Origin: Nephrocerus scutellatus
Taxonomy: Eukaryota; Arthropoda; Insecta; Diptera; Pipunculidae
DNA: 64,000 bases
Assembly: GCA_947095585.1 (NCBI GenBank)
Contig: OX352763.1
Location: 35,637,462-35,701,461, forward strand
Reading direction: 5' to 3'
Part shown: positions 1 through 64,000 of the stretch, piece by piece
Position numbering within the stretch: the stretch's first letter is position 1
Layout: the number at the start of each line of letters is the position of its first letter
The notes under the pieces: generated by a model
Seen by the model: only the letters and a program-made list of their open reading frames with translations
Databases searched by the model: none
Told to the model about the DNA's origin: nothing
Made by a program: the position numbers and the translations under genes

Positions 1-785
1 TTTTATGTATAAGGCCTTCGTGCCATACTTTATCGAAAGGTTGGCCAATGTCTAAAAATGGAGCAGTACTTTTTTTGTTCAAATGAGTTTCTGATTTCTG
101 CTACGATCCTATGCACTTGTTCTATGGTTCCATGATCTTCTCTAAATCCAAACTGGTGATCCGGTATAATACTTTGCTCTTGCAGAATTGGTTTGATCTT
201 TTTAAGAAGCATTTTTTCAAAGAGTTTTGACAGAGTTGGCAGTAAACTGATTGGACGATACGAGTCTACTTTTGTTTCATCTTTACCTGGTTTATGGATC
301 ATTATGATCTGTGAAATTTTCCAAGTTACAGGAAAATACCCAGTTTTCATTACAGCATTGAAAATGTATGTTATTAATTTGATACATATATCTGGAAGTT
401 CTATAAGCATTTTACCACTAATAAGATCATGACCAGGTGCCTTTTTGTGGTTTATATGTTCGCTGATCATTATTTTTACTTCACGCCATTTATATTTAAT
501 AGGTTGAAATTCTGAAGCTTCAGCTTCTTCAGGCAGCAATTCCGAGTGTCCATTATTTTCGTTCGGAGTAAATACTTTAACTAAATGTTGGGCGAATGCG
601 TTTGCTTTTTCTGCATCGCTTCTTGCCCAGGTTCCATCGGGAAGGCGAATCGGAGGACATGATTGCGTAGGCCGTTTCAGGTTTTTTGTGGCTTTCTACA
701 GTGAGTAATGTATGTAATCTGTTGCTTCTGATGCTGTAAGTTTGCTTAGATAATATTGAATACGCTCTAAGTGTTTGCTCACTCA
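1..785 (-). pseudogene. Jockey-clade non-LTR reverse transcriptase fragment
   Basis: Minus-strand ORF2 piece of a Jockey-type retrotransposon, running off the left window edge. The frame reads through the linker before the polymerase (KATKNLKRP, then PPIRLPDGTWARSDAEKA near 610-690) into the RT fingers (APGHDLISGKML, SYRPISLLPTLSKLFEK, QFGFREDHGT). This order is characteristic of Jockey ORF2. Two lesions are visible: a TAG at 696-698 where a tryptophan codon is expected before KATKNLKRP, and a one-base frameshift near 55-60, after which FLDIGQPFDKVWHEG (the first catalytic Asp region) continues in another frame to the edge. The element ends abruptly at about 785 against an oppositely oriented element. 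A dead copy, but only lightly mutated. Confidence 0.85.
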
Positions 786-1165
786 AAAAAGTTCGCACAT
801 CGGTGCTATTGTAGGTGCCATCACTGGGCACTGTACACAGGCAGGCATGCAGCAGTATTCTCGAATGATTGCTGCAGCAGCTGCTTGGATCAGGAGGAGG
901 AGACTAGTATCCATCTTTCCTGTAATTGTCAGCCATCGTTCCAAAAACGTAAGCTCTATACGGGAGCCTTCTTCTACAACGACACTACTGATCTGATCAA
1001 CATGGACATGAGCAGTCTCCTACGCTTCATACGAAGCTCTAATTGGTTCTGCGAGTAGGTGGAAAAAGTTTTGCCTGATCCGTGTGGTATCGCAATGGAC
1101 CATTGCTGGTCTACGTGTGTCGGTTTTTCACTGAGAGTGACCTTAAACTAACCTCACCTAACACA
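771..1165 (+). pseudogene. 3' end of a LOA/I-group non-LTR element (post-RNase H domain)
   Basis: Frameshifted plus-strand remnant of the C-terminal, cysteine-rich tail that follows RNase H in LOA/I-group retrotransposons. Visible pieces are IGAIVGAITGHCT, a C-x2-C segment rich in Glu, LSCNCQPSFQKRKL and SSLLRFIRSSNWF. The same tail (ILCSCPALMHRR, ILRFIKSSEWIF) is found in the longer copy at 14,118-14,357. Its 3' flank has CTAACCTCACCTAAC, resembling the AACCTA repeat that closes the other copy. It abuts a minus-strand Jockey fragment head to head. Confidence 0.7.
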
Positions 1166-2685
1166 CTTCCGCCAGCAATACTGTTAAGCCTCAAAACGAT
1201 TTTTATTAGCCGATTTAGACGGTATAGATATCTATCTCTTTTACTTATATCTTTTTTTGGAAATTTAAAACATAGCTATAGTTGTATGTACAAATCTGCA
1301 ATATCATCTGCGTTAGTCAGTACTAAGTAGATGATGTAGAAAATGATTTCTCTTGAAGAAAACCCAAAAGTTTCGAACAACTTTCTCCACCATTTGTTAA
1401 TATCTCATTTCTAACATTCATTGCACTTGCACCTGTAATAGGCCGAGCAAAGCTATTTATTAAGTGATGTTATGAAACAAAAATGTTCGACTACGTGCTT
1501 GGAAAACTTCTGTTAACCAACTTATTAGCGATGATTGCAAGAAAACCTATCATGTATTATTAGATTTGCTTATACGAATATTAAAAGCATAACTTTTATA
1601 ATAATAGTTGGTATAATCACTTAACACCAGTTAATGAACATCACGTAGTGTACGCATCAGTTGGTCTGTTATATATTCGATAATCCTAATAGACTCGTAC
1701 CTTCATGCATGTATACATACCTACATCAGATATGAATTATGAATTTGAAATTATGATTATGAATTTATCAAAATACTATAATTCATTTATACATTCAGGC
1801 ACAGTTTCCACAAATAGTCATGCACCGTTCGTAAGATACGTACGTGAGATCTGCTTTATTTGAATTCGATAAAGAATAATAAGCAATGATTGTCAAATTC
1901 ATTATAGTCGGCACATTGTGACTATGTGATGAATTACAAAATGTAAGTCCCAGTGCCACCAAATTACCTGGAATCTGATCAAATACAATTTTTAGTTTTC
2001 AGTTATTATTTGCGTTATTACAAAGTTTATGTACAAAAATGGAGGTGTGGACTTTCTTTTACATACGGGGCCGGAATCTTCTGTAAATGTATATATAAAT
2101 TTTATTTTTAAAGTTTTTTTTTTAATTTTTATTTTAAATTTCTTTTCTGATTTCTCATAAGTGCTATGCTTTTTGAGATATTTGCAAAAATTCGAAAAAC
2201 TGCCCAAGTAAACTGCAACTTCCGGTTGGTCGATTTCCGCCAAAATCAACTGGGACCTCCCAATTTATGTAAAAAGCTTAAATATGAAATTTCATCTGCA
2301 TAAATTCAATCGTCTGGGCTGTAGAGTGGACACAGACACTTTTTTTTTTATTTTTTTGACTCTGGAGATACGGAAATGGGTGAATCTGCAAAAATCCCGA
2401 GTTCGAAGATCTTCATGATTACTATACTTTCTGTTACTATGTAAAAGAAAGTACAAAGGCGTGGTACACCGTGGACATTTTGTATGTCATTCACTAAATC
2501 AAATTTATTTAGGCGGGTTAAGGGTAAATTTTCAAGGACACTTTGGAATAAAATGAAACGATGTAATGTAACCTATTAAGTATTAAACAAACGAAGAAAA
2601 GCCACTCAAGTAGAGTTGTGAGAGAAATCTTTGCCTCTCCCAAACCAATAAAAAATATTTAAATTATTAACTAAAAAAAATACAA
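1166..2685. other. AT-rich non-coding stretch
   Basis: I see no convincing gene here. The stretch around 2,090-2,400 has long T runs and reads like degraded interspersed repeat, with no recognisable protein. Confidence 0.5.
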
Positions 2686-2689
2686 TTAA

Positions 2690-2870
2690 AATATTTCTCA
2701 AAGTTATTTAAAAGTGTTGCTCCCATAATAGTTTGCGTCTCAGTTAAAAGCTCCCATTATGGTTTGTGTCTCTGTTAAAATTCATAGTTTTAGAACCACT
2801 TTGTGCTTGAGGGAATGTGCATGAGGGGCTTAGCCAATTAGTACTCGTATATGAAGGATGCTCTTTAAAA
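2690..2870 (+). repeat. Dispersed repeat D, copy 1
   Basis: Non-coding repeat also found at 43,680-43,805 in the same orientation (shared core: AAAATATTTCTCAA, then a GTTGCT-CCAT-AT block, an ACCACT block, and CAATTAGTAC). This copy has an internal tandem duplication of 31 bp starting at 2,719 and 2,750. Family unknown. Confidence 0.6.
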
Positions 2871-3059
2871 TATTGAAATATGTATTAGACTTACAAATAA
2901 AATATACAGAAATATTTAATCTCTTATCCTCTTTTATATATTCGCACGCATTCTTCTGTAAAATCACCCTGAATATTAAAAAAAAAATCGTTTTAAAAAA
3001 AAGGCTTTTATTAAAGCAAACCTTCTAAAAGGTAGAAAATAAAATATAAGATTAAAAGA

Positions 3060-3475
3060 AAAAACGCCCAAACGAGTTCCGTGAGATCCCCAAAAGATCA
3101 CCAAAAGATCCCTCCATCGTGTACTTGCTGCGCTTAGAAGCAGTCCTGACAAATTATTTTCAAATTTAATTTAAATTGAAAATCACTCTCTATATTGGTT
3201 TTATTTCCTACTTCTGTTCTTGCTTTTTGTCTTTGTCATGGGGTTTTATTACGGTATGGTGCGAATGCCATCTTCAGCATATAGGACCATTAGCAAAATT
3301 TCTGCTAAATTTTGGACGGAAACTGACAGACAGACAGGCTCAAAAAACCCCAAAAAGACCACCAAAGGACCTCCAAAACACTCCCAGGAGACCAAAATGA
3401 CCCGCAAATAACCCACTCAAAAGTCTCTTAAAAGACTCATAAAAGACCCCAAAAAGACTTTTTAAGGACACCTCT
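3060..3475 (+). repeat. Degenerate A/C-rich AAAAGACC-type repeat
   Basis: Strand-asymmetric low-complexity sequence with recurring CCAAAAGA, AAAAGACC and AAGACTC blocks, including an (ACAG)n patch near 3,329. Open frames across it are composition artefacts. Similar CCAAGA-rich sequence lies on the other strand near 47,850-47,950. Confidence 0.5.
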
Positions 3476-3477
3476 CC

Positions 3478-3775
3478 TTGAATTCAACCGCAAAACTCGT
3501 GGCGCTTCAAATGCTCATCAGTTTACCCTAAAGTCCATCTTTGGACGTACAATTATGTTAACAGATTCATTCTTCACCGTACAACATGTATGTGGAATTC
3601 TCCGCCAAGCTCGGTCTTTCCACATCGCTATGATCCACAGGCATTCAAAGCACATACTCACAGACATCTCCTCTTTTCTCCTCCTTTCCCTTTAACAACC
3701 ACGCTGTGCCAAGCATATAGCCGAGCATTATAAGTGTGCGAACCTCTTTACGCGCGCGCAAATTATAAAAAAAAC
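3478..3775 (+). mobile_element. Family A non-LTR element, 3' end
   Basis: 5'-truncated copy of family A, the non-LTR element that recurs through this window. It contains the end of ORF2 (homologous to the frame YNTYVE-SVFPH in other copies), the short 3'UTR with CCGAGCATTATAAG-GTG, and the terminus GCGCGCAAATTATAAAAAAA. The same terminus is seen reversed at 21,838, 57,592 and 59,906, so it marks the true 3' end. Confidence 0.75.
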
Positions 3776-4049
3776 CCAAAATTGCATTAAGATACAATCA
3801 CATCACAAAGGGAAATATTTTTAAGCTTTAGCTTAAGCAAAAGCAATAACTTACTACAACAACAAGCATTATCTAAATAAAATCTTTATTTCCTGTCGAA
3901 TTTACGTGTTGCAGATTTCGTTGCGTGTTGAAATTTCACCCTTAACGCACATAAAGAAGTGAATGGTTTTCCAATAGAGACATAACAGTTTAGTATTTTA
4001 ATACAAACGCACCCTTAAACTTTTTTTATGATCTGTCAACCCCAAAACG

Positions 4050-5115
4050 TCAGTCAAGGTTTACGTTTTTATCATGGTGAAGTCCACGAACGAGCAACGG
4101 TTGAAAATTACAAAAAACTACTACCGAAAGTCTGAGTCGGTGGTCGCAACGTTAATAACGCTTTTTCCAATTTTCAGTCGTGATAATCGTCCCACCCGTC
4201 AGGCTGCGCGTGTTATAGAGCATAAATTCGAGTGAACATATTCCTTATTGAATGTGAGACCTACGGTCGAAGTACCGCTAATATCGCAGCCGTAAATGCT
4301 CGAGTTCAAAATGAGCCAAATGAGTCAATTCGGAGTTCTAAGGAATTAGAAATATCTCAGTCCACATTGTGGCAAATTTTGCGTAAAGATCTTGGCCTTA
4401 CAAGATCAAATTACCTCAAGAACTGAAGCCTCTTGATCACTTAAAGGGTTGAAACTTCTCCGATTGGGCACTGCAAAAGTTTGTAGAAAATCCTGAATTT
4501 CATCGAAAAATGATCTTCAGCGATGATGTTCCTTTATGGCTTTGTCAATAAGCAAAATATGCCTTATTGGGCAGCAATAAAACTCCATGTGCTTCAAGAG
4601 ACTCCACTGCATCCACAAAAGGTGACCCTTTGGTATGGAGTCATGCCGATTTTCTTTCGATTGTCTTCGATAGACAACTCTTTTTGTAAAAATTTGTTAG
4701 TGATCGGGCCCCGGTGTCCGGAGGCTTCCATGCAATTTTTTTTTAAAAATGTATCGGATTTTCCTCAACTTTTTAAACATTTGTATCTCTAATGGACAAT
4801 GCTTTTTGTAAAAAAAAATTTGGATCGGGCCCCAGGACATAAGGACTTCCATATAATTTTTTTGAAAATTACCCCAATTTTATTCACACTGCACACATGT
4901 GTATCTTTGATTAGTGAATTTACATTTTTATGGGCTGTTTTTATGGGGTTATGTTAAGTCGTTGGTTTATGCCAACAAGCTCACAACGTAAGACGAGCTC
5001 AGCAAAAATATCGAACGCGAAATTGCCGACATGTGTGGAAGGGTGGTGGAAAATTGGCTCCAAAGAATCGATCACTGCAGACGTGCTCATGGTGGTCATA
5101 TGAACAAGATCAAAT
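4050..5115 (+). pseudogene. mariner-like transposase, broken
   Basis: Remnant of a mariner/Tc1-superfamily transposase. Visible pieces in order: an N-terminal helix-turn-helix part (STNEQRLKITKNYYRKSES at about 4,080; DNRPTRQAAR), a second part (SQSTLWQILRKDLGLTRSN at about 4,350), the catalytic-domain start (FHRKMIFSDDVPLW, with the first acidic residues FSDD), a segment like GFVNKQNMPYWA, LHPQKVTLWYGV, then after an insertion the C-terminal end (LWGYVKSLVYANKL, NIEREIADM, RRAHGGHM). Several frameshifts and stops, plus a 0.27 kb insertion that removes the middle of the catalytic domain, make it non-functional. Terminal inverted repeats are not clear. Confidence 0.8.
4650..4925 (-). repeat. 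Repeat B-related insertion inside the mariner copy
   Basis: Two diverged tandem modules of about 120 bp, each with GATCGGGCCCC followed by an A/T-rich stretch and ACA(C)ATTTGTATCT or ACACATGTGTATCT. The same GATCGGG...ACACATGTGT module is found in repeat B at 22,880-23,100 and 48,540-48,640. It interrupts the transposase between the VTLWYGV region and the LWGYVKS region. Confidence 0.6.
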
Positions 5116-5159
5116 TTCATAATTATATATAGGATGTGTTTTCTTCCTGAAATAAATTT

Positions 5160-6215
5160 CAGCCCGATATATTAATTATTCTGTGTTTTATTTAAATACA
5201 AAATTGTAATGTCCTTATTGAAAAATGCTTTATAAGAAAATTCAAAAACAAAAATGAAATGAGCGGCTCAAAATTAAAATGAAAAATGGAAATTGAGAGA
5301 GTATTGGATTTTTTTATCAATTTAAGTATTAAATATAATGAGCAGATTTTGGACTTAATCTTAAGTCAAAACCGAAAAAAAAAACTTTGCTTATTTCTCT
5401 TCTTATAGATTTTACCCATAATGAACTAAAGTAACTGGTTGCTTGTTTTGCCATTGTCTGATGCTGTCAAATTTCTGTACCGAATGTCTTACTTCAATGC
5501 CACTTTGACGCTTTAGCCGCTAAAGAGATTTCATCCCTCACATGTCTAATGTAATGCATGTGCTCTATTTTTTTAAAAATAGTGTGGGTTTTTTCACATT
5601 AGGAGCATCCATTTTTTTTTTAACTAAGATATCGTGTAATTGAGATATCAAGATATTCAAGACACATCTGCATAGACATCTCTTCTTTCGATCTCCTTAA
5701 TTACTTAATTTCCGGCAATTTCACGTTCGGTGTTGATCGTGCAAGAACAGCAAGGAAGTTTGAAGAACGGTTAGGTGTATTGCTTGGAGAATGTGCCAAA
5801 TTTAATCAAGAATGACGGGACTTTGAGGTGCCAATATGGATCTTCGTTCTGATTTAAAAGTTAAAGTGATATCAATTTGCAGATTTCTGACAAACTCTAA
5901 GCAATATGCAATTGTCGTTTTTAGCTTGCAGGCTAGTTTTCATTTGAACTGAAGTTAGTCTTACAAAGGAATGAGCTTGTTGCAGTTGAAAAGCTTTGGA
6001 ATCAGGCGGTATGTTGAGCTTTTTGTAGGTTCTGAAATTGCAGGAAGGTCAGACTCTGCTAGGATGGCTTTGATGGGCCACGTTTGCAAAGCATTGAATC
6101 TTCTGCGAACAGTGTAATGTTAAGGGTTGTTTAACAATCTGATGTTGCTTTTGGCACACCAGTTTTGGGAAGTGCTATTAAGCGAGCAATGTATATAAGT
6201 GTAGAAATATGAGCC
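5160..6215. other. No gene seen
   Basis: AT-rich sequence without recognisable coding homology. A short stretch at about 5,655-5,700 resembles the end of family A ORF2 but is too short to call. Confidence 0.4.
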
Positions 6216-6219
6216 AGTC

Positions 6220-6268
6220 AATTGAACTCCATAACCACAAAAATTCAGAACATAAATGGAGTTCAATT
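6220..6268. repeat. 13-bp perfect inverted repeat
   Basis: AATTGAACTCCAT at 6,220-6,232 is perfectly repeated in reverse complement at 6,256-6,268, with a 23-base loop. No associated gene. Confidence 0.7.
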
Positions 6269-6479
6269 TATATTTCGGTTACCAACAAGAATATTGTTCT
6301 ATTGCAACAAATATACAGCACCCTTACAATTAAGTAGGGTATATGCGGTAGACGTCTTCATTGGCTGGCTGAGCAGATCTACGACTATATTTACTCATTA
6401 CAATTATAATTGGAATTGTGGAATAGTAATGATTGTCTGTATTAATTGCATAAAATCAGAATAACATTTGTTACACGCA

Positions 6480-7535
6480 ATTAACTATATATAGTTAGAG
6501 AAATAGAAGATCGTCAACTTCGACCATGATATGCATAATACAAGAGTTTCCCCCCAATTCACGCAAACGTGAACTGAAAGGATAATAATAACTTATTGTC
6601 TGCTTGGTGCCTTATTCTGAACCATCTTCCCACCTTATCCCATCTGCGGACAAAGCTTTAAAGCTATTTCTACCTATTTTCTATGCTTAACCTTCAACAC
6701 CAATCTGGAGCGCATAAAATGTTCTCCTCTATTGTTGTCGATTTCTTTGTGTGTTTCCTACAATATAACTTTGCATTGTTGAATACTTTACTATAGTTTT
6801 TTTGATATCTTACGTCCTTTAACTTGCTTCGGATTATAAAATCACCATCTTATTAAGAAAAAAAAAAAACTCTATTCTTTTCTCACAATAAAGCGCAAGT
6901 TTTATAGGTTGCGCGAACGACTCAATGAATGATGACAAAGAATTTGATGAATGACATCCGTCAGTGCGCAATGTGGTTACGAATAAAGTTCCCCCTTTTT
7001 AAATGCTTTTGGATGAGAAAGTTTTCTGTTTGATGTTGATGCGGAAGAATGGTGTGCAAAACTTTAGTAATTTTAAAAGTTTTAAAGGAATTTTTTAATA
7101 GCAATTATTTCTGAAGTTTCGAGATGCATTAACTGCCTTTGCAGACGAAAAAGATGACTCAGCTCCATTGAAGCATCGCAGAGTGATTTATTGTTTGTAA
7201 CACTGTAGCAAATGTATAAATGTTAATATAGAATGATGACCATATTAACCACAATGTAGCTTGGAGTTATATTGAAGTGACTATCTAGCAAACAAACAAA
7301 CGGTGATGATGACGCGATTATAGGCAGTCATATCCTAAGCCTCTTGCACCACAACTCCTATCTTATGCGTCCACGTCGCGTCACTGGAAACTCGGCCAAA
7401 TCAAGTGAACGATTTCGGTACCCAATCCGATTTGTATTAGCTTTGGTCAGGGCTAAATAAGAAGGTGGCCTTGCCTTGGTCGGCGGCGCTTCATGTCGAT
7501 TTAGGTTGCGGTTGGCCAATCACCACTCAACTGAA
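6480..7535. other. No gene seen
   Basis: Non-coding sequence upstream of the RTE-type element. Nothing recognisable. Confidence 0.4.
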
Positions 7536-7539
7536 TTAA

Positions 7540-9410
7540 TTGATTCTTGAAACTAATACAAGCCTCAGATACATATCGAATTTATCAACAATGACCTTTG
7601 GACCACGGAAAAGGACACGTTTTGGATTTTGGAACATTCACACGCTCGTCAAAACAACACCGCTTGCTCAATTAACAAAAGAATTTCGTAAATTCCATCT
7701 AGAGATTCTTGGTCTTAGTGAGGTGAGATAGAGTGGAGTAGGGGAAAAACGAACATCTACCGGCGAGTTTCTAATTTTTTCGGGTAAGCCTGCAGGAGAA
7801 CAACATGCGAATGGAGTGGGATTTCTACTTTCTAAAGCCGCGAGAAGATCGTTGCAGGACTGGCAAGCAATAAACGATAGAATTATTGCAAGATTTAAAT
7901 CTGCTGTTCGACATGTCGTGTTTGTTCAAGTTTACGCATATACGGAAGAAAAAGACACTTTTTACTTGCGTCTAAATAATTCATTAGATCAACTACGGAA
8001 TAGTGACATCGTTATTTTGGTGGGTGACCTTAACGCAAAGGCATAGGCAGCGACAACAGTGATTGGGAACATGTCATGGGAAACCACGGCCTTGGTTCTA
8101 TGAATAACAACGGTGAAAGGTTTGCTGATCTATGTTCTGATCGCAACCTAATCATTGGAGGCACAATTTTTCCCCACAAAAATATCCACAAAGCCACCTG
8201 GACCTCTCCTGACCACCAGCTTGTGGTTGGCAGTGTGCGATTGAAGCTCGCGGTCCACTCAACCACACGAAGTCAAACAACGAGAAAGCCAGCTGTAGCA
8301 GCACTGAAAGACCAAGATATGAAACTGCAATATATATCCTGCATACAACAGTCTCTCTCTGAAATACAGCCCCAAACCCTAGAGTCTAAATGGGAGAAAA
8401 CAGTAAATGCGTTTACAGAAGCAGCCTCAACCTTGTTAGGTTATCCCGACAAAACTAGAAAAGAATGGATATCAGATGGTACATGAAACACCATTTGTGA
8501 ACGCCAATCCATCAAAGCAGAGTTAAACGCGGCTTCGGGTGCCGAGCGAAGTGCATTTGCGCAAAAGTATAGGGATCTGGACCGACAAGTTGGCTGTTCA
8601 GCTAGGAACGACAAACGAGCATGGCTTAGCGACATCGCAACACAAGAACAGCAATCTGCTGATAGTAGACAATACAGCACAGTCTACCAACTCGCCCGTA
8701 AGCTCGCCAACAAGAAACACCACATTAACTACCCTGTTAAGGCAATAGATGGCTCTTTGATCCTTATGGAGGAACAGCAATTAACCCGTTGGACAGAACA
8801 TTTAAAGAATGTTTTGAATTGTACTTCGCCAGGCACGTCCATCAACCCATATATGCACCCTAATAGGCTACTTAACATCAACGTCGCTACTCCTTCGTTG
8901 GATGAGATAAGGACAATCAGGTAAAGCAGCAAGCAATGACAACATCTACAACACTTCAAACCGACGTCCGAGTTAACTACGCGATATATCTGGTAATCTG
9001 AAACCATTCCATCGTCGTTATAAGAAGGCTTAATAGTCAAACTCCCCAAGAAAGGTGATTTGAGCATTTGCGAAAACTGGAGAGGAATTACCCTGGTAAA
9101 CACCATAAACAAAGTAATCTCCTCTATAATAGCTAGGCGCTTATGGAATGTGTTAGTTTGTCCAGCTATGGCGTTCCGGAAAAACTCATTAACATCATTA
9201 AGGAGCTGTACCGCAACTCAACATGCCGCGTCATTCATAACGGTCATCTTGGCTCACCTTTCAACATCTACTCGGGAGTCAAGCAAGGTTACACCCTCTC
9301 ACCATTGCTTTTCACAAGTGTCATCGACTGGGTGTTGAAAAAAGTACTTCCGGGTACTTCCGCAAACGTTAAGAAGACGAGTCATGGATATTTGCATATG
9401 AGCCGGAAAT
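7540..9410 (+). pseudogene. RTE-like non-LTR element, copy 1 (endonuclease and partial RT)
   Basis: Plus-strand remnant of a single-ORF RTE/CFDP2-like retrotransposon. The apurinic-type endonuclease starts near 7,590 (RFGFWNIHTLVKTTPLAQL, ILGLSEVR), continues through GVGFLLSKAARRSL and VILVGDLNAKA (catalytic GDxN motif) and IIGGTIFPHKNIHKATW. The block between TSPDHQ and LVVGSVRLKL is shorter than expected for the family, so an internal deletion is likely near 8,215. The linker reads through one TGA (about 8,484, probably an old Trp codon) to QLTRWTEHLKNVLN. The RT is cut down to LPKKGDLSICENWRGITLVNTINKV and GVKQGYTLSPLLFTSVIDWVLK; the palm segment with the first catalytic Asp is missing. 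Confidence 0.82.
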
Positions 9411-9411
9411 A

Positions 9412-10645
9412 AAAGGGCAATCGACTGTTTGGGTCTTTCAAACTAAAGAATAACAAGTCGGTAGGACTTGATGGTATATCCGCAGAGCTTTTGGGTGCCG
9501 CTCCAACGACATCAGCAGAGCTTTTATATCCTCCTGTAGAGAGAGCTTGGGAGGCAGAAAGTTTCCCCGACGAGTGGAAGAAGGGAATGATTGTCAAGCT
9601 CCCTAAAAAAGGTAGTCTTATGCGAAAACTGGAGAGGCATTTGCGTTCTTCCTGCAGTTGCAAATGTAGTAGTACTTGAGCGAATTAAGGAACATCTGGA
9701 AGATACACCCGATGGCGAACATGGATCCTCCTGTGTAGACCACATACCACACCCTGCGGATCGTTATTGAACAATGCGTTGAATTCCGGTCACCACTGCA
9801 CCTGTTGCTGTTCATCGATTTTGAGAAGGCGTTTGACAGTGTCAACAGATAGTTTATCTGGCTCGCCTTGTGCAGGATAGGTATACCCGATAAACTAATA
9901 GCTATTATTAAAGCAACCTATGATGGCTCAAAATGTCATGTGCTGCATAGAGGAAAGCTGTCAGAGGAATTCAAGATGCCAAGTGGGGTACGACAAGGTT
10001 GCATTCTATCGCCGATACTTTTTTTTGTTGGTGATTAGCGATGTGCTTCGCGCAGCTTTATCTACTGAAAACGGAGGAATTCGTTGGACTCTTACATATC
10101 AACTCAAACATCTGTCACACAGTCTTATGGAGCTACACCAAATTACAACAGATGTGGAAAGGGAGGCAAATATTGAGGGTTTGAAGATTAATACTGCCAA
10201 AACTAAAATCATCAACCTCGGCACTAGCTCAGTAACTCAAGTTAACATTGCTGGATAACGGGATAGAGAGAATAGAGAGTTTCCAATATCTTGGAAGTAT
10301 TGTCTCGATCGAAGGTGGAACCGAACAGGACATTGTCAACCGAATCGGCAAAGCAAAATCAATGTTTGGAATGATGTCCATGATATGACGAAGCAATGCG
10401 ATCAGCTTGAACACCAAGCTGCGACTGTTCCCTTTAAATGTTGAATCTGTGCTGTTGTATGGCTGCAGCACTTGGAAGGTAACCGCTAATATCACAAAAA
10501 GATTACAAACGTTCGTAAATAGGTGGCTACGGAACATCTTAAGGGTTTTCTGTGTGGATTGGTGTCAGTGGATTGGTCATACACTCCGAAAAGGCGACAG
10601 TTCCATAGCAAACTACGCAATGCAATGGAATCCGAATTTTCTACC
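9412..10645 (+). pseudogene. RTE-like non-LTR element, copy 2 (reverse transcriptase)
   Basis: A second RTE-type RT directly follows copy 1 in the same orientation and starts again upstream in the domain, so it is a different copy. It carries KSVGLDGISAELL (9,450), PDEWKKGMIVKLPKKG, HLLFIDFEKAFDSVN (9,810; first catalytic Asp), MPSGVRQGCILSPILF, then LKINTAKTKIINLGTSS and the thumb (VESVLLYGCSTWKVT, WIGHTLRKGDSSIA). Where the catalytic YADD box is expected, at about 10,095-10,120, the sequence jumps straight into LSHSLMELHQ, so the box is deleted. Frameshifts at about 9,840 and 10,255 also break it. Confidence 0.82.
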
Positions 10646-10715
10646 ATTAGTATTAACAGAGCAAGCCTTTTCTTAAATCCCCGATAAATGATGTCGACAT
10701 TAGAGATATAGACCC
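10645..10715 (+). repeat. Short dispersed repeat shared with 48,955-49,065
   Basis: The AGTATTAACAGAGCAA...TTTTTCTTAAATCCCCGATAAAT sequence here is found in reverse complement, with about 25 extra bases, at 48,970-49,055. Family unknown. Confidence 0.6.
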
Positions 10716-10774
10716 TTACTGTAGAACGATTTTTTTCTTTGAATATACCCAAGAATCGTTTCCCAAATTATTGT

Positions 10775-11065
10775 TGACGAATTAGGGGACACAGTAGATA
10801 AGAGCATGGACTTCTGAGCAGGGCGTTCGTGGCTCGAATCCCAGTAACACCAACGGTGGCCCACCTCTCGCGAATGGGTGACAAACGTTCCCAGAGTAAT
10901 AACTTGTCACGGAAAGCTTCTCAATTCGCCGTTCGGATCAGGCCTAAAATTGTAGGTCCCTTCCATTTGTGTGCAAAAATATATATGCTCAACACAAATG
11001 GTTGCGAGAAGTAAGGCCTTGGATGGCAATAGTCTGTCGCGCCGAATATTATTATTATAACTTAT
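10775..11065 (+). mobile_element. tRNA-derived SINE (family S), full-length-like copy
   Basis: The head resembles a tRNA-derived pol III promoter: an A-box-like stretch (AGTAGATAAGAGCATGG) followed about 35 bases later by a B-box-like GGCTCGAATCCC. A conserved body follows (CTCGCGAAT, GACAAACGTTC-AGAGTAA, GGAAAGCTTCTCAATTCGCC, TTCGGAT), then a block with a CCATTTGTG/CACAAATGG hairpin, and a tail of ATT/TAT units. The body recurs at 21,545, 47,985 and 63,762, which supports a retroposon family. Confidence 0.7.
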
Positions 11066-11189
11066 AATAATTATTCCTGAACAACTGCGACAATAGATGG
11101 GACTGTAAAGTGTACTAAATCTATTTTCGTAATAATATCATATATCGCTTATAAGAGAGAGTTCAAGTCATCAAGTGCGACAAGTGGAC

Positions 11190-11480
11190 ATCATTCGTAG
11201 AGTGGGACGAACCGTTCTTACCTAGCTTTCGCCATTAGGCATGCTCATGAACTATTCCCATTTAGCGGTCCTCTCTTCCAGAGTAAACCGTAAGCACCCG
11301 CGTTGCATCCCCAGAACGAGCTGGGTCCTCAACCACAGTTGTCCTCAGACTGGTCAACCTAACGGTCGGCCTTATTCTCTGTGGGCACGGACAACTCCCG
11401 CGGTACCAACGCGTCCGGAAACTCGAACCCTATCATTTGTTACTAGGATACCGTGCTATCCTAGGCCGTTTGGCATATAA
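11190..11480 (+). repeat. Dispersed repeat E, copy 1
   Basis: Matches, in opposite orientation, sequence at 40,080-40,470 (shared: GCATGCTCATGA-like start, AGCTGGGTCCT-AACCACA-TTGTCCT, GGGCACGGACAACTCCCGCGGTACCAACGCG, CCGGAA-C-CGAACCCTATCATTTG, CTAGGATAC). A shorter copy is at 29,965-30,045. It is GC-richer than its surroundings and contains a CTAGGATA...TATCCTAG inverted repeat. I do not recognise the family. Confidence 0.65.
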
Positions 11481-11739
11481 ACCACACAGACCTGTGGTGT
11501 ACGAAATGAACCACTAAATAGGAAGAGTCGCCCCTAAGGTTATTCTAAGTACCAGTAGCCCACTTCGAGTCGCAAAGTACCAAGACATTGCCCATAAATA
11601 GCATACTCAAAGTACCCGCGGCCTTTATTTAATATCCAGTATTCGGGTCCTGCACCATTCCAGATAAGTTTTTATGCTGCAGTTGGACCCCACGGGGACG
11701 TCCAGTGGACAGTACAGGTTCAAGAGTAAAAGAATAAAC

Positions 11740-11990
11740 GCCTAGAACTCAATTCTCGTGTTTCAAAATATAACAATGATGATGACATGGTCCCCGGCGG
11801 TCAGCGATCAGTAGAATAAAGACAAGTGGAAGAGCGATCAAACTTCCTCGCAGTGGCCGCCGATAAAGTTTCCTAAAAGAGGTAAAGCTGAATGATCGGG
11901 ATAGTCTCTTCCAAGTAAGGTTGGCGCAATACAAATGCATCACCGGTAAAAAAAATCGTACGTAAATCAAAGTCAGCCTCGGTAACACTA
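11740..11990 (+). repeat. 5'-end fragment of RTE family C
   Basis: The block GATCGGGATAGTC-CTTC-AAGTAAGGTTGGCGC matches the region just upstream of the endonuclease in the longer family C copy (34,870-34,950, minus strand). No endonuclease frame follows here, so this is a 5' leader without the body. A similar leader lies at 21,400-21,540. Confidence 0.55.
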
Positions 11991-11999
11991 ATCTACGAC

Positions 12000-12875
12000 T
12001 ATGACCACAGTAACGAAAACGACTTAAGGATCGCTACGGAAGAAGAGATAATGCAAATTTCTTTAATGAGGTCTTAATGATGGATTACTTTTAAATTTTT
12101 TTAAATTCAGGCTTTGCACTAACAATGTAATAGTTGGATGTATTTTTTCATATCACTCATCCGGCATACCAAAATCCCACTTAGTAGAAAATGTAATTCC
12201 TCAAAAGCACTCCGTGCAACCGGAATCTACCTACTGGTCTATCGTTTCTTTATTCCCTAATCATGAAAATCCGCTTCAATTACTGAAACTTTTCAATTTT
12301 TTTGTGGGCTGTGTTATAAACCTCATTAAGAGACACAAAAGTGACATCTAGTTACTTTACCCACAATCATTTGATTAAAGTGAATTAAAATTACTGCTTC
12401 GCCACCACGTCAAAAAGAAAAACGCTTTTCGTTCGGCATGAAGGCAGCACAGAAATTAATCCAACGGATCGGCACTCATGCTAATCTCGAATGTCGCATT
12501 TGCCGCCACTTTTCGAATTAATTCGTTTAAACTTTGGGTGTCGCTGATCCCAAAGCAATAGGCACGGCACTATTCATTATTATTAAACCTAATTGTATTT
12601 GCTATGCAAATGGTTAAATTTTTAAACTTTTTATTAAATAAAAAAATTGTGCGCTGGCGGACTAACTGACGTGACCGATCAGATATTACAGCGACAGCGA
12701 TAGCAAAATTGGCACATGGTAAACATTGTTTCTAGTCGACATCGTCGTAGGCATTGTCAACGTATCGTCAGTGGGTTGCTTTTGCTATACTACCATGCAA
12801 CTATGCCTGCTATACGACCGCTTTCATTACCGGCCATAATACGTTTACAAGGTGTACGTAATACCATAGAAGCCT
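12000..12875. other. No gene seen
   Basis: Unique-looking sequence without recognisable protein homology. It is less repetitive than most of the window and could be host regulatory or intergenic DNA. Confidence 0.4.
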
Positions 12876-12879
12876 ACGG

Positions 12880-13430
12880 TGCCGCCAACTGACGTCAAGT
12901 ATTCTTGAGCTTGACTCTGTGCTGTGCTCGAAAAACACTTACAAATCACACGAGTCACTGCACACTCGGACAAAGAGTCAGTCAGTCTGTCAGTTTCATT
13001 CTATCGGTACGTTAGTCGCTCTGTTCAAACGCGAAATTGAGCTTTTCAAAATCTAATCGATTTTCGTTTATCCCAATAGATACCCATCTTGATTGCTTGA
13101 GCGGACGATTGTATCCTTCCATTATAGTTACAAAGGTTACAACTATATTCGAGTATATTGCCAATATAAAAAAAAAATAAAATAAAAAATCGCTAAAGTG
13201 CGTGTCTGAGGCGCATATTGATATTCGATAATCAATCCCTCTCTCCGGACAGATGGAAAAGTGAAGAAAAAAAACGTAAATAAGCCTCTCGGTTAAAGAA
13301 AATTGATTACGCTAAGTATTAGTACGTGAAAGACATGGCGTGCAGCGGACTCACCAACAACAACAACAACCACAAAGCATAAAATGTGTAAAAATTATAC
13401 TTCAATTAATCGTTGTGCGAAACTTTTACT
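12880..13430 (+). promoter_or_regulatory. Candidate host promoter and 5'UTR region
   Basis: A perfect cAMP-response-type palindrome TGACGTCA lies at 12,890-12,897. About 90 bases downstream are clustered TCAGTC/TCAGTTT sequences (12,978, 12,982, 12,990) that fit the arthropod initiator TCAGT. A leader-like region follows, with a 15-codon upstream ORF starting with ATG at 13,335 and carrying an (AAC)n run. A GTAAAG donor-like site follows at about 13,443. No coding exon that I recognise lies downstream, so the target gene is unknown. Inference from motifs only. Confidence 0.3.
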
Positions 13431-13504
13431 ATTCAGTGGATGAGTAAAGGAATACCATGTGCCATGAGCGGAGTTGTCAATTTCCTTTTTCTTTCTCTGG
13501 AATT

Positions 13505-13885
13505 AGTGTTATTGCGAGCCCGAAGGGCGAATCTAATAATCAGAGGACAAGAAATTTGGTTCAGCGTGCTTGTATACATTTGTCAGTTTGTACGTTTATC
13601 AGTTTGTAAGCGCGTATATCTCGGCTTCTACCAGCCAGAATTTTATGAGATTTGTTTTAAAACAATTGGTTAGCGCTCGGCTTGCGATGGCGTAAATTTT
13701 TTTTTATTCATAGGGGTAGTAGACGGGAACCTGAGAAAAATACTCAATCACCGCGTCGATATCGGTTTTTTTAAGTCCAAAGGTATGCAATGTTAAATGT
13801 GGTTTTTACAGTCTATTTCTAAACTCGCTTATGACTGAAAAATACTTCATTTAACATTGCATACTATTGGGCTTTTAAAATATTT
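13505..13885 (+). repeat. Dispersed repeat F, copy 1, with terminal hairpin
   Basis: Matches 35,015-35,345 in reverse orientation (shared: TTGCGAGCCCGAAGG, GTTTTAAAACAATT-GTTAGCGCTCGGCTTGCGATG, CGCTTATGAC, ACATTTAACGTTGCAT). This copy has a perfect 17-bp inverted repeat: 13,783-13,799 pairs with 13,848-13,864, extended imperfectly outward by about 12 bp. No coding potential; probably a non-autonomous element. Confidence 0.65.
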
Positions 13886-14019
13886 CAGTCTTAAGACTGG
13901 ATAACAACTATCCATATATCGAGCTGAGAAGCTTGCTTTACTATCTTATTGTTGTCATATTATAAAATATTTGTACATACGGTACACTATAATAGGTGAT
14001 GGTGTATTGACTAAAGCAA

Positions 14020-14042
14020 AGTAGGTTAGGTTAGGTTAGGTT
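14020..14042. repeat. (TTAGG)4-like microsatellite at a retroelement 3' end
   Basis: Four tandem TAGGT units lie immediately beyond the 3' end of the LOA-type element that reads toward it on the minus strand; in element orientation this is (AACCT)n. It is probably the element's 3' tail. The unit is identical to the ancestral insect telomere unit. Confidence 0.7.
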
Positions 14043-16110
14043 GCGGTGGCAGCTAATGCTCACTTAGATCATTCGCGGTCCTTTGTGTTACCACAGGATC
14101 TTATACCTTTCCACTTTTCAGAAGATCCATTCAGAGCTCTTAATGAATCGAAGTATATCTCGCACTTTGCCGTTTTCGAGATCTGATCGGTTATTCATTA
14201 ACCGCTTACCTAAGTGTTTGTACCTTCTGTGCATTAGTGCCGGACATGAGCAAAGAATATGTCCTATAGTCTTCCTCCTCCTCCTCGTCCTCGTCCATGC
14301 AACTTCTGCAGAAGACATTATATTCGACACCCATCCTTCTCGCGTGTTTCCTGTCATTATCCCTACAACCGTTCTTAGTTCACGTCTTTGTAGGAAAATA
14401 AGCTCAGTTGAGCGCTTTAAGTCCAGCTTCGCCCTGTCTTGAAATATAGCAAGTGTCGGTGTTTTTCCACCTTACATTTCTTTTCCCATTCTCTTTCCGA
14501 AGCTCAAATTTCAGTGTCGCGATAGGACTTCCTACCTCCGCCCATTCCGGTAGCAGCTTGGGAGTCGTACCACGTCTAGGTAACTCGTCCGCCCTGCAAT
14601 TACCATCAACATCTGTGTGGCCCGATACCCATGTGATCCTTATATTGAACTTTTCACTCATCTCGTTAAGAGAGGAGTGACAGCTTAACGCCACCTTAGA
14701 TTTCAGTGAGACCGCCTCTAACGATTTTATGGCCGCCTGACTGTCCACATAAATGATAATCTTCTTTGAGGATAATACATTATGCTCCAGCCAACTCAGT
14801 ACCTCTTTAATCGCTATCACCGCAGCCTGGTATACGCTGCAGCGATCAGGTAGACGGACATAGATGCTCCTAGTCCTACTTTACTGTCTAGCTTAGAGCC
14901 ATCCGTGTATTGTTTCGTTATCGGTTACGGATCCACTCTTCCAGTCTTCTCTGGAGGGTATTGTTGTCCGAAATTTTTTTTGAGCATAACACTGGTGTAA
15001 TGCAATCAAGTTTCGTCAGCTCCTGCTTTAGCGATTTAGTTATGGTGGAGTGCCCACTTCTCCACTGATTGACAGCTAACAGTCGCGTAGCTGTAATTGC
15101 CACTTTCTGTTTGCCAAATATATCTAGTGGAATGAGGTGGAGCATAACCTCTAGAGCGCGAGTTGGGGTAGGACTCAGCGCCCCGCGGCATACAGGCCGC
15201 TCTTTGTACCTTCCCCAATATGCTTTTATGCGTGGTTTTTTCCATAGCTGGCCACCATACGCTTACCCCGTACAGTAGTATTGGTCTCACCAGTGTACCA
15301 GCGTTGGTTTCAAACTCCATTTTTTACCAATGGCGTTCTTGCATGAGTATAAAGGAATATTCGCTCTATTTACTCGTTCTATTATATTAGGTTTCCAGCT
15401 CAGTTTCCTGTCCAAGATTGTCCCTAGAAATCTCGCTTTATCAGAAAAAACTAAGGAGGTACCATTTAGTGTTGGAGGATCAACTGTTGGAATTTTATAT
15501 TTCCAGGTGAAAAGGACAAGCTCTGCCTTATTCGGGTTGACACCCAGACCGCTTTTATTTGCCCATTCTTTAACGATTAGAAGGGCATTTTGCATAACCT
15601 CCTTAATCGTTCTGAGGTATTTTCCTGAGACAGCTAACTCTACATCATCAGCATACGCTACCACTTTTATCCCCGCTCCTTCCAGTTTCAACAGTAATTC
15701 GTTGATTACTATATTCCAGAGGAGAGTGGATAATACACCTCCTTGCAGTGGTCCTCTAACTGCCTGCCTCTTTAAGATGAAACCCCCAGCTCCTCACTAA
15801 TAATCCTGCCTAGAAGCATATGATAAATTAGTCTGCTTATAGGGTAGTCCAGATCTATGTCTGACAGTCCTTTACAGATTGCCTCTGTTTTAACATTAGT
15901 GAACGCACCCTCGATATCCAAGAACGCTACTTGTGTATACTCCTGGGAGTATAGTCATTTCTCAATTGTGCTTACTAAGATGTGTAAGGCTGTGTCCACA
16001 GACTTCCCCTTGCAGTAAGAATGTTGGGACTTTGCCCAACTGCTAGAGCTTACCTTAGCCCTTCCATGAACATCTATCAGTCTTTCCAGAGTTTTCAAAA
16101 GAGAAAGCAA
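14043..16110 (-). pseudogene. LOA/I-group non-LTR element: RT, RNase H and C-terminal tail
   Basis: About 2 kb of minus-strand ORF2. In order: RT fingers/palm with QVAFLDIEGAF (about 15,925; first catalytic Asp), RT catalytic box AYADDV (15,644-15,658, intact), GLGVNPNKAELVLFT, ARFLGTILDRKLSWKPN, a thumb like RPILLYGVSVWWPAME, then RNase H with IIIYVDSQAAIKSLEA (about 14,740) and ITWVSGHTDVDGNCRADEL (about 14,640), and a Cys-rich tail (ILCSCPALMHRR) ending in ILRFIKSSEWIF. RNase H fused downstream of RT places it in the LOA/I group. Several frameshifts separate the blocks, so it is dead. Its 3' end is the AACCTA repeat. Confidence 0.85.
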
Positions 16111-16330
16111 ACTAAATTATCTCAATTCTCAACATTCATCCACTTTGCCAGATGGTATTCCCGCCGTAGTTTTCAAGAGTTGTTCTTAACGCTGATATTA
16201 CGTTTGTGTAAGCTCTTCTATTTTTCCAATTCTTCTGAATTCTTTCCAAGAATATGTAAAATCACCTTTGTCCAGCATTTACCACAAAAAAAAAAGACAA
16301 ACCATCCCAAATTCCAAGGTAATAGAAATG
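16110..16330 (+). pseudogene. Family A RT, N-terminal scrap
   Basis: Plus-strand remnant of the RT fingers. The readable piece LPDGIPAVVFKS is followed by a degenerate L-L-SS-FP-W-K-like stretch and an A-rich junction. Two frameshifts. It abuts the upstream end of the LOA element. Confidence 0.6.
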
Positions 16331-16489
16331 CTTTTAATTAGGTTTTCACAGCAGGGTTAATCGCCAGGGTAACCAGGCTTCTTAGAATTCAATATGCTCA
16401 TTCCTTACTTATAATTTACACAATCGTTTGTCTTAAAACTAGATTAAGCGGTATAGCGGGTTGAAAAATCGTATCAATGTGAGGTTCGT

Positions 16490-16700
16490 AGTAATTTGCA
16501 TAGCAAAGCGTGGTGTCGTAGCTTTTGTGTGTAGCTGGCAATGCAAGCATGGTGTCGCAGATTTGTGTGTAGCTGGCAATAGGTTTAGCAAGTTTGTGTG
16601 TAGTGAGCAATGCATATAGCAAAGTGTGCTGTCAAAGTGTTGGCTGTAACTAGCAATGCGTGGTGTGTAGCTAGCGATGCAGATCGTGGTGTCATAGCCA
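16490..16700. repeat. Degenerate minisatellite
   Basis: Imperfect tandem copies of a 30-40 bp unit built from GTGTGTAGCTGGCAATG and (C)ATGGTGTCGTAG blocks. About six units are recognisable, with variable spacing. Open frames across it on both strands are repeat artefacts. Confidence 0.65.
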
Positions 16701-16769
16701 TTTTTTTTAAGGAAGTTGGAAATCTTCTTTCCTCGCATCTGCGGTACCACCAATTAAGGCATTCCTTCA

Positions 16770-17690
16770 TAGGGCAGGTTTATTTGCTCATTGGCCTAAT
16801 CCCTCCCTTTCTTGCAGCCTGTTCATATCGGCGAAGTTACAGCATCACGCTGGACTATGACCTCGTTGATCACATTCCAGGCTTTGTCGGTGCTCACCAT
16901 TGTTTGAATGAGTCCAGCCGGACTGACTCGCTCTCCAAGTAGCTATTCCTGCAAGCGCCTCCTGTCATTAAATCTCGCGCACTTTTGCAGTAAGTATTCT
17001 GCATTCTCTACACTGCTATTACAGTGAAGACAGAATGGTTCGTTCGCGTGCTTGAATTTGTGAAGATACCAAAACATCCAAGCCCTGACAAGAACTCTGT
17101 CAGGTTGTAGTTTACCTCTCCATGTTTTCTTGCTACCCATACTTGGATGTCGGGATCAGCGTATGCGTTCATCGAACTTTTGTAGATGCGTCACATCTAC
17201 GCTTGCCACTCTATTTCGCGACGTTTTCGAATGTCTTCTCTTGTACGCTGACCTCCACTGCATTGTGGGTTTGTGAGGTTCTAATGCCATGATATCAACT
17301 GGCATCCTACCTGCTATGACTCCTGCCGCATCGGCATGGAGACTGTCCGAAATGCTCAACATATTCTGAGCGACTGAAGTCTGTACGCTGCTGTAACTCC
17401 TAACATGTAGCTGGCGCAAGAAGTCGCCGAGTGCCATTAATATCGACGTATTGACCCTTGCTTGCAGTTTTCGTATCGGCTGCCCAGTACTGGTCAATAT
17501 CCTCCTTTTCACTGGCATCTCTCGGATGCTCCTTGAAATTGTGCCTGTGATCCAGCAGTATTCCGAGGTATTTTATATGTGAGCTCGATGTGATGATATG
17601 TCCGCCGACTCGGATTGTCACTCTTTCTACCTTTTTCCTGCTACTTATCAGTACAACTTCGCTTTTGTGATCCGCTAGCACTAACGTGAC
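16770..17690 (-). pseudogene. R1-clade non-LTR element, C-terminal half of ORF2
   Basis: Minus-strand fragment from just after the RT palm to the C-terminal end. Pieces in order: LADHKSEVVLISSRKKVE and HIKYLGILLDHRHNF (17,560-17,680), then in a shifted frame SSVQTSVAQNMLSISDSLHA and AGVIAGRMPVDIMALE, the Cys/His knuckle FCLHCNSSVENAEYLLQKC (about 17,000) and WNVINEV near the end. The knuckle and palm-to-thumb wording fit R1 elements. One frameshift around 17,450 and a stop near 17,155 break it. It meets a plus-strand family A RT head to head at about 17,692. Confidence 0.78.
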
Positions 17691-17693
17691 TTC

Positions 17694-18800
17694 ATGCAGC
17701 CAATCTCTGACATCCCGGATAGTTTCATCACATTTTTGCGTTACATCCTCGATCGCGAAGTTGCTAGAGTTTTAAGCGACCTCAGCATACACAAAACTGC
17801 TGGACCAGATGGTATTCCCTCATTACTTCTGAATAGGTGTTCTTCATCGCTGTCATTACCATTGCGTAGGCTTTTCTACTTATCCTATTCTTCTACAATC
17901 TTACCGAGTAATTGGAAAACAGAAAAAAAAAGGCGAACTATCGTGTATCTCTTCGTATCGACCAATAGCACTAACGTCCCCTTTTTCTAAGGTCATGGAA
18001 ACGCTGGTTAACTGTCTGCTTATGAAATATCTTAAATCACGAGACTTACTCAATGACCGCCAATATTGTTTCCGTGAACAACGTTCCACTGGTGATCTAG
18101 TGGCATGTCCTAACAAAAGTGGAATGATGAAAGCAAAGTTGTTGCAAGGGCATTTGACAGAGTTTGGCACCAAGCTCTCCTGTCTAAAATGCGTGCATTT
18201 AAAATCAATGGAACCCTGCTTCAATGGATCAGAACCTATCTTTCAAACTGTTCAATCCAAGTTGTGCTGGACGGTTTTAAGTCTGATATTTGTCGCAGCT
18301 GTCCCTCAGGGTTTTGTTCTTTCTACGACACTCTTTCTTATTTTCATTCTAATCCTAATTCTAATCCTATACATTCCTTCGCTGACGACACTCTTAGCTT
18401 CTCTTATATGTTCGTAGGTTCACGCATTTTCTCTTCGGATGTGGAACTAGAACAACAGCGTATGTTAAGCTCGTTTAATTCTGACCTTGACAGAATAGCA
18501 AAGTGGGGAGAACACAATAGAGTCAAATTTAATAATCAAAAACCCAATGCTATCTTCTTTTGTTGAAGCGAAATAGTAACATTCCATTCCATTATCCATG
18601 AATGGAACTTGCATCGAGGAAACTGAAAATCTAGCAATTCTTTGTATGTATGTCAACGACAAGTTTCGTTGGAATGACCGCATATTCAACGTCGCAAAAA
18701 ATGTTGCAAAGTGCCTTGGCTTCCTAACACGATGCAAGAAATATTTCACTCCCTCTGATTCTAGCCTATTTAACCGAAAAAGTCAAAAAGATTCAATAGA
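17694..18800 (+). pseudogene. Family A non-LTR reverse transcriptase (longest copy)
   Basis: Most extended RT copy of family A. Visible are ILDREVARVLSDLSIHKTAGPDGIP (fingers, about 17,750), LNDRQYCFREQRSTGDLVA (about 18,050), a palm with ALLSKMRAFKING-like wording, the catalytic box as HSFADDT (about 18,370; FADD form), ELEQQRMLSSFNSDLD, then NGTCIEETENLAI, FRWNDRIFNVAKN and CLGFLTRCKKYFTPSD. The A-loop order and thumb match a CR1/Jockey-group element. Frameshifts occur near 17,925, 18,160 and 18,570. The copy stops at about 18,800 without the 3' end. Confidence 0.82.
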
Positions 18801-18839
18801 AAGTTAAAATATTGTATGACACATCACCGCTAAAGATTG

Positions 18840-19915
18840 TTAACTTTTAAAAATTAAAATTAAAAATACTGATGTTTAAGTTAACCTTTCGCAGCATACG
18901 GGAAATAGGTTCGTTAGAGCCGTACATGGTGCGGTGTGTCGGTAGATAGAAGAGAAGTGGGCAACGTAGATTACGGGGGTTAGTGTTAAAAAAAATTGAG
19001 TTATATAAAGACGCGCAGTCGATGGAGCCTAGAAGGAGACGATGTATAAAAAGGATGTCAGCAGTGTCTCTGCGTTCCTCAAGTGTTTTTAAGTTTATGA
19101 GGTTTAGGCGATCTTGGTAGGGGTGCAGGATAAGGTAAGCCCCGAAGAGCAAATCGAAGAAAACGATGTTGGGCGCTCTCAATTCTAGACACATGAATTT
19201 GAAGATAGGAGGACCATGCTTGACTAGCGGGCGGACTAGAGGGATCTAGTCACATAAGGGTTGGAAAATTCTTTGGACCACCGTTTGATAAAACCAAGTG
19301 ATGAGTTAGCTTTAAGAATGATTCCATTAATATGAGAACGGAAATTTAGATACGAGTCGCACAATATACCGAGGTCATGAAAAGATTGCACGCGGGAAAT
19401 GGGTTGGTCATGGTGATGGTAATGTCTGGGAGGGGGTTGGTTGCACTTACGTGATAAGGTAATAGTTTGGCATTTGGTGATATTGAGCTCTAAGCAATTT
19501 TTGAGGCACCAGGTCGAAAAACTGTCTAGGTCTTTTTGAAGGAGACAAGAGTCTTGTGGAGAAGGAATTGGCTTGGAAAATTTGGTATCGTCAGCACAGA
19601 GAGAGAGAGGGAGGAGTTTTTGATGACCCTATCGAGATCATTTATAGTATGAATGAAGAGAAGGGGGTCTAGATGGCTGCCTTGTGGTACACCAGAGGTT
19701 GCCATGAAAGTGGTTGAGATGACGGACCTGAAGCGAACACTATAAAGACGGTTTTCTAGATAGAAATATATCCATTTTAACAATATAGGTTGAAAGCCGA
19801 GGGCAAATATTTTAAAAAGAATTAATTGATGAGATATCTTATCAAAAGCCTTACTGAAATCAGTTGCAACAACGTCGACTTCATTGTCGTTCTCTAAGGC
19901 AACCCGCACAAACCG
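18840..19915 (-). pseudogene. Second CR1/Jockey-group reverse transcriptase
   Basis: Minus-strand RT different from family A. Palm piece at 19,700-19,900: VDVVATDFSKAFDKISHQLI (first catalytic Asp), then TSGVPQGSHLDPLLF and INDLDRVI. After a gap with frameshifts, the C-terminal thumb is at 18,847-19,194: HPYQDRLNLINLKTLEERRD, ILFIHRLLLGSIDC, YGSNEPISRM. The catalytic FADD/YADD box falls in the damaged part. It stops near the natural ORF end. Confidence 0.78.
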
Positions 19916-21395
19916 GTTTGACTAAATTTTTGAACAGTACATAATGGTTTAAACTTACAAGCGGCTACATTTCAAATAATCTAATAAATCATATAGCCTA
20001 AAAGTATGCTATTCAAACGTGTTTAATGCTAATTCAGTGCCTATTTTTAGTATGTAGTACGTACATTGCGATTTATCTTAGGATTCGTATTCAATTATCT
20101 GATCTACTAACTACTTTTCATAACAATATGTTAAATTTTATCATGTCGATCATTATAACTTAAAAAATATCTGGCCTTTTAAGATCAGACCACCCTATGA
20201 TCCCTATTATCTAGAGCAGTAAAAAAGTAAAAACTAAGGTTAATAAGCCAAAATAAAGAAGGACACTAAATGTAATACTTTATACAGATGCAGACTTATG
20301 CTTTCTCAAAATTCGTATCTACCCACAATAGCATTCATTTTCATTTGAACAGACAATTTGCTTTTTAAATACGAGTATGCACTTATAGTAAATTGCATTT
20401 CAGTCACATCGATGCACACACAACAAGATGACGTTTCTTCTTCTGTCTGCCACATGCATATGTACGTCGTCGAGCATTCAAATGGAAAACCTTGACATTC
20501 GCTGTCATCGACAATTGCCTCCTCAGCCGAATGTAACCCAAATATTTCTCATCTGAATATGACACAAGAAACTTGTCTTGATAATAAGTGAATGTCATTG
20601 CCAGATTGTGCAAACTTTCGATGTACAAATATACCGTGAGATATACTTGAGTTGTTACATTGCTACAGTTTTATATCTATTTATGGGTGTTCTTCTTGTA
20701 GTTAGATATATTTGTAGTTAGATACATTTGTGCACTACTACTTTAAGCTAAGGTGTATTTGGCAAAATAAAATCTCCTTTAGCGACACTATTGAATGCAA
20801 TTAAATTCACTTGATATTCTGCCAGCTTAATGGCTCTGCTTACATTATCTGATTGAAATCCGCTCGTTTAACAGCAGCATAGCGGAAATATTTGCAGTGT
20901 CTCTTGCGATTTCCGTCTAGCCCGTCGAATTTGCAACTTGCCAAGGAGGTTTTTGTGCTTGAAAGGAGGCTTTGCTGTTATTTATAAATGTCTGTTTTTT
21001 CATCTAATCATCGGATCCATTTGTTTACATATAAATTATTGGAGTATTCTAGATGTTGAATTCGTATCTTTCAGATTTCAACACAACATCTGCGAGGCGG
21101 TGCACCGAGGCCGTCAAATTTTGTCGCCTTTGTCTGTTTCTCCATCCTTTGTGACTCAATTTTGGTGATCTAGCAAGTACTACAACCATCCACCAGCACT
21201 TAACTCAATATTTTAACGGAAGATTATTCTTTCTTGGTAGGAAAACGGTCCTCTGCGGCTTCGATATGATTTGTATGATAATTGAGATCAGGATTGCGGT
21301 TTTTATTCTCATAAGCTTGGTCTTACTTACTTAGTTACTTACTTACATGTTGATTTTCAAACCCTTAGCCATCAGCCGAATAGGAGAAATAACAT
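19916..21395. other. No gene seen
   Basis: AT-rich, apparently single-copy sequence. A TTAC/ACTT-rich patch lies near 21,325. No supportable coding region. Confidence 0.4.
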
Positions 21396-21399
21396 GTGG

Positions 21400-21540
21400 T
21401 GTGTAAGAACGTTGCGTATCAATTAGATGGAAGTGCGATCAAATCTACTCTCGGCGGCCGTCGGTAATTTTTCCCCCGAAAAGGAAAAGCTAGCAACCTA
21501 GGTTAGTCCGTTCTAAGTAAGGTCGTATCTAAGACGAGGC
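21400..21540 (+). repeat. 5'-end fragment of RTE family C, second copy
   Basis: Shares GCGATCAAA-CT-CTC--GG-GGCCG-CG and TTCTAAGTAAGGT with 11,830-11,930. Lies next to a minus-strand SINE. Confidence 0.45.
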
Positions 21541-21544
21541 TTAT

Positions 21545-21735
21545 TATTTACTTAGAATTTAGTGCCGTATCCGAAAGGCGAATTGAGAAGCTTTCATGGA
21601 CAATTTTTACTCTCGGACGTTTGTCAGAAATTCGCGAGAGCCAGGACCGTGAAATAGATTTTCGGTCTTTCTGCAATTTGAACCTTCGCTCAGAAGTCCA
21701 ACACACTCACCACTAGAGCAACCGTGCCCATTGTT
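21545..21735 (-). mobile_element. tRNA-derived SINE (family S), minus strand
   Basis: Best tRNA-like head in the window. Read on the minus strand it begins GGGCACGGTTGCTCTAGTGG (A-box-like) and has GGTTCAAATT (B-box-like) 35-40 bases on, followed by the shared body CTCGCGAAT, GACAAACGTCCGAGAGTAA, GAAAGCTTCTCAATTCGCC. The head-to-body order identifies this as a SINE rather than a tRNA gene; no clean cloverleaf is expected. Confidence 0.72.
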
Positions 21736-21837
21736 TAAATATAAAGGTGATATAACAATAATCCAAGAAATGTGGTGGACGGAAATGATGTTTTACACAA
21801 ATCAGGATATGACTATACCACATAGCTACAGTAAAAA

Positions 21838-22298
21838 AATTTTATTTTATAATTTGCGCACGCGTGGCGGCAGCCAAGTCGATACCGCAGAAGGGTTCAG
21901 GTCATATTCTAACCCAGCCGTAGCTGGTTTATCTGCAAATTCGTTGCCTTCAATTCCTTGATGACCAGGAACCCAACCGGGTTAGAAAACCTTAACATTT
22001 CGCAGGATTTTTGACGACGGTGATTCCGTGGTCATTCTTGTCGTTAAAGCACCTTGCGAGAATTGCTAGATTTTTAGTTTCCTCGATGCAAGTGCCATTC
22101 ATGGATAATGGCATTGATTTTGAGGTTCGCTTAGACGTCAGGAGACAGCACTGAACTTTGGAAGCGTTATATTGTAATTTATTGCTTTCTCCCCATTTTA
22201 TTATACTGTCCAGGTCAGAAACTTATATGAGAAGCTGAGAGTACTGTCGTAAACGAAAGAATAAATTGGATTAGAAGTTATGAAGAAGAGATCATTAT
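21838..22298 (-). pseudogene. Family A copy, 3' part (target of the compound insertion)
   Basis: Minus-strand family A sequence ending in the family's 3' terminus (CGCGTGCGCAAATTATAAAA, 21,838-21,860). Upstream it reads NDLFFITSNPIYSF, a damaged catalytic box (FVYD where FADD is expected), then NGTCIEET-like and thumb pieces. The frame is interrupted at 22,298 by the left arm of repeat B and resumes upstream at 23,839, where LSPKLFLIF is read on the opposite strand. Confidence 0.75.
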
Positions 22299-23238
22299 TA
22301 AAAAAACAACCCATAAAAATTACAATTTTTCATCTAAATTCTCTAATCGCAGAAATTGATATGGGAGCCCCTCGATCCTGGGCCATTTTTTTTTTTTTTT
22401 TTTTTATTGTAGGAGAAAATCATCGAAACAGACATTTGACATCAGATGTTAAAATTGAAAAAGCTCAGATCATTTTATTCTGAGCACTTAGAGCACGCTC
22501 ATACTCTGAGCAAATAAGAAACACGAACATTTATCTTGAGAACTCTTTGACTGCTCTGAACTAATTTATGAAAACGCCAAATGACAGAATATTGTGAAAA
22601 CTTGTTGTTCTATCTGTAAGTTGATATCGACAACAAAAAAACGACATCAATAAAAATACAATTCAGTTAATAAAAAATGTAAGTTGAAGTAAGCATAAAA
22701 CATGTATGTCTCGTTTCATTTGCTGGGTTCATTTGTGCGTGCGCTAAGATTTCTCTCTCTCTCTCCACCACCAACAAAACCATGCAGCGCAGCCGACTGC
22801 GCAGCACACACCGCACAAAGTCCATAAAGGGCGACGAATATCTGATGCCAGTACAGATATTTAAAAAATGTATAAGGGCCTTGCGGCCGAACCCGGGACC
22901 CGATCACTACCAAATTTTCGAAAAAGTATTGTTTATTGGGTATACACATGTGTGTAAAATTTGAAGAAAATCGGGTAAATTTTTTAAAGTTTTTGTTTGG
23001 GAGCCCCCCGACCCCGCAGCCCGAGGGGCCTCAAAATTGAATAGAAAGTGTTGTCTCCGGAAATACGCATGTGTGCAAAATTTCAATAAAATCGGGCCAT
23101 GGGAAGTGGGTTAAAAATTGATCGCAAGAATCCACGACAGACGACCGACCGACGACCGACCGACGACCGACCGACGACCGACCGACGACCGACCGACGAC
23201 CCACGGGCAAGTGAAGTTAATATAGAGAATTTAAAAAT
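22299..23238 (+). repeat. Repeat B, left arm of a long inverted repeat
   Basis: About 940 bp, nearly identical in reverse complement to 23,840-24,726. The outer end starts in an A run followed by ACAACCCATAAAAATTA; the inner end is GTTAATATAGAGAATTTAAAAAT. That inner end recurs at 44,620-44,640 and 48,700-48,722, so it is the family's fixed end. Inside are two diverged modules of about 130 bp carrying ACACATGTGT and AAAATCGGG. Subterminal AAATTCTCTA and TAGAGAATTT near the two ends form a short inverted pair. Open frames inside are not genes. Confidence 0.85.
23141..23200. repeat. 11-bp minisatellite ACGACCGACCG
   Basis: Five and a half perfect units of 11 bp. The right arm has only about one unit at the corresponding place (23,875-23,895), which accounts for most of the length difference between the arms. 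Confidence 0.85.
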
Positions 23239-23554
23239 AGAAATAAGTTAACAATAAAAACAGTTAGTTCTTTGATGTATGCAAAAGAAATATCAAACTT
23301 ATATTTAAGTTATTGATTCAAAATCAATATTTTTTATAAATGTAAATATATATGAATATGAATATTAATATCAATATGCATTGACTTTTTTATTTTAATT
23401 TATTATCCTGAAGATTGAAATTTTATGAAAATTCATAAATTTGTTATTATGTTGGAACACGAAAATGATTTCAAAAATATTTCAACAGTGGTCCATTTTG
23501 GTCCATTTTTGTTTTTAATTTGGTCCACAGAATTTTTTTCTAACGGCAACCCTG
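23239..23554 (+). mobile_element. hAT element 3' end, inverted relative to its gene
   Basis: The first 26 codons (23,239-23,316) read RNKLTIKTVSSLMYAKEI and end in TGA; this is the C-terminal tail expected after the LIKTKK motif of the minus-strand hAT transposase. An untranslated stretch follows, then subterminal TGGTCCA motifs (23,489-23,530), and the terminal repeat AACGGCAACCCTG ends at 23,554. The same end, in the same orientation, closes the other side of the element at 27,561. Terminal repeats of one element should face each other, so this end has been flipped. Confidence 0.85.
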
Positions 23555-23839
23555 GTTCTACTGGAGATTTGATGGCATATTTCACCGAACAGTGGAACCG
23601 TTCTTTTCATCAATTTGGTGTAAGTAAAGCTGTTGCACTCGGCGTTTGACATCGTTTGGGATCAAGCTCTTTTGTCCAAAGTGCGTGCTTATGGGGTGGA
23701 TGAAAAACTGCTTGATTGAATCAGAAGCTATCTTTTGGACCGCTTAATTCAAGTTTTCTTGGACGCTTTTAAGACTGAAATTCATCACATAAATGTTGGT
23801 GTTCCCCAGGGCTCTGTTTTGTCCCCGAAACTCTTTCTC
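23555..23839 (+). pseudogene. Family A copy, middle part (inverted)
   Basis: Begins with the 8-bp hAT target duplication GTTCTACT and continues in the family A RT frame: STGDLMAYFTEQWN, a palm-like stretch with one frameshift, and VPQGSVLSPKLFLIF at the end. The preceding RT residues (DRQ-GFRGQ) are at 27,562-27,600 on the minus strand and the following ones at 22,298 on the minus strand, so this block is inverted relative to both. Confidence 0.82.
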
Positions 23840-24726
23840 ATTTTTAAATTCTCTATATTAACTTCACTTGCCCCCGTGGGTCGTCGGTCGTCTGTCGTGG
23901 ATTCTTGCGATCAATTTTTAACCCACTTCCCATGGCCCGATTTTATTGAAATTTTGCACACATGCGTATTTCCGGAGACAACACTTTCTATTCAATTTTG
24001 AGGCCCCTCGGGCTGCGGGGTCGGGGGGCTCCCAAACAAAAACTTTAAAAAATTTACCTGATTTTCTTCAAATTTTACACACATGTGTATACCCAATAAA
24101 CAATACTTTTTCGAAAATTTGGTAGTGATCGGGTCCCGGGTTCGGCCGCAAGGCCCTTATACATTTTTTAAATATCTGTACTGGCATCAGATATTCGTCG
24201 CCCTTTATGGACTTTGTGCGGTGTGTGCTGCGCAGTCGGCTGCGCTGCATGGTTTTGTTGGTGGTGGAGAGAGAGAGAGGGAGAAATCTTAGCGCACGCA
24301 CAAATGAACCCAGCAAATGAAACGAGACATACATGTTTTATGCTTACTTCAACTTACATTTTTTATTAACTGAATTGTATTTTTATTGATGTCGTTTTTT
24401 TGTTGTCGATATCAACTTACAGATAGAACAACAAGTTTTCACAATATTCTGTCATTTGGCGTTTTCATAAATTAGTTCAGAGCAGTCAAAGAGTTCTCAA
24501 GATAAATGTTCGTGTTTCTTATTTGCTCAGAGTATGAGCGTGCTCTAAGTGCTCAGAATAAAATGATCTGAGCTTTTTCAATTTTAACATCTGATGTCAA
24601 ATGTTTGTTTCGATGATTTTCTTCTACAATAAAAAAAAATGGCCCAGGATCGAGGGGCTCCCATATCAGTTTCTGCGATTAGAGAATTTAGATGAAAAAT
24701 TTTAATTTTTATGGGTTGTTTTTTTT
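23840..24726 (-). repeat. Repeat B, right arm of the long inverted repeat
   Basis: About 890 bp, reverse-complementary to 22,299-23,238 with few visible mismatches apart from shorter poly-A/T and 11-bp minisatellite tracts. Its outer end interrupts the hAT transposase within an AAAA run, so the last six codons and the stop of the present frame (24,702-24,719) come from the repeat. Confidence 0.85.
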
Positions 24727-26786
24727 GTCTTGATAAGTGCATAATCTGAGAATTTTCTCTCGGCAGCAGCAGAGCTATGTGGCAGACTCATCAAATCAAA
24801 TACAAACTCGCATAGCTCATTAAAAACTTTTTCACCCAAACCATTAGTTATCATTTTAACTCTACTCCAAAATTCCTCTGGACTTTCACCTTGTTCTATT
24901 TTTTGACATTTTAAAAGCATCATTTGAGAATGTATGAGCTCAACATCGTACTCAGATGTATTTGAAAAACTTTTTAACAACTGAAGTGAAGGTGTTTTCG
25001 GATCAATGGCGTGTTTGGGGTGAATATAGGAGCACAAAAGCTTGAAACGCGAGTCTCTAAATTCAAATCTATTTAAAATTTGCGTTGAAAGTTCTATGTA
25101 AAAATTTAAAATATTTTTCTTAATTCTTAAAACATCTACATCGGATAAGTCTAAATTAATCATATGATCTTCTGCTTGAGATCCTATATAAATATCTTTT
25201 ATATCAATAAAATTATTAAAATCTTTTAAATTAACGTCTCCTATACAATTTAAAGATTGCATATAATCAATTTTCATAAAATGACATAAAATACCTTTGA
25301 AATTAGTTTCCATCGTTTCATATAGTATATGCAACCGAATACCTTCAGACTGGAATTCTGTATTCATTCTATTTATAGTTTTTAATATAAAAGATAGGAA
25401 ATAAAAGTATATTTTGTTATCGAGCTTATCCATTTCTTCTGCAAGTTCTTTAGATTTGATAGCATCGAACTCTAGCGTATTTGAAATAAAGTAAAGTTGC
25501 AGTGCACTCCATTGTTCCAAAATTCGATTAATGTTGTCCTCTAAACATAACCAACGCGTTGAAGAAAAAGCAAGAATTTTATGTGGCTTAAGTGCTAACG
25601 ACTCCTGGAATTCTCTAAATTCCAAAATTTTTTTCGAACTATGGGAAAAAAAGTTGTGAATATTCTTGCACAAACGTTCTATGGACATTGGAAGTGTTTT
25701 GCTAGCATGCGAAGCACAAAGATGTAAGGAATGGCAAATACATCCCATCCAAAATATATCTGCATTAATCGACTTGAATTTTGCACGTAGCCCATTTTGT
25801 TGCCCAGCCATTACACTTGCATTGTCAGTTCCTAAGCCGATTAGATTTTTAAGCGGTATGTTACATTCATTAAAGAAGTTTTTGAGTGTTTCAAAAATGT
25901 AATTTGCATCACTCTTTTCTAATTGTAAAAGTCCTAAAAACGCGTCTTTTATTTTTAACAGCTTTCGGTCAAAGAATCGAGCAACCAAAACTAGTGCCTT
26001 ACAGTTACTTATATCTGTCGTTTCATCGACTATAAGCGAAAACTTATTTTTGACGAGATTCAAAACAACATTTTCTTTCCCCTTTTGTCCTAAATACTCT
26101 GCTAGACCCACGGACTTTGTTCTTTTGCAATGGATTCCATTGGCTATTTTAGAGTCTGGACAGCACGTTTTTAATAGATCCGGCAAATAATCCATCAAGG
26201 ATAATGAAAGATTATGCAATATGCAAAACATAACCATGTTTAACTCTGCTGCTTTCACATTCTTTTTAAAATTCATTTCGTTTTTGTTGCAGAAGGATTC
26301 AATATTTAACTGTTTTTCGGCTAATCTGACATTTTTACTGTGAAGCAGGTTTTTGTTATGGCGGCTTAAGTGACCTGAGTGGTTTTGTAACGATTTATTG
26401 CAAGCCTTGCAAAATGCCACGCAATTTTTTTGAATAATCCATGGATATATTTTTATCCATTCTTCGTGAAATGCTCGCTCAGAGGTCTTTACAATTTTTC
26501 TCTTCTTAGTCGTTTTTTCCTCTGATTGTTCTTCGGAACTTGATGAACTGTACACATAATTTAAGTTGTTTAAAAATTTGATCTAAAAATAATCCTTAAA
26601 ACAATTTACATATTATCCTCAATAACCGAGGTAGAACTTCTAGGGGAAGATAAGTTGTTTTTTTTCGCCGGAGTTTTCCTAACAGCCTCTGGTTGTCTTA
26701 CAATAAATCTATTAAAATAGTATATATATATAAATATGTTAAAATATGCAACCAAAAACGAATTAAAAATTAATTTACCTATCCAT
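24702..26786 (-). CDS. hAT-superfamily transposase (ZBED type), C-terminus displaced
   Basis: DNA transposase with an intact long exon. A BED-like zinc finger (C49, C52, H66, H72, numbered from the open-frame start at 26,555) is followed by the RNase H-like fold with first acidic motif DETTD (177-181), TDNAS (243-247), CICHSLHL (272-279), STRW (332-335) and the C-terminal dimerisation stretch LMSLPHSSAAAERKFS with the likely catalytic Glu. The frame has no upstream ATG. A spliced start fits better: ATG exon 26,786-26,779, second exon 26,708-26,610, acceptor before 26,547, all GT-AG and phase-consistent, giving an N-terminus starting MDRFIVRQPE. The natural tail is replaced by six codons from repeat B; the true tail lies inverted at 23,239-23,316. 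Otherwise undamaged, so a young copy. Confidence 0.88.
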
Positions 26787-27561
26787 GATAACTATATTAA
26801 TTTAAGCATTAGTAGAACATGAACATAAACACAATGAGACCAAAAGACCACGAATTTATTGCAAGTGTAACTTGTGGACTTGTGGTACTTTTGAAATACC
26901 AAAATTTCAAGTTCTTCAAGTTGAAGGGAATCTAAAAATGGAAATAAACATACCTTTTTACTTATGGTACTAAATAATAAATTAAACGACACTTACGGTT
27001 ATTTTTCGAAAATATTCCAAACAAAAATGTTCATTAATTTTGGCTTTTTTTTTAAACGGAGAAGGAAAATATTTTTGCACAACAGAAAGCACACAAGACA
27101 AAAATATAATGCACAAACACAACACACAACGAAATATTACGATTTACGAATTACGATTTATGCGACGCCGACCGCTACTGCTACTGCTGTGTGCTGTCAT
27201 CAAAACCTTCTCTATAGAGAAGGTTTTGGCTGTCATAGTAGTCTAATCAAACGAAAAAGTGAAGAGAGGAGGAGAACAATAAAAATTACAAATGAAGGAA
27301 AAAAGAAACGTCGAAGAAATTCATGGACAAGTTCACCTGCTTTGAAATTAAAGCCGAGTAAGCACTAGCTCGTTGTCAGTTATTGCGTTTACGTAATTCT
27401 AATTCTATAATCATAAACTCCTAAAGTCTTGCAATCTTGGATTATTTATTTATTTAGTAAAAATGGACCACATTTCTGGCAAATGGACCATTGGACCATA
27501 TTTTAGTTTATCTTGTAAAATGGACCACATTTGGTCCAATTGGACCAAAACGGCAACCCTG
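24727..27561 (-). mobile_element. hAT transposon, main part
   Basis: Contains the transposase gene and about 770 bp of 5' sequence. It ends at 27,561 with AACGGCAACCCTG, preceded by clustered subterminal TGGACCA/TGGTCCA motifs (27,462-27,546), which are likely transposase binding sites. The 8 bases outside, AGTAGAAC (27,562-27,569), are the reverse complement of GTTCTACT at 23,555-23,562. Together with 23,239-23,554 the element is about 3.15 kb, a normal hAT length. Confidence 0.85.
27202..27227. repeat. 26-bp perfect palindrome
   Basis: AAAACCTTCTCTA followed directly by its reverse complement, with no spacer. Lies in the 5' non-coding part of the hAT element, about 330 bp from its end. Confidence 0.9.
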
Positions 27562-27660
27562 AGTAGAACGTTGACCACGAAATCCTTACTGCCGGTCACT
27601 GCTATCATTGCCATCTTATCGCATCGATGTTATCAGCAAATAACTGCCGACTATGTATCA
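27562..27660 (-). pseudogene. Family A copy, 5' stub next to the hAT element
   Basis: Minus-strand reading DRQ-GFRGQRST immediately outside the hAT end, interrupted by a TAA at the Tyr position. It continues across the target duplication into STGDLMAYF at 23,555. Upstream of about 27,600 homology fades. Confidence 0.7.
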
Positions 27661-29535
27661 AACTGCATTTAATTACATTCTTTGACATTTTTTGACGATA
27701 ATTCAATTCTGCATACACAAGTAGTTTCGAATTGAGTTACAAATACTTGGAGTTAATTTTTAAACTTTGTACAAGAAAAAAGAAACTTAATCTTTTATCC
27801 CATTTGGTGGTTGACTTTACATTCCATTTCCACCCCATAATTCTTGAACTCGGCTCTGTAGACTGATGTTGATTATATTTTAAAGAAATATCAACGATTA
27901 AGATTTTAATTTGCCTACAAATTCATAGTAATATGCTGATTAACTTCCGGACGAGAACTAAAAGCAAAAGTTTGTGAAAATAATTTTAAGCAAAAACAAA
28001 AAAGTTCTCTAACAAATTCAATTTAGTAATTGAGCAGCAAGCAAAAACAAAGAGACGAGAAATACCGCAATGTGAATATAAATGCGATGTCTTCCTGAAG
28101 GGATGGTATTTTCCAACGCCTGCCAAAAAGTTCTCGCTACTGACAAAGGAAGAAAAAATCGTGACGGAGGTAGGACAGATGCTGAAGTGAAGTGCGGGAG
28201 CATGTATGAAACAATTCATGAAATGAAATGAAGAACAGAAATGTTAACTTCAATATTTGGTGCAATAAGGGGTATCATCACGGGAACAGTAGACCATATT
28301 TGTAATCACATCTGCTCAGTTGGGTTGAGAAATTTTACCCAAGTCGACAGAACTTTCTCTCTCTCTCTTCAAAGTACAAGCTCTTGCATCGTTAAGTAAA
28401 TGCAAATATACTTGGGAGATGAGTCTCATCTTTGCTCTAATCAAGAATTAAATCCCCTTCCAGTTTTACACTATCATTGCTTTTGTAAAGACTGAAATTA
28501 GCGATGACTTTGGTTTGTATCTGCTTACATTTTGGCAACACTTAGGCCCTAGGCACTGACAAAACATGTTCACCTTTACTATGTTAAAATTTATAAAAGA
28601 TAATAACCGTTCCAAGGATAAAGTTACAGTTACAGATCAGTTACACTGATCCCAAAAGTTTTGATTACTTTTATAGAAGTAAATCTGTTATGGACACTTG
28701 TTGTAGATAAACGAGAAATTCATTCGGAGAACAGGTCGAGCATGAAACATAAAGTAATCGTATATCTTAGTCAAGTTTGGTACGTGTTACAAATGAGTGG
28801 ACTATTTAGAGAGAATTTCAAAAATGTATGCAACAAAAAAACTGAAGATAATTTTGTAATTTGACAGAGATATATTGGTAAAAGTTACTCAGTCTATTAT
28901 CAAAGGGAAAACTCACACAAAGGAAAACGTATTTCATTGCACCTAATTCCTTCAGGACGCTTACAATTCACTGTCTGTTCTACATTTAAACGTTGTTCCA
29001 AATACGCATACGCAGCATGCATGGCAATTGGACTTTTCACTTAAAAATATAATTTAAGTTACAACCACAGCCAAGTTGTATCTTAATAAGTGAAACCAAA
29101 TTTATGCAGAAGCATTTTCCAGTTTACCTGAGATTGGTAATACAGTGCGTAGTATGGCATATCCTGACAGTTACTGTCTATTGCATTACATTTAACATTA
29201 ACTCATTATAGTGCGACATTAAGAACAACTACTTCTACTTTATTTGATTTGTGTTTGTGTTTGTGTGCCATGACTTTGTCATTGAAATTTAATTTAGGTA
29301 TTTGTCAGCAATTTAGAACTGTGCTGCGAATGTGTGTTTTTTCTCAATTGATTTAAATTTAATATAATATTTGAATTTAAGTTTGTATTTGGCAAACTGT
29401 CAAACATTTAAAAACAGTTTACAGAAAAAATTATTGCTTAAAAACTCATTCCAATTATTAGCGAAACGTGAAGAACAAAGTTGTTATCGGACGATCCCAA
29501 GGAAATGAAAAAAATACCCAAGTCTTTGTACAAAT
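27661..29535. other. No gene seen
   Basis: AT-rich, mostly non-repetitive sequence without a supportable coding region. Confidence 0.4.
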
Positions 29536-29539
29536 TGGT

Positions 29540-29930
29540 ATGTTGTGGAACTCTACAATTACAAATATTAACATCGCCTGCCTGTGGGTTAAAATCAGAT
29601 CATTCGTTGATTTGCGTACGATTAAGCCACACTGATATATGGGCCAATGAAAACTTTAGTGTATGAAGCTATATTTTACACTGTTATCAACCACGATAAT
29701 TGCTGTACGTTCCTATAATCTCCCTTCTTATGAGTGGAAGATAACTCTTCTCCAGTCTTCTGGCATCGTTTTTTTGCTCCCATACTTGCACTATTAGTTC
29801 ATGAATTGCTTGGTGTCGTACGGTTCCTCCAGATTTCCCCCGAGTGAACCGCTGTATCTTACTTTCTGGTTGGTTTGATACTTGGTCAAACTCGGAAGAT
29901 AAAAGGGGCAAGGCTGCTAGTACTTAGAAT
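29540..29930 (-). pseudogene. RTE family C, RT fragment with internal deletion
   Basis: Minus-strand family C RT. It reads QKNDARRLEKSYLPL and TYSNYRG (the linker into RT), then after missing sequence a CGL-KSTNDLILTHRQ-like piece at 29,560-29,640, which matches the same motif in the copy at 44,090-44,170. Only short frames survive. Confidence 0.6.
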
Positions 29931-30045
29931 GTCTAGAACTGGTACTGTCTTCGTATGTACGTGCCTGCGATAGTTTCTATCCTGGGCGGCCTAGGATATT
30001 ACAGGTCGTATTCTAGTGACAAATGATGGGTTTCGAGGTTCCGGA
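29925..30045 (-). repeat. Dispersed repeat E, copy 2
   Basis: CCTGGGCGGCCTAGGATA, CGTATTCTAGTG-CAAATGATGGG and GGTTCCGGACG match 40,085-40,150. Bounded on the right by family A. Confidence 0.6.
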
Positions 30046-30640
30046 CGCCTTGTAGATAGTAGCCAGATCAGAGGAAGTGCAATATTTCTTACACCGGGTT
30101 AGGAAACCTAAACATTCGCAGCGACGGTAAATATGTGGTCATTTCAACGAAGCTTTTCGTTAACGCACATATCGAGAATTGCGAGATTTTAAGTTTCCTC
30201 GATGCAAGTGCCATTTATGGATAATGGCATGGGATTTGGGATTCGCTTAGACGACAGGAGACAGCATTGGGTTTTGGAAGCGTTAAATTCTACTCGATTG
30301 ATTCCTTCGCATTGTATTATGCTGTCTAGATCAGAATTTAACCGAGCTCCACGTGAGAAGTGGAGGGACGTTCCATCAGCAAAAGAGTGAATTGGATTAG
30401 AAGAAAAGAAGAAAAGACAAAAGAGCTTCATGCCAAACTCTGTCAAATGCCTTAGAAATATCGAGCTCAACAGCTTTCCTTCCACCAAATTGATGCAAAG
30501 ACCGGTTCCACTGTTCGCTGAGATATACCATCAAGTCACCAGTAGAGCGTTACCCACGAAATCCGCACTGCCGGTCAATAAGGATTTCGTTGGTTTTAAG
30601 ATATTTCATGAGCTGAAAAAGAATGGATGTAAGTGCTATG
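30046..30640 (-). pseudogene. Family A RT fragment
   Basis: Minus-strand RT from the fingers to the thumb. Read in order: GFRG-RSTGDLMVYLSEQWN (about 30,540), a shortened palm, SSNPIHSFADG (about 30,385; the catalytic FADD is changed to FADG), LNSDLDSIIQ, NGTCIEET and a thumb end near 30,050. Deletions between these blocks make it shorter than the copy at 17,694. Confidence 0.75.
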
Positions 30641-31045
30641 GGTCGGTACGAAGAAGAAGACGACGACTAGCCTTTTTTGGATATGGGCTGGACAAATGAT
30701 GTTTTACCACTTCTCGCGAAGAGTCCAGAAGAAAAGGATAGATGGAAAAGCTTACGCAATGGTAATGCCAGCTTGGAAGAACACCTCTTCACAACTAATG
30801 GGAAAATATCATCTGGCCCAGCGGATTTGTAAGTGTTGAAATCTTTTAAAACACTAGCAACTGCACGAGTACGAATGAAAATCAGTCAAATAGAGTGTTC
30901 AATACTATGAGGTGCAGTCGGCAGCAATGCACAATCTGGAAGCGTGGAGGTAGCTGCAAACAGATTGGCCTTGTCTGTAGAGCTGACAACTGTAATGTCA
31001 TTATAAATGAGCATTGGAATCGACGACGAGTAATGATGAGCAAAC

Positions 31046-31083
31046 GCAAGACCAAGACCATTTCATCTTGGTCTTGGTCTTGC
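31046..31083. repeat. 15-bp hairpin in an AAGACC-type simple repeat
   Basis: GCAAGACCAAGACCA (31,046-31,060) and its perfect reverse complement (31,069-31,083) are separated by 8 bases. Degenerate TCTTGGTCTTGG units continue to about 31,145. Confidence 0.8.
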
Positions 31084-31144
31084 ATTCGTGCCTTTAGTCT
31101 TGGTGTTCGTCTTGGAGCCTAAGTCTTTGTCTTGGTCTTCCGGT

Positions 31145-32875
31145 CTTGCTGATAAAATTCTTGCATACTTTTTTGAATAATATCTTTGAACACAACCGAT
31201 GTTACTGTAGATCCCATAGTTTTTGGGATCGCTGATATGAATAGTGGATTCATGATCATATTTGGCTCTACAACCGGTGTTCTGGCCTTCCGCAATTGGC
31301 ATACCTAAACTCTGGGCGTCCTGTTCTACGCCATCCTTCTAGCGTAGGCTTGCCAGCTTCGCTGTCGTGTTCCATATATATTGTATTATTCTTATATTAG
31401 CTATTTTCTGTGTGTTGTGCGGAAATACAAAAAAGAATTTCAAAAAACATTCCACATTCGCGTAACAATATCTCCAAACTGACCAGTACATTCGGCGAAA
31501 TACTGTCCCATTTGATCAGGGGTCGTATTCTTGCTTTTGCAGTAAATGTGAAGTCAGAGTACACTTGTTCCAACTTACAATCGAAAGAGTGAAGAACAAT
31601 TTCTTAAAATCTGCTTACATCTATAACTTAACTTGTTAGTGGTACATTAGTCACTTGTGTCTGGTTCAAACCACGCATTTGTTTATCATTTTAATAAATT
31701 TCATCTTTTTCTGCCCAATACGTATGTAAATATTTTAAAATTTACATACTCGTTGTTTGTGATTTCTCATTGAAATTCGAAACACCAAAGACATCAGCTC
31801 TCTTCTTACAAAGAAATAAATAATCATCGCAGATGTCTGTAAACAATTTTCTTTTTATTTGAAAAACTGAGATTATAAGTGAAGCTTATCCAAAGTAGAC
31901 AGTGAAGAATTTTTGTCGCCAGTTTTTATATCGTTTGGGTTTGTGGATATTTCTTGATAGATTATATCCTCAGGCACATAGATAAAAAAATAAAACAAAA
32001 TTTAGTTAATCAAGAACAACAACCAAATTGCCCTCAGGTAGTAAAAAATCTGACAGTAGACGACGACCGACTTATGACCATCGTTTTACTAGACAACGTT
32101 TACCTATTTACAGATATTCTGGCTGGCTGCGTATAAGATAGATTTTCTTATATGCGTAGAAGTTTTGAGTGCGACAGCCAAGTCCAAATAACGCAAAATT
32201 AAATTACAAAAATAGAACTCAAATAGTGACCATTTGTTAAGAAATGAGCACTTAATAGAAAATGGAAATATTTTTTACATCATCAAGAATTTGAATGTGA
32301 AAATTAATTTATGTAAATGAGCGACGCAATCTAATAATAAAGTGATTTAATAGATAACATCAAAGGCGATTAGTCTTTCAGGGATAAATGGAAAGAAAAT
32401 TATGTAACGCGCAAATAATGAGTTTGGAAAATAAGACCGTCAACAATCAACTACAACGTAAAATTGTCACTACTGTTTTTTTCTCGTTGAACGAAAATTT
32501 TGTGAATAAATTAATGTCATTCCAAAAATAAGCAGGATGCAAAACACAACTGCGATTTAACCATGTCGTTTGGTAGCAAAATGATGACGTCTTTGAGAAT
32601 CACCAAGATAGAAAGCGACTTTGTTAACATTGTTGTAAAAATAAACGTTTGTTATCACCATCAGCATTGTACCGCCAATTACGCAAGTCACTCGCTCACT
32701 TACGCACGCACGCACAAATATAAGCCTAAAATCATTCAAAGCTTTTTCGTGGATGTTAATGTTGATGGAGAAATATTTTCGTTGCTAGACAATTGACATT
32801 AAATTTAATATCCGCACACCACGAGACATTGACGAGGTGCCAGAAAAATTAAAACATCTAATAGAATATAGTTGG
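31145..32875. other. No gene seen
   Basis: Mostly unassigned sequence. A patch near 31,230-31,350 resembles a family C tail (also near 43,010-43,120) but is too degraded to read. Confidence 0.35.
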
Positions 32876-32881
32876 GTCATA

Positions 32882-32930
32882 AACTAGGGACCCGTTTATA
32901 ACGGGCTGCTGCCACACTCGTGTGTAAAGA
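32882..32930 (-). repeat. Short repeat with CCCGTT...AACGGG core
   Basis: The sequence from AAACTAGGGACCCGTT to CCACACTCGTG is the reverse complement of 43,605-43,655. Both copies contain a small inverted repeat and may mark the end of an unknown element. Confidence 0.55.
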
Positions 32931-32934
32931 ATTC

Positions 32935-33570
32935 AATTGTATACAGAAAATTATGGACTTTCGATAAATCGCACAGCTTCCTTAGATGGGACTTTTGATA
33001 GCAAAACACCATAGGATAGTCGTAAAATTGCTTTTTAACTAAAATATTGATATACGAGGGGGTAATAAAAGAAGACTTGGAAGCTTAAAAAATGCTTCTA
33101 TTTCTTACATAATTATCTTTAAGCTCAATGCAATGCTTTAATGAAATGCTCAACTACTTTCACCTTGGCTCTAATGTTATTTCATCGCTTTTGAAAAAAA
33201 AAAGATTTCCTTAAGGCCTAAGCTTACTGCGGTTTCGATGACGTCTTTATTGGTTGAAAATATTTGTCCTCGATTTTATTTAACCTGTTTCCCAGGTGAA
33301 GTTCAAAATCAACGACAATCAAAATCGATACCCTTCCCGGACTTTTTACTACTTTATAGAGAACTTAAATTCATATGAACAGTTTAGTTTAATTGTTTAA
33401 ACAAATTGGTTATATCAATATTTCTAAGCTAAAGTGATATTTTTGATTAAAAATCCGCCCAAGCATACAAGCTGGCCAGCTTAGCGCTTAGGTAATGGAA
33501 CTTAAAGAAGTATCATGAATCTGAAGCAACTAATGATATCGCTTAAGTGTTCCGGCAAAAGGCAACTAAT
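32935..33570. other. No gene seen
   Basis: AT-rich sequence with no recognisable coding region. Confidence 0.4.
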
Positions 33571-33574
33571 TAAA

Positions 33575-34990
33575 GTTTAAGTTTCTTTATACCATTTGCA
33601 TAGAACTACTACAGAAACTAGAATGGTACCCTGAGGAATGCCAGATAGACAGTGCTGTGTATTACTCATGCTAATGATTAAGTTCCTGGATTTAAAGAGT
33701 CTTGACCGACTATAGTAGGCTTTGTTGTCTTTAAGCAACCGTGCGGGTATTTCTGGTTTCATGCTGTTATCGGCTGCTACAGTTGACCCGAGATAGTTAA
33801 AGAATTGCACTACTTTAAATTCTGGCTTTACTATTTTAATTGCGAGTCCAATGTTGGATCTTCTACTCGCAGACGTGGCCACCATGTACTTTCTTTTGCT
33901 CTCATTTATGTGCAGCCCCAGATTTCGTGACGCCTGCTAGATCTGGATAAAAGCTTCCTGTACAGCTCTTGGTTTCTACTAACGATGTCAATATCATTTG
34001 TGTAAGCCAGTATCTGAATGGACTTATAGAGGATTGCTCCTCTCGCCGTTACGTCATAGTCTTGGATCAATTTCTGCAACGCCAGGTTGAAGAGGACGCA
34101 GGCTAGTCCATCCCCTTCTCGGAGCCCGTTATAGATGTTGAATGGGTTTGATAGTGATCCGAATATTTTTACTTGGCTTTTAACATTGGTCATGGTCAAC
34201 CTACATAGTCGTGTCAGTTTATTTGGGATGTCGAATACACTCATGGCTTTATAAAGATCTACTCTGCCTATGCTATCATAGGCGGCTTTAAAGTCTATAA
34301 AAAGATGGTGTACTGAATTTTGAAACTCTAGACATTTTTCCAACACCCAGTAGTTGTTGATTTGGGATGAAGCCACACTGGTAGAATGCTTTTTACATCA
34401 TATTGAGGGCAGGCATGGAGTTTCCCGTTCGACTGATTCAAGGAATTTTTCTATTTCGTCATCTAGGTGCGTGAATGTTTATAAGGGTTCTGTTTTTAAT
34501 TCTGCTCCACACGCGAATGGTGCATAGCTGTTCATCTAATGCTTTAACGCCCATAACGGTGCGTTTCATTCTTTTGCTGACTAGAAACCCCACCCCGAGC
34601 ACATGATGTCTTGCCTGACAGCTGTAATGTATATGTGATATTCTGTTTTTTTAAGACACCATTCCCCGTCCACTGCATCTCCTGAATTGATCTTATGTCA
34701 GCATTATATTTGGACAGGGTATAGGCTAGCTCCTGTGCAGCTCGAGCTCTATACAGTGAGCGTACGTTCCATGAGAAAATTCTTAAATCTTTTAGCCTTT
34801 TTCGTTGCCGAGGTCGTCGTCGTTCATCATTGAGTCCGAGGTTAATTTGGGGTTCTGTAATAATGGTTTTTACGGGCAAGGTTATTGGCCTCGCGCCAAC
34901 CTTACTTTGAAGGGACTATCCCGATCATTTCGCTTTTCCTGTATTGGAGGAAAATTACCCGTGTATGTATATTTAGTTGTAATTCAGTCT
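33575..34990 (-). pseudogene. RTE family C: endonuclease start plus reverse transcriptase
   Basis: Longest copy of family C, minus strand. The 5' leader (34,870-34,950) and endonuclease N-terminus (LRIFSWNVRSLYRARAAQELA, IQEMQWTGNGVLKK) at 34,600-34,790 are followed by ALDEQLCTI-like residues. The central endonuclease and linker are deleted. The RT starts near 34,370 with SVHHLFIDFKAAYDSI (first catalytic Asp), FNIYNGLREGDGLACVLFN, and AYTNDIDIV where the catalytic YADD box should be, so two positions are changed. Further on are VQFFNYLGSTVAADNSM and SRLFKSRNL. The 3' end is missing. Confidence 0.82.
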
Positions 34991-35014
34991 AAAAACTAAT
35001 TTACCTTAAATGCC

Positions 35015-35345
35015 TAATATTATGCAACGTTAAATGTAGGTCTTTCATTCATAAGCGATAGGTCTTTCGGTCATAAGCGATTTCTGAAATAAACGGAAAA
35101 CTTTAACTTTGCAAACCTTTAGGCTAAAAAAAATCGATAGCGATGCGTAGTTTGAGAATTGTTTTCAGTTTCCTCAGGTGTAGTAACCGCTATTAATTAA
35201 AAAATTACGGCATCGCAAGCCGAGCGCTAACAAATTGTTTTAAAACAAAAACGACACGACAAACAAACGGTACAAACGTACACGCGCTCGCTGAATAAAT
35301 GTTCATGTCATCTAAATATAAGCATCCGCCTTCGGGCTCGCAACA
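35015..35345 (-). repeat. Dispersed repeat F, copy 2
   Basis: Reverse-complement match to 13,505-13,885. The hairpin arms here are diverged. A tandem CATAAGCGATAGGTCTTTC duplication lies at about 35,040-35,080. Confidence 0.6.
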
Positions 35346-35349
35346 AAAT

Positions 35350-37195
35350 CCCATTTTCAAATATGTCCATAATTTTCCAAAACTCGTTTAAGAAGAAAAA
35401 CACTGTCATTGTAAATTGGAATTTCGCTAATTGGGATCTTAATTTGGGATTTTTTTTTTGTTTGGGATTTTGTATCAATGGGTTTTGTGTGATTTTGATT
35501 TTATTACTATCCCCATGAAAAGTTTCGCTACAAAAAAAAGTTGACTAATTCCTAGTTGCATAGTTTATTGTTGTTATGCAGATGGGTGAAAATCTCTGTT
35601 CAGCTGTCTTTTTACTTTACATTTTATAATCTAAAGTTGGGAGCAATTAATTTAAGTCGAAGGTAACATTTGAAAGAACTTTGAAATAATTAAAAAGAGG
35701 GACAAAACGGTCCCTGTCTTAATAGCGAGAAAAACTGCAAACTTTATTGTTTTGTGCATAAAGCAGTCTCCTTTACAAGAACAGGATATTCTTAGCATCA
35801 GCTGTGTTGCTGTTTTAAGTTTCCATAGAAACAGATAAGCAGTAAAAAGGACTTTTCGGAAACTACACTGAGTAAGTGTTACCTTGTCCTGAATTCTGAA
35901 TTTCTTGTCATTTGAATTTTACATTGAGCAGTCGACAATGAATTAAAATGTAACGCATACGCCTGGGTGCCTGATTGGCAGAAGTTTCAAATATTAATTA
36001 ATTTTAAATTGGTTCTCTCCCTAATTTGGGGGTAGAATCTTTATTAAAAACACAAAAATGTTATCATTTTAAAGAGTTGGTTCCTTCAGTTTTCCAACTC
36101 GATATTGCGCATCGTTGGCATTACCCATTTCCTATGCAAGACAACGCAAAAACTTCAATGAACCGCAATCTTGATAAATGTAATGTCCTTGAGGTTTAAC
36201 TCTCTTCGCATATTGATAACTTGCGATTCCTTGTAATGCATAGAATACGCCGCCCCCCTTATTTAGAACGTCCACACGAACGAGCAATAGAACTGCGAAC
36301 ATTTGAAAAGAGCCTTGAAACGACTCAACTGTTGGCTGCTCCCCTGCATATTTATTGGGATTGGGAAACCCCATACCCCCATTTGCAAATTTATAGGACT
36401 ATTTATCATGTGACAATACAGAGTGTGCTGAGCAGAGTGAAAAGTAAAAAAGGAATTGCAAATTCATGCTCTCAGGGAATATCGCATTCAGCCAACTTCT
36501 CTCCTGTCCTTTAAATGAACATCCTGTTTGGTTTTTTTAAGCAAGTCAGGAATTATGCTTCTCTATCATTCGCCATTCCGTTATTACAAATTTTCGGTGA
36601 AATATTTTTCTATACGGATAAATAAAAGGAAATCCTTTCTTCTCCTTCGCGCAACTTTGATCGTAAATAAGTTGCGGTCCGTTGGTGTGTTCAATAGATT
36701 GCACTTTTTTCCTTTTGAGTTATGTGCCGAAGAAGGTTTTTGGTTTTTTGTATTTTAAGCAGTCTATCCTGTGTCTGATTATATGGAACGCACGCCATTG
36801 TGCACAAAAAAATTCGTCCTCGGTTGCTTAAACCACACAGGATACGCTTGTTGCGTCATTTTTAAATGGTGTTTTACAATTTTCGAATATTTGGCATAGG
36901 GAGCTGTTGGTTTATGGCAAAATAGAGTTTTTAGTAAAGTACCAAGTGCTTGAGGTATATTATTTATTTTTATTGCTTGCCAGAGACATTACCAATAACT
37001 TTAGAATTATTTTCGGCCTTTACTTTACTTTTTTATCGCCGCACCCCTGCGATTCATTGACTCCAAAACGCTTTTTCATGTTAGGACAGCTGCATTATAT
37101 TGCAGGAGCGGGTTAACAAATTTTTACGTATGCAAATAATTTTGGGCACTAGCTTCTGTTTTATTGACCATATTCGTATATTTCCAAACAATTAC
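35350..37195. other. No gene seen
   Basis: No recognisable coding sequence or mobile element. Long T runs occur near 35,450. Confidence 0.4.
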
Positions 37196-37199
37196 TAAA

Positions 37200-38005
37200 G
37201 GCTCTAGTCAGACGAAACGCCTAAAGGGGTTCCCACACTTATAATGCTCGGCAATATGCTTGGAACAGTGTGGGCGTTAAGGAAAAGGAGGAGAAAAAAG
37301 AGATGTCTGTAAGTTTGGGTTTTGAATGTATGTGGATTATTTTGATGTGGGAAGACAGAGCATTCCACATATGTGTTGTACTGCTGAAGAAGGAATCCCT
37401 GTCTTAACTGTACGTCCGGAGATAGGCTTGAGGGCTGACTGATGAGCGCCACGAGTATTGCGGTTGAATTCAAGGAGAGGTGGCATACAGCTGGCTATTT
37501 CTCTTGAGCACCGCTGGAAGAAGAAGCGGTAAAACAGTAACAAGCAGGAAACCTTCCTACGGTGTTCAAGCGAATCTATTGATTTCGCTATATTTTCGTC
37601 ACCGATGAGTTTATTCACGCGGTTTTGTATCTATCTATCTAGCTGATGCAAAGTAGTCTTAGGCGCACCAGACCATATATGACAATTGTACTCAAGTTTA
37701 TGGCGAATAAAAGCCTTGTATATAGTAGCCAGATCAGAGGGAGTTAAATATTTCTTGCACCGGGCTAGAAACCCTAAACATTTCGCAGCATTTTTGGCGA
37801 CGTTAAATATGTGGTCATTCCAACGAAGCTTGTCGGTTACGCACATACCGAGAATTTCGAGATTTTCAGTTTCCTCGATGCAAGTGCCATTCCTGGATAA
37901 TGACATGGGATTTAGGATTCGCTTAGATAAAGCGTTAAATTCTACTCGATTGATTTCTCCCCATTGTATTATGCTGTCAAGTTCAGAATTCAACGTCCTT
38001 AGTGA
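37200..38005 (-). pseudogene. Family A non-LTR element, thumb to 3' end
   Basis: Best copy of the family A C-terminal half, minus strand. From about 38,000 it reads LNSELDSIIQWGEINRVEF, NGTCIEETENLEILGM, WNDHIFNVAKNAAKCLGF, CKKYLTPSDLATIYKAFIRH and SGAPKTTLHQLDR. After a frameshift near 37,630 come EFNRNTRGAHQSALKP and TYVECSVFPHQNNPHTFK (37,204-37,470), then the stop and the 3'UTR start. Some frames are open for over 150 codons. It joins an unrelated RT in the same strand at about 38,005. Confidence 0.82.
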
Positions 38006-38690
38006 CAATGTTTCACAGATCTGCCGACGCACATGTTCTAATGCAGTCGTAGGGCAGGTTGACATGGCACCCGTTATTCCTTTACAGGCAATTCTTTGTA
38101 GCTTCTGAAGCTTAATTACCTTTGTCCCTTCAAGAACTTTTGGCCACAATATGATGGCCGCGTACGTGATAATTGGTCTCACCATCATAGTATACATCCA
38201 ATGTATCATTTTAGGATTAAGACCCCAAGTTCTTCCGTAGAGGCGGCAACTGGCCCACAGAGTCCTAGTGGCACGTTCGATGGCGGAATTGAAATGAGAA
38301 TGACTCCGAGATGTTTAACCTCACTGGAATACTTTAATGTAGTGCCTTTTATGATTATAGGTCCCAAATCGGACAGTCTTCTTTTCGTGAACGGTCACTA
38401 GAACGCGGTTTTGCAAGGATTAATGGAAAAACCTTCTTTATTGCACAATTGACATTTGCCTGACATTTGTAATGGTCGTGCTGTGCCTACCGCTAACTAT
38501 GATCGCCAAATCATCAGCACTCCCCCTGAGGAGGAAGTGATGCCTCGACTTTTAAACATGGCCCTAATCCATTGGTTGGTCGAGCCCTATATACCTCTGC
38601 TACTGATTGCTCTTGCAATAGCGTCGTAGCCAGTGTTATCGAAAGCACCCTCAATGTCAAGGAAAGCACACAAAGCTTTTTTTGGAACCA
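38005..38690 (-). pseudogene. I/LOA-group reverse transcriptase fragment
   Basis: Minus strand. Palm region GSADDLAIIVSG at about 38,490-38,525, where the catalytic YADD reads SADD, then a primer-grip-like stretch, NSAIERATRTLWA, a WGLNPKMIHWMYTMMVRPII thumb and KLQKLQRIACKGITGAMS. The thumb runs in frame into family A sequence at about 38,005, giving a chimeric frame with no biological meaning. Several frameshifts. Confidence 0.72.
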
Positions 38691-38759
38691 AAAGTTCCTT
38701 CTATCTTTTTACCTAGAAGAAGAATCATACTTAAAAGGTCGAAAGCCAAATCTGTGAAT

Positions 38760-39640
38760 GATGATGACCACCCTAGCAGTAAAACCAAATGGTAAAAACC
38801 TTTCGAAGCCACAAAACCCAAAAAGAAACCTGTTGATATAAGGAAGGAATCACAGTCAATGCTGAAAACATGGAGAGAACACTTTTATAGAGAATTGTGT
38901 GAAGTCCATTGCAGAGACACATTTTCCTTCAAGTCTCTTTAACACTGTCATACGCTGACGATATCTATATCGCTGGCAGCACCCAGCGGGCTATCACGTG
39001 TGCATTTTGCAAGCATTGAGGCAGAAATTATGAAATTATGGGATCCAAGACAAAGTGTATGCCAACAAAAAAAAGGAATATCTCACTCTGTTAACGATAC
39101 AGTAATTAAACGAAGAATCACTCCGGTCAATCGTTTTTTTCTTTGGGCTAAGATGGCAATCATCTTCTAAAGCCCTCTCTCGGATCACTAAAAAGACCCT
39201 GTACAAGACCTTCCAGCTCTTATCCCAGTTCTGCTCTATGGCGCTGAGCCATACACTCTACCAAAAGCGGACATTTCTCGTTTCCCGTTTGAATTGACGG
39301 ACTTTAAAAGAAAAGATTCAATCACGAACTATACGTGCTGTACATCGACCCAGTCAAAAACTAGGTACTTGACGTTTGGAATATATATTACTTGTAAATC
39401 AGATGAACATCAATGCTCCGGCGAAGATTTATGCAGATTACCTAAAATCTAACTCAGAGTAACATTGCGGTATAGCTGGGCCTCGCCATATATGGCGCAC
39501 TGAAGTTAAGGTTGACCAGCAAAGGATAGGTGTGTGCAATTGAAGGTAGCTAGCAAAAGTGCACATTGATAGAAAATCAAAAGTCTCAAAAGGGTTATGA
39601 GAGGGCATACTGCTTTTTCGTCTGGAGAAAAACATCCCCG
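38760..39640 (+). pseudogene. RTE-like RT remnant
   Basis: Heavily damaged plus-strand RT. Visible are a linker-like WREHFYREL (38,870), LSYADDIYIAGS (about 38,945-38,985; YADD intact), GSKTKCMPT-like residues (39,040), and the thumb wording PVLLYGAEPYTL (about 39,225-39,260), followed by a scrambled tail. The arrangement fits the RTE/CFDP2-like group. Stops and frameshifts every 100-150 bases. Confidence 0.6.
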
Positions 39641-39924
39641 AACCATCACTCCTTCAGTTTTGTGAGGCATCTTTATGAGACTTTCAATTATTTTTTTTTT
39701 TGGATCCTTGGTATGAGTATTATTCTGAGCAAACTAATATGAACTAATCGAAGAAGTTCCAAAGAACGTGGTCCTGAGCCTAGAATAAGGCCAACCGCAT
39801 ACTAAGCTCAGCCTAGCACAGCATGGCGTAGCAGAGGTCCTTAGTGCAGACAATGTTAGATGCCGCTAAAAAGCTCAGCTACGATGTGCTGTCCTGTGCT
39901 TAATATGCGGCTGACCAAATCGTT

Positions 39925-40470
39925 ACCCCGAAGGGGCCGCTGTATCTTACTTTATCGTCTGGTAATTTTAAGTCTGATACCGTGTTTAACTCGGTAGATT
40001 AAAGGGGCAGGGGTTCTAATACTAAGAATGACAATGAATGACGTATGAAGCGCCCCTACCGTACAACTGCAGACGGTAGTATCCCGGGCGGCCTAGGATA
40101 CTAGAGCTGGTATCCTAGTGTGAAATGATAGGGTTCTCGGTTCCGGACGAAAGTGCTGCCAGGGTCTGATTTGCAATCGTCCAGGCACTCATTCTGAAAG
40201 AGCTGAGTCCCTTGATGTCAGACCTCACCAAGGTCGCGTTGGTACCGCGGGAATTGTCCGTGCCCACAGATTAAATAAGGCCGAAGGTTCGACCGGTCTT
40301 AGGACAATTGTGGTTTAGGACCCAGCTAGTTCTTGCGATGCAACGCGGGGGCTGCGGTTTATTCTCGAAAGAGAGGACTGCTGGGTGAAGTGACTTATTC
40401 TCACGAGTATGCTTAATGGCGCAAGCTAGGAAAGCGCGGGGCTCACGTTCCAACTCACCAACGATGACCT
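39925..40470 (-). repeat. Dispersed repeat E, longest copy
   Basis: Includes CTGTATCTTACTT, a GGTAGATTAAAGGGGCAGG stretch (also at 29,850-29,915), GGCCTAGGATAC...GTATCCTAG (9-bp inverted repeat), GGTTCCGGACG, and the GTTGGTACCGCGGGAATTGTCCGTGCCC block shared in reverse with 11,370-11,415. No convincing protein. Confidence 0.6.
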
Positions 40471-40479
40471 AAGCGTTAA

Positions 40480-41630
40480 GGGAACATTCAGTTTCTCTGT
40501 ACTGGTTTCAGCTCTCATAGTCCAGTTGTTACCAGGCTTATCTCACTTAGTTTGCCGAAATTATTTTTCCCAGTGGTTTTATAAGATCGTTCCAGATATC
40601 TGTCGATATTTCGAATCGATCCAAATCCTTGGAGGACCAAAAAGCGATGTCTTGTTTGCCTTCATTTCTGGATAATGGTTTAAATTTTATGGCAACCTGG
40701 GGAATAAAACAGCCTAGCCGAGCAGTTAAATTGGGTTTTTTTTTTAAATAATCCAAGCGTATGTGTATACAGTACCCAACATTGACACGTTGTAATGCAA
40801 TTATGTGCTTACTGTCTTTGTGTCGTGCATAAGGATTAATGTTACCTTCTCGTATTCCACCATATATTCAAGCAATGATGTAATGTAATTATAACTAGAT
40901 ATATTTTCTAACTGCACTTATGCGCGCACGTATCTTGGCCGCCGTTAATACATCGCCCCTCATTTACAAATGCACTTGATTCCTCTTCCTGCTCGATATA
41001 TTGATTATTAACTACAACAAGAGCTACTAACAATGCAATTCTCCTTGGCTCAAGGTTCACTTGGAACAATAATTGCCATTTTGCCAACACGTTGTGGTGT
41101 GTCTGTTCTTTGTTTTGATTTTCATTTCCCCGTTTTGTTTACCTCCTTGAGTGTATCGCATCAGCTGGTGCTTACTCGGGTAAATAGTGAGAATATTTAG
41201 TTGATGTGCAAACAATTTATCTTTATCTTTTTCCAAAGTATTTTCCGGGGTGAGGTGCCGATATGATTCAGAAAAACTCTTAATAACGCTGCAAATTTAA
41301 AGATAGGGATAAGGGAGAAAAGTTAAATGATATTTAAAATTCATCCCTTTATTTATAAATCGAATCTTTTTTCCAACGAACAACTGCAATACGTTTTTGG
41401 AATTTTTTTTTTCTATCTTAGCAAACAACGAATAGCTGTACTTCTTACCTTTCTATGATGACTGTTCCCACATCTATGTATATCTCTGACTATAAATTTT
41501 GTCTTTATGCTCTTAATTACCTACCCTGTGAAGTGTTTTACAGAGGGGTTATTTGGCACGACCAAATTACTCTGCTACAAACTATATAAATAACATAAAC
41601 ATAAAAGTAAATATGGGCAATTAGTGGCTC
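40480..41630. other. No gene seen
   Basis: AT-rich sequence without recognisable genes or repeats. Confidence 0.4.
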
Positions 41631-41634
41631 TGCC

Positions 41635-41745
41635 TGTACATGGCACGGTAGTAAAATCGGCTAAAGTGCAGACCTGTATGAAAATACTCCACCGAATCAA
41701 CGTTCGATTCTACGGCGGATCCCAATGAAATGTTAATGTTTCACA
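41635..41745 (+). mobile_element. Possible tRNA-derived SINE head
   Basis: TGGCACGGTAG (A-box-like) is followed about 55 bases later by CGTTCGATTCTA, close to the pol III B box GGTTCGANTCC. No cloverleaf or 3'-tail is evident and no second copy was seen in the window, so this is tentative. Confidence 0.25.
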
Positions 41746-41959
41746 ATCGGTTGTTACAAAGAATGCCATGATACTGCACGGGAAAATTACCTAACGTTCT
41801 GAGCTATACTGACTAATTTCTCAGCAGTGTCGCCGGCTATGACTTGGTTTCCCAAAGCACTCATACCAAGTACCTAATTTTTGATTACAATCGTCGACCA
41901 ATCCGAGCCGTCTATTCAAATGATACATTCTGTTTCCAGACTTCAACTCTAACCGAATG

Positions 41960-42757
41960 GGCCTCTGACATTGAGTTGAGCCGCTCACAAAATTTCAGCC
42001 CTCTAGGTCGTGCGAAATGTGGTTAAAAAATATCTCAAAAAGCGAGAAAATGACTTGATTTCACACCATCAAACGTGCCACACGCGAAACGTAGCACGGG
42101 TCATACGTGGAATATGCTATTTTGGACTGAGACACTCACAAAATTTCAGCTCTCTAGGTCGTATGTAAGTTGGTTAAAAAGGACCTCAAAGAAGTCGAAA
42201 AAAAAAACAAATTTTTCAACCCATCCCACGCGCCATAATTGAAATATAAAAAATGCTATTTTGGACTGAGACACTCACAAAATTTTGGCTCTCTAGGTCG
42301 TGTGAAAGTTGGTTAAAAAGGACCTCAAAGAAGTCGAAAAAAAAAACAAATTTTTCAACCCATCCCACGCGCCATAATTGAAATATAAAAAATGCTATTT
42401 TGGACTGAGACACTCACAAAATTTTGGCTCTCTAGGTCGTGTGAAAGTTGGTTAAAAAGGACCTCAAAGAAGTCGAAAAAAAAAACAAATTTTTCAACCC
42501 ATCCCACGCGCCATAATTGAAATATAAAAAATGCTATTTTGGACTGAGACACTCACAAAATTTTGGCTCTCTAGGTCGTGTGAAAGTTGGTTAAAAAGGA
42601 CCTCAAAGAAGTCGAAAAAAAAACAAATTTTTCAACCCATCCCACGCGCCATAATTGAAATATAAAAAATGCTATTTTGGACTGAGACACTCACAAAATT
42701 TTGGCTCTCTAGGTCGTGTGAAAGTTGGTTAAAAAGGACCTCAAATAAGTCGAAAAG
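41960..42757. repeat. 139-bp satellite-like tandem array
   Basis: Units begin TATTTTGGACTGAGACACTC at 42,118, 42,257, 42,396, 42,535 and 42,673 (spacing 139, 139, 139, 138). The inner units are almost identical; the last is cut at about 42,757. A diverged unit lies upstream at 41,960-42,117. Each contains CTCTCTAGGTCGTGTGAAAG and a poly-A tract. Two identical minus-strand open frames of 65 codons are by-products of the repeat. Confidence 0.92.
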
Positions 42758-42999
42758 GTTAAATAAAAGTTTTTTAAAAAGCCAAAAAGGGTATTGTAAC
42801 TGAGCAAGGACCAGACTTTGCTATCATTTCGTGAGTTGGCATAAGAAATGTTATATAGAAAGATTTCGGAACACACGAGTCTAGAAATTCTCAAGAACAG
42901 CGTGTGAAGAAGCCGAGCGCAGAGTTGACTCTGCTGATAATGTTATCAATATCATTAATATAATTGACTCAACAAGCGGGTCCCAATTTCTGGCATCCT

Positions 43000-44200
43000 G
43001 AAAAAAACCACTCCACCGGTCCCGATTTCGAGACGAGGTCATCCAGTTTGGCATACGTAAGCTCTGGGGATCATGTTATACGCCATCCTTCCAGCGTATA
43101 ATTGGTCGGCCTCAATGTCATATCTCATAAATCCTATCGCAAAAGATTTTCTGAGCAGCATCCTTTTCGTAACCTGCTCTTGTAGAGTCTGAGGTTACAA
43201 TTATCTGCAAGACTTCCTGTCGAACGCTGTTAAGAGGTCAGAGTGCTTTTTGGTGAGCACCCATGTCTTGGATCCATTGTATGACCATTATCTTATACAC
43301 CAGCAGCTTGGGTGTTATGGTAAATTCCTGGATTTGAATAGTCTTGACAGGCTTGAGTAGGTTTAGTTTGCTTTAAGCAACTGTGTGAGTATTTCTGCTT
43401 TAGGCCGAGCTAGTTAATAGATCTGCATATTCATACTTTACATTCGCGCTCCACTATGTACTTTGTTTTGTTCTCATTTATGTGCAGACCTAGGTTTTGT
43501 GCCGCTGGCTCGATTTGGATGAAAGCTTCTTGTATAGCTCTCCAAGTTTCTCCCAAAGAAATCAATATCGTTTGGCTAAGCCAGAATCGGTATGGACATA
43601 TAGAATACGAGTGTGGCTGCAGCCCGTTATACGAATAAACGGGCCCCTAGTTTGAATTATTCAATTAAATATCGATGTGTTACAATAAAAATATTTCTCA
43701 ATTTTATTTAAAAATGTTGCTTCCATTATGATTTGTATCTAGGCTAAAATTTGTGAACCACTGAATTGGACACTGAAAAGGGACATAGTCAATTAGTACA
43801 TCGTTCCTCTCTCAGTCACATCAGAGTCTCGGGTCACTTTCTCCAACGCAAGGTAGATGAGGATGTAGGCCAGTCCATCCCTTATCGGAGACCATTATAG
43901 ATGTTGAATGGGCTTTATTGTGGTTCGGATATTTTTACTTGGCTTATAACATTGGTCATGGTCAACCTACATAGTCGTGCTAGTTTATTTAGGATGTTGA
44001 TGTGTCTTATAGCTTTTCTACTCTGACTATGCTATCATAGGTTGCTTTGACGTCTGTAAACAGGTGGTCTGCAAACATAAGTTGTGCAACTTTAGAAATT
44101 TTTCCATCGCCTGCCTTAGGGTAAAAATCAGATCAGTTGTTGATTTTCCAGGGATGAAGCCACACTGATAAGGTCCAACTTTGCTACACTATCTTATAAT
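43000..44200 (-). pseudogene. RTE family C copy, heavily degraded
   Basis: Reads as family C on the minus strand: KSTTDLIFTLRQ-like wording at about 44,130, TFKATYDSI-like palm at about 44,030, the LSGLGM-like and AYAND-region pieces around 43,590, and tail pieces at 43,020-43,120. It is interrupted between about 43,605 and 43,805 by the CCCGTT...AACGGG repeat and repeat D. Confidence 0.6.
43605..43805 (+). repeat. CCCGTT/AACGGG repeat and dispersed repeat D, copy 2
   Basis: The first 50 bases match 32,882-32,930 in reverse; the remainder matches 2,690-2,870. They lie side by side and together split the family C copy, so they may be parts of one inserted element. Confidence 0.55.
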
Positions 44201-44399
44201 TGCTGCACGTTGTGATATCTCCTTTCTCCTCCTTTCGTCTCCTTTCTTTCGTCGTCTATTCCAATGCTCACGGTCACATTCCAACCATTAATCTGTTTGC
44301 TATAAGTTTTTCAGAAAGCTTCGGTTTCAAGAAGTGATTTCTCTTCTGGGACAAGTCTACTTTCTTACTTGTACAGTAGCTAGAGTATTAAAGGACTCA

Positions 44400-45175
44400 A
44401 ACTTCAAAAATCTGCTATTCTCGAGATAGTTTTCAAGAGGTGTTCTTCAACGTTGGCATTACCAATGCGTAAGCTTTTCCATTTTTCCTATTCTTATGTA
44501 GTCTTCCCAAAATTTAAGAAAACATAACCTTTGTCCAGCAGGAAGTGGAAGGAAGACAGGAAGTGGGTTAAAAAATGATCACAAGATCTGACCAGCCAGC
44601 CAGCCACGGGTACGCGAAGTTAATATAGAGAATTTGAAAAAAAAAAAAAAACCTGAGATCACAGAAGCCTGCCTTACCGAGGGCGCATTGATACTGTGGG
44701 AGTTGTTGAAGCCAGCAGAAGGTTAATTTTCAGAAGGTAATTTCCAGTGAGGACCCATTTTATTTGTTTGTTTGAGAAAACATAACCTTTGTCGAGCAGT
44801 TAGCAACAATCTCTTTCATCGTACCGACCTATAGCGCTAACATCCGCGCGGTTTTCTAAGGTAACGTTCTACTAGTGATCTGATGGCTTATGTTACCGTA
44901 AAGCGTTATTCAAAAGTGCATCTGGGCAATCTTCCAAACCATTGAAATACCCGTCCCTTATCGCTGGTTTACCATTGAGTCCATCCTCGGTTATACTGAC
45001 CAAAACACAGATTCCTTCTCTATCTGTAAATTAAGTATTTGGAATAAATTGCCAGGCTCTGTGTTTCTGCGTCTGTTTGTTATGCAGGCTTTTGAGACTG
45101 ATGTGCATATCTTCTCCTAACATCAAAGCTGAGCTAAAAGTGCAAATGCATTGATCTTGTGTTCATTAAAGAATT
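44400..45175 (+). pseudogene. Non-LTR RT scraps of family A and a related element
   Basis: Fingers pieces like FKRCSSTLALPMRKLFHFSYS at 44,440-44,500, a second attempt at 44,770-44,890, and a C-terminal piece IWNKLPGSVFLRLFVMQAFETDVH at 45,035-45,110, which is typical of the end of CR1/Jockey-group ORF2. Repeat B interrupts it. Nothing is open for more than about 30 codons. Confidence 0.5.
44545..44652 (+). repeat. Repeat B, fixed-end fragment
   Basis: GGAAGTGGGTTAAAAAATGATC, a CCAGCCAGCCAGCC patch and GTTAATATAGAGAATTTG followed by A13. Shares its end with 23,238 and 48,722. Confidence 0.75.
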
Positions 45176-45179
45176 CAGT

Positions 45180-47030
45180 AAGAACTTTAAACAAAGTAAT
45201 TTCAACTATTGATGGGAAAAACAATAAGAAATTATTTAGCAAATAAATCGAACAACTTTCGATGGAAATCATGGTAACCGACCAAGAACCAGCAACCAAC
45301 TGTCCTCTCGATTGTCCTTTGTTGCTTCTGCATCATTTGCCACAGAAGTGCAATTATAGAAAACATATTCTTAACCGATATCCTTTATGGGGACCACATC
45401 ATTGAGCAATTTGTATGCTAAAAATGACCAAAAACCGATCGACTTTCATTGATTTTTTATTAAATTGCAAAGATGATTGTCTTTGGGGTAAATGTGTGCT
45501 ACGCACTCTCCTATCCTTTCTGTACCATGAGCGGATGATTGAGATGAGAAGAAATTTAATAAACCATATAACAGTTGCATTTCAAGGATACACGGTATGA
45601 TGCTTGACTTCTATTTAGTAGATGGGCAGGGGTATCTGTCTTTGTGTGGTGCATCATTGTCCTGCATATGGATTCTTACTCGTAACTCGTAACTAAACAA
45701 AGCAAACACCAGAGCAGTAGTTATTTAAATTGCATCTTGTGTAGCTTTGTTCTTCATGCTTCCATTTTGCCAGGAATAATTGCGAATGACCATTCAAGGT
45801 TTTATTCTTCCATATTCTTATATGGAGTTGGAAAAAAAAATATATGTTGCTGATAGTTGCCTTTTATGACATGAACATGTGGCAATGACAACAAATTGTG
45901 ATGCTCCCGTGGCTTCCATATTCTATTGACTCTTTGTGTGAGTTGCTGATGCAGACAGTCGGTCTAGCGGCGCCAATTCATTTGCAAGAAGAAAGAACGC
46001 ACACGGAGAGGCAGCCAGATTTAAAAATGCACAATAAACTGAGATTGTGTGGAATTTCTGTAAATTCAAATGAATTGGAAGGTCGCTATCGTTATAATCG
46101 TCCTTGAAGGAATTCGCTCGCATTTCTTCGTATTCACATTGTTACGTCCAGGTTATTAGTATCAAGGGCAATAATATTTAAATTCCATATCTGTACACGA
46201 GTATGTGCGATTGAAGATGGAAGCATTGTGTCTCCAATTGTTACCTTCGCCCGCCATCAGTGGCATTTCATTGTACTGGTCGTCTGGGTATGTGAAAAGG
46301 CTTAAACTTTAATGGCTTTAATACAATTTGAATAAGAATTGATTTATGTATCTACTGTAAGTATATTGACTTCAGACGGATGACGGCATTCAATTAAGAG
46401 CAGACAGTAGACTGTCGTGTGTTGTGTGCTGTGTGTTGTGTGGGGCGACTAAATGGGATCCTTGAAGCAGAAATTTTGTATTCTTTGTTCTATTCATAGA
46501 CGAATACAGGTGGGTTCAATGTCACAATTAAATCTGTTCGAGTTTAATGCATCATCAGGGCTACAGACGAATCTGACAGCTTATTTCTTTACAAATGACT
46601 GGGTTAAGTTAACAGTATCCTCTTAACAAGGTTAACAATTTAATTTCATAAGAATCTTGACTTTAATTAAGTTATTGTTTTCTAAACAACAGCAAGAAGG
46701 TTTTACTTTACCTGAACAGAGCGCTCATCTTCTCCTTGTGGTACTGTGCAGAAAAAAGTCATCTCTTTTGAGCACTTTTCTCAAAAATTCAGCTTTTTTA
46801 GTTTTCTATTTTCTTAATTTTTTTTGTGGGTGGGAGGGACTTGATGCTATTCAGTTAAACACAAGCTGGCGGATTCCTATTACTCTACTACACTACAGTA
46901 CCGACTAAAACATCGCCGGACGCTTCTGCTGGACTATCACTCATTGTTCTTAACATATTCTATGGAGCTAAACTTCTTTAGTGTGTTCTGGCTCTCTTTA
47001 GTAATATCGATTCCTATCCAAGTCGATTTT
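45180..47030. other. No gene seen
   Basis: Single-copy-looking sequence. A GTGTTGTGTG-rich patch lies at 46,418-46,443. No coding region supported. Confidence 0.4.
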
Positions 47031-47034
47031 TTTT

Positions 47035-47445
47035 TTGATTGAGGATGCCATTAGAGTACTACACCACATGATCCTTTTATCCTCTCCGCGCGAAACAAAT
47101 CCTAATGACGATCTCTGGAGAGAATAGCCTCTCCATACAGCTATCGTCTTTTACGGGGGCGTTAAGACGACAGTTAGGCAGTCCCATCAATCGAGTGACC
47201 ACACCATATTCTGTGCAGGTGTTATTAGACGTGCTTGGTCCGTTGAATCTCATTGGATTTGACCGGCATGATGCTAGAGGTAAACTTCCAAGATTATGTA
47301 GGAAGTGACTGCGCTGCTGGACATTAGAAAGCTTGACGGCAATTATCATGATTTTCAATAACTCTGTCATAGAAATAAACCGAAGACAAGCATATGTTTG
47401 CCACAAAGCTTTCCTAGAGGTGGGAGACGTGGCTAGAGGTTAGGT
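47035..47445. other. Unassigned, moderately GC-rich stretch
   Basis: Open for 67 codons on the plus strand and 109 on the minus strand, but neither frame resembles a family I recognise. Possibly a degraded retroelement. Confidence 0.3.
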
Positions 47446-47449
47446 CTGG

Positions 47450-47690
47450 CAGGATGTTCCGCCAGGGTACAGGGTACGTTCTTCAGCCGTACAACACGTA
47501 CGTGGAAAGCTCTGTCTTCCCGCATCACTATGATCCACAGGCATTCAAAACACAAGCTCGTAGACATCTACTCTTTTCTCCTCCTCTTCCTAAACGCCCA
47601 CGCTGTGCAAAGCATATAGGCGAGCCGAGCATTATAAGAGTGCTCGTGTTTACCTCGAAGACCGTTCATCCGATATAGCTAAAACTTTGG
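47450..47690 (+). mobile_element. Family A non-LTR element, 3' end
   Basis: Reads VLQPYNTYVESSVFPHHYDP and AFKTQARRHLLFSPP, then the 3'UTR with GCATATAGGCGAG-GAGCATTATAAGAGTG. The poly-A terminus is missing; sequence changes at about 47,660. Confidence 0.75.
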
Positions 47691-47984
47691 GTCGTGGCGG
47701 GGACGTTTGGGGTGGATGTGTGTAGAAGTTTATTTTGATGATGGTGTTGAAGGGGTTGTCGTGGTGGGTAGCTACGTATAGTTTGTATGAGATTGACTCG
47801 AAGACCGTGCATTTGATAGATAGTGATGATATATGTTGGGAGAGTGGGTTTGGAGTATCTTAAGGTGGGTCTTGGAGCGGCTCTTGGAGAGTCTTGGTGG
47901 TCAATTGGGTGGGTGTAGTGTGATGGTGACAGTGTGGTGGGGGTAGCCAGGCAACGCAGGGTATTTCAGCTAGTTCCCTACGTA

Positions 47985-48175
47985 TAACTTTTATATAAAA
48001 TATTATGGCGCCAGACCGTTGTGGTCCAAGGCCTAGCTTCTCGCGACCATTTTTGTTGTGCATGTATATTTTTTCATACAAATGGATGCCAAATCCGAAG
48101 GGCGAATTAAGAAGCTTTCCGTTAAGTTATTACTCTCGGACGTTTGTCAGATTGTATCTAATTTGGTGACAAATG
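47985..48175 (-). mobile_element. SINE family S, minus strand, lacking the tRNA head
   Basis: Read on the minus strand: TCTGACAAACGTCCGAGAGTAA, GGAAAGCTTCTTAATTCGCC, TTCGGATTTGGC, CCATTTGTATG..., CTAGGCCTTGGACCACAACGG and an AT-rich tail. The pol III head is absent or diverged. Confidence 0.7.
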
Positions 48176-48369
48176 CTGTGGTGATTTCTGAACTAATAAC
48201 ATAAAAACACCATAAGCAAAGCCTTGCGTTACTCTTTGCTTTTTTCCTAAAAACTCATTTTACAAACTTGTGTTTTTATGAGCCCTGCTCCTGTTCACAA
48301 AAAGCTCTTTCGGGGTGAGGGTGAAAAGATTGTTCATCTAAATTTTTTAAGAACCAAAAGAATACCAAA

Positions 48370-48722
48370 TTCTACTTAAATATTGAAAAATAAAAACACA
48401 TGCGAAGCACTGCTACCCAACAACAAAACAACCCCAATCGTAAAGCAGCGCTGCACACAGCACACATTCATTATAGAATGGCTTAATTTGATATCGCTAT
48501 ATGGCATGGTTATTAAAAAGAAATTTGTACTGGAGCCCCCCAACCCGCGGCCCGATCAATTCTAAATTTTAATAGAAAGTGTTGTCACCGGAAATACACA
48601 TGTGTGGAAAATTGAAAAAAAAATCGGGCTTTGGGAAGTGTGATCAAAATTGAAAGCAAGATTCCACGACAAACACACAAACACACGAGCACGCAATGTT
48701 AATATAGAGAATTTAAAAATAA
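48370..48722 (+). repeat. Repeat B copy
   Basis: Contains the GGAGCCCCCCAACCCGCGGCCC module, GAAAGTGTTGTCACCGGAAATACACATGTGTG, AAAATCGGG and the fixed end GTTAATATAGAGAATTTAAAAAT. It lacks the ACGACCGACCG tract and has an ACACA patch there. Shorter at its other end than the arms at 22.3-24.7 kb. Confidence 0.8.
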
Positions 48723-48954
48723 ACAGTGCATTGTGAATTGAGTTTTACCTAATTTCCTTTTTTTTTCTTTTGTCCTGAGCAGATCGCGGCCGCGTAGACG
48801 ACATAGCCTATTGTTAGTAAATATGTTCAATGTACATAGATCACGCAATGTTTGCAGTTTTATTATATAGGGTGTCTCCTAACTCGTTAAGTTTAATTTG
48901 TAAAATGATTCTTGGCTATATTCCAAAGAAAAAAATGTCTACACTAGGGAGGTG

Positions 48955-49065
48955 TCTCCAATGTTGACATGATTTATCGGGGATTTAAGAAAAAGCTTAC
49001 TTTGGTTTACCCCGACCCATGTTAACAGAAATTGCTCTGTTAATACTAATAGTAGAAACTTTGTT
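48955..49065 (-). repeat. Dispersed repeat shared with 10,645-10,715
   Basis: Reverse-complement match; this copy has about 25 more bases between the two conserved blocks. Confidence 0.6.
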
Positions 49066-49269
49066 TAGAACTTTGTTTTAAGAAGAAATACCAGCCTTTG
49101 TAACTACGTTTAAATAAAGTTGATATCTTATTTAAGTCCTTAGATATCCAATTCATATGCCTGTTCCATTTTTCTTGTCCATGTTAATTTTTGACAACAT
49201 AACGTTTACAATTTTTTTCTTTTGAACGTAACAATAATAGAAATTAAATAATAAAAAGTAACACAATTT

Positions 49270-49900
49270 GCAGGAAATTGAATAGGCTTTTATGCGGCAT
49301 TTATCAAAAAAAAATTATCCGAGAGAATTTCTCGAAATAATCGTGTTTGTAAATATATTTTAAAAAAAAAACTTGTTTTGATTTTGACGAACTTCATATC
49401 GGTATGGCTTAAATAATTTAAAAAGGTTGATATCGTTGGATCTTCAAATTTAAATTTGTTTCAAAAGAGACCAACAGTGGTCTTGAAGCTGGAAGAGTTC
49501 AAGAGTTATAGGTGAAAAGTCTTGTAAGGTCAAAAGTACGTTTTTGTTCATTTTACAAACTTTCAATTTTCACCATGTTCCTGTTGACCGAATGCATAAA
49601 TATTTTGAGATCGATTTTTAGAAAATTAAATATGCTTTAATTTTGCAGTTGTTGAAAAAAATTTATCCGAGAGCATTTTTCGAAATATCGCTTTTGAAAA
49701 TAAAATTTAAAAAAAAAACATTTTTTTTTAACCTTGATGACGTTCATATTACCGATATGAATTTAAAAAAATGTACATTGCTTGACCTTAAAAATTAATT
49801 TTCTTTCAAAAAAGACCAACAATGACCTTGTAGCTAAAAGCGTTAAAGAGTTACAGGGTGTAAATAGATGAAAGTACGTCTGTTCGCATTAAAACGCAAC
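49270..49900. repeat. Diverged tandem dimer, 348-bp period
   Basis: The blocks TATCCGAGAG, TCGAAATA, a poly-A tract, GACG(A)ACTTCATAT, AAAAGAGACCAACA-TG-(T)CTTG and AGTTA-AGG-TG occur twice in the same order, with TATCC at 49,316 and at 49,664. AT-rich and non-coding. Confidence 0.75.
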
Positions 49901-49904
49901 GTAT

Positions 49905-51149
49905 ACCGCAGGGGAAGAAAAAAGACCACCCCGTTCAATGGATTTTTTTCACGAAATTAACCAAGGTATCCACCATTTAAGTATTTGCCACCTTAAGGGA
50001 TGGATACACTCTGTATATAGATAATCTTTCGACGATTACTCACTTGTTTCGTAGTACAGTTATACCTACTTATACTAAAGTACCTATACTAAAGTATAAG
50101 TAAATTCAATTTTTTTTTCAATTTCAATTTCAATTCAATTTTCAATTGATTTAATATAACTTTGCTCACACAGCACTACGCTTTAGAAAGTATTCTCCTT
50201 TCATTTCTCTGATGCGAATTAAATGTATTTAAATGGCACAAAGATGTCGTAAAAAACGTAATTAATGTTTGTCTTTGTTATTTTAGTGGGAAATTTACCA
50301 AAAAATACTTGATAAAAAATTTTGTTAATTAACAAAAAATTATCATCTTGTCGGATCTTGAGAACTGTCCTGTTCTGTTATGTGCACTGAGACAGACAGC
50401 TCTGGAAAATACACCGAAACCCAAAAATTCTCCAACGATCTGATTGACGAGTCCCTTGCATATATGTTTCATGGATAGTCGAGTCTGTTTAGTTGGGAAG
50501 CCGAGTCCTGCAATGGTTTACAAACATATAAATATCTGTACATATATTGAAAATGGCATATGTACTCGTAAATATACTCAGACAGAATCCTTTGATTCGC
50601 TATACAGAAATTAGGTACAAGTCAATTGTGAATTTGCAGGAAACCCAATTCAGCTATGCATCCAGCAATTCAGCTATCCATTCAGCAAACTCATAGAAGT
50701 AAACAATTAATTTCGAAGCATTTTCATGACCTATGTTGCCAATTTACTGCATTGTGTTTAAGTATCTTTTCAATGTATTCCCATTTCAATAATTTGAATT
50801 CCATTGGATCATCGTGCAATTGCACAAAATATTTCAACATCAATTAGTAAATTTTTTCCGCAGCAATTTGCACTCCTGCATTTATTCGGAACACTGAATA
50901 TTTATTCCTTTTTAATTAAATTCTCTGGAGAATATCAAATTTTAAAATTAGCAAAAACGCTCCTTTGTAGTTGATGAATATCTGGTGAAACAATTTACAA
51001 ATACTCCATGGTATCTTGGACAATTCCTTTGCCATTTAAATTATTAAGCAAAAAAAATCTGAAATCGCAATTCCTGCCAATGAACATAACGTTTTAAAGC
51101 TTTAAATTGAAATTTATGCAATAAAATAAAAGTGAAAAACTTAAATATC
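49905..51149 (+). other. 5' flank of the His/Asp-rich exon
   Basis: AT-rich upstream DNA with a CAATTT-rich patch (50,108-50,148) and a repeated TATACTAAAGTA-CTATACTAAAGTA at about 50,072. An A/T-rich leader precedes the ATG at 51,150. No core promoter could be fixed. Confidence 0.35.
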
Positions 51150-51652
51150 ATGAACATCGGTGGCCGCCGAAAAAACTCGTACTCATCACAACTCGTTTGT
51201 GGCATCGATGTAGTGGCCAATAATTATGTAACCCCGGATCCTCCTGATTTATCATCATTTGTGCCGGATTCTTCGATGAGAATTTTCTACAACAATGCAA
51301 GCGGTGGTAACGAATGCAGCATAATCGATTTTGACCATGATCATAATGATGGCGGCTATAATGGAACGAATATTGACCGCCACCACCACCAGCACCGACA
51401 TCGCCGACAGCAACGACGTAATGCATATCGTGCAGCGCGTGGTAAATGCAATTTTCATGCCAATAACAATGGCGCAGAAGGCGCAGGAAGTGAGAGTCCC
51501 AGTGGGGATTGTGCTCAGGATGAGGCTGACGTTGATGATGGCGATGATGATGATGATGGCGACGATGAATCAAATTGCAAGGATATTACCCAAACGTCCA
51601 GTTTCGATGATGATTGCTTTGTGCTTGAAACAAAAAGTCCTGTACGGAATGA
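51150..51652 (+). CDS. Candidate first coding exon of the cN-II-type 5'-nucleotidase
   Basis: An open exon of 167 codons plus two bases from ATG 51,150 to a GTAAGT donor at 51,653. The protein is low-complexity: a His/Arg/Gln-rich stretch (residues about 75-95), a Gly/Ser-rich stretch and an acidic run of nine Asp/Gly residues, ending FVLETKSPVRN. This kind of unstructured N-terminus is common in long isoforms of insect enzymes. The exon leaves codon phase 2 (GA) and the exon at 60,617 begins with A, completing a Glu codon and running straight into the conserved [17 protein letters not shown]. That makes it a fitting first exon across a 9 kb intron, but one in three random exons would match in phase. 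Transcript evidence is needed. Confidence 0.55.
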
Positions 51653-52115
51653 GTAAGTTACGAGTATTGCTAATGGAATGAGTTTTTTTCTGTCTTTGCT
51701 GTTCTTAAATTGTGAAAGTCGTAAAAATCTTGAACAGTGTGTGGTGTTGAGTGGGTGTGTCGGCGGTATTTTTTGCCTTTGAAACTTCAATTGAAAATGG
51801 AGGCAGAGTACATTCATGTTTTGAAATTACTCGAGCAAATATAATGCACGAAATCATTAGATTATTTAGAGTTCAGCACCTTGAAAGGTTTTCTTTGTAG
51901 TTCCCGTTGTTTCTTGATGTAAAGGCCAAAAAGAAACCATTAGTCCTTTTTCAATTTACCACAAGCAAGGAAACTATATAATAAACTAACTATATATAAA
52001 CTATATAATTAAGCGTAATGCATAATATGAGTTTTCTTTTGCTGACGGAGTTATCATCACTGGGACAAGAATTCTAGAATAAAAAATCCAAGAAAAAAAT
52101 TCGTTTGCTAAATCT
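51653..52115 (+). other. Start of the long intron
   Basis: Non-coding sequence after the donor site; nothing recognisable before the repeat array. Confidence 0.4.
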
Positions 52116-52119
52116 CAAT

Positions 52120-53275
52120 GATTACCAAATAGTTGACTGTGGTGATTGTTAACAATTGTCTGTAACGATCGTTGACTTTAATGATCATTGACTTATGTCA
52201 ACAATGGTGATCGATTGTTGACTGTAGTGATCATTGAGTGCGATAATCGTGATCGATGACTAGTAATCGTTGAGCGTTATGATCGTTGACTGCAATTTTC
52301 ATTGCTTTGTGCTAATATTTGACTGCGGTCATCGTAATCGCTGATTGTAGTGATCGTCGACTGCAATTATCATTGACTTAAAGTTATCGTTGACTATAGT
52401 GATCGTTCACTGTGGTGATAGTTGACTGCAGTGATCAAGTAATTGTGGTGATCGTTGACTGTCTTGATTGTTGGCTGATTGTTATCTGCAATGATTTTAA
52501 AATTGTATTGATCGTTTACTGTAGTTATCTGTTATTGCGGTTATTATTTACTGTGGTGACCATTAATTTGGTGATCATTGACTGTGGTAATCATTGACTG
52601 TGCTTTTGTGATCATTGAATTTGGTGATCAAAATTGTGGTGATCTTTTACTGTGGTAATCATTGACAATCGCGATTGTTGATTGCAATTATCAATGACTA
52701 GTCATGATCGTTGGAGCTACATTCTTGTCCAAATGTCGCACCCAGTAGGATACTGGAACTTATGGATAGCAGGGAATTTTTAATCGTTGACTATAGTGAT
52801 CATTACACTGGATGACATCGGCTTAAAAACGGGACCGGTGTAGAGAGGAGACCAGTACCGTAACCTGGTTTTAGAGCCAAATATGACGATATAATGATCG
52901 TTCGATGTAACGTTCGTTGACTACAATGATTGTTGAATGTGGTGATCGTGAATGTTGACTGAAATTATCGTTCATTGTAGTGATCGTTCACTGTAGTGAT
53001 CGTTTACTGGTTTACTGTGATAATCATTGACTGTGGTAATCGTTCACTGTGATGATCGTTGACTGTGGTTATCGTTGTCTTCATTGATCGTTGGCTGCAA
53101 GGATTTTTAACTTCTTATTATCGTTGACTGTTTGGTTATCGTTTACTATGTTGATCATTGATTGTGGTGATCGTTAACTTGTGGTGATCGTTAACTGTGG
53201 GAATCATTGACAGGGGTGATTGTTGACTGCAATGATCATTAAATAGTCATGATCGTTGGAGTTACATTGTTATGC
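52120..53275. repeat. Degenerate 16-bp tandem array with a higher-order duplication
   Basis: More than 1.1 kb of diverged units close to TGATCGTTGACTGTAG. Variants differ mainly at positions 5-6 (CG/CA) and 13-15. Two halves each end with the same block: AGTCATGATCGTTGGAGCTACATT at about 52,692 and AGTCATGATCGTTGGAGTTACATT at about 53,250, each followed by related GTA-TACTG sequence. A foreign stretch at 52,810-52,890, resembling part of family C, interrupts the array. Every intact unit contains a GATC site. Confidence 0.85.
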
Positions 53276-53389
53276 CAATCTTACTCTACGCCAGCCAGTA
53301 AAGTACTGCAAATTATCAATATACTTTATATAAAACCAACGCGATTGGGAATTATTTTTGGTAATGAAGGAAAAAAATTAGTGGTGCCT

Positions 53390-53530
53390 TTTAACTGGGG
53401 TCGAATAACGAGTGAATGAAATTCATACGTTAACGAGTGATCGAGTATTTACATTGAGATGATCACTACTCGTCACTCGTTCACGTAAGCGATCATCCCA
53501 AATCAATATTATTCAGTCACTTACTGTTCA
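53390..53530. repeat. Clustered ACGAGTGA/TCACTCGT motifs
   Basis: AACGAGTGAATGA, TAACGAGTGATCGAGT, CTCGTCACTCGTTCACG and further TCAGTCAC repeats occur in both orientations within 140 bp. This arrangement resembles subterminal transposase-binding repeats of DNA transposons, but no transposase or ends were found. Confidence 0.4.
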
Positions 53531-53534
53531 GTCA

Positions 53535-54555
53535 CGTATGTGGTAATTCGACTACTAATGTCGAGTTGTACTGGTGTGTTATTTCTTCACTGCTTTTGTC
53601 TTGTGATTGCGTTTGGTTGTGAACTGAAAATTTGTGATTAGAGGTAAAAACCAACCAAATCTTCTTTGATTGCTTAAGTTTAGTTTAAAGTTGAAACATC
53701 TACAGGTGTTACCCAACCAGCCTATACAATATGCATCTGGTCAATAAGAAAAACATCCTGAGCGTAAAAATTAAACCAAGCAACAAGATTTTTTAAAAAT
53801 TATTCCTCCGATTAAGTACAGAATTTGATCACCTAAATGGACGTAAAATTCAACTAATTTCTGTCGATGCAATTAATAAATGAATTTAAATTTTAGTTGA
53901 GTTATTGTCATTGTGAGACATCTTCCTCGCCAATCTAATGCAATCCTTTGAAAAAGCTGACGGTGCTTTCACGTAGAATAAAAATGCCAACAAAACGCCG
54001 CGGCATGTGAGGAAAATTAATGCAATGAAATCACATTTTGTTGGCGCACTATGTGATATTTGTGCAGCATCCGCGTGTGCCAGAGCAACAGCCGTTGCTA
54101 AAATTTTTTTTGACTTTGTATCACCTTTGTGTGGCGACATCCCCGAATGCAATAATAATTCTTCACGTTGGTGATGATGGGCATCATGGTCATGGTGCAC
54201 ATGTCATGTTATGATCGCTTCAGTGCGGCCGTGCAGCCGTTACGTTTTTTTCTTCAAGAATTTATTAATTGAATATGTCATCGCTGGCGACATTTTGCTT
54301 ATCTGGCAATCGGAGGGTAATTAACCAATGCGAATTTTTATAAATTTATCAGGCGCATTATGAAAATATGAAGACGTTTTCAATTGGGACGCCCCATATG
54401 GTTTCTCATTTTTAAGCATGATTTTAGCAGTGACTTGGCACTGCGTACTTGGCATATAATCATGGACGCTTCAACCAAGCTTGCAAACTATGCAGATTTT
54501 TTATCAAAGTACGCTCACTCCAATTATCGTTTGTTGTACTCGTTAATATAAACGA
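53535..54555. other. No gene seen
   Basis: Intron sequence of the candidate 5'-nucleotidase gene; a His-rich minus-strand open frame at 53,886-54,200 has no recognisable homology. Confidence 0.4.
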
Positions 54556-54559
54556 ACTA

Positions 54560-54810
54560 TTGAAAGTCTGGAAAATAATGTTCCCGTGACAACAAGACAA
54601 ACAACAAGACAATAGAAACTAGGAGCTGAAGTTCGGTGCTTGTGTTTTCTCCAAAAATGCACCAGTCAATGGGCCGCCTCGTTAGTTTCATATGACGCTA
54701 GCGTAGACTTGACATAGCCCCACATGTCAAGGCTACGCTTTAAAGCAATAATCCAGATAATATCAGGACCAATATCGAACGCGAAATTTCCAGCATATCT
54801 CCCGAATTTA
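54560..54810 (+). pseudogene. mariner-like transposase scrap
   Basis: Degenerate pieces of a transposase C-terminal region: NGPPR with an FHMTLA-like stretch (counterpart of the WPPRSPDLTPLD block that holds the last catalytic residue), then QYRTRNFQHIS/ NIEREISSIS in alternative frames. It shares ACCAATATCGAACGCGAAATT with 5,000-5,030 in the other mariner copy. Multiple stops. Confidence 0.55.
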
Positions 54811-54989
54811 TGCAAAACAAAAGCTTTCACTCCATGCAGCGTTTTCTCATGATTAGCAATTTAGTAAATCTACTGTTGCGTGGTAGTATGTATGGATGCC
54901 TTTCCTTCTTCGACATATTTGCGTTTTCAAGTCAACCTCCGACCACCAAGAGATTTTGTACATCTAGGCGTGGAGCTAAGGCCAGCAGC

Positions 54990-56430
54990 TTACTCTTTTT
55001 AGGCAGAGCGATTGCGATTCTGTAGACACAATAATTCTTCTCGAAACTCCAGTTGCTGAACTAATCGGATTCCCGATATTTGAGCTTCTTCCAGCTCCGT
55101 GGTGGTCAAATATTCAATTCGTCTGGTTTCCTCACATTGAAAGCAAATCGTTTGGAATACGCTGTAGATCGAATCAATCTCGTGTAAGAAGAAAATCGTT
55201 TGCAAATATCATTTTCTTCGATAGTGGATGTTAAGGAAACTATTGATGCAAAATAATCAACTACGAAACACTCTGATGTTGCGACTGATTCCGGATGTTG
55301 AGGCCAATGAACTGTATCTTTTTGAAGCCACTCCACCACAGGGGATGGAATTTTAGTTGAACAGGTGTTACACCTCTTGATGCACAAGTCTGCTGGATTT
55401 TCAGCTCACCTTATATGTCCCCATGAGCTTGGCTCTGTGTTTTCGTGTATTTGAGCAACTCTGTTAGAGATAAACCCCTTTTCATGCGACGATCCTTTTT
55501 TTTATCCAGGCTAAGAGTATGGTTGAATTCGTCCAGGCATACACATTATCTGTCGGAGTACCAAAAATTTGCCTCATTTCATTCAGCAATTTCGACAATA
55601 GGTGTGCTGCACAAAGTTCCATCCTTGGTATAGTTACCTTCTTCTTAATGGGTGCTACTCGTGTCTTGCATGTAAGTACAGTAGTCTTGTGCATTCCATT
55701 TTAATCACTCATTCTTGAATATATAATAGCAGCATAGGCTCCATCAGAGGCATCACAAAATCCATGCAGCTCTAGATTCTGGGCATCATATGTACCAATC
55801 CAGCTGGGAATTTTGATAGATTCGCCTAATGGGAGATCTCTTTTGAGTTGATTCCAGCATTGCTGTAGCTCAGAAGTTAATGGCTCATCCCAACCAAGCT
55901 CAGCCTTCCAAAATCGCTGCATTAACATCTTCGCGGTAATGATGATGGGCGCGAGCCGTCCTAACGGATCGAAGAGGCGTACTATTTCAGTAAGTGTGGC
56001 ACACTTTTTCGAGGTGTCATGTTTACATATTGCTTTGATAAGGTTTACTATGAATAGGAATGTGTCTGTTGATGGATTCCTAGAGTTTTAAGAAGTTTTA
56101 TTATCTACTGGGTTTGACACAAATAATTCCTTGTGATTAGTGGCCCATTTTCTTAGATGAAAGCCGCCACTGTTCAGTAAATTAATTAGTTGATGTTGAT
56201 CTTCTTTACATATAAGTTTTTGTATTTCCTCCAGACATGACATCATCTACGTAGAAATCATTTCTCACAATTTTGGATGCGATTGGATTGGATTGGATTG
56301 TTCATCTAAAACCAATTGATGAAGAGCTAAATACGGTGCTGATGCTGTGCCGTATGTAACAGTCGTTAGCTTGAAGTCCTTATCACTCGGCACACTTACG
56401 ACTTTCAATGGTTTGCCTGGAAGAATGTTT
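54990..56430 (-). pseudogene. BEL/Pao LTR-retrotransposon pol fragment
   Basis: Minus-strand piece of a BEL/Pao polyprotein without LTRs or protease in view. From 56,430: TYGTASAPYLALHQLV, the RT catalytic box FYVDDVMSG (about 56,240-56,265), a stretch reading GGFHLRKWATNHKEL in shifted frame, then ELHGFCDASDGAYAAIIYSR (about 55,760; RNase H start), KTRVAPIKKKVTIPRMELCAA and VYAWTNSTILLAWI (about 55,520). The expected connection to integrase follows around 55,100-55,380. A run of GATTG units at 56,281-56,300 adds bases just before the catalytic box and shifts the frame. Not functional. Confidence 0.8.
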
Positions 56431-56434
56431 TAAT

Positions 56435-57588
56435 GGGGTGTGAGTTTTTACTGATTGGGCCCTCAGGAACAAAATTTGTACAAAATGTCGCCCTTTAATG
56501 GTTAATGTCTTAATAAAACTTTCATTTTATTTCAATCAATTGCAAAATTATCCTATCACTATCACTATTCATATGCATAATGGATGAAAGCGCATTTTTT
56601 ATTCTTCCATTTCTTCATATTTTGCTTTCCAAACTTTGTTCGGTCCGTCTCTCATATTTACCACCCTGCTGCGGATGAGTGCCTATTAACGACACAGAAT
56701 TTTCTTCTTTACATCAACTGGACGGAAAAGCACTCAATAGCGTATCATCACGATCATCACCACCAGCTGGGAGCTATCGGCCTGTGCAGAATTATGATTA
56801 TTTTCTAAAGCACTTTTCACAGGACATTGGCCAATTTTATGGGTTTTTCTGTCGTTGTTAATTTTTTTGTATATATGTAATACTCGTATATATGTATGTG
56901 TGTGCTGCGACAGGAAAAAATTTCACTGAAGTTAGTTCCCTAGTTTCCCCCTTTTCATTTCATAAATTTTTAAACACATGAGTGGAAGCGATTGTTTTGG
57001 TAACATGCTTTAGCTTCTTCAAAACACACAACTGACTCTTTATCAATAATATAACAACAATTTTCCCAATCTTATCTGTTGTTGATAAACATTTATTTAT
57101 AACAAATGCAGTGTTTTGTTTATTTCAAACTTTAATGGAAGTTCAGCTACCATTTGTTTAGCAATATTCTCCGTTATCACTGAATAACTTATTATTAACT
57201 TATTAAATAAATAATCTTTCTCAGATAACCTTTGGCACTTTTAATTATCGCTTTTGTTAGTTAACAATATAAACGTCAGCAAATGCAAATATTGCGCTCC
57301 CAGAGAGATCTGAAAATAGGTTCCTGTTTACCTAAAGCTTTGTACAATCGCATCAGACTAATTGACGGATAAAACTCACGAAAAAAACCAACTGTTAACA
57401 CGTTGGGCACGAAATGCTAAAAAAAATAAACTGAATATTCAAGATTTTTAAGCTAGGACAGGTAGTATGACAAACAAGCAAGTAGTGTAATCCGTTACTT
57501 TAAACATCGGTCAATAGTAGCACTCGATAAAAGGATATCATGGTTCCTTTAAGCTTAGTAATAAGAGTTTTGAGAGATGACGGCAGCG
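56435..57588. other. No gene seen
   Basis: AT-rich intron sequence. Nothing recognisable. Confidence 0.4.
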
Positions 57589-57591
57589 TAT

Positions 57592-57682
57592 TTTTTTTAT
57601 AAATCGCGCACGCTTAAAGGGGTTCACACCCTTATAATGGTCGGCTATATGCTTGGCACAGCGTGGGCGTTAAGGAAGGATC
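57592..57682 (-). mobile_element. Family A 3' terminus, 90-bp fragment
   Basis: TTTTTTTATAAATCGCGCACGC followed by AAAGGGGTTC-CACCCTTATAATGGTCGGC-ATATGCTTGGCACAG, the reverse complement of the family A tail. Severely 5'-truncated and joined to a minus-strand Jockey RT. Confidence 0.75.
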
Positions 57683-57684
57683 TA

Positions 57685-59390
57685 ACTGACGAATGGTAGA
57701 CTTACCTTTGACAAATCCGTATTGTTCCGAATTTATAATACTGTTGTCACTGATGTGTGTTGTAGTCGTTTCAATATAGTCCTTTCAAGAATTTTACTTA
57801 ATGAGCTTAGTAAGGAGATTGGCCGATAACTTTTCGCATCTGATGATTTCTTCCCCGACATAAATTTTGCATATTTTCAAACTTTAGAAAAATAGCAGTG
57901 TAGTATGCAAGTGGTTATGATCAAATTTAGAAATAATATCCCTGACCGAGGCAACTTTTTAATCAAGATGTTGTTTATTTGATCCGCATTTGGAAGTTTT
58001 TTTTATGATGCATACTGTTTCTTCTACAGTTGGAAGCTCAAGAAAAGTTGATGACGGAGTATAATCACTCGTGTAGGCGCGTACTTTGTTTTCAATTTCA
58101 GCCGTAAAATATGGATTGGAGCTTCCCAAAGTGTTGTTATGAGAATTAGCAAAAGCAAAAGTTATGAGAATTATGAGCTCAGCTTTTTCCAAAGGTGTAG
58201 TTGCTATGACATCATCCTTTTTTAAAACTGGCAAGTATTGACCACGTCTTGCTTAATTGCCATAGACTTTTATATTGATTGTTGATAGTCATACTGGATA
58301 ATTTGTGGTTCCAATTTATGTTTCACAAGTTTTGGATATCTGTTTTAATTTCTTTTTGCAAAGCATTCACTTCCATTTTAAATACTGCTTTAAGAAGAGG
58401 ATAGTTACATCTCTGAAGTCTTCTTTCTATAACAGCTCTGGATTTTATTTTATCTTCTATTTCAAAATCAAACGATATTGCTGCGATATCTTCTGGGCCA
58501 CAGAGCATTTACAAGCGTCTTTTATTATTGATGTGAAGGCGCTTATCATATTATCGATGATTTCCGACGAGGAAACGCTTTGAACATTTAATGGCTTATC
58601 CTTTAGTTTTGTGTTTATGAATTGCTGGTAAATTTCCTATCGTTGGATTTTATCGATCATGAAGATAAATTTCAAAAACAACACCATTGTGATGGTGTAC
58701 ATCAAAGTCACTGGTGGAATGATAGCTATTTGTTAGGCAAATATCAATAATGGATGGGTTTTTTTCTCACATCAATAGGAAAGTAAGTGAAACCACTAGT
58801 ATGAAAAATAACGAAGTTCCCTTCTGCAGTTTTATCAGATAATATTTTGCCAGCTACATTAGAGCTTCTGCAGCTCCAAAATCTATGCTTGGCGTTGAAG
58901 TCACCAACGGTATAGAACGCGTGACGAAAACTTGTTAATTTGTTAATATCACTCTTGAAGTGATTTTTAATATTATTCAGTGTAGTTCCTCCAGGGAGGT
59001 AGCAACTATTTATTTGGTTTTGACCACGAATTAGTTTGATTTTAGTACAAAATTGTCAATAATTTTGGTCTTGATCACAGGGAGAACTTCATTTTGCAAA
59101 GATCTACTAATGACTATTGCTACGCCTCCGCCTCTTAACTCATCGTCACGATCATTTCGATAAATTTTGAATTTGGGATCTAATGATAATACTGATGTAG
59201 TTTTGAGAAACGTTTCACTAATACATGCTATGTGTATAAAATTGGTGTTCATAAAATTATAAAGTTGACTTAGTTTGTTTTCTACTCTGTTAGCGTTCCA
59301 GTATAGAATTTTCAAATTTGATTTATTGGCTACCATAAACGTATTTTTGCGCATACTGAAGGACAACAGAAAGTTGTTCGATAGGTGATT
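57685..59390 (-). pseudogene. Jockey-clade element: endonuclease and start of RT
   Basis: Minus-strand ORF2 from its N-terminus. The endonuclease begins NLKILYWNANRVENKLSQL (59,290), with CISETFL, RGGGVAIVIS, GDFNAKHRFWS (about 58,900; catalytic Asp and Asn) and a YFPIDVRKKP-like piece. The linker follows (PVLKKDDVIATTPLEKAEL at 58,230), then RT fingers and GFVKGKSTIRQLD (57,720). Frameshifts between blocks; the RT palm is missing because a family A tail abuts it at 57,683. Confidence 0.82.
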
Positions 59391-59529
59391 AACATTTGTT
59401 CAACTCCAGTACAATAAATTGAAAGGCATGCATCAGCTGTGACATAGTCAATAATTCTGGCTCATTGCGAAGAACTTCGCTTCAAGTACGGCTCGATGAC
59501 AATTGATGAATTGCGGTAGGTAGGTAGTT

Positions 59530-59905
59530 AGACAGGATATTAACTACGTGGAGCTGGAAGAGTACAAGAAGGAACACATCCAATCAACGACAATCCAAAT
59601 AGATGATCTACAACTTACAATATCTGCACTTTATTGTCCACCAACACATACTATCAGTACAACTCAATATATAATTCATTGCAGGAGGAGACTTCACCGC
59701 GAAGAACACCGGCTGGTAATCCAGGCTTAGCAATAGAAAAAGAAGACGCGATAATACAGAATAACTGCAAACACATTAGCACTGGAAAACCCACTTACTG
59801 GCCTAGTGACACTAGGAAAATAGTGGACCTAATAGACTTCTGCAAATTAAAGAATATAAATCCAAACTATCTCACAGTAAATTCTTGCCTCGAATTGTCG
59901 TCTGA
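59530..59905 (+). pseudogene. Jockey-clade endonuclease fragment, split by family A
   Basis: Plus-strand EN C-terminal half: YKKEHIQSTTIQIDDLQLTI, SALYCPPTHTISTTQY, IAGGDFTAKNTGW (catalytic Asn changed to Thr, and a stop directly after the Trp), then HISTGKPTYWPSDTRK, VDLIDFCKLKNINPNYL and TVNSCLELSSD. At the last residue the sequence switches to the reversed family A terminus, so the catalytic Ser-Asp-His end of the domain is lost. Confidence 0.82.
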
Positions 59906-60340
59906 CTACTTTTTTTATAATTTGCGCACGCGAAAAGGGGTTCGCACTCTTATTATGTTCGGCTATATGCTTGGCACAGGGTGGGCGTTAAGGAAAAGAA
60001 GGAGAAAAGAGGAGATGTCTATGAGTTTGTGTTTTGAATGCCTGTACGTCCGAAGATGGGCTTAAGGGTACACTGATGAGTTGAACTCAAGGAGAGGTGG
60101 CATGCAGCCAGCTTGTTCTTGCACTGGAAAACCTGAACATTTCGCAGCATTTTTGGCGACGGTAAATATGTGGTCATTCCAACGAAGCTTGTCGTTAACC
60201 CACACACCGAGAAATGCAAGATTTTCAGTTTCCTCGATGCAACTGTCATGCATGGATAATGTCATGGGATTTAGGATTCGCTTAGACGACACGAGACAGC
60301 ATTGGGTTTTGGAAGCGGTAAATTCTACTCGATTTATGGA
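59906..60340 (-). mobile_element. Family A copy inserted into a Jockey fragment
   Basis: Starts at the poly-T/TTATAATTTGCGCACGCG terminus and reads, on the minus strand, from a thumb part (NDSCIEETENLAFLGVWVND, LRWNDHIFTVAKNAAKC) to ORF end pieces, with an internal deletion at about 60,110. 5'-truncated at about 60,340. Confidence 0.8.
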
Positions 60341-60616
60341 TGAATCAACGTTTCGTTTAGCACATTTTGATGATAAATAATCTAGTCGTCATATACGTTC
60401 TCAATCTAAATGATTCTAACATACATTTAACATTTATATCAATCTTAAATTTAAAACTCCTGAAACAGTTTACGTTTGAATAATAAAAAAAACCATATAG
60501 ACAGTTTTTCAGTTCCAATACAGAAAATGAAAAGAGGAAACGCTCACTTTCTATCAAGAAAACATCAAATATTCGACCCGAAACTAACAAACCTGTTTTC
60601 TGTTCTTTTTTTTCAG

Positions 60617-61189
<573 letters not shown>

Positions 61190-62015
61190 GTGAGTAGGCT
61201 GCATAATTATTGCATTACAAAGAAGCGACTGACATATGTTGGGAGAATTCGAATATATCTGACAGTTATGTGATATATATTGAACTGAATTCAAACCTCA
61301 GCTGGCACTATATCCTGTATTTTCTGTTCGTCGACAGCAGATTATCCTTTTCCGATTTTCGTAAAATTTACATTCGTATTATTATTATAATTAGGTTATG
61401 GGTTTCCATCATCGAATTCAATTTGTTTTGAATTATAAATAAAGTAGATACAACTTTGCCTTTGTGTATTTGTGCATTCATGTAGGGCTGGTCTACTCAA
61501 CTATCCTCCAAGTTTTCACAATAAATTTTCAAAAATCTGATACCGATAAGTCTAAATTCTTTCTTAAAAACGAGAAACAATTTTACATTAAAAAAGTAGT
61601 GGTGCTAAAAGCGAGCCTTGTGGTACGCGTTATTTTTTAAGGAATTGAATTATTCAGCAGTTGTGTACACAAGACAAAAAACTAACGCTTGCGGAATTGA
61701 GTCCCTGATTCAGGCATCATCCTAGGTATCATATTTGATAACGACTTAGAAAGGAGTTCAACCGTTTTTGTGAAGTCACTATTGTACATTCTTTGCTGAT
61801 TTTCTCTTTTCACCTCCTTTACGGTTGATACTATTGCAACGGACAGATTTTACTATCTTTGGAGTAGAGTGATAGTGAACGAAAACTCGGTTCCTGGTTA
61901 ATTAATGGCCAACGATCATTGCTGAATGGTAAAGCCAGGTGTAAAGGTGTTCTTGACACCGAAGCCTACCGAGCTTAATTCTCTTCACGATTTCAAACAT
62001 CGCGGTAAGATTTTC
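61190..62015. other. Intron with a small RT remnant
   Basis: Mostly non-coding. On the minus strand near 61,600-61,630 a VPQGSLLAP reading marks a scrap of a non-LTR reverse transcriptase; nothing else is readable. Confidence 0.45.
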
Positions 62016-62019
62016 CTCT

Positions 62020-62342
62020 AAAATGCGGCAATAAAGTCAGAGTGATTTTTGGTTATCACCCAAGTCTAGGATCGATATGTTTGTACTGGTATGACCATAG
62101 TCTCATATACAAGCTCAAATTTTTTGTGTAAATTCCTGGATTTTAAGTCGTTTGACGAACTAAAATAGGCTTTTTCAGCAATCGTGTGCTTATTTCTGAT
62201 TCCATGCTGTTGTGTTGACCCGAGATAGTAAAGTATTGCACTAATTGAAATTCGTAACCAAGTGGAATCTACTGCTCCCAGATGTTGTTGTAGCACCTCT
62301 AGGTCTGAAACAAGAGTAAGTAGAAACACTATAATCATTAGA
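62020..62342 (-). pseudogene. RTE family C, RT thumb fragment
   Basis: Minus-strand frame with YFTISGQHNSMESEI / STRLLKK-like wording, LKSRNLHKKFELVYETMVIP and VQTYRS, corresponding to the region after FNYLGSTVAADNSM in the copy at 33,577. Joined directly to a Jockey tail at about 62,342. Confidence 0.6.
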
Positions 62343-62344
62343 CC

Positions 62345-62815
62345 CTCCTTCCTTATACTAATTGGATGAACTAAAGATGGCGTATAGTCATCGAGTTATC
62401 TTGGCAGGCCAACTGGTTACTGGTTACAGTCGGGACAGAGAACATTGGTGCCAGGGATAATTCGAGCTTTATACTTCTAAAGTATCTGACACCAACCCGA
62501 CCAAAATTGTGTCAGGGTTGTCTGGGTTTCCCTAGGCAGACACTTTTCGGTACTATTAATGGAAGGAGAATGTGTATCAAGTTCCTTAACCTTACTTGAG
62601 GAGACTGTTGCAGAGACTGTATCATAGTGTATACTATTTGAGGCTGAACGGACAGTGGTGGAATTCCAGGTGGCCGGTATGACTGAGTTTATGCAGTCTC
62701 TGTAGGTCCTGATGTCTTGACGTATGCAGCGTGGAGGCATCTCACTGACAGTGATGTCGGGAACTAGTTGTTCGGGGTTGTGGCAGGCTAGCAAAAACTG
62801 TTTTGACATTGTTCA
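62345..62815 (-). pseudogene. Jockey-clade ORF2 C-terminus
   Basis: Minus-strand frame of about 110 codons: FLLACHNPEQLVPDIT, PPRCIRQDIRTYRDCIN, HSPSINSTEKCLPRETQTTL and TQFWSGWCQIL, followed after a stop by KARIIPGTNVLCPDCNQ, the start of the terminal Cys/His knuckle. Typical of the end of Jockey-type ORF2. Confidence 0.75.
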
Positions 62816-62819
62816 TTGT

Positions 62820-63035
62820 GTTGCCTGGCGGAGTGCATGAAAGTTTAGTGGTGTTCTATTAATCTATAAATAAATTACAGTTGACGGGAGCAGTGTTACA
62901 TTCAAAGTTACTGCGCGGGAAATTCAAAAAGTCACATCGTATATCGTTGATGATGATGATGAAAAGGGGTATCTACCAATAGCTATGCGACCCATATGGT
63001 CTATTGCGCTCTCGTGCTATGGAGACAGTACATTC
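62820..63035. other. No gene seen
   Basis: Short unassigned stretch with a (GAT)n patch at 62,947-62,962. Confidence 0.4.
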
Positions 63036-63039
63036 CCGT

Positions 63040-63700
63040 CTCTATAGCACCCCCTCCATTCCAATGGCTATTATGAATTTAATGATATGGTGTGGGTTCA
63101 GTGAATGCCTTGCAGACTCTCCGAGATCGTATGAGTGCCCATGTGGTCTCTCTGTCGGATATTTGCTCCGCATTTATTGAGATGGTGCCACAGGGTTTCC
63201 TCCGCTTACCCACAAAGCCTGCAGCTGCCATCCTCTGCCGGTTTTAATTTCTTTAGATGCCCCTTCAGTCAACAATGTCCTGTTATGAAACCCGAAATGA
63301 TTCTTTCTCTAATGTCGAGCGAGACCTTTTTGGGTCATAGTTCCCCATCATTTCCTTTGCTTGTCGTAGGCCTTGGAGATTTTCCCATCTTACGGAAGCA
63401 GCTGCCTTACCTATTCTGCGGATCTCCCTATGCCACCGAATGGTTCTGGCCCTACAAGCGGAGTTACTGCCACTTTCTTAGGGAGCCTATCCGCTGCTTC
63501 GTTGCCTTCTATGACTGTGTGTCTCGGCACCCAGTACAAGCGTACCTTGTTTACTTCGTCAAGTCTGTTTAGCTTCACCCTACACTCCTCCACCAGTCTT
63601 GACGTGATGTGGAATGTATCTAGGGCTTTTGGCGCTGCTTGGCTGTCTGTAAAGATGGCTATTTCCTGCCTCACGTTGTTTCTTTCCAGACTTGAGAGTA
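63040..63700 (-). pseudogene. I-group non-LTR element: RNase H and C-terminal knuckle
   Basis: Minus strand. RNase H: IAIFTDSQAAPKALDTFHI (about 63,650), VRLYWVPRHTVIEGNEAADR (about 63,520; conserved His and Asp present). After frameshifts, GFITGHCCLKGHLKKL and CRLCG-AEETLWHHLNKC (63,120-63,240) give the Cys/His tail. The RT is not present on this side. Distinct in sequence from the LOA copy at 14-16 kb. Confidence 0.78.
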
Positions 63701-63761
63701 CTGGGTTCTTAGTCCATGGACTCCTGCCTTCTGCTTTCTCTGATCCATCCGTTTACCACTT

Positions 63762-63885
63762 TATGGCCTTAAACTGTAGGTCCCTTCCATTTGTGTCCAA
63801 AAATATACATGCGCAACACAAATGGTCGCGGAAAGCTTGGCCTTGGACCGCAATGGTCTGTCGCGCCGAATATGATTATTATATA
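63762..63885 (+). mobile_element. SINE family S, 3' half
   Basis: TGTAGGTCCCTTCCATTTGTGT, AACACAAATGGTCGCG, GGCCTTGGACCGCAATGG and TCGCGCCGAATATGATTATTATA match 10,945-11,055. The tRNA-like head and first body block are absent. Confidence 0.75.
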
Positions 63886-64000
63886 GTAGCCAGATCAGAG
63901 GTAGTGACATATTTCTTGCATCGGGCTAGAAAACCTAAACATTTTGCAGAATTTTTGGCGACGTGGTCATTCCAACGAAGCATGTCGTTAACGCACATAC
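63886..64000 (-). mobile_element. Family A copy at the right window edge
   Basis: AGTAGCCAGATCAGAGG, ATTTCTTGCA-CGGGCTAGAAA-CC and CATTCCAACGAAGC match 37,725-37,830. Continues beyond the window. Confidence 0.75.

Follow-up and report, generated by a model that had tools for sequence, protein, structure and literature searches.

A microinversion between inverted Helentron-like repeats splits a hAT transposon nested in a retrotransposon remnant of Nephrocerus scutellatus

The window analysed here, a stretch of 64,000 nt from Nephrocerus scutellatus (GCA_947095585.1, OX352763.1, 35,637,462-35,701,461 of the forward strand), carries a hAT transposon nested in family A, a retrotransposon remnant probably of the non-LTR kind. 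A third element, repeat B, is present as an inverted pair, with one copy of about 0.9 kb inside the hAT and the other inside A, and our analysis confirms that the two copies enclose a 0.6 kb segment in reversed orientation. A search of the window against Rfam at gathering scores returned nothing, and the search for protein homologs of the open frame at 51.1 kb gave 42 candidates, none of them at E <= 0.001.

The hAT body lies on the minus strand (24727-27561) and comprises the main open frame (24727-26582), which is of the DUF4371 type (5.6e-8 in a profile search), an upstream part and the 5' terminal repeat (27549-27561). The 3' end of the element is inverted relative to this body: it is found on the plus strand at 23238-23554, with the last 25 codons and the stop, the 3' untranslated part and the terminal repeat (23542-23554, an exact 13-mer match). 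From 23238 this piece translates as RNKLTIKTVSSLMYAKEISNLYLSY*, 25 amino acids and a stop, and its identity as the C-terminus of the hAT, placed on the opposite strand, is borne out by the Pfam score after joining, as Dimer_Tnp_hAT reaches 20.2 bits without the piece and 32.2 bits once it is added (cut-off 21.4). The peptide beat all 200 of its own shuffles against 55 of 74 relatives and was equalled by at least one shuffle against 19, these 74 being the ones among 120 listed relatives whose match reaches the C-terminal point, with the remaining 46 unscored. The relatives carry PF14291 and PF05699, under source names such as zinc finger MYM-type protein 6-like and zinc finger protein 862-like, and the window gene is itself a transposase with hAT domains.

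As originally noted, the two ends of the element face the same way: AACGGCAACCCTG, a 13-mer, is found at exactly two positions in the window, 23542-23554 and 27549-27561, on the plus strand in each case, and its reverse complement is absent from the window. The 8-bp target duplication is likewise inverted, reading on the plus strand GTTCTACT at 23555-23562, where it is also part of A, and AGTAGAAC at 27562-27569; taken alone these 8-mers are little proof, because each recurs once elsewhere in the window. Two hAT copies other than that of the window, 3105 and 2986 bp long, have inverted ends and 8-bp direct duplications (GTTGAGTG and ATCACTAC), the 2986-bp copy lacking about 140 bp of the body. 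In these two copies, L055 and L056, the body runs into the C-terminus on one strand, without B at its site, and both show the short inverted terminal repeats and the 8-bp direct target duplication of a hAT element. The B-free copies read LIKTKN-RNKL across this junction, and not LIKTKK-RNKL as had been proposed. The window hAT is without its last 26 codons, and its ends face the same way; normal mobility as a hAT unit is therefore not expected.

Family A is likewise in pieces. A0 (27570-27600, minus strand) lies upstream of the hAT, A1 (23563-23845, plus strand) holds reverse transcriptase sequence and is inverted relative to the other two, and A2 (21976-22299, minus strand) lies downstream of the B insertion and reads NNDLFFITSNP. 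The T run at 23841-23845 may be A's or B's. With A1 and A2 joined, RVT_1 scores 5.5e-8 and 33.2 bits, above the cut-off of 29.6, whereas A1 alone gives 1.2e-6 and 28.8 bits, under it. Family A thus has a reverse transcriptase domain, and its motifs suggest the non-LTR kind. Nine A copies were fetched, the nine that scored best of 37 other matches; all of them have A1 and A2 collinear and free of B, and in eight A0 also matches in place, free of the hAT. One fetched copy, L047, additionally matches near 21550-21595. The window copy has in-frame stops and frameshifts, and it is probably 5'-truncated, because recognisable homology stops near 27600.

The left arm of the inverted pair (22300-23237, minus strand) has its own 5' end, TTTTTAAATTCTC, at 23237 and its 3' end at 22300, and contains an 11-bp tandem array, CGACCGACGAC, at 23135-23201; the right arm (23841-24726, plus strand) has its 5' end at about 23841 and its 3' end at 24726. 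A repeat search of the window aligned the inverted arms over 397 nt at 100% and 369 nt at 99% identity. The observation that inverted, near-identical copies of B bound the segment therefore stands for the pair, with borders a few bases away from those first proposed; those of the left arm are certain only within a few bases, because its ends sit in A/T runs.

B is abundant in the genome, and its ends are consistent across copies. Judged from sequence, it has the ends of a non-autonomous Helentron-like element of the HINE/DINE-1 type. Of its subterminal inverted repeats, AAATTCTCTA follows T5 at the 5' border and TAGAGAATTT lies about 37 nt inside the 3' end, a distance for which PMC4067079 gives 38-60 bp in Helentrons. 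About 16 nt from the end of B lies AAAAATTNTAATTTTT, a palindrome by sequence whose folding energy does not stand out, 40 and 24 of 200 shuffles folding equally well; the same paper places the Helentron 3' palindrome 8-35 bp from the end. B inserts at T-rich sites and is flanked by T-runs on either side, with T5 at the 5' border in 38 of 54 ends and T6-T10 at the 3' border in 43 of 49, where every end found in the fetched loci is counted, arms included and without de-duplication. The empty B sites in the hAT and in A are T-runs as well. With HINE and DINE-1, as PMC4067079 describes them, B shares the many copies, the subterminal inverted repeats, a candidate palindrome near the 3' end, the T-runs at both borders, the T-rich insertion sites and the internal tandem repeats, with no coding capacity seen; B differs from them in its subterminal repeat, which is about 10-11 bp and itself non-palindromic. 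Exact 18-base matches to the B 5' end were also found at two loci in viral contigs, where the likeness to B extends over 20-21 bases only, and we take these as chance.

Short-read assemblies can mis-orient a 0.6-kb loop lying between near-identical inverted arms of 0.9 kb, and the present layout might have arisen in this way. However, the assembly comprises 613 Mb in 9 contigs, this contig alone measuring 119.9 Mb, the window has no N, and the entire structure, at about 2.5 kb, is shorter than a normal long read. Such chromosome-scale contiguity makes an assembly artefact very unlikely. Another explanation would be a composite mobile element, in which the inverted pair moves as a unit. Inverted B pairs do exist elsewhere, as at L042, where match coordinates indicate B nested within B in opposite orientations. 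Nevertheless, the arrangement was looked for as a repeated family and the flipped segment was matched in full at this locus only (1 of 40 scored matches), and the hAT and A parts are found apart. With no second locus carrying the loop as a unit among those 40, we rejected the composite element, which we regard as extremely improbable.

How the two arms came to resemble each other was addressed by comparing them with 42 other B copies, aligned stretches from 39 loci. These were chosen as the left arm's best matches and so do not form a random sample; of 3248 first-look candidates, only 40 were scored. At the outer end the arms differ at 4 of 131 sites, a distance that 760 of 946 pairs do not exceed; in the core they differ at 1 of 690 sites, a closeness seen in four of the 946 pairs, the arm pair included. 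Requiring at least four outer differences together with at most one in the core leaves the arm pair alone among 861 pairs (85 of the 946 were dropped for missing sites), although on Fisher rank by itself the arm pair is not extreme, with 44 of 861 pairs ahead of it. The eight of these leading pairs that were listed all involve L040, whose match stops short of the end of B. These pairwise comparisons of outer end and core replace earlier clustering tests, which had given p = 0.06 by Fisher and p = 0.999 by permutation, because misaligned tandem-array columns had been included in both. The arms look mosaic, with differing family alleles at their outer ends and nearly identical cores, and on these few informative sites they may be chimeric copies. 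The outer-end contrast comes from four substitutions: two are alleles common in the family, and the other two are found nearly or entirely in one arm only.

Both arms carry the core haplotype at 22668-22672 and a G at 23039, and neither is present in any of the 42 other copies. The haplotype at 22668-22672, an indel block, was counted as one string, and some of its features are found singly in other copies (the T at 22668 in 1 of 42, the gap at 22672 in 4 of 42); of single substitutions exclusive to the pair the arms have one, at 23039, no more than 12 other pairs. Such private sharing suggests that the arms exchanged or converted sequence, or that both came from one recent source. The proposal that the two B copies are separate insertions holds overall, but they do not appear to be two unrelated draws from the family. 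Sharing of this sort is what one would expect if one arm had been copied from the other, and a staggered-break inversion, or an aberrant transposition of a Helentron or hybrid element, could have duplicated a single B, originally present in the hAT only or in A only, in inverted orientation at the second breakpoint in one step. Hybrid-element insertion is indeed a recognised rival of recombination (PMC2775673). Yet the arms differ at 22413 (G in 22 and A in 20 of the 42) and at 22431 (G in 4, A in 38), each with an allele found in other copies, and their tandem arrays are unequal, with 76 versus 28 nt, a length that varies among B copies. Moreover, both breaks would need to coincide with B's own ends, and B occupies T-runs elsewhere just as it does at both sites here. 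A one-step origin from a single B is, accordingly, an unlikely reading, and the mosaic is consistent with B having inserted twice before the arms exchanged or converted sequence.

We therefore consider it very probable, from the sequence evidence, that A came first, that the hAT entered A, that B entered both and that recombination of the B arms then produced the inversion. A copy of A, probably 5'-truncated, would have landed on the minus strand and received the hAT, with its 8-bp target duplication. Next, two oppositely oriented B copies would have entered T-runs some 0.6 kb from each other, one in A at FLIF|INDL and the other close to where the hAT coding frame ends. The order of these two insertions, the crossover and the conversion are inferred, whereas the current layout, the inverted B pair and the uninterrupted host elements in other copies are observed. 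The inverted copies would then have paired and recombined (non-allelic homologous recombination), so that the segment between them inverted, and conversion would have made their cores alike. The original account, in which B inserted twice and the arms recombined, is supported in that the genome holds uninverted, uninterrupted states of both the hAT and A; the ancestral order is thus seen and not guessed. Inverted copies of one element lie at both breakpoints, and host sequence, the halves of the hAT and of A, has been exchanged between them, as expected of ectopic recombination. The claim that flipping the segment back restores two reading frames was too strong, since a 0.9-kb B would stay in each host element, and for the same reason we discarded a phase switch restoring genes.

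Because the cores are nearly identical (1 of 690), recombination between the arms can recur, and the loop might flip repeatedly, with both orientations segregating. This is compatible with the main account, but we consider it unlikely; a flip alone restores no frame, B being in both elements. Likewise unlikely, and speculative, is the broader idea of a live recombination hotspot, in which nearby, oppositely nested Helentron-like repeats would cause frequent sub-kilobase inversions and gene conversion, the loop orientation would be polymorphic and this locus would be one of many transposon-inactivating microinversions. Should such pairs prove common, small and easily overlooked inversions would have a source in abundant non-autonomous Helentrons. 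The locus also illustrates one way of immobilising a hAT, by reversing one of its ends.

With DUF4371 hAT transposons the window element shares DUF4371, the C-terminal dimerisation region, the 8-bp target duplication and the short terminal repeats, but it differs from them in being split, with its two ends in the same orientation. The closest parallel for the rearrangement is provided by the Galileo inversions of Drosophila, such as 2z3 of D. buzzatii, for which PMC2775673 describes oppositely oriented copies of one transposable element at the breakpoints, host sequence exchanged around the copies, chimeric or mosaic copies and ectopic recombination as the cause. Here, by contrast, no more than 0.6 kb is inverted, the repeat involved is Helentron-like and lacks clear target duplications, and the exchange is deduced from split host transposons. 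The locus is a clear small-scale parallel of the Galileo cases, and the mechanism is already known; what it adds is a record of a transposon-mediated microinversion that is complete to an unusual degree, with arms that appear to carry a conversion-like mosaic.

Three kinds of mobile element make up this region: family A, a dead retrotransposon remnant which by its motifs is probably of the non-LTR kind; a hAT element inserted inside family A; and repeat B. Two inverted copies of B (the arms) lie at 22300-23237 and about 23841-24726, one within A and the other within hAT. As originally predicted, the hAT element is split. Its body (24727-27561) is on the minus strand and lacks its end, while the missing 25 codons and stop, 3' region and terminal repeat are on the plus strand at 23238-23554. 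The assembly is chromosome-scale (613 Mb in 9 contigs, the window being on contig C3), and there are zero Ns in the window. Among named relatives, the highest scores against the hAT protein belong to flies (Drosophila takahashii, Zeugodacus, Rhagoletis), which makes a fly the probable host. Among the 120 relatives of the body listed, out of 132 above threshold, 74 have matches that extend to the break; against 55 of these 74, none of 200 shuffles of the plus-strand peptide scores as high as the peptide itself, and against the other 19 at least one does. With this peptide joined to the body, the score for the Pfam hAT dimerisation domain climbs from 20.2 to 32.2 bits and passes its 21.4-bit cut-off. 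Both 13-bp ends point one way, again as predicted, and this 13-mer has no other copies in the window. Because the copy lacks its transposase end and its two ends face the same direction, it is not expected to move as one unit.

The present arrangement could itself have been a composite element repeated at many loci. We searched the genome with the 608-base loop, the inverted segment between the arms that carries the hAT 3' end and a piece of family A (A1). Of 3001 first-look candidates, 40 were scored, giving 40 matches; the window alone matched the full length, the hAT part alone matched at 2 places and the A part alone at 37. The two other hAT copies (L055 and L056, contig C3 of the same assembly) are 3105 and 2986 bp long, with about 140 bp of body missing from the latter. 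In both, the ends are in inverted orientation, the duplications are direct (GTTGAGTG and ATCACTAC), and the body continues into RNKLTIKTVSS without B. These copies have both ends and show 98.9-100% identity to the window copy where they match it, which suggests fairly recent activity. For family A, we fetched the best-scoring 9 of the 37 A-only matches. In all nine, no B separates A1 from A2, the piece beyond B, and the two pieces are collinear on a single strand. Seven carry ATTTTT/ATTAATGATC (FLIF-INDL) at the B site; in L053 and L054 a few bases beyond the site are different. The piece upstream of hAT, A0, matches in place without hAT in eight and is diverged in the ninth, L046. More distant A relatives inside the window, near 18.1 and 30.4 kb, both have an uninterrupted hAT site; the B site is present in the former as well, though with a small gap, and the latter has a deletion there. 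Thus, with uninterrupted hAT copies and collinear A copies in hand, the pre-inversion order of both host elements is seen rather than assumed. The prediction that flipping the loop would restore two reading frames was too strong, since B would remain in both elements and flipping alone would restore neither. No sign of a functional switch was found at the locus.

The origin of the flip was addressed with an alignment of both arms and 42 more B stretches, which come from 39 loci among the best left-arm matches. The arms differ at 4 of the outer 131 comparable sites, a distance that 760 of 946 pairs do not exceed, and at 1 site of the 690-site core, where 4 of 946 pairs, arms included, are as close. 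They are the sole pair among 861 (85 being omitted for missing sites) to combine at least 4 outer differences with at most 1 in the core. At 22413 and 22431, each arm has an allele present in other B copies. Within the core, the arms share a haplotype at 22668-22672 and G at 23039, neither of which occurs in any of the 42 other stretches, and G at 22989, which 2 of the 42 also have. Judged from sequence, this looks like two B insertions whose cores were then made alike by exchange, and the mosaic of outer and core sites fits the original prediction of two insertions followed by recombination of the arms. However, in a Fisher ranking 44 pairs come before the arms (L040 is a member of each of the eight shown), single exclusive substitutions leave the arms no different from 12 other pairs, and the compared stretches were selected for left-arm similarity. 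Both arms may instead derive from a shared recent source copy and then have mutated a little.

Among the fetched loci, arms included, B copies read T5 then AAATTCTCTATATTAAC at the 5' border in 38 of 54 ends and GGGTTG then T6-T10 at the 3' border in 43 of 49. B contains an 11-bp tandem array. Its subterminal inverted repeat lies about 37 nt before the 3' end, and a palindrome follows at about 16 nt from that end. The ends, array and subterminal repeat agree with the features of non-autonomous HINE and DINE-1-like Helentrons described in PMC4067079; the palindrome agrees by sequence and position, but in folding energy it does not surpass its shuffles. B is abundant, with 3248 first-look candidates genome-wide, 40 of which were scored. 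Its 17-base 5' end occurs exactly 4 times in the window; the number expected, allowing up to 3 mismatches, was 0.61, and 1 of 100 shuffles reached at least 4. B relatives at 44559-44640 and 48524-48720 have this exact 5' end, with a different repeat-rich stretch behind it. Judging by its match coordinates, L042 (G000:C5:42733259-42735667) holds one B nested within an oppositely oriented B, at the T-run, and at L004, L008, L010, L011 and L022 B copies adjoin or lie inside further B sequence. The window also holds a tandem array at 42114-42756 (4.6 copies of a 139-bp unit, with 98% matches), about 1.1 kb of degenerate repeats of the ATCGTTGACTGTAGTG type, with units of 16 bp and 32-33 bp, at 52155-53258, and a D/G/H/N-rich open frame of 181 aa at 51111-51656, which gave neither a Pfam match nor a protein homolog and may be a host gene exon.

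The window locus is a further instance of an already known phenomenon. Our literature searches found no case of a Helentron at an inversion breakpoint, and our claim is limited to these searches. The closest precedent is the work on Galileo in Drosophila (PMC2775673), where ectopic recombination was demonstrated from copies in opposite orientation, target duplications that had been exchanged, and chimeric elements. Compared with that work, the inversion in the window differs in spanning 0.6 kb and in having a Helentron-like repeat.
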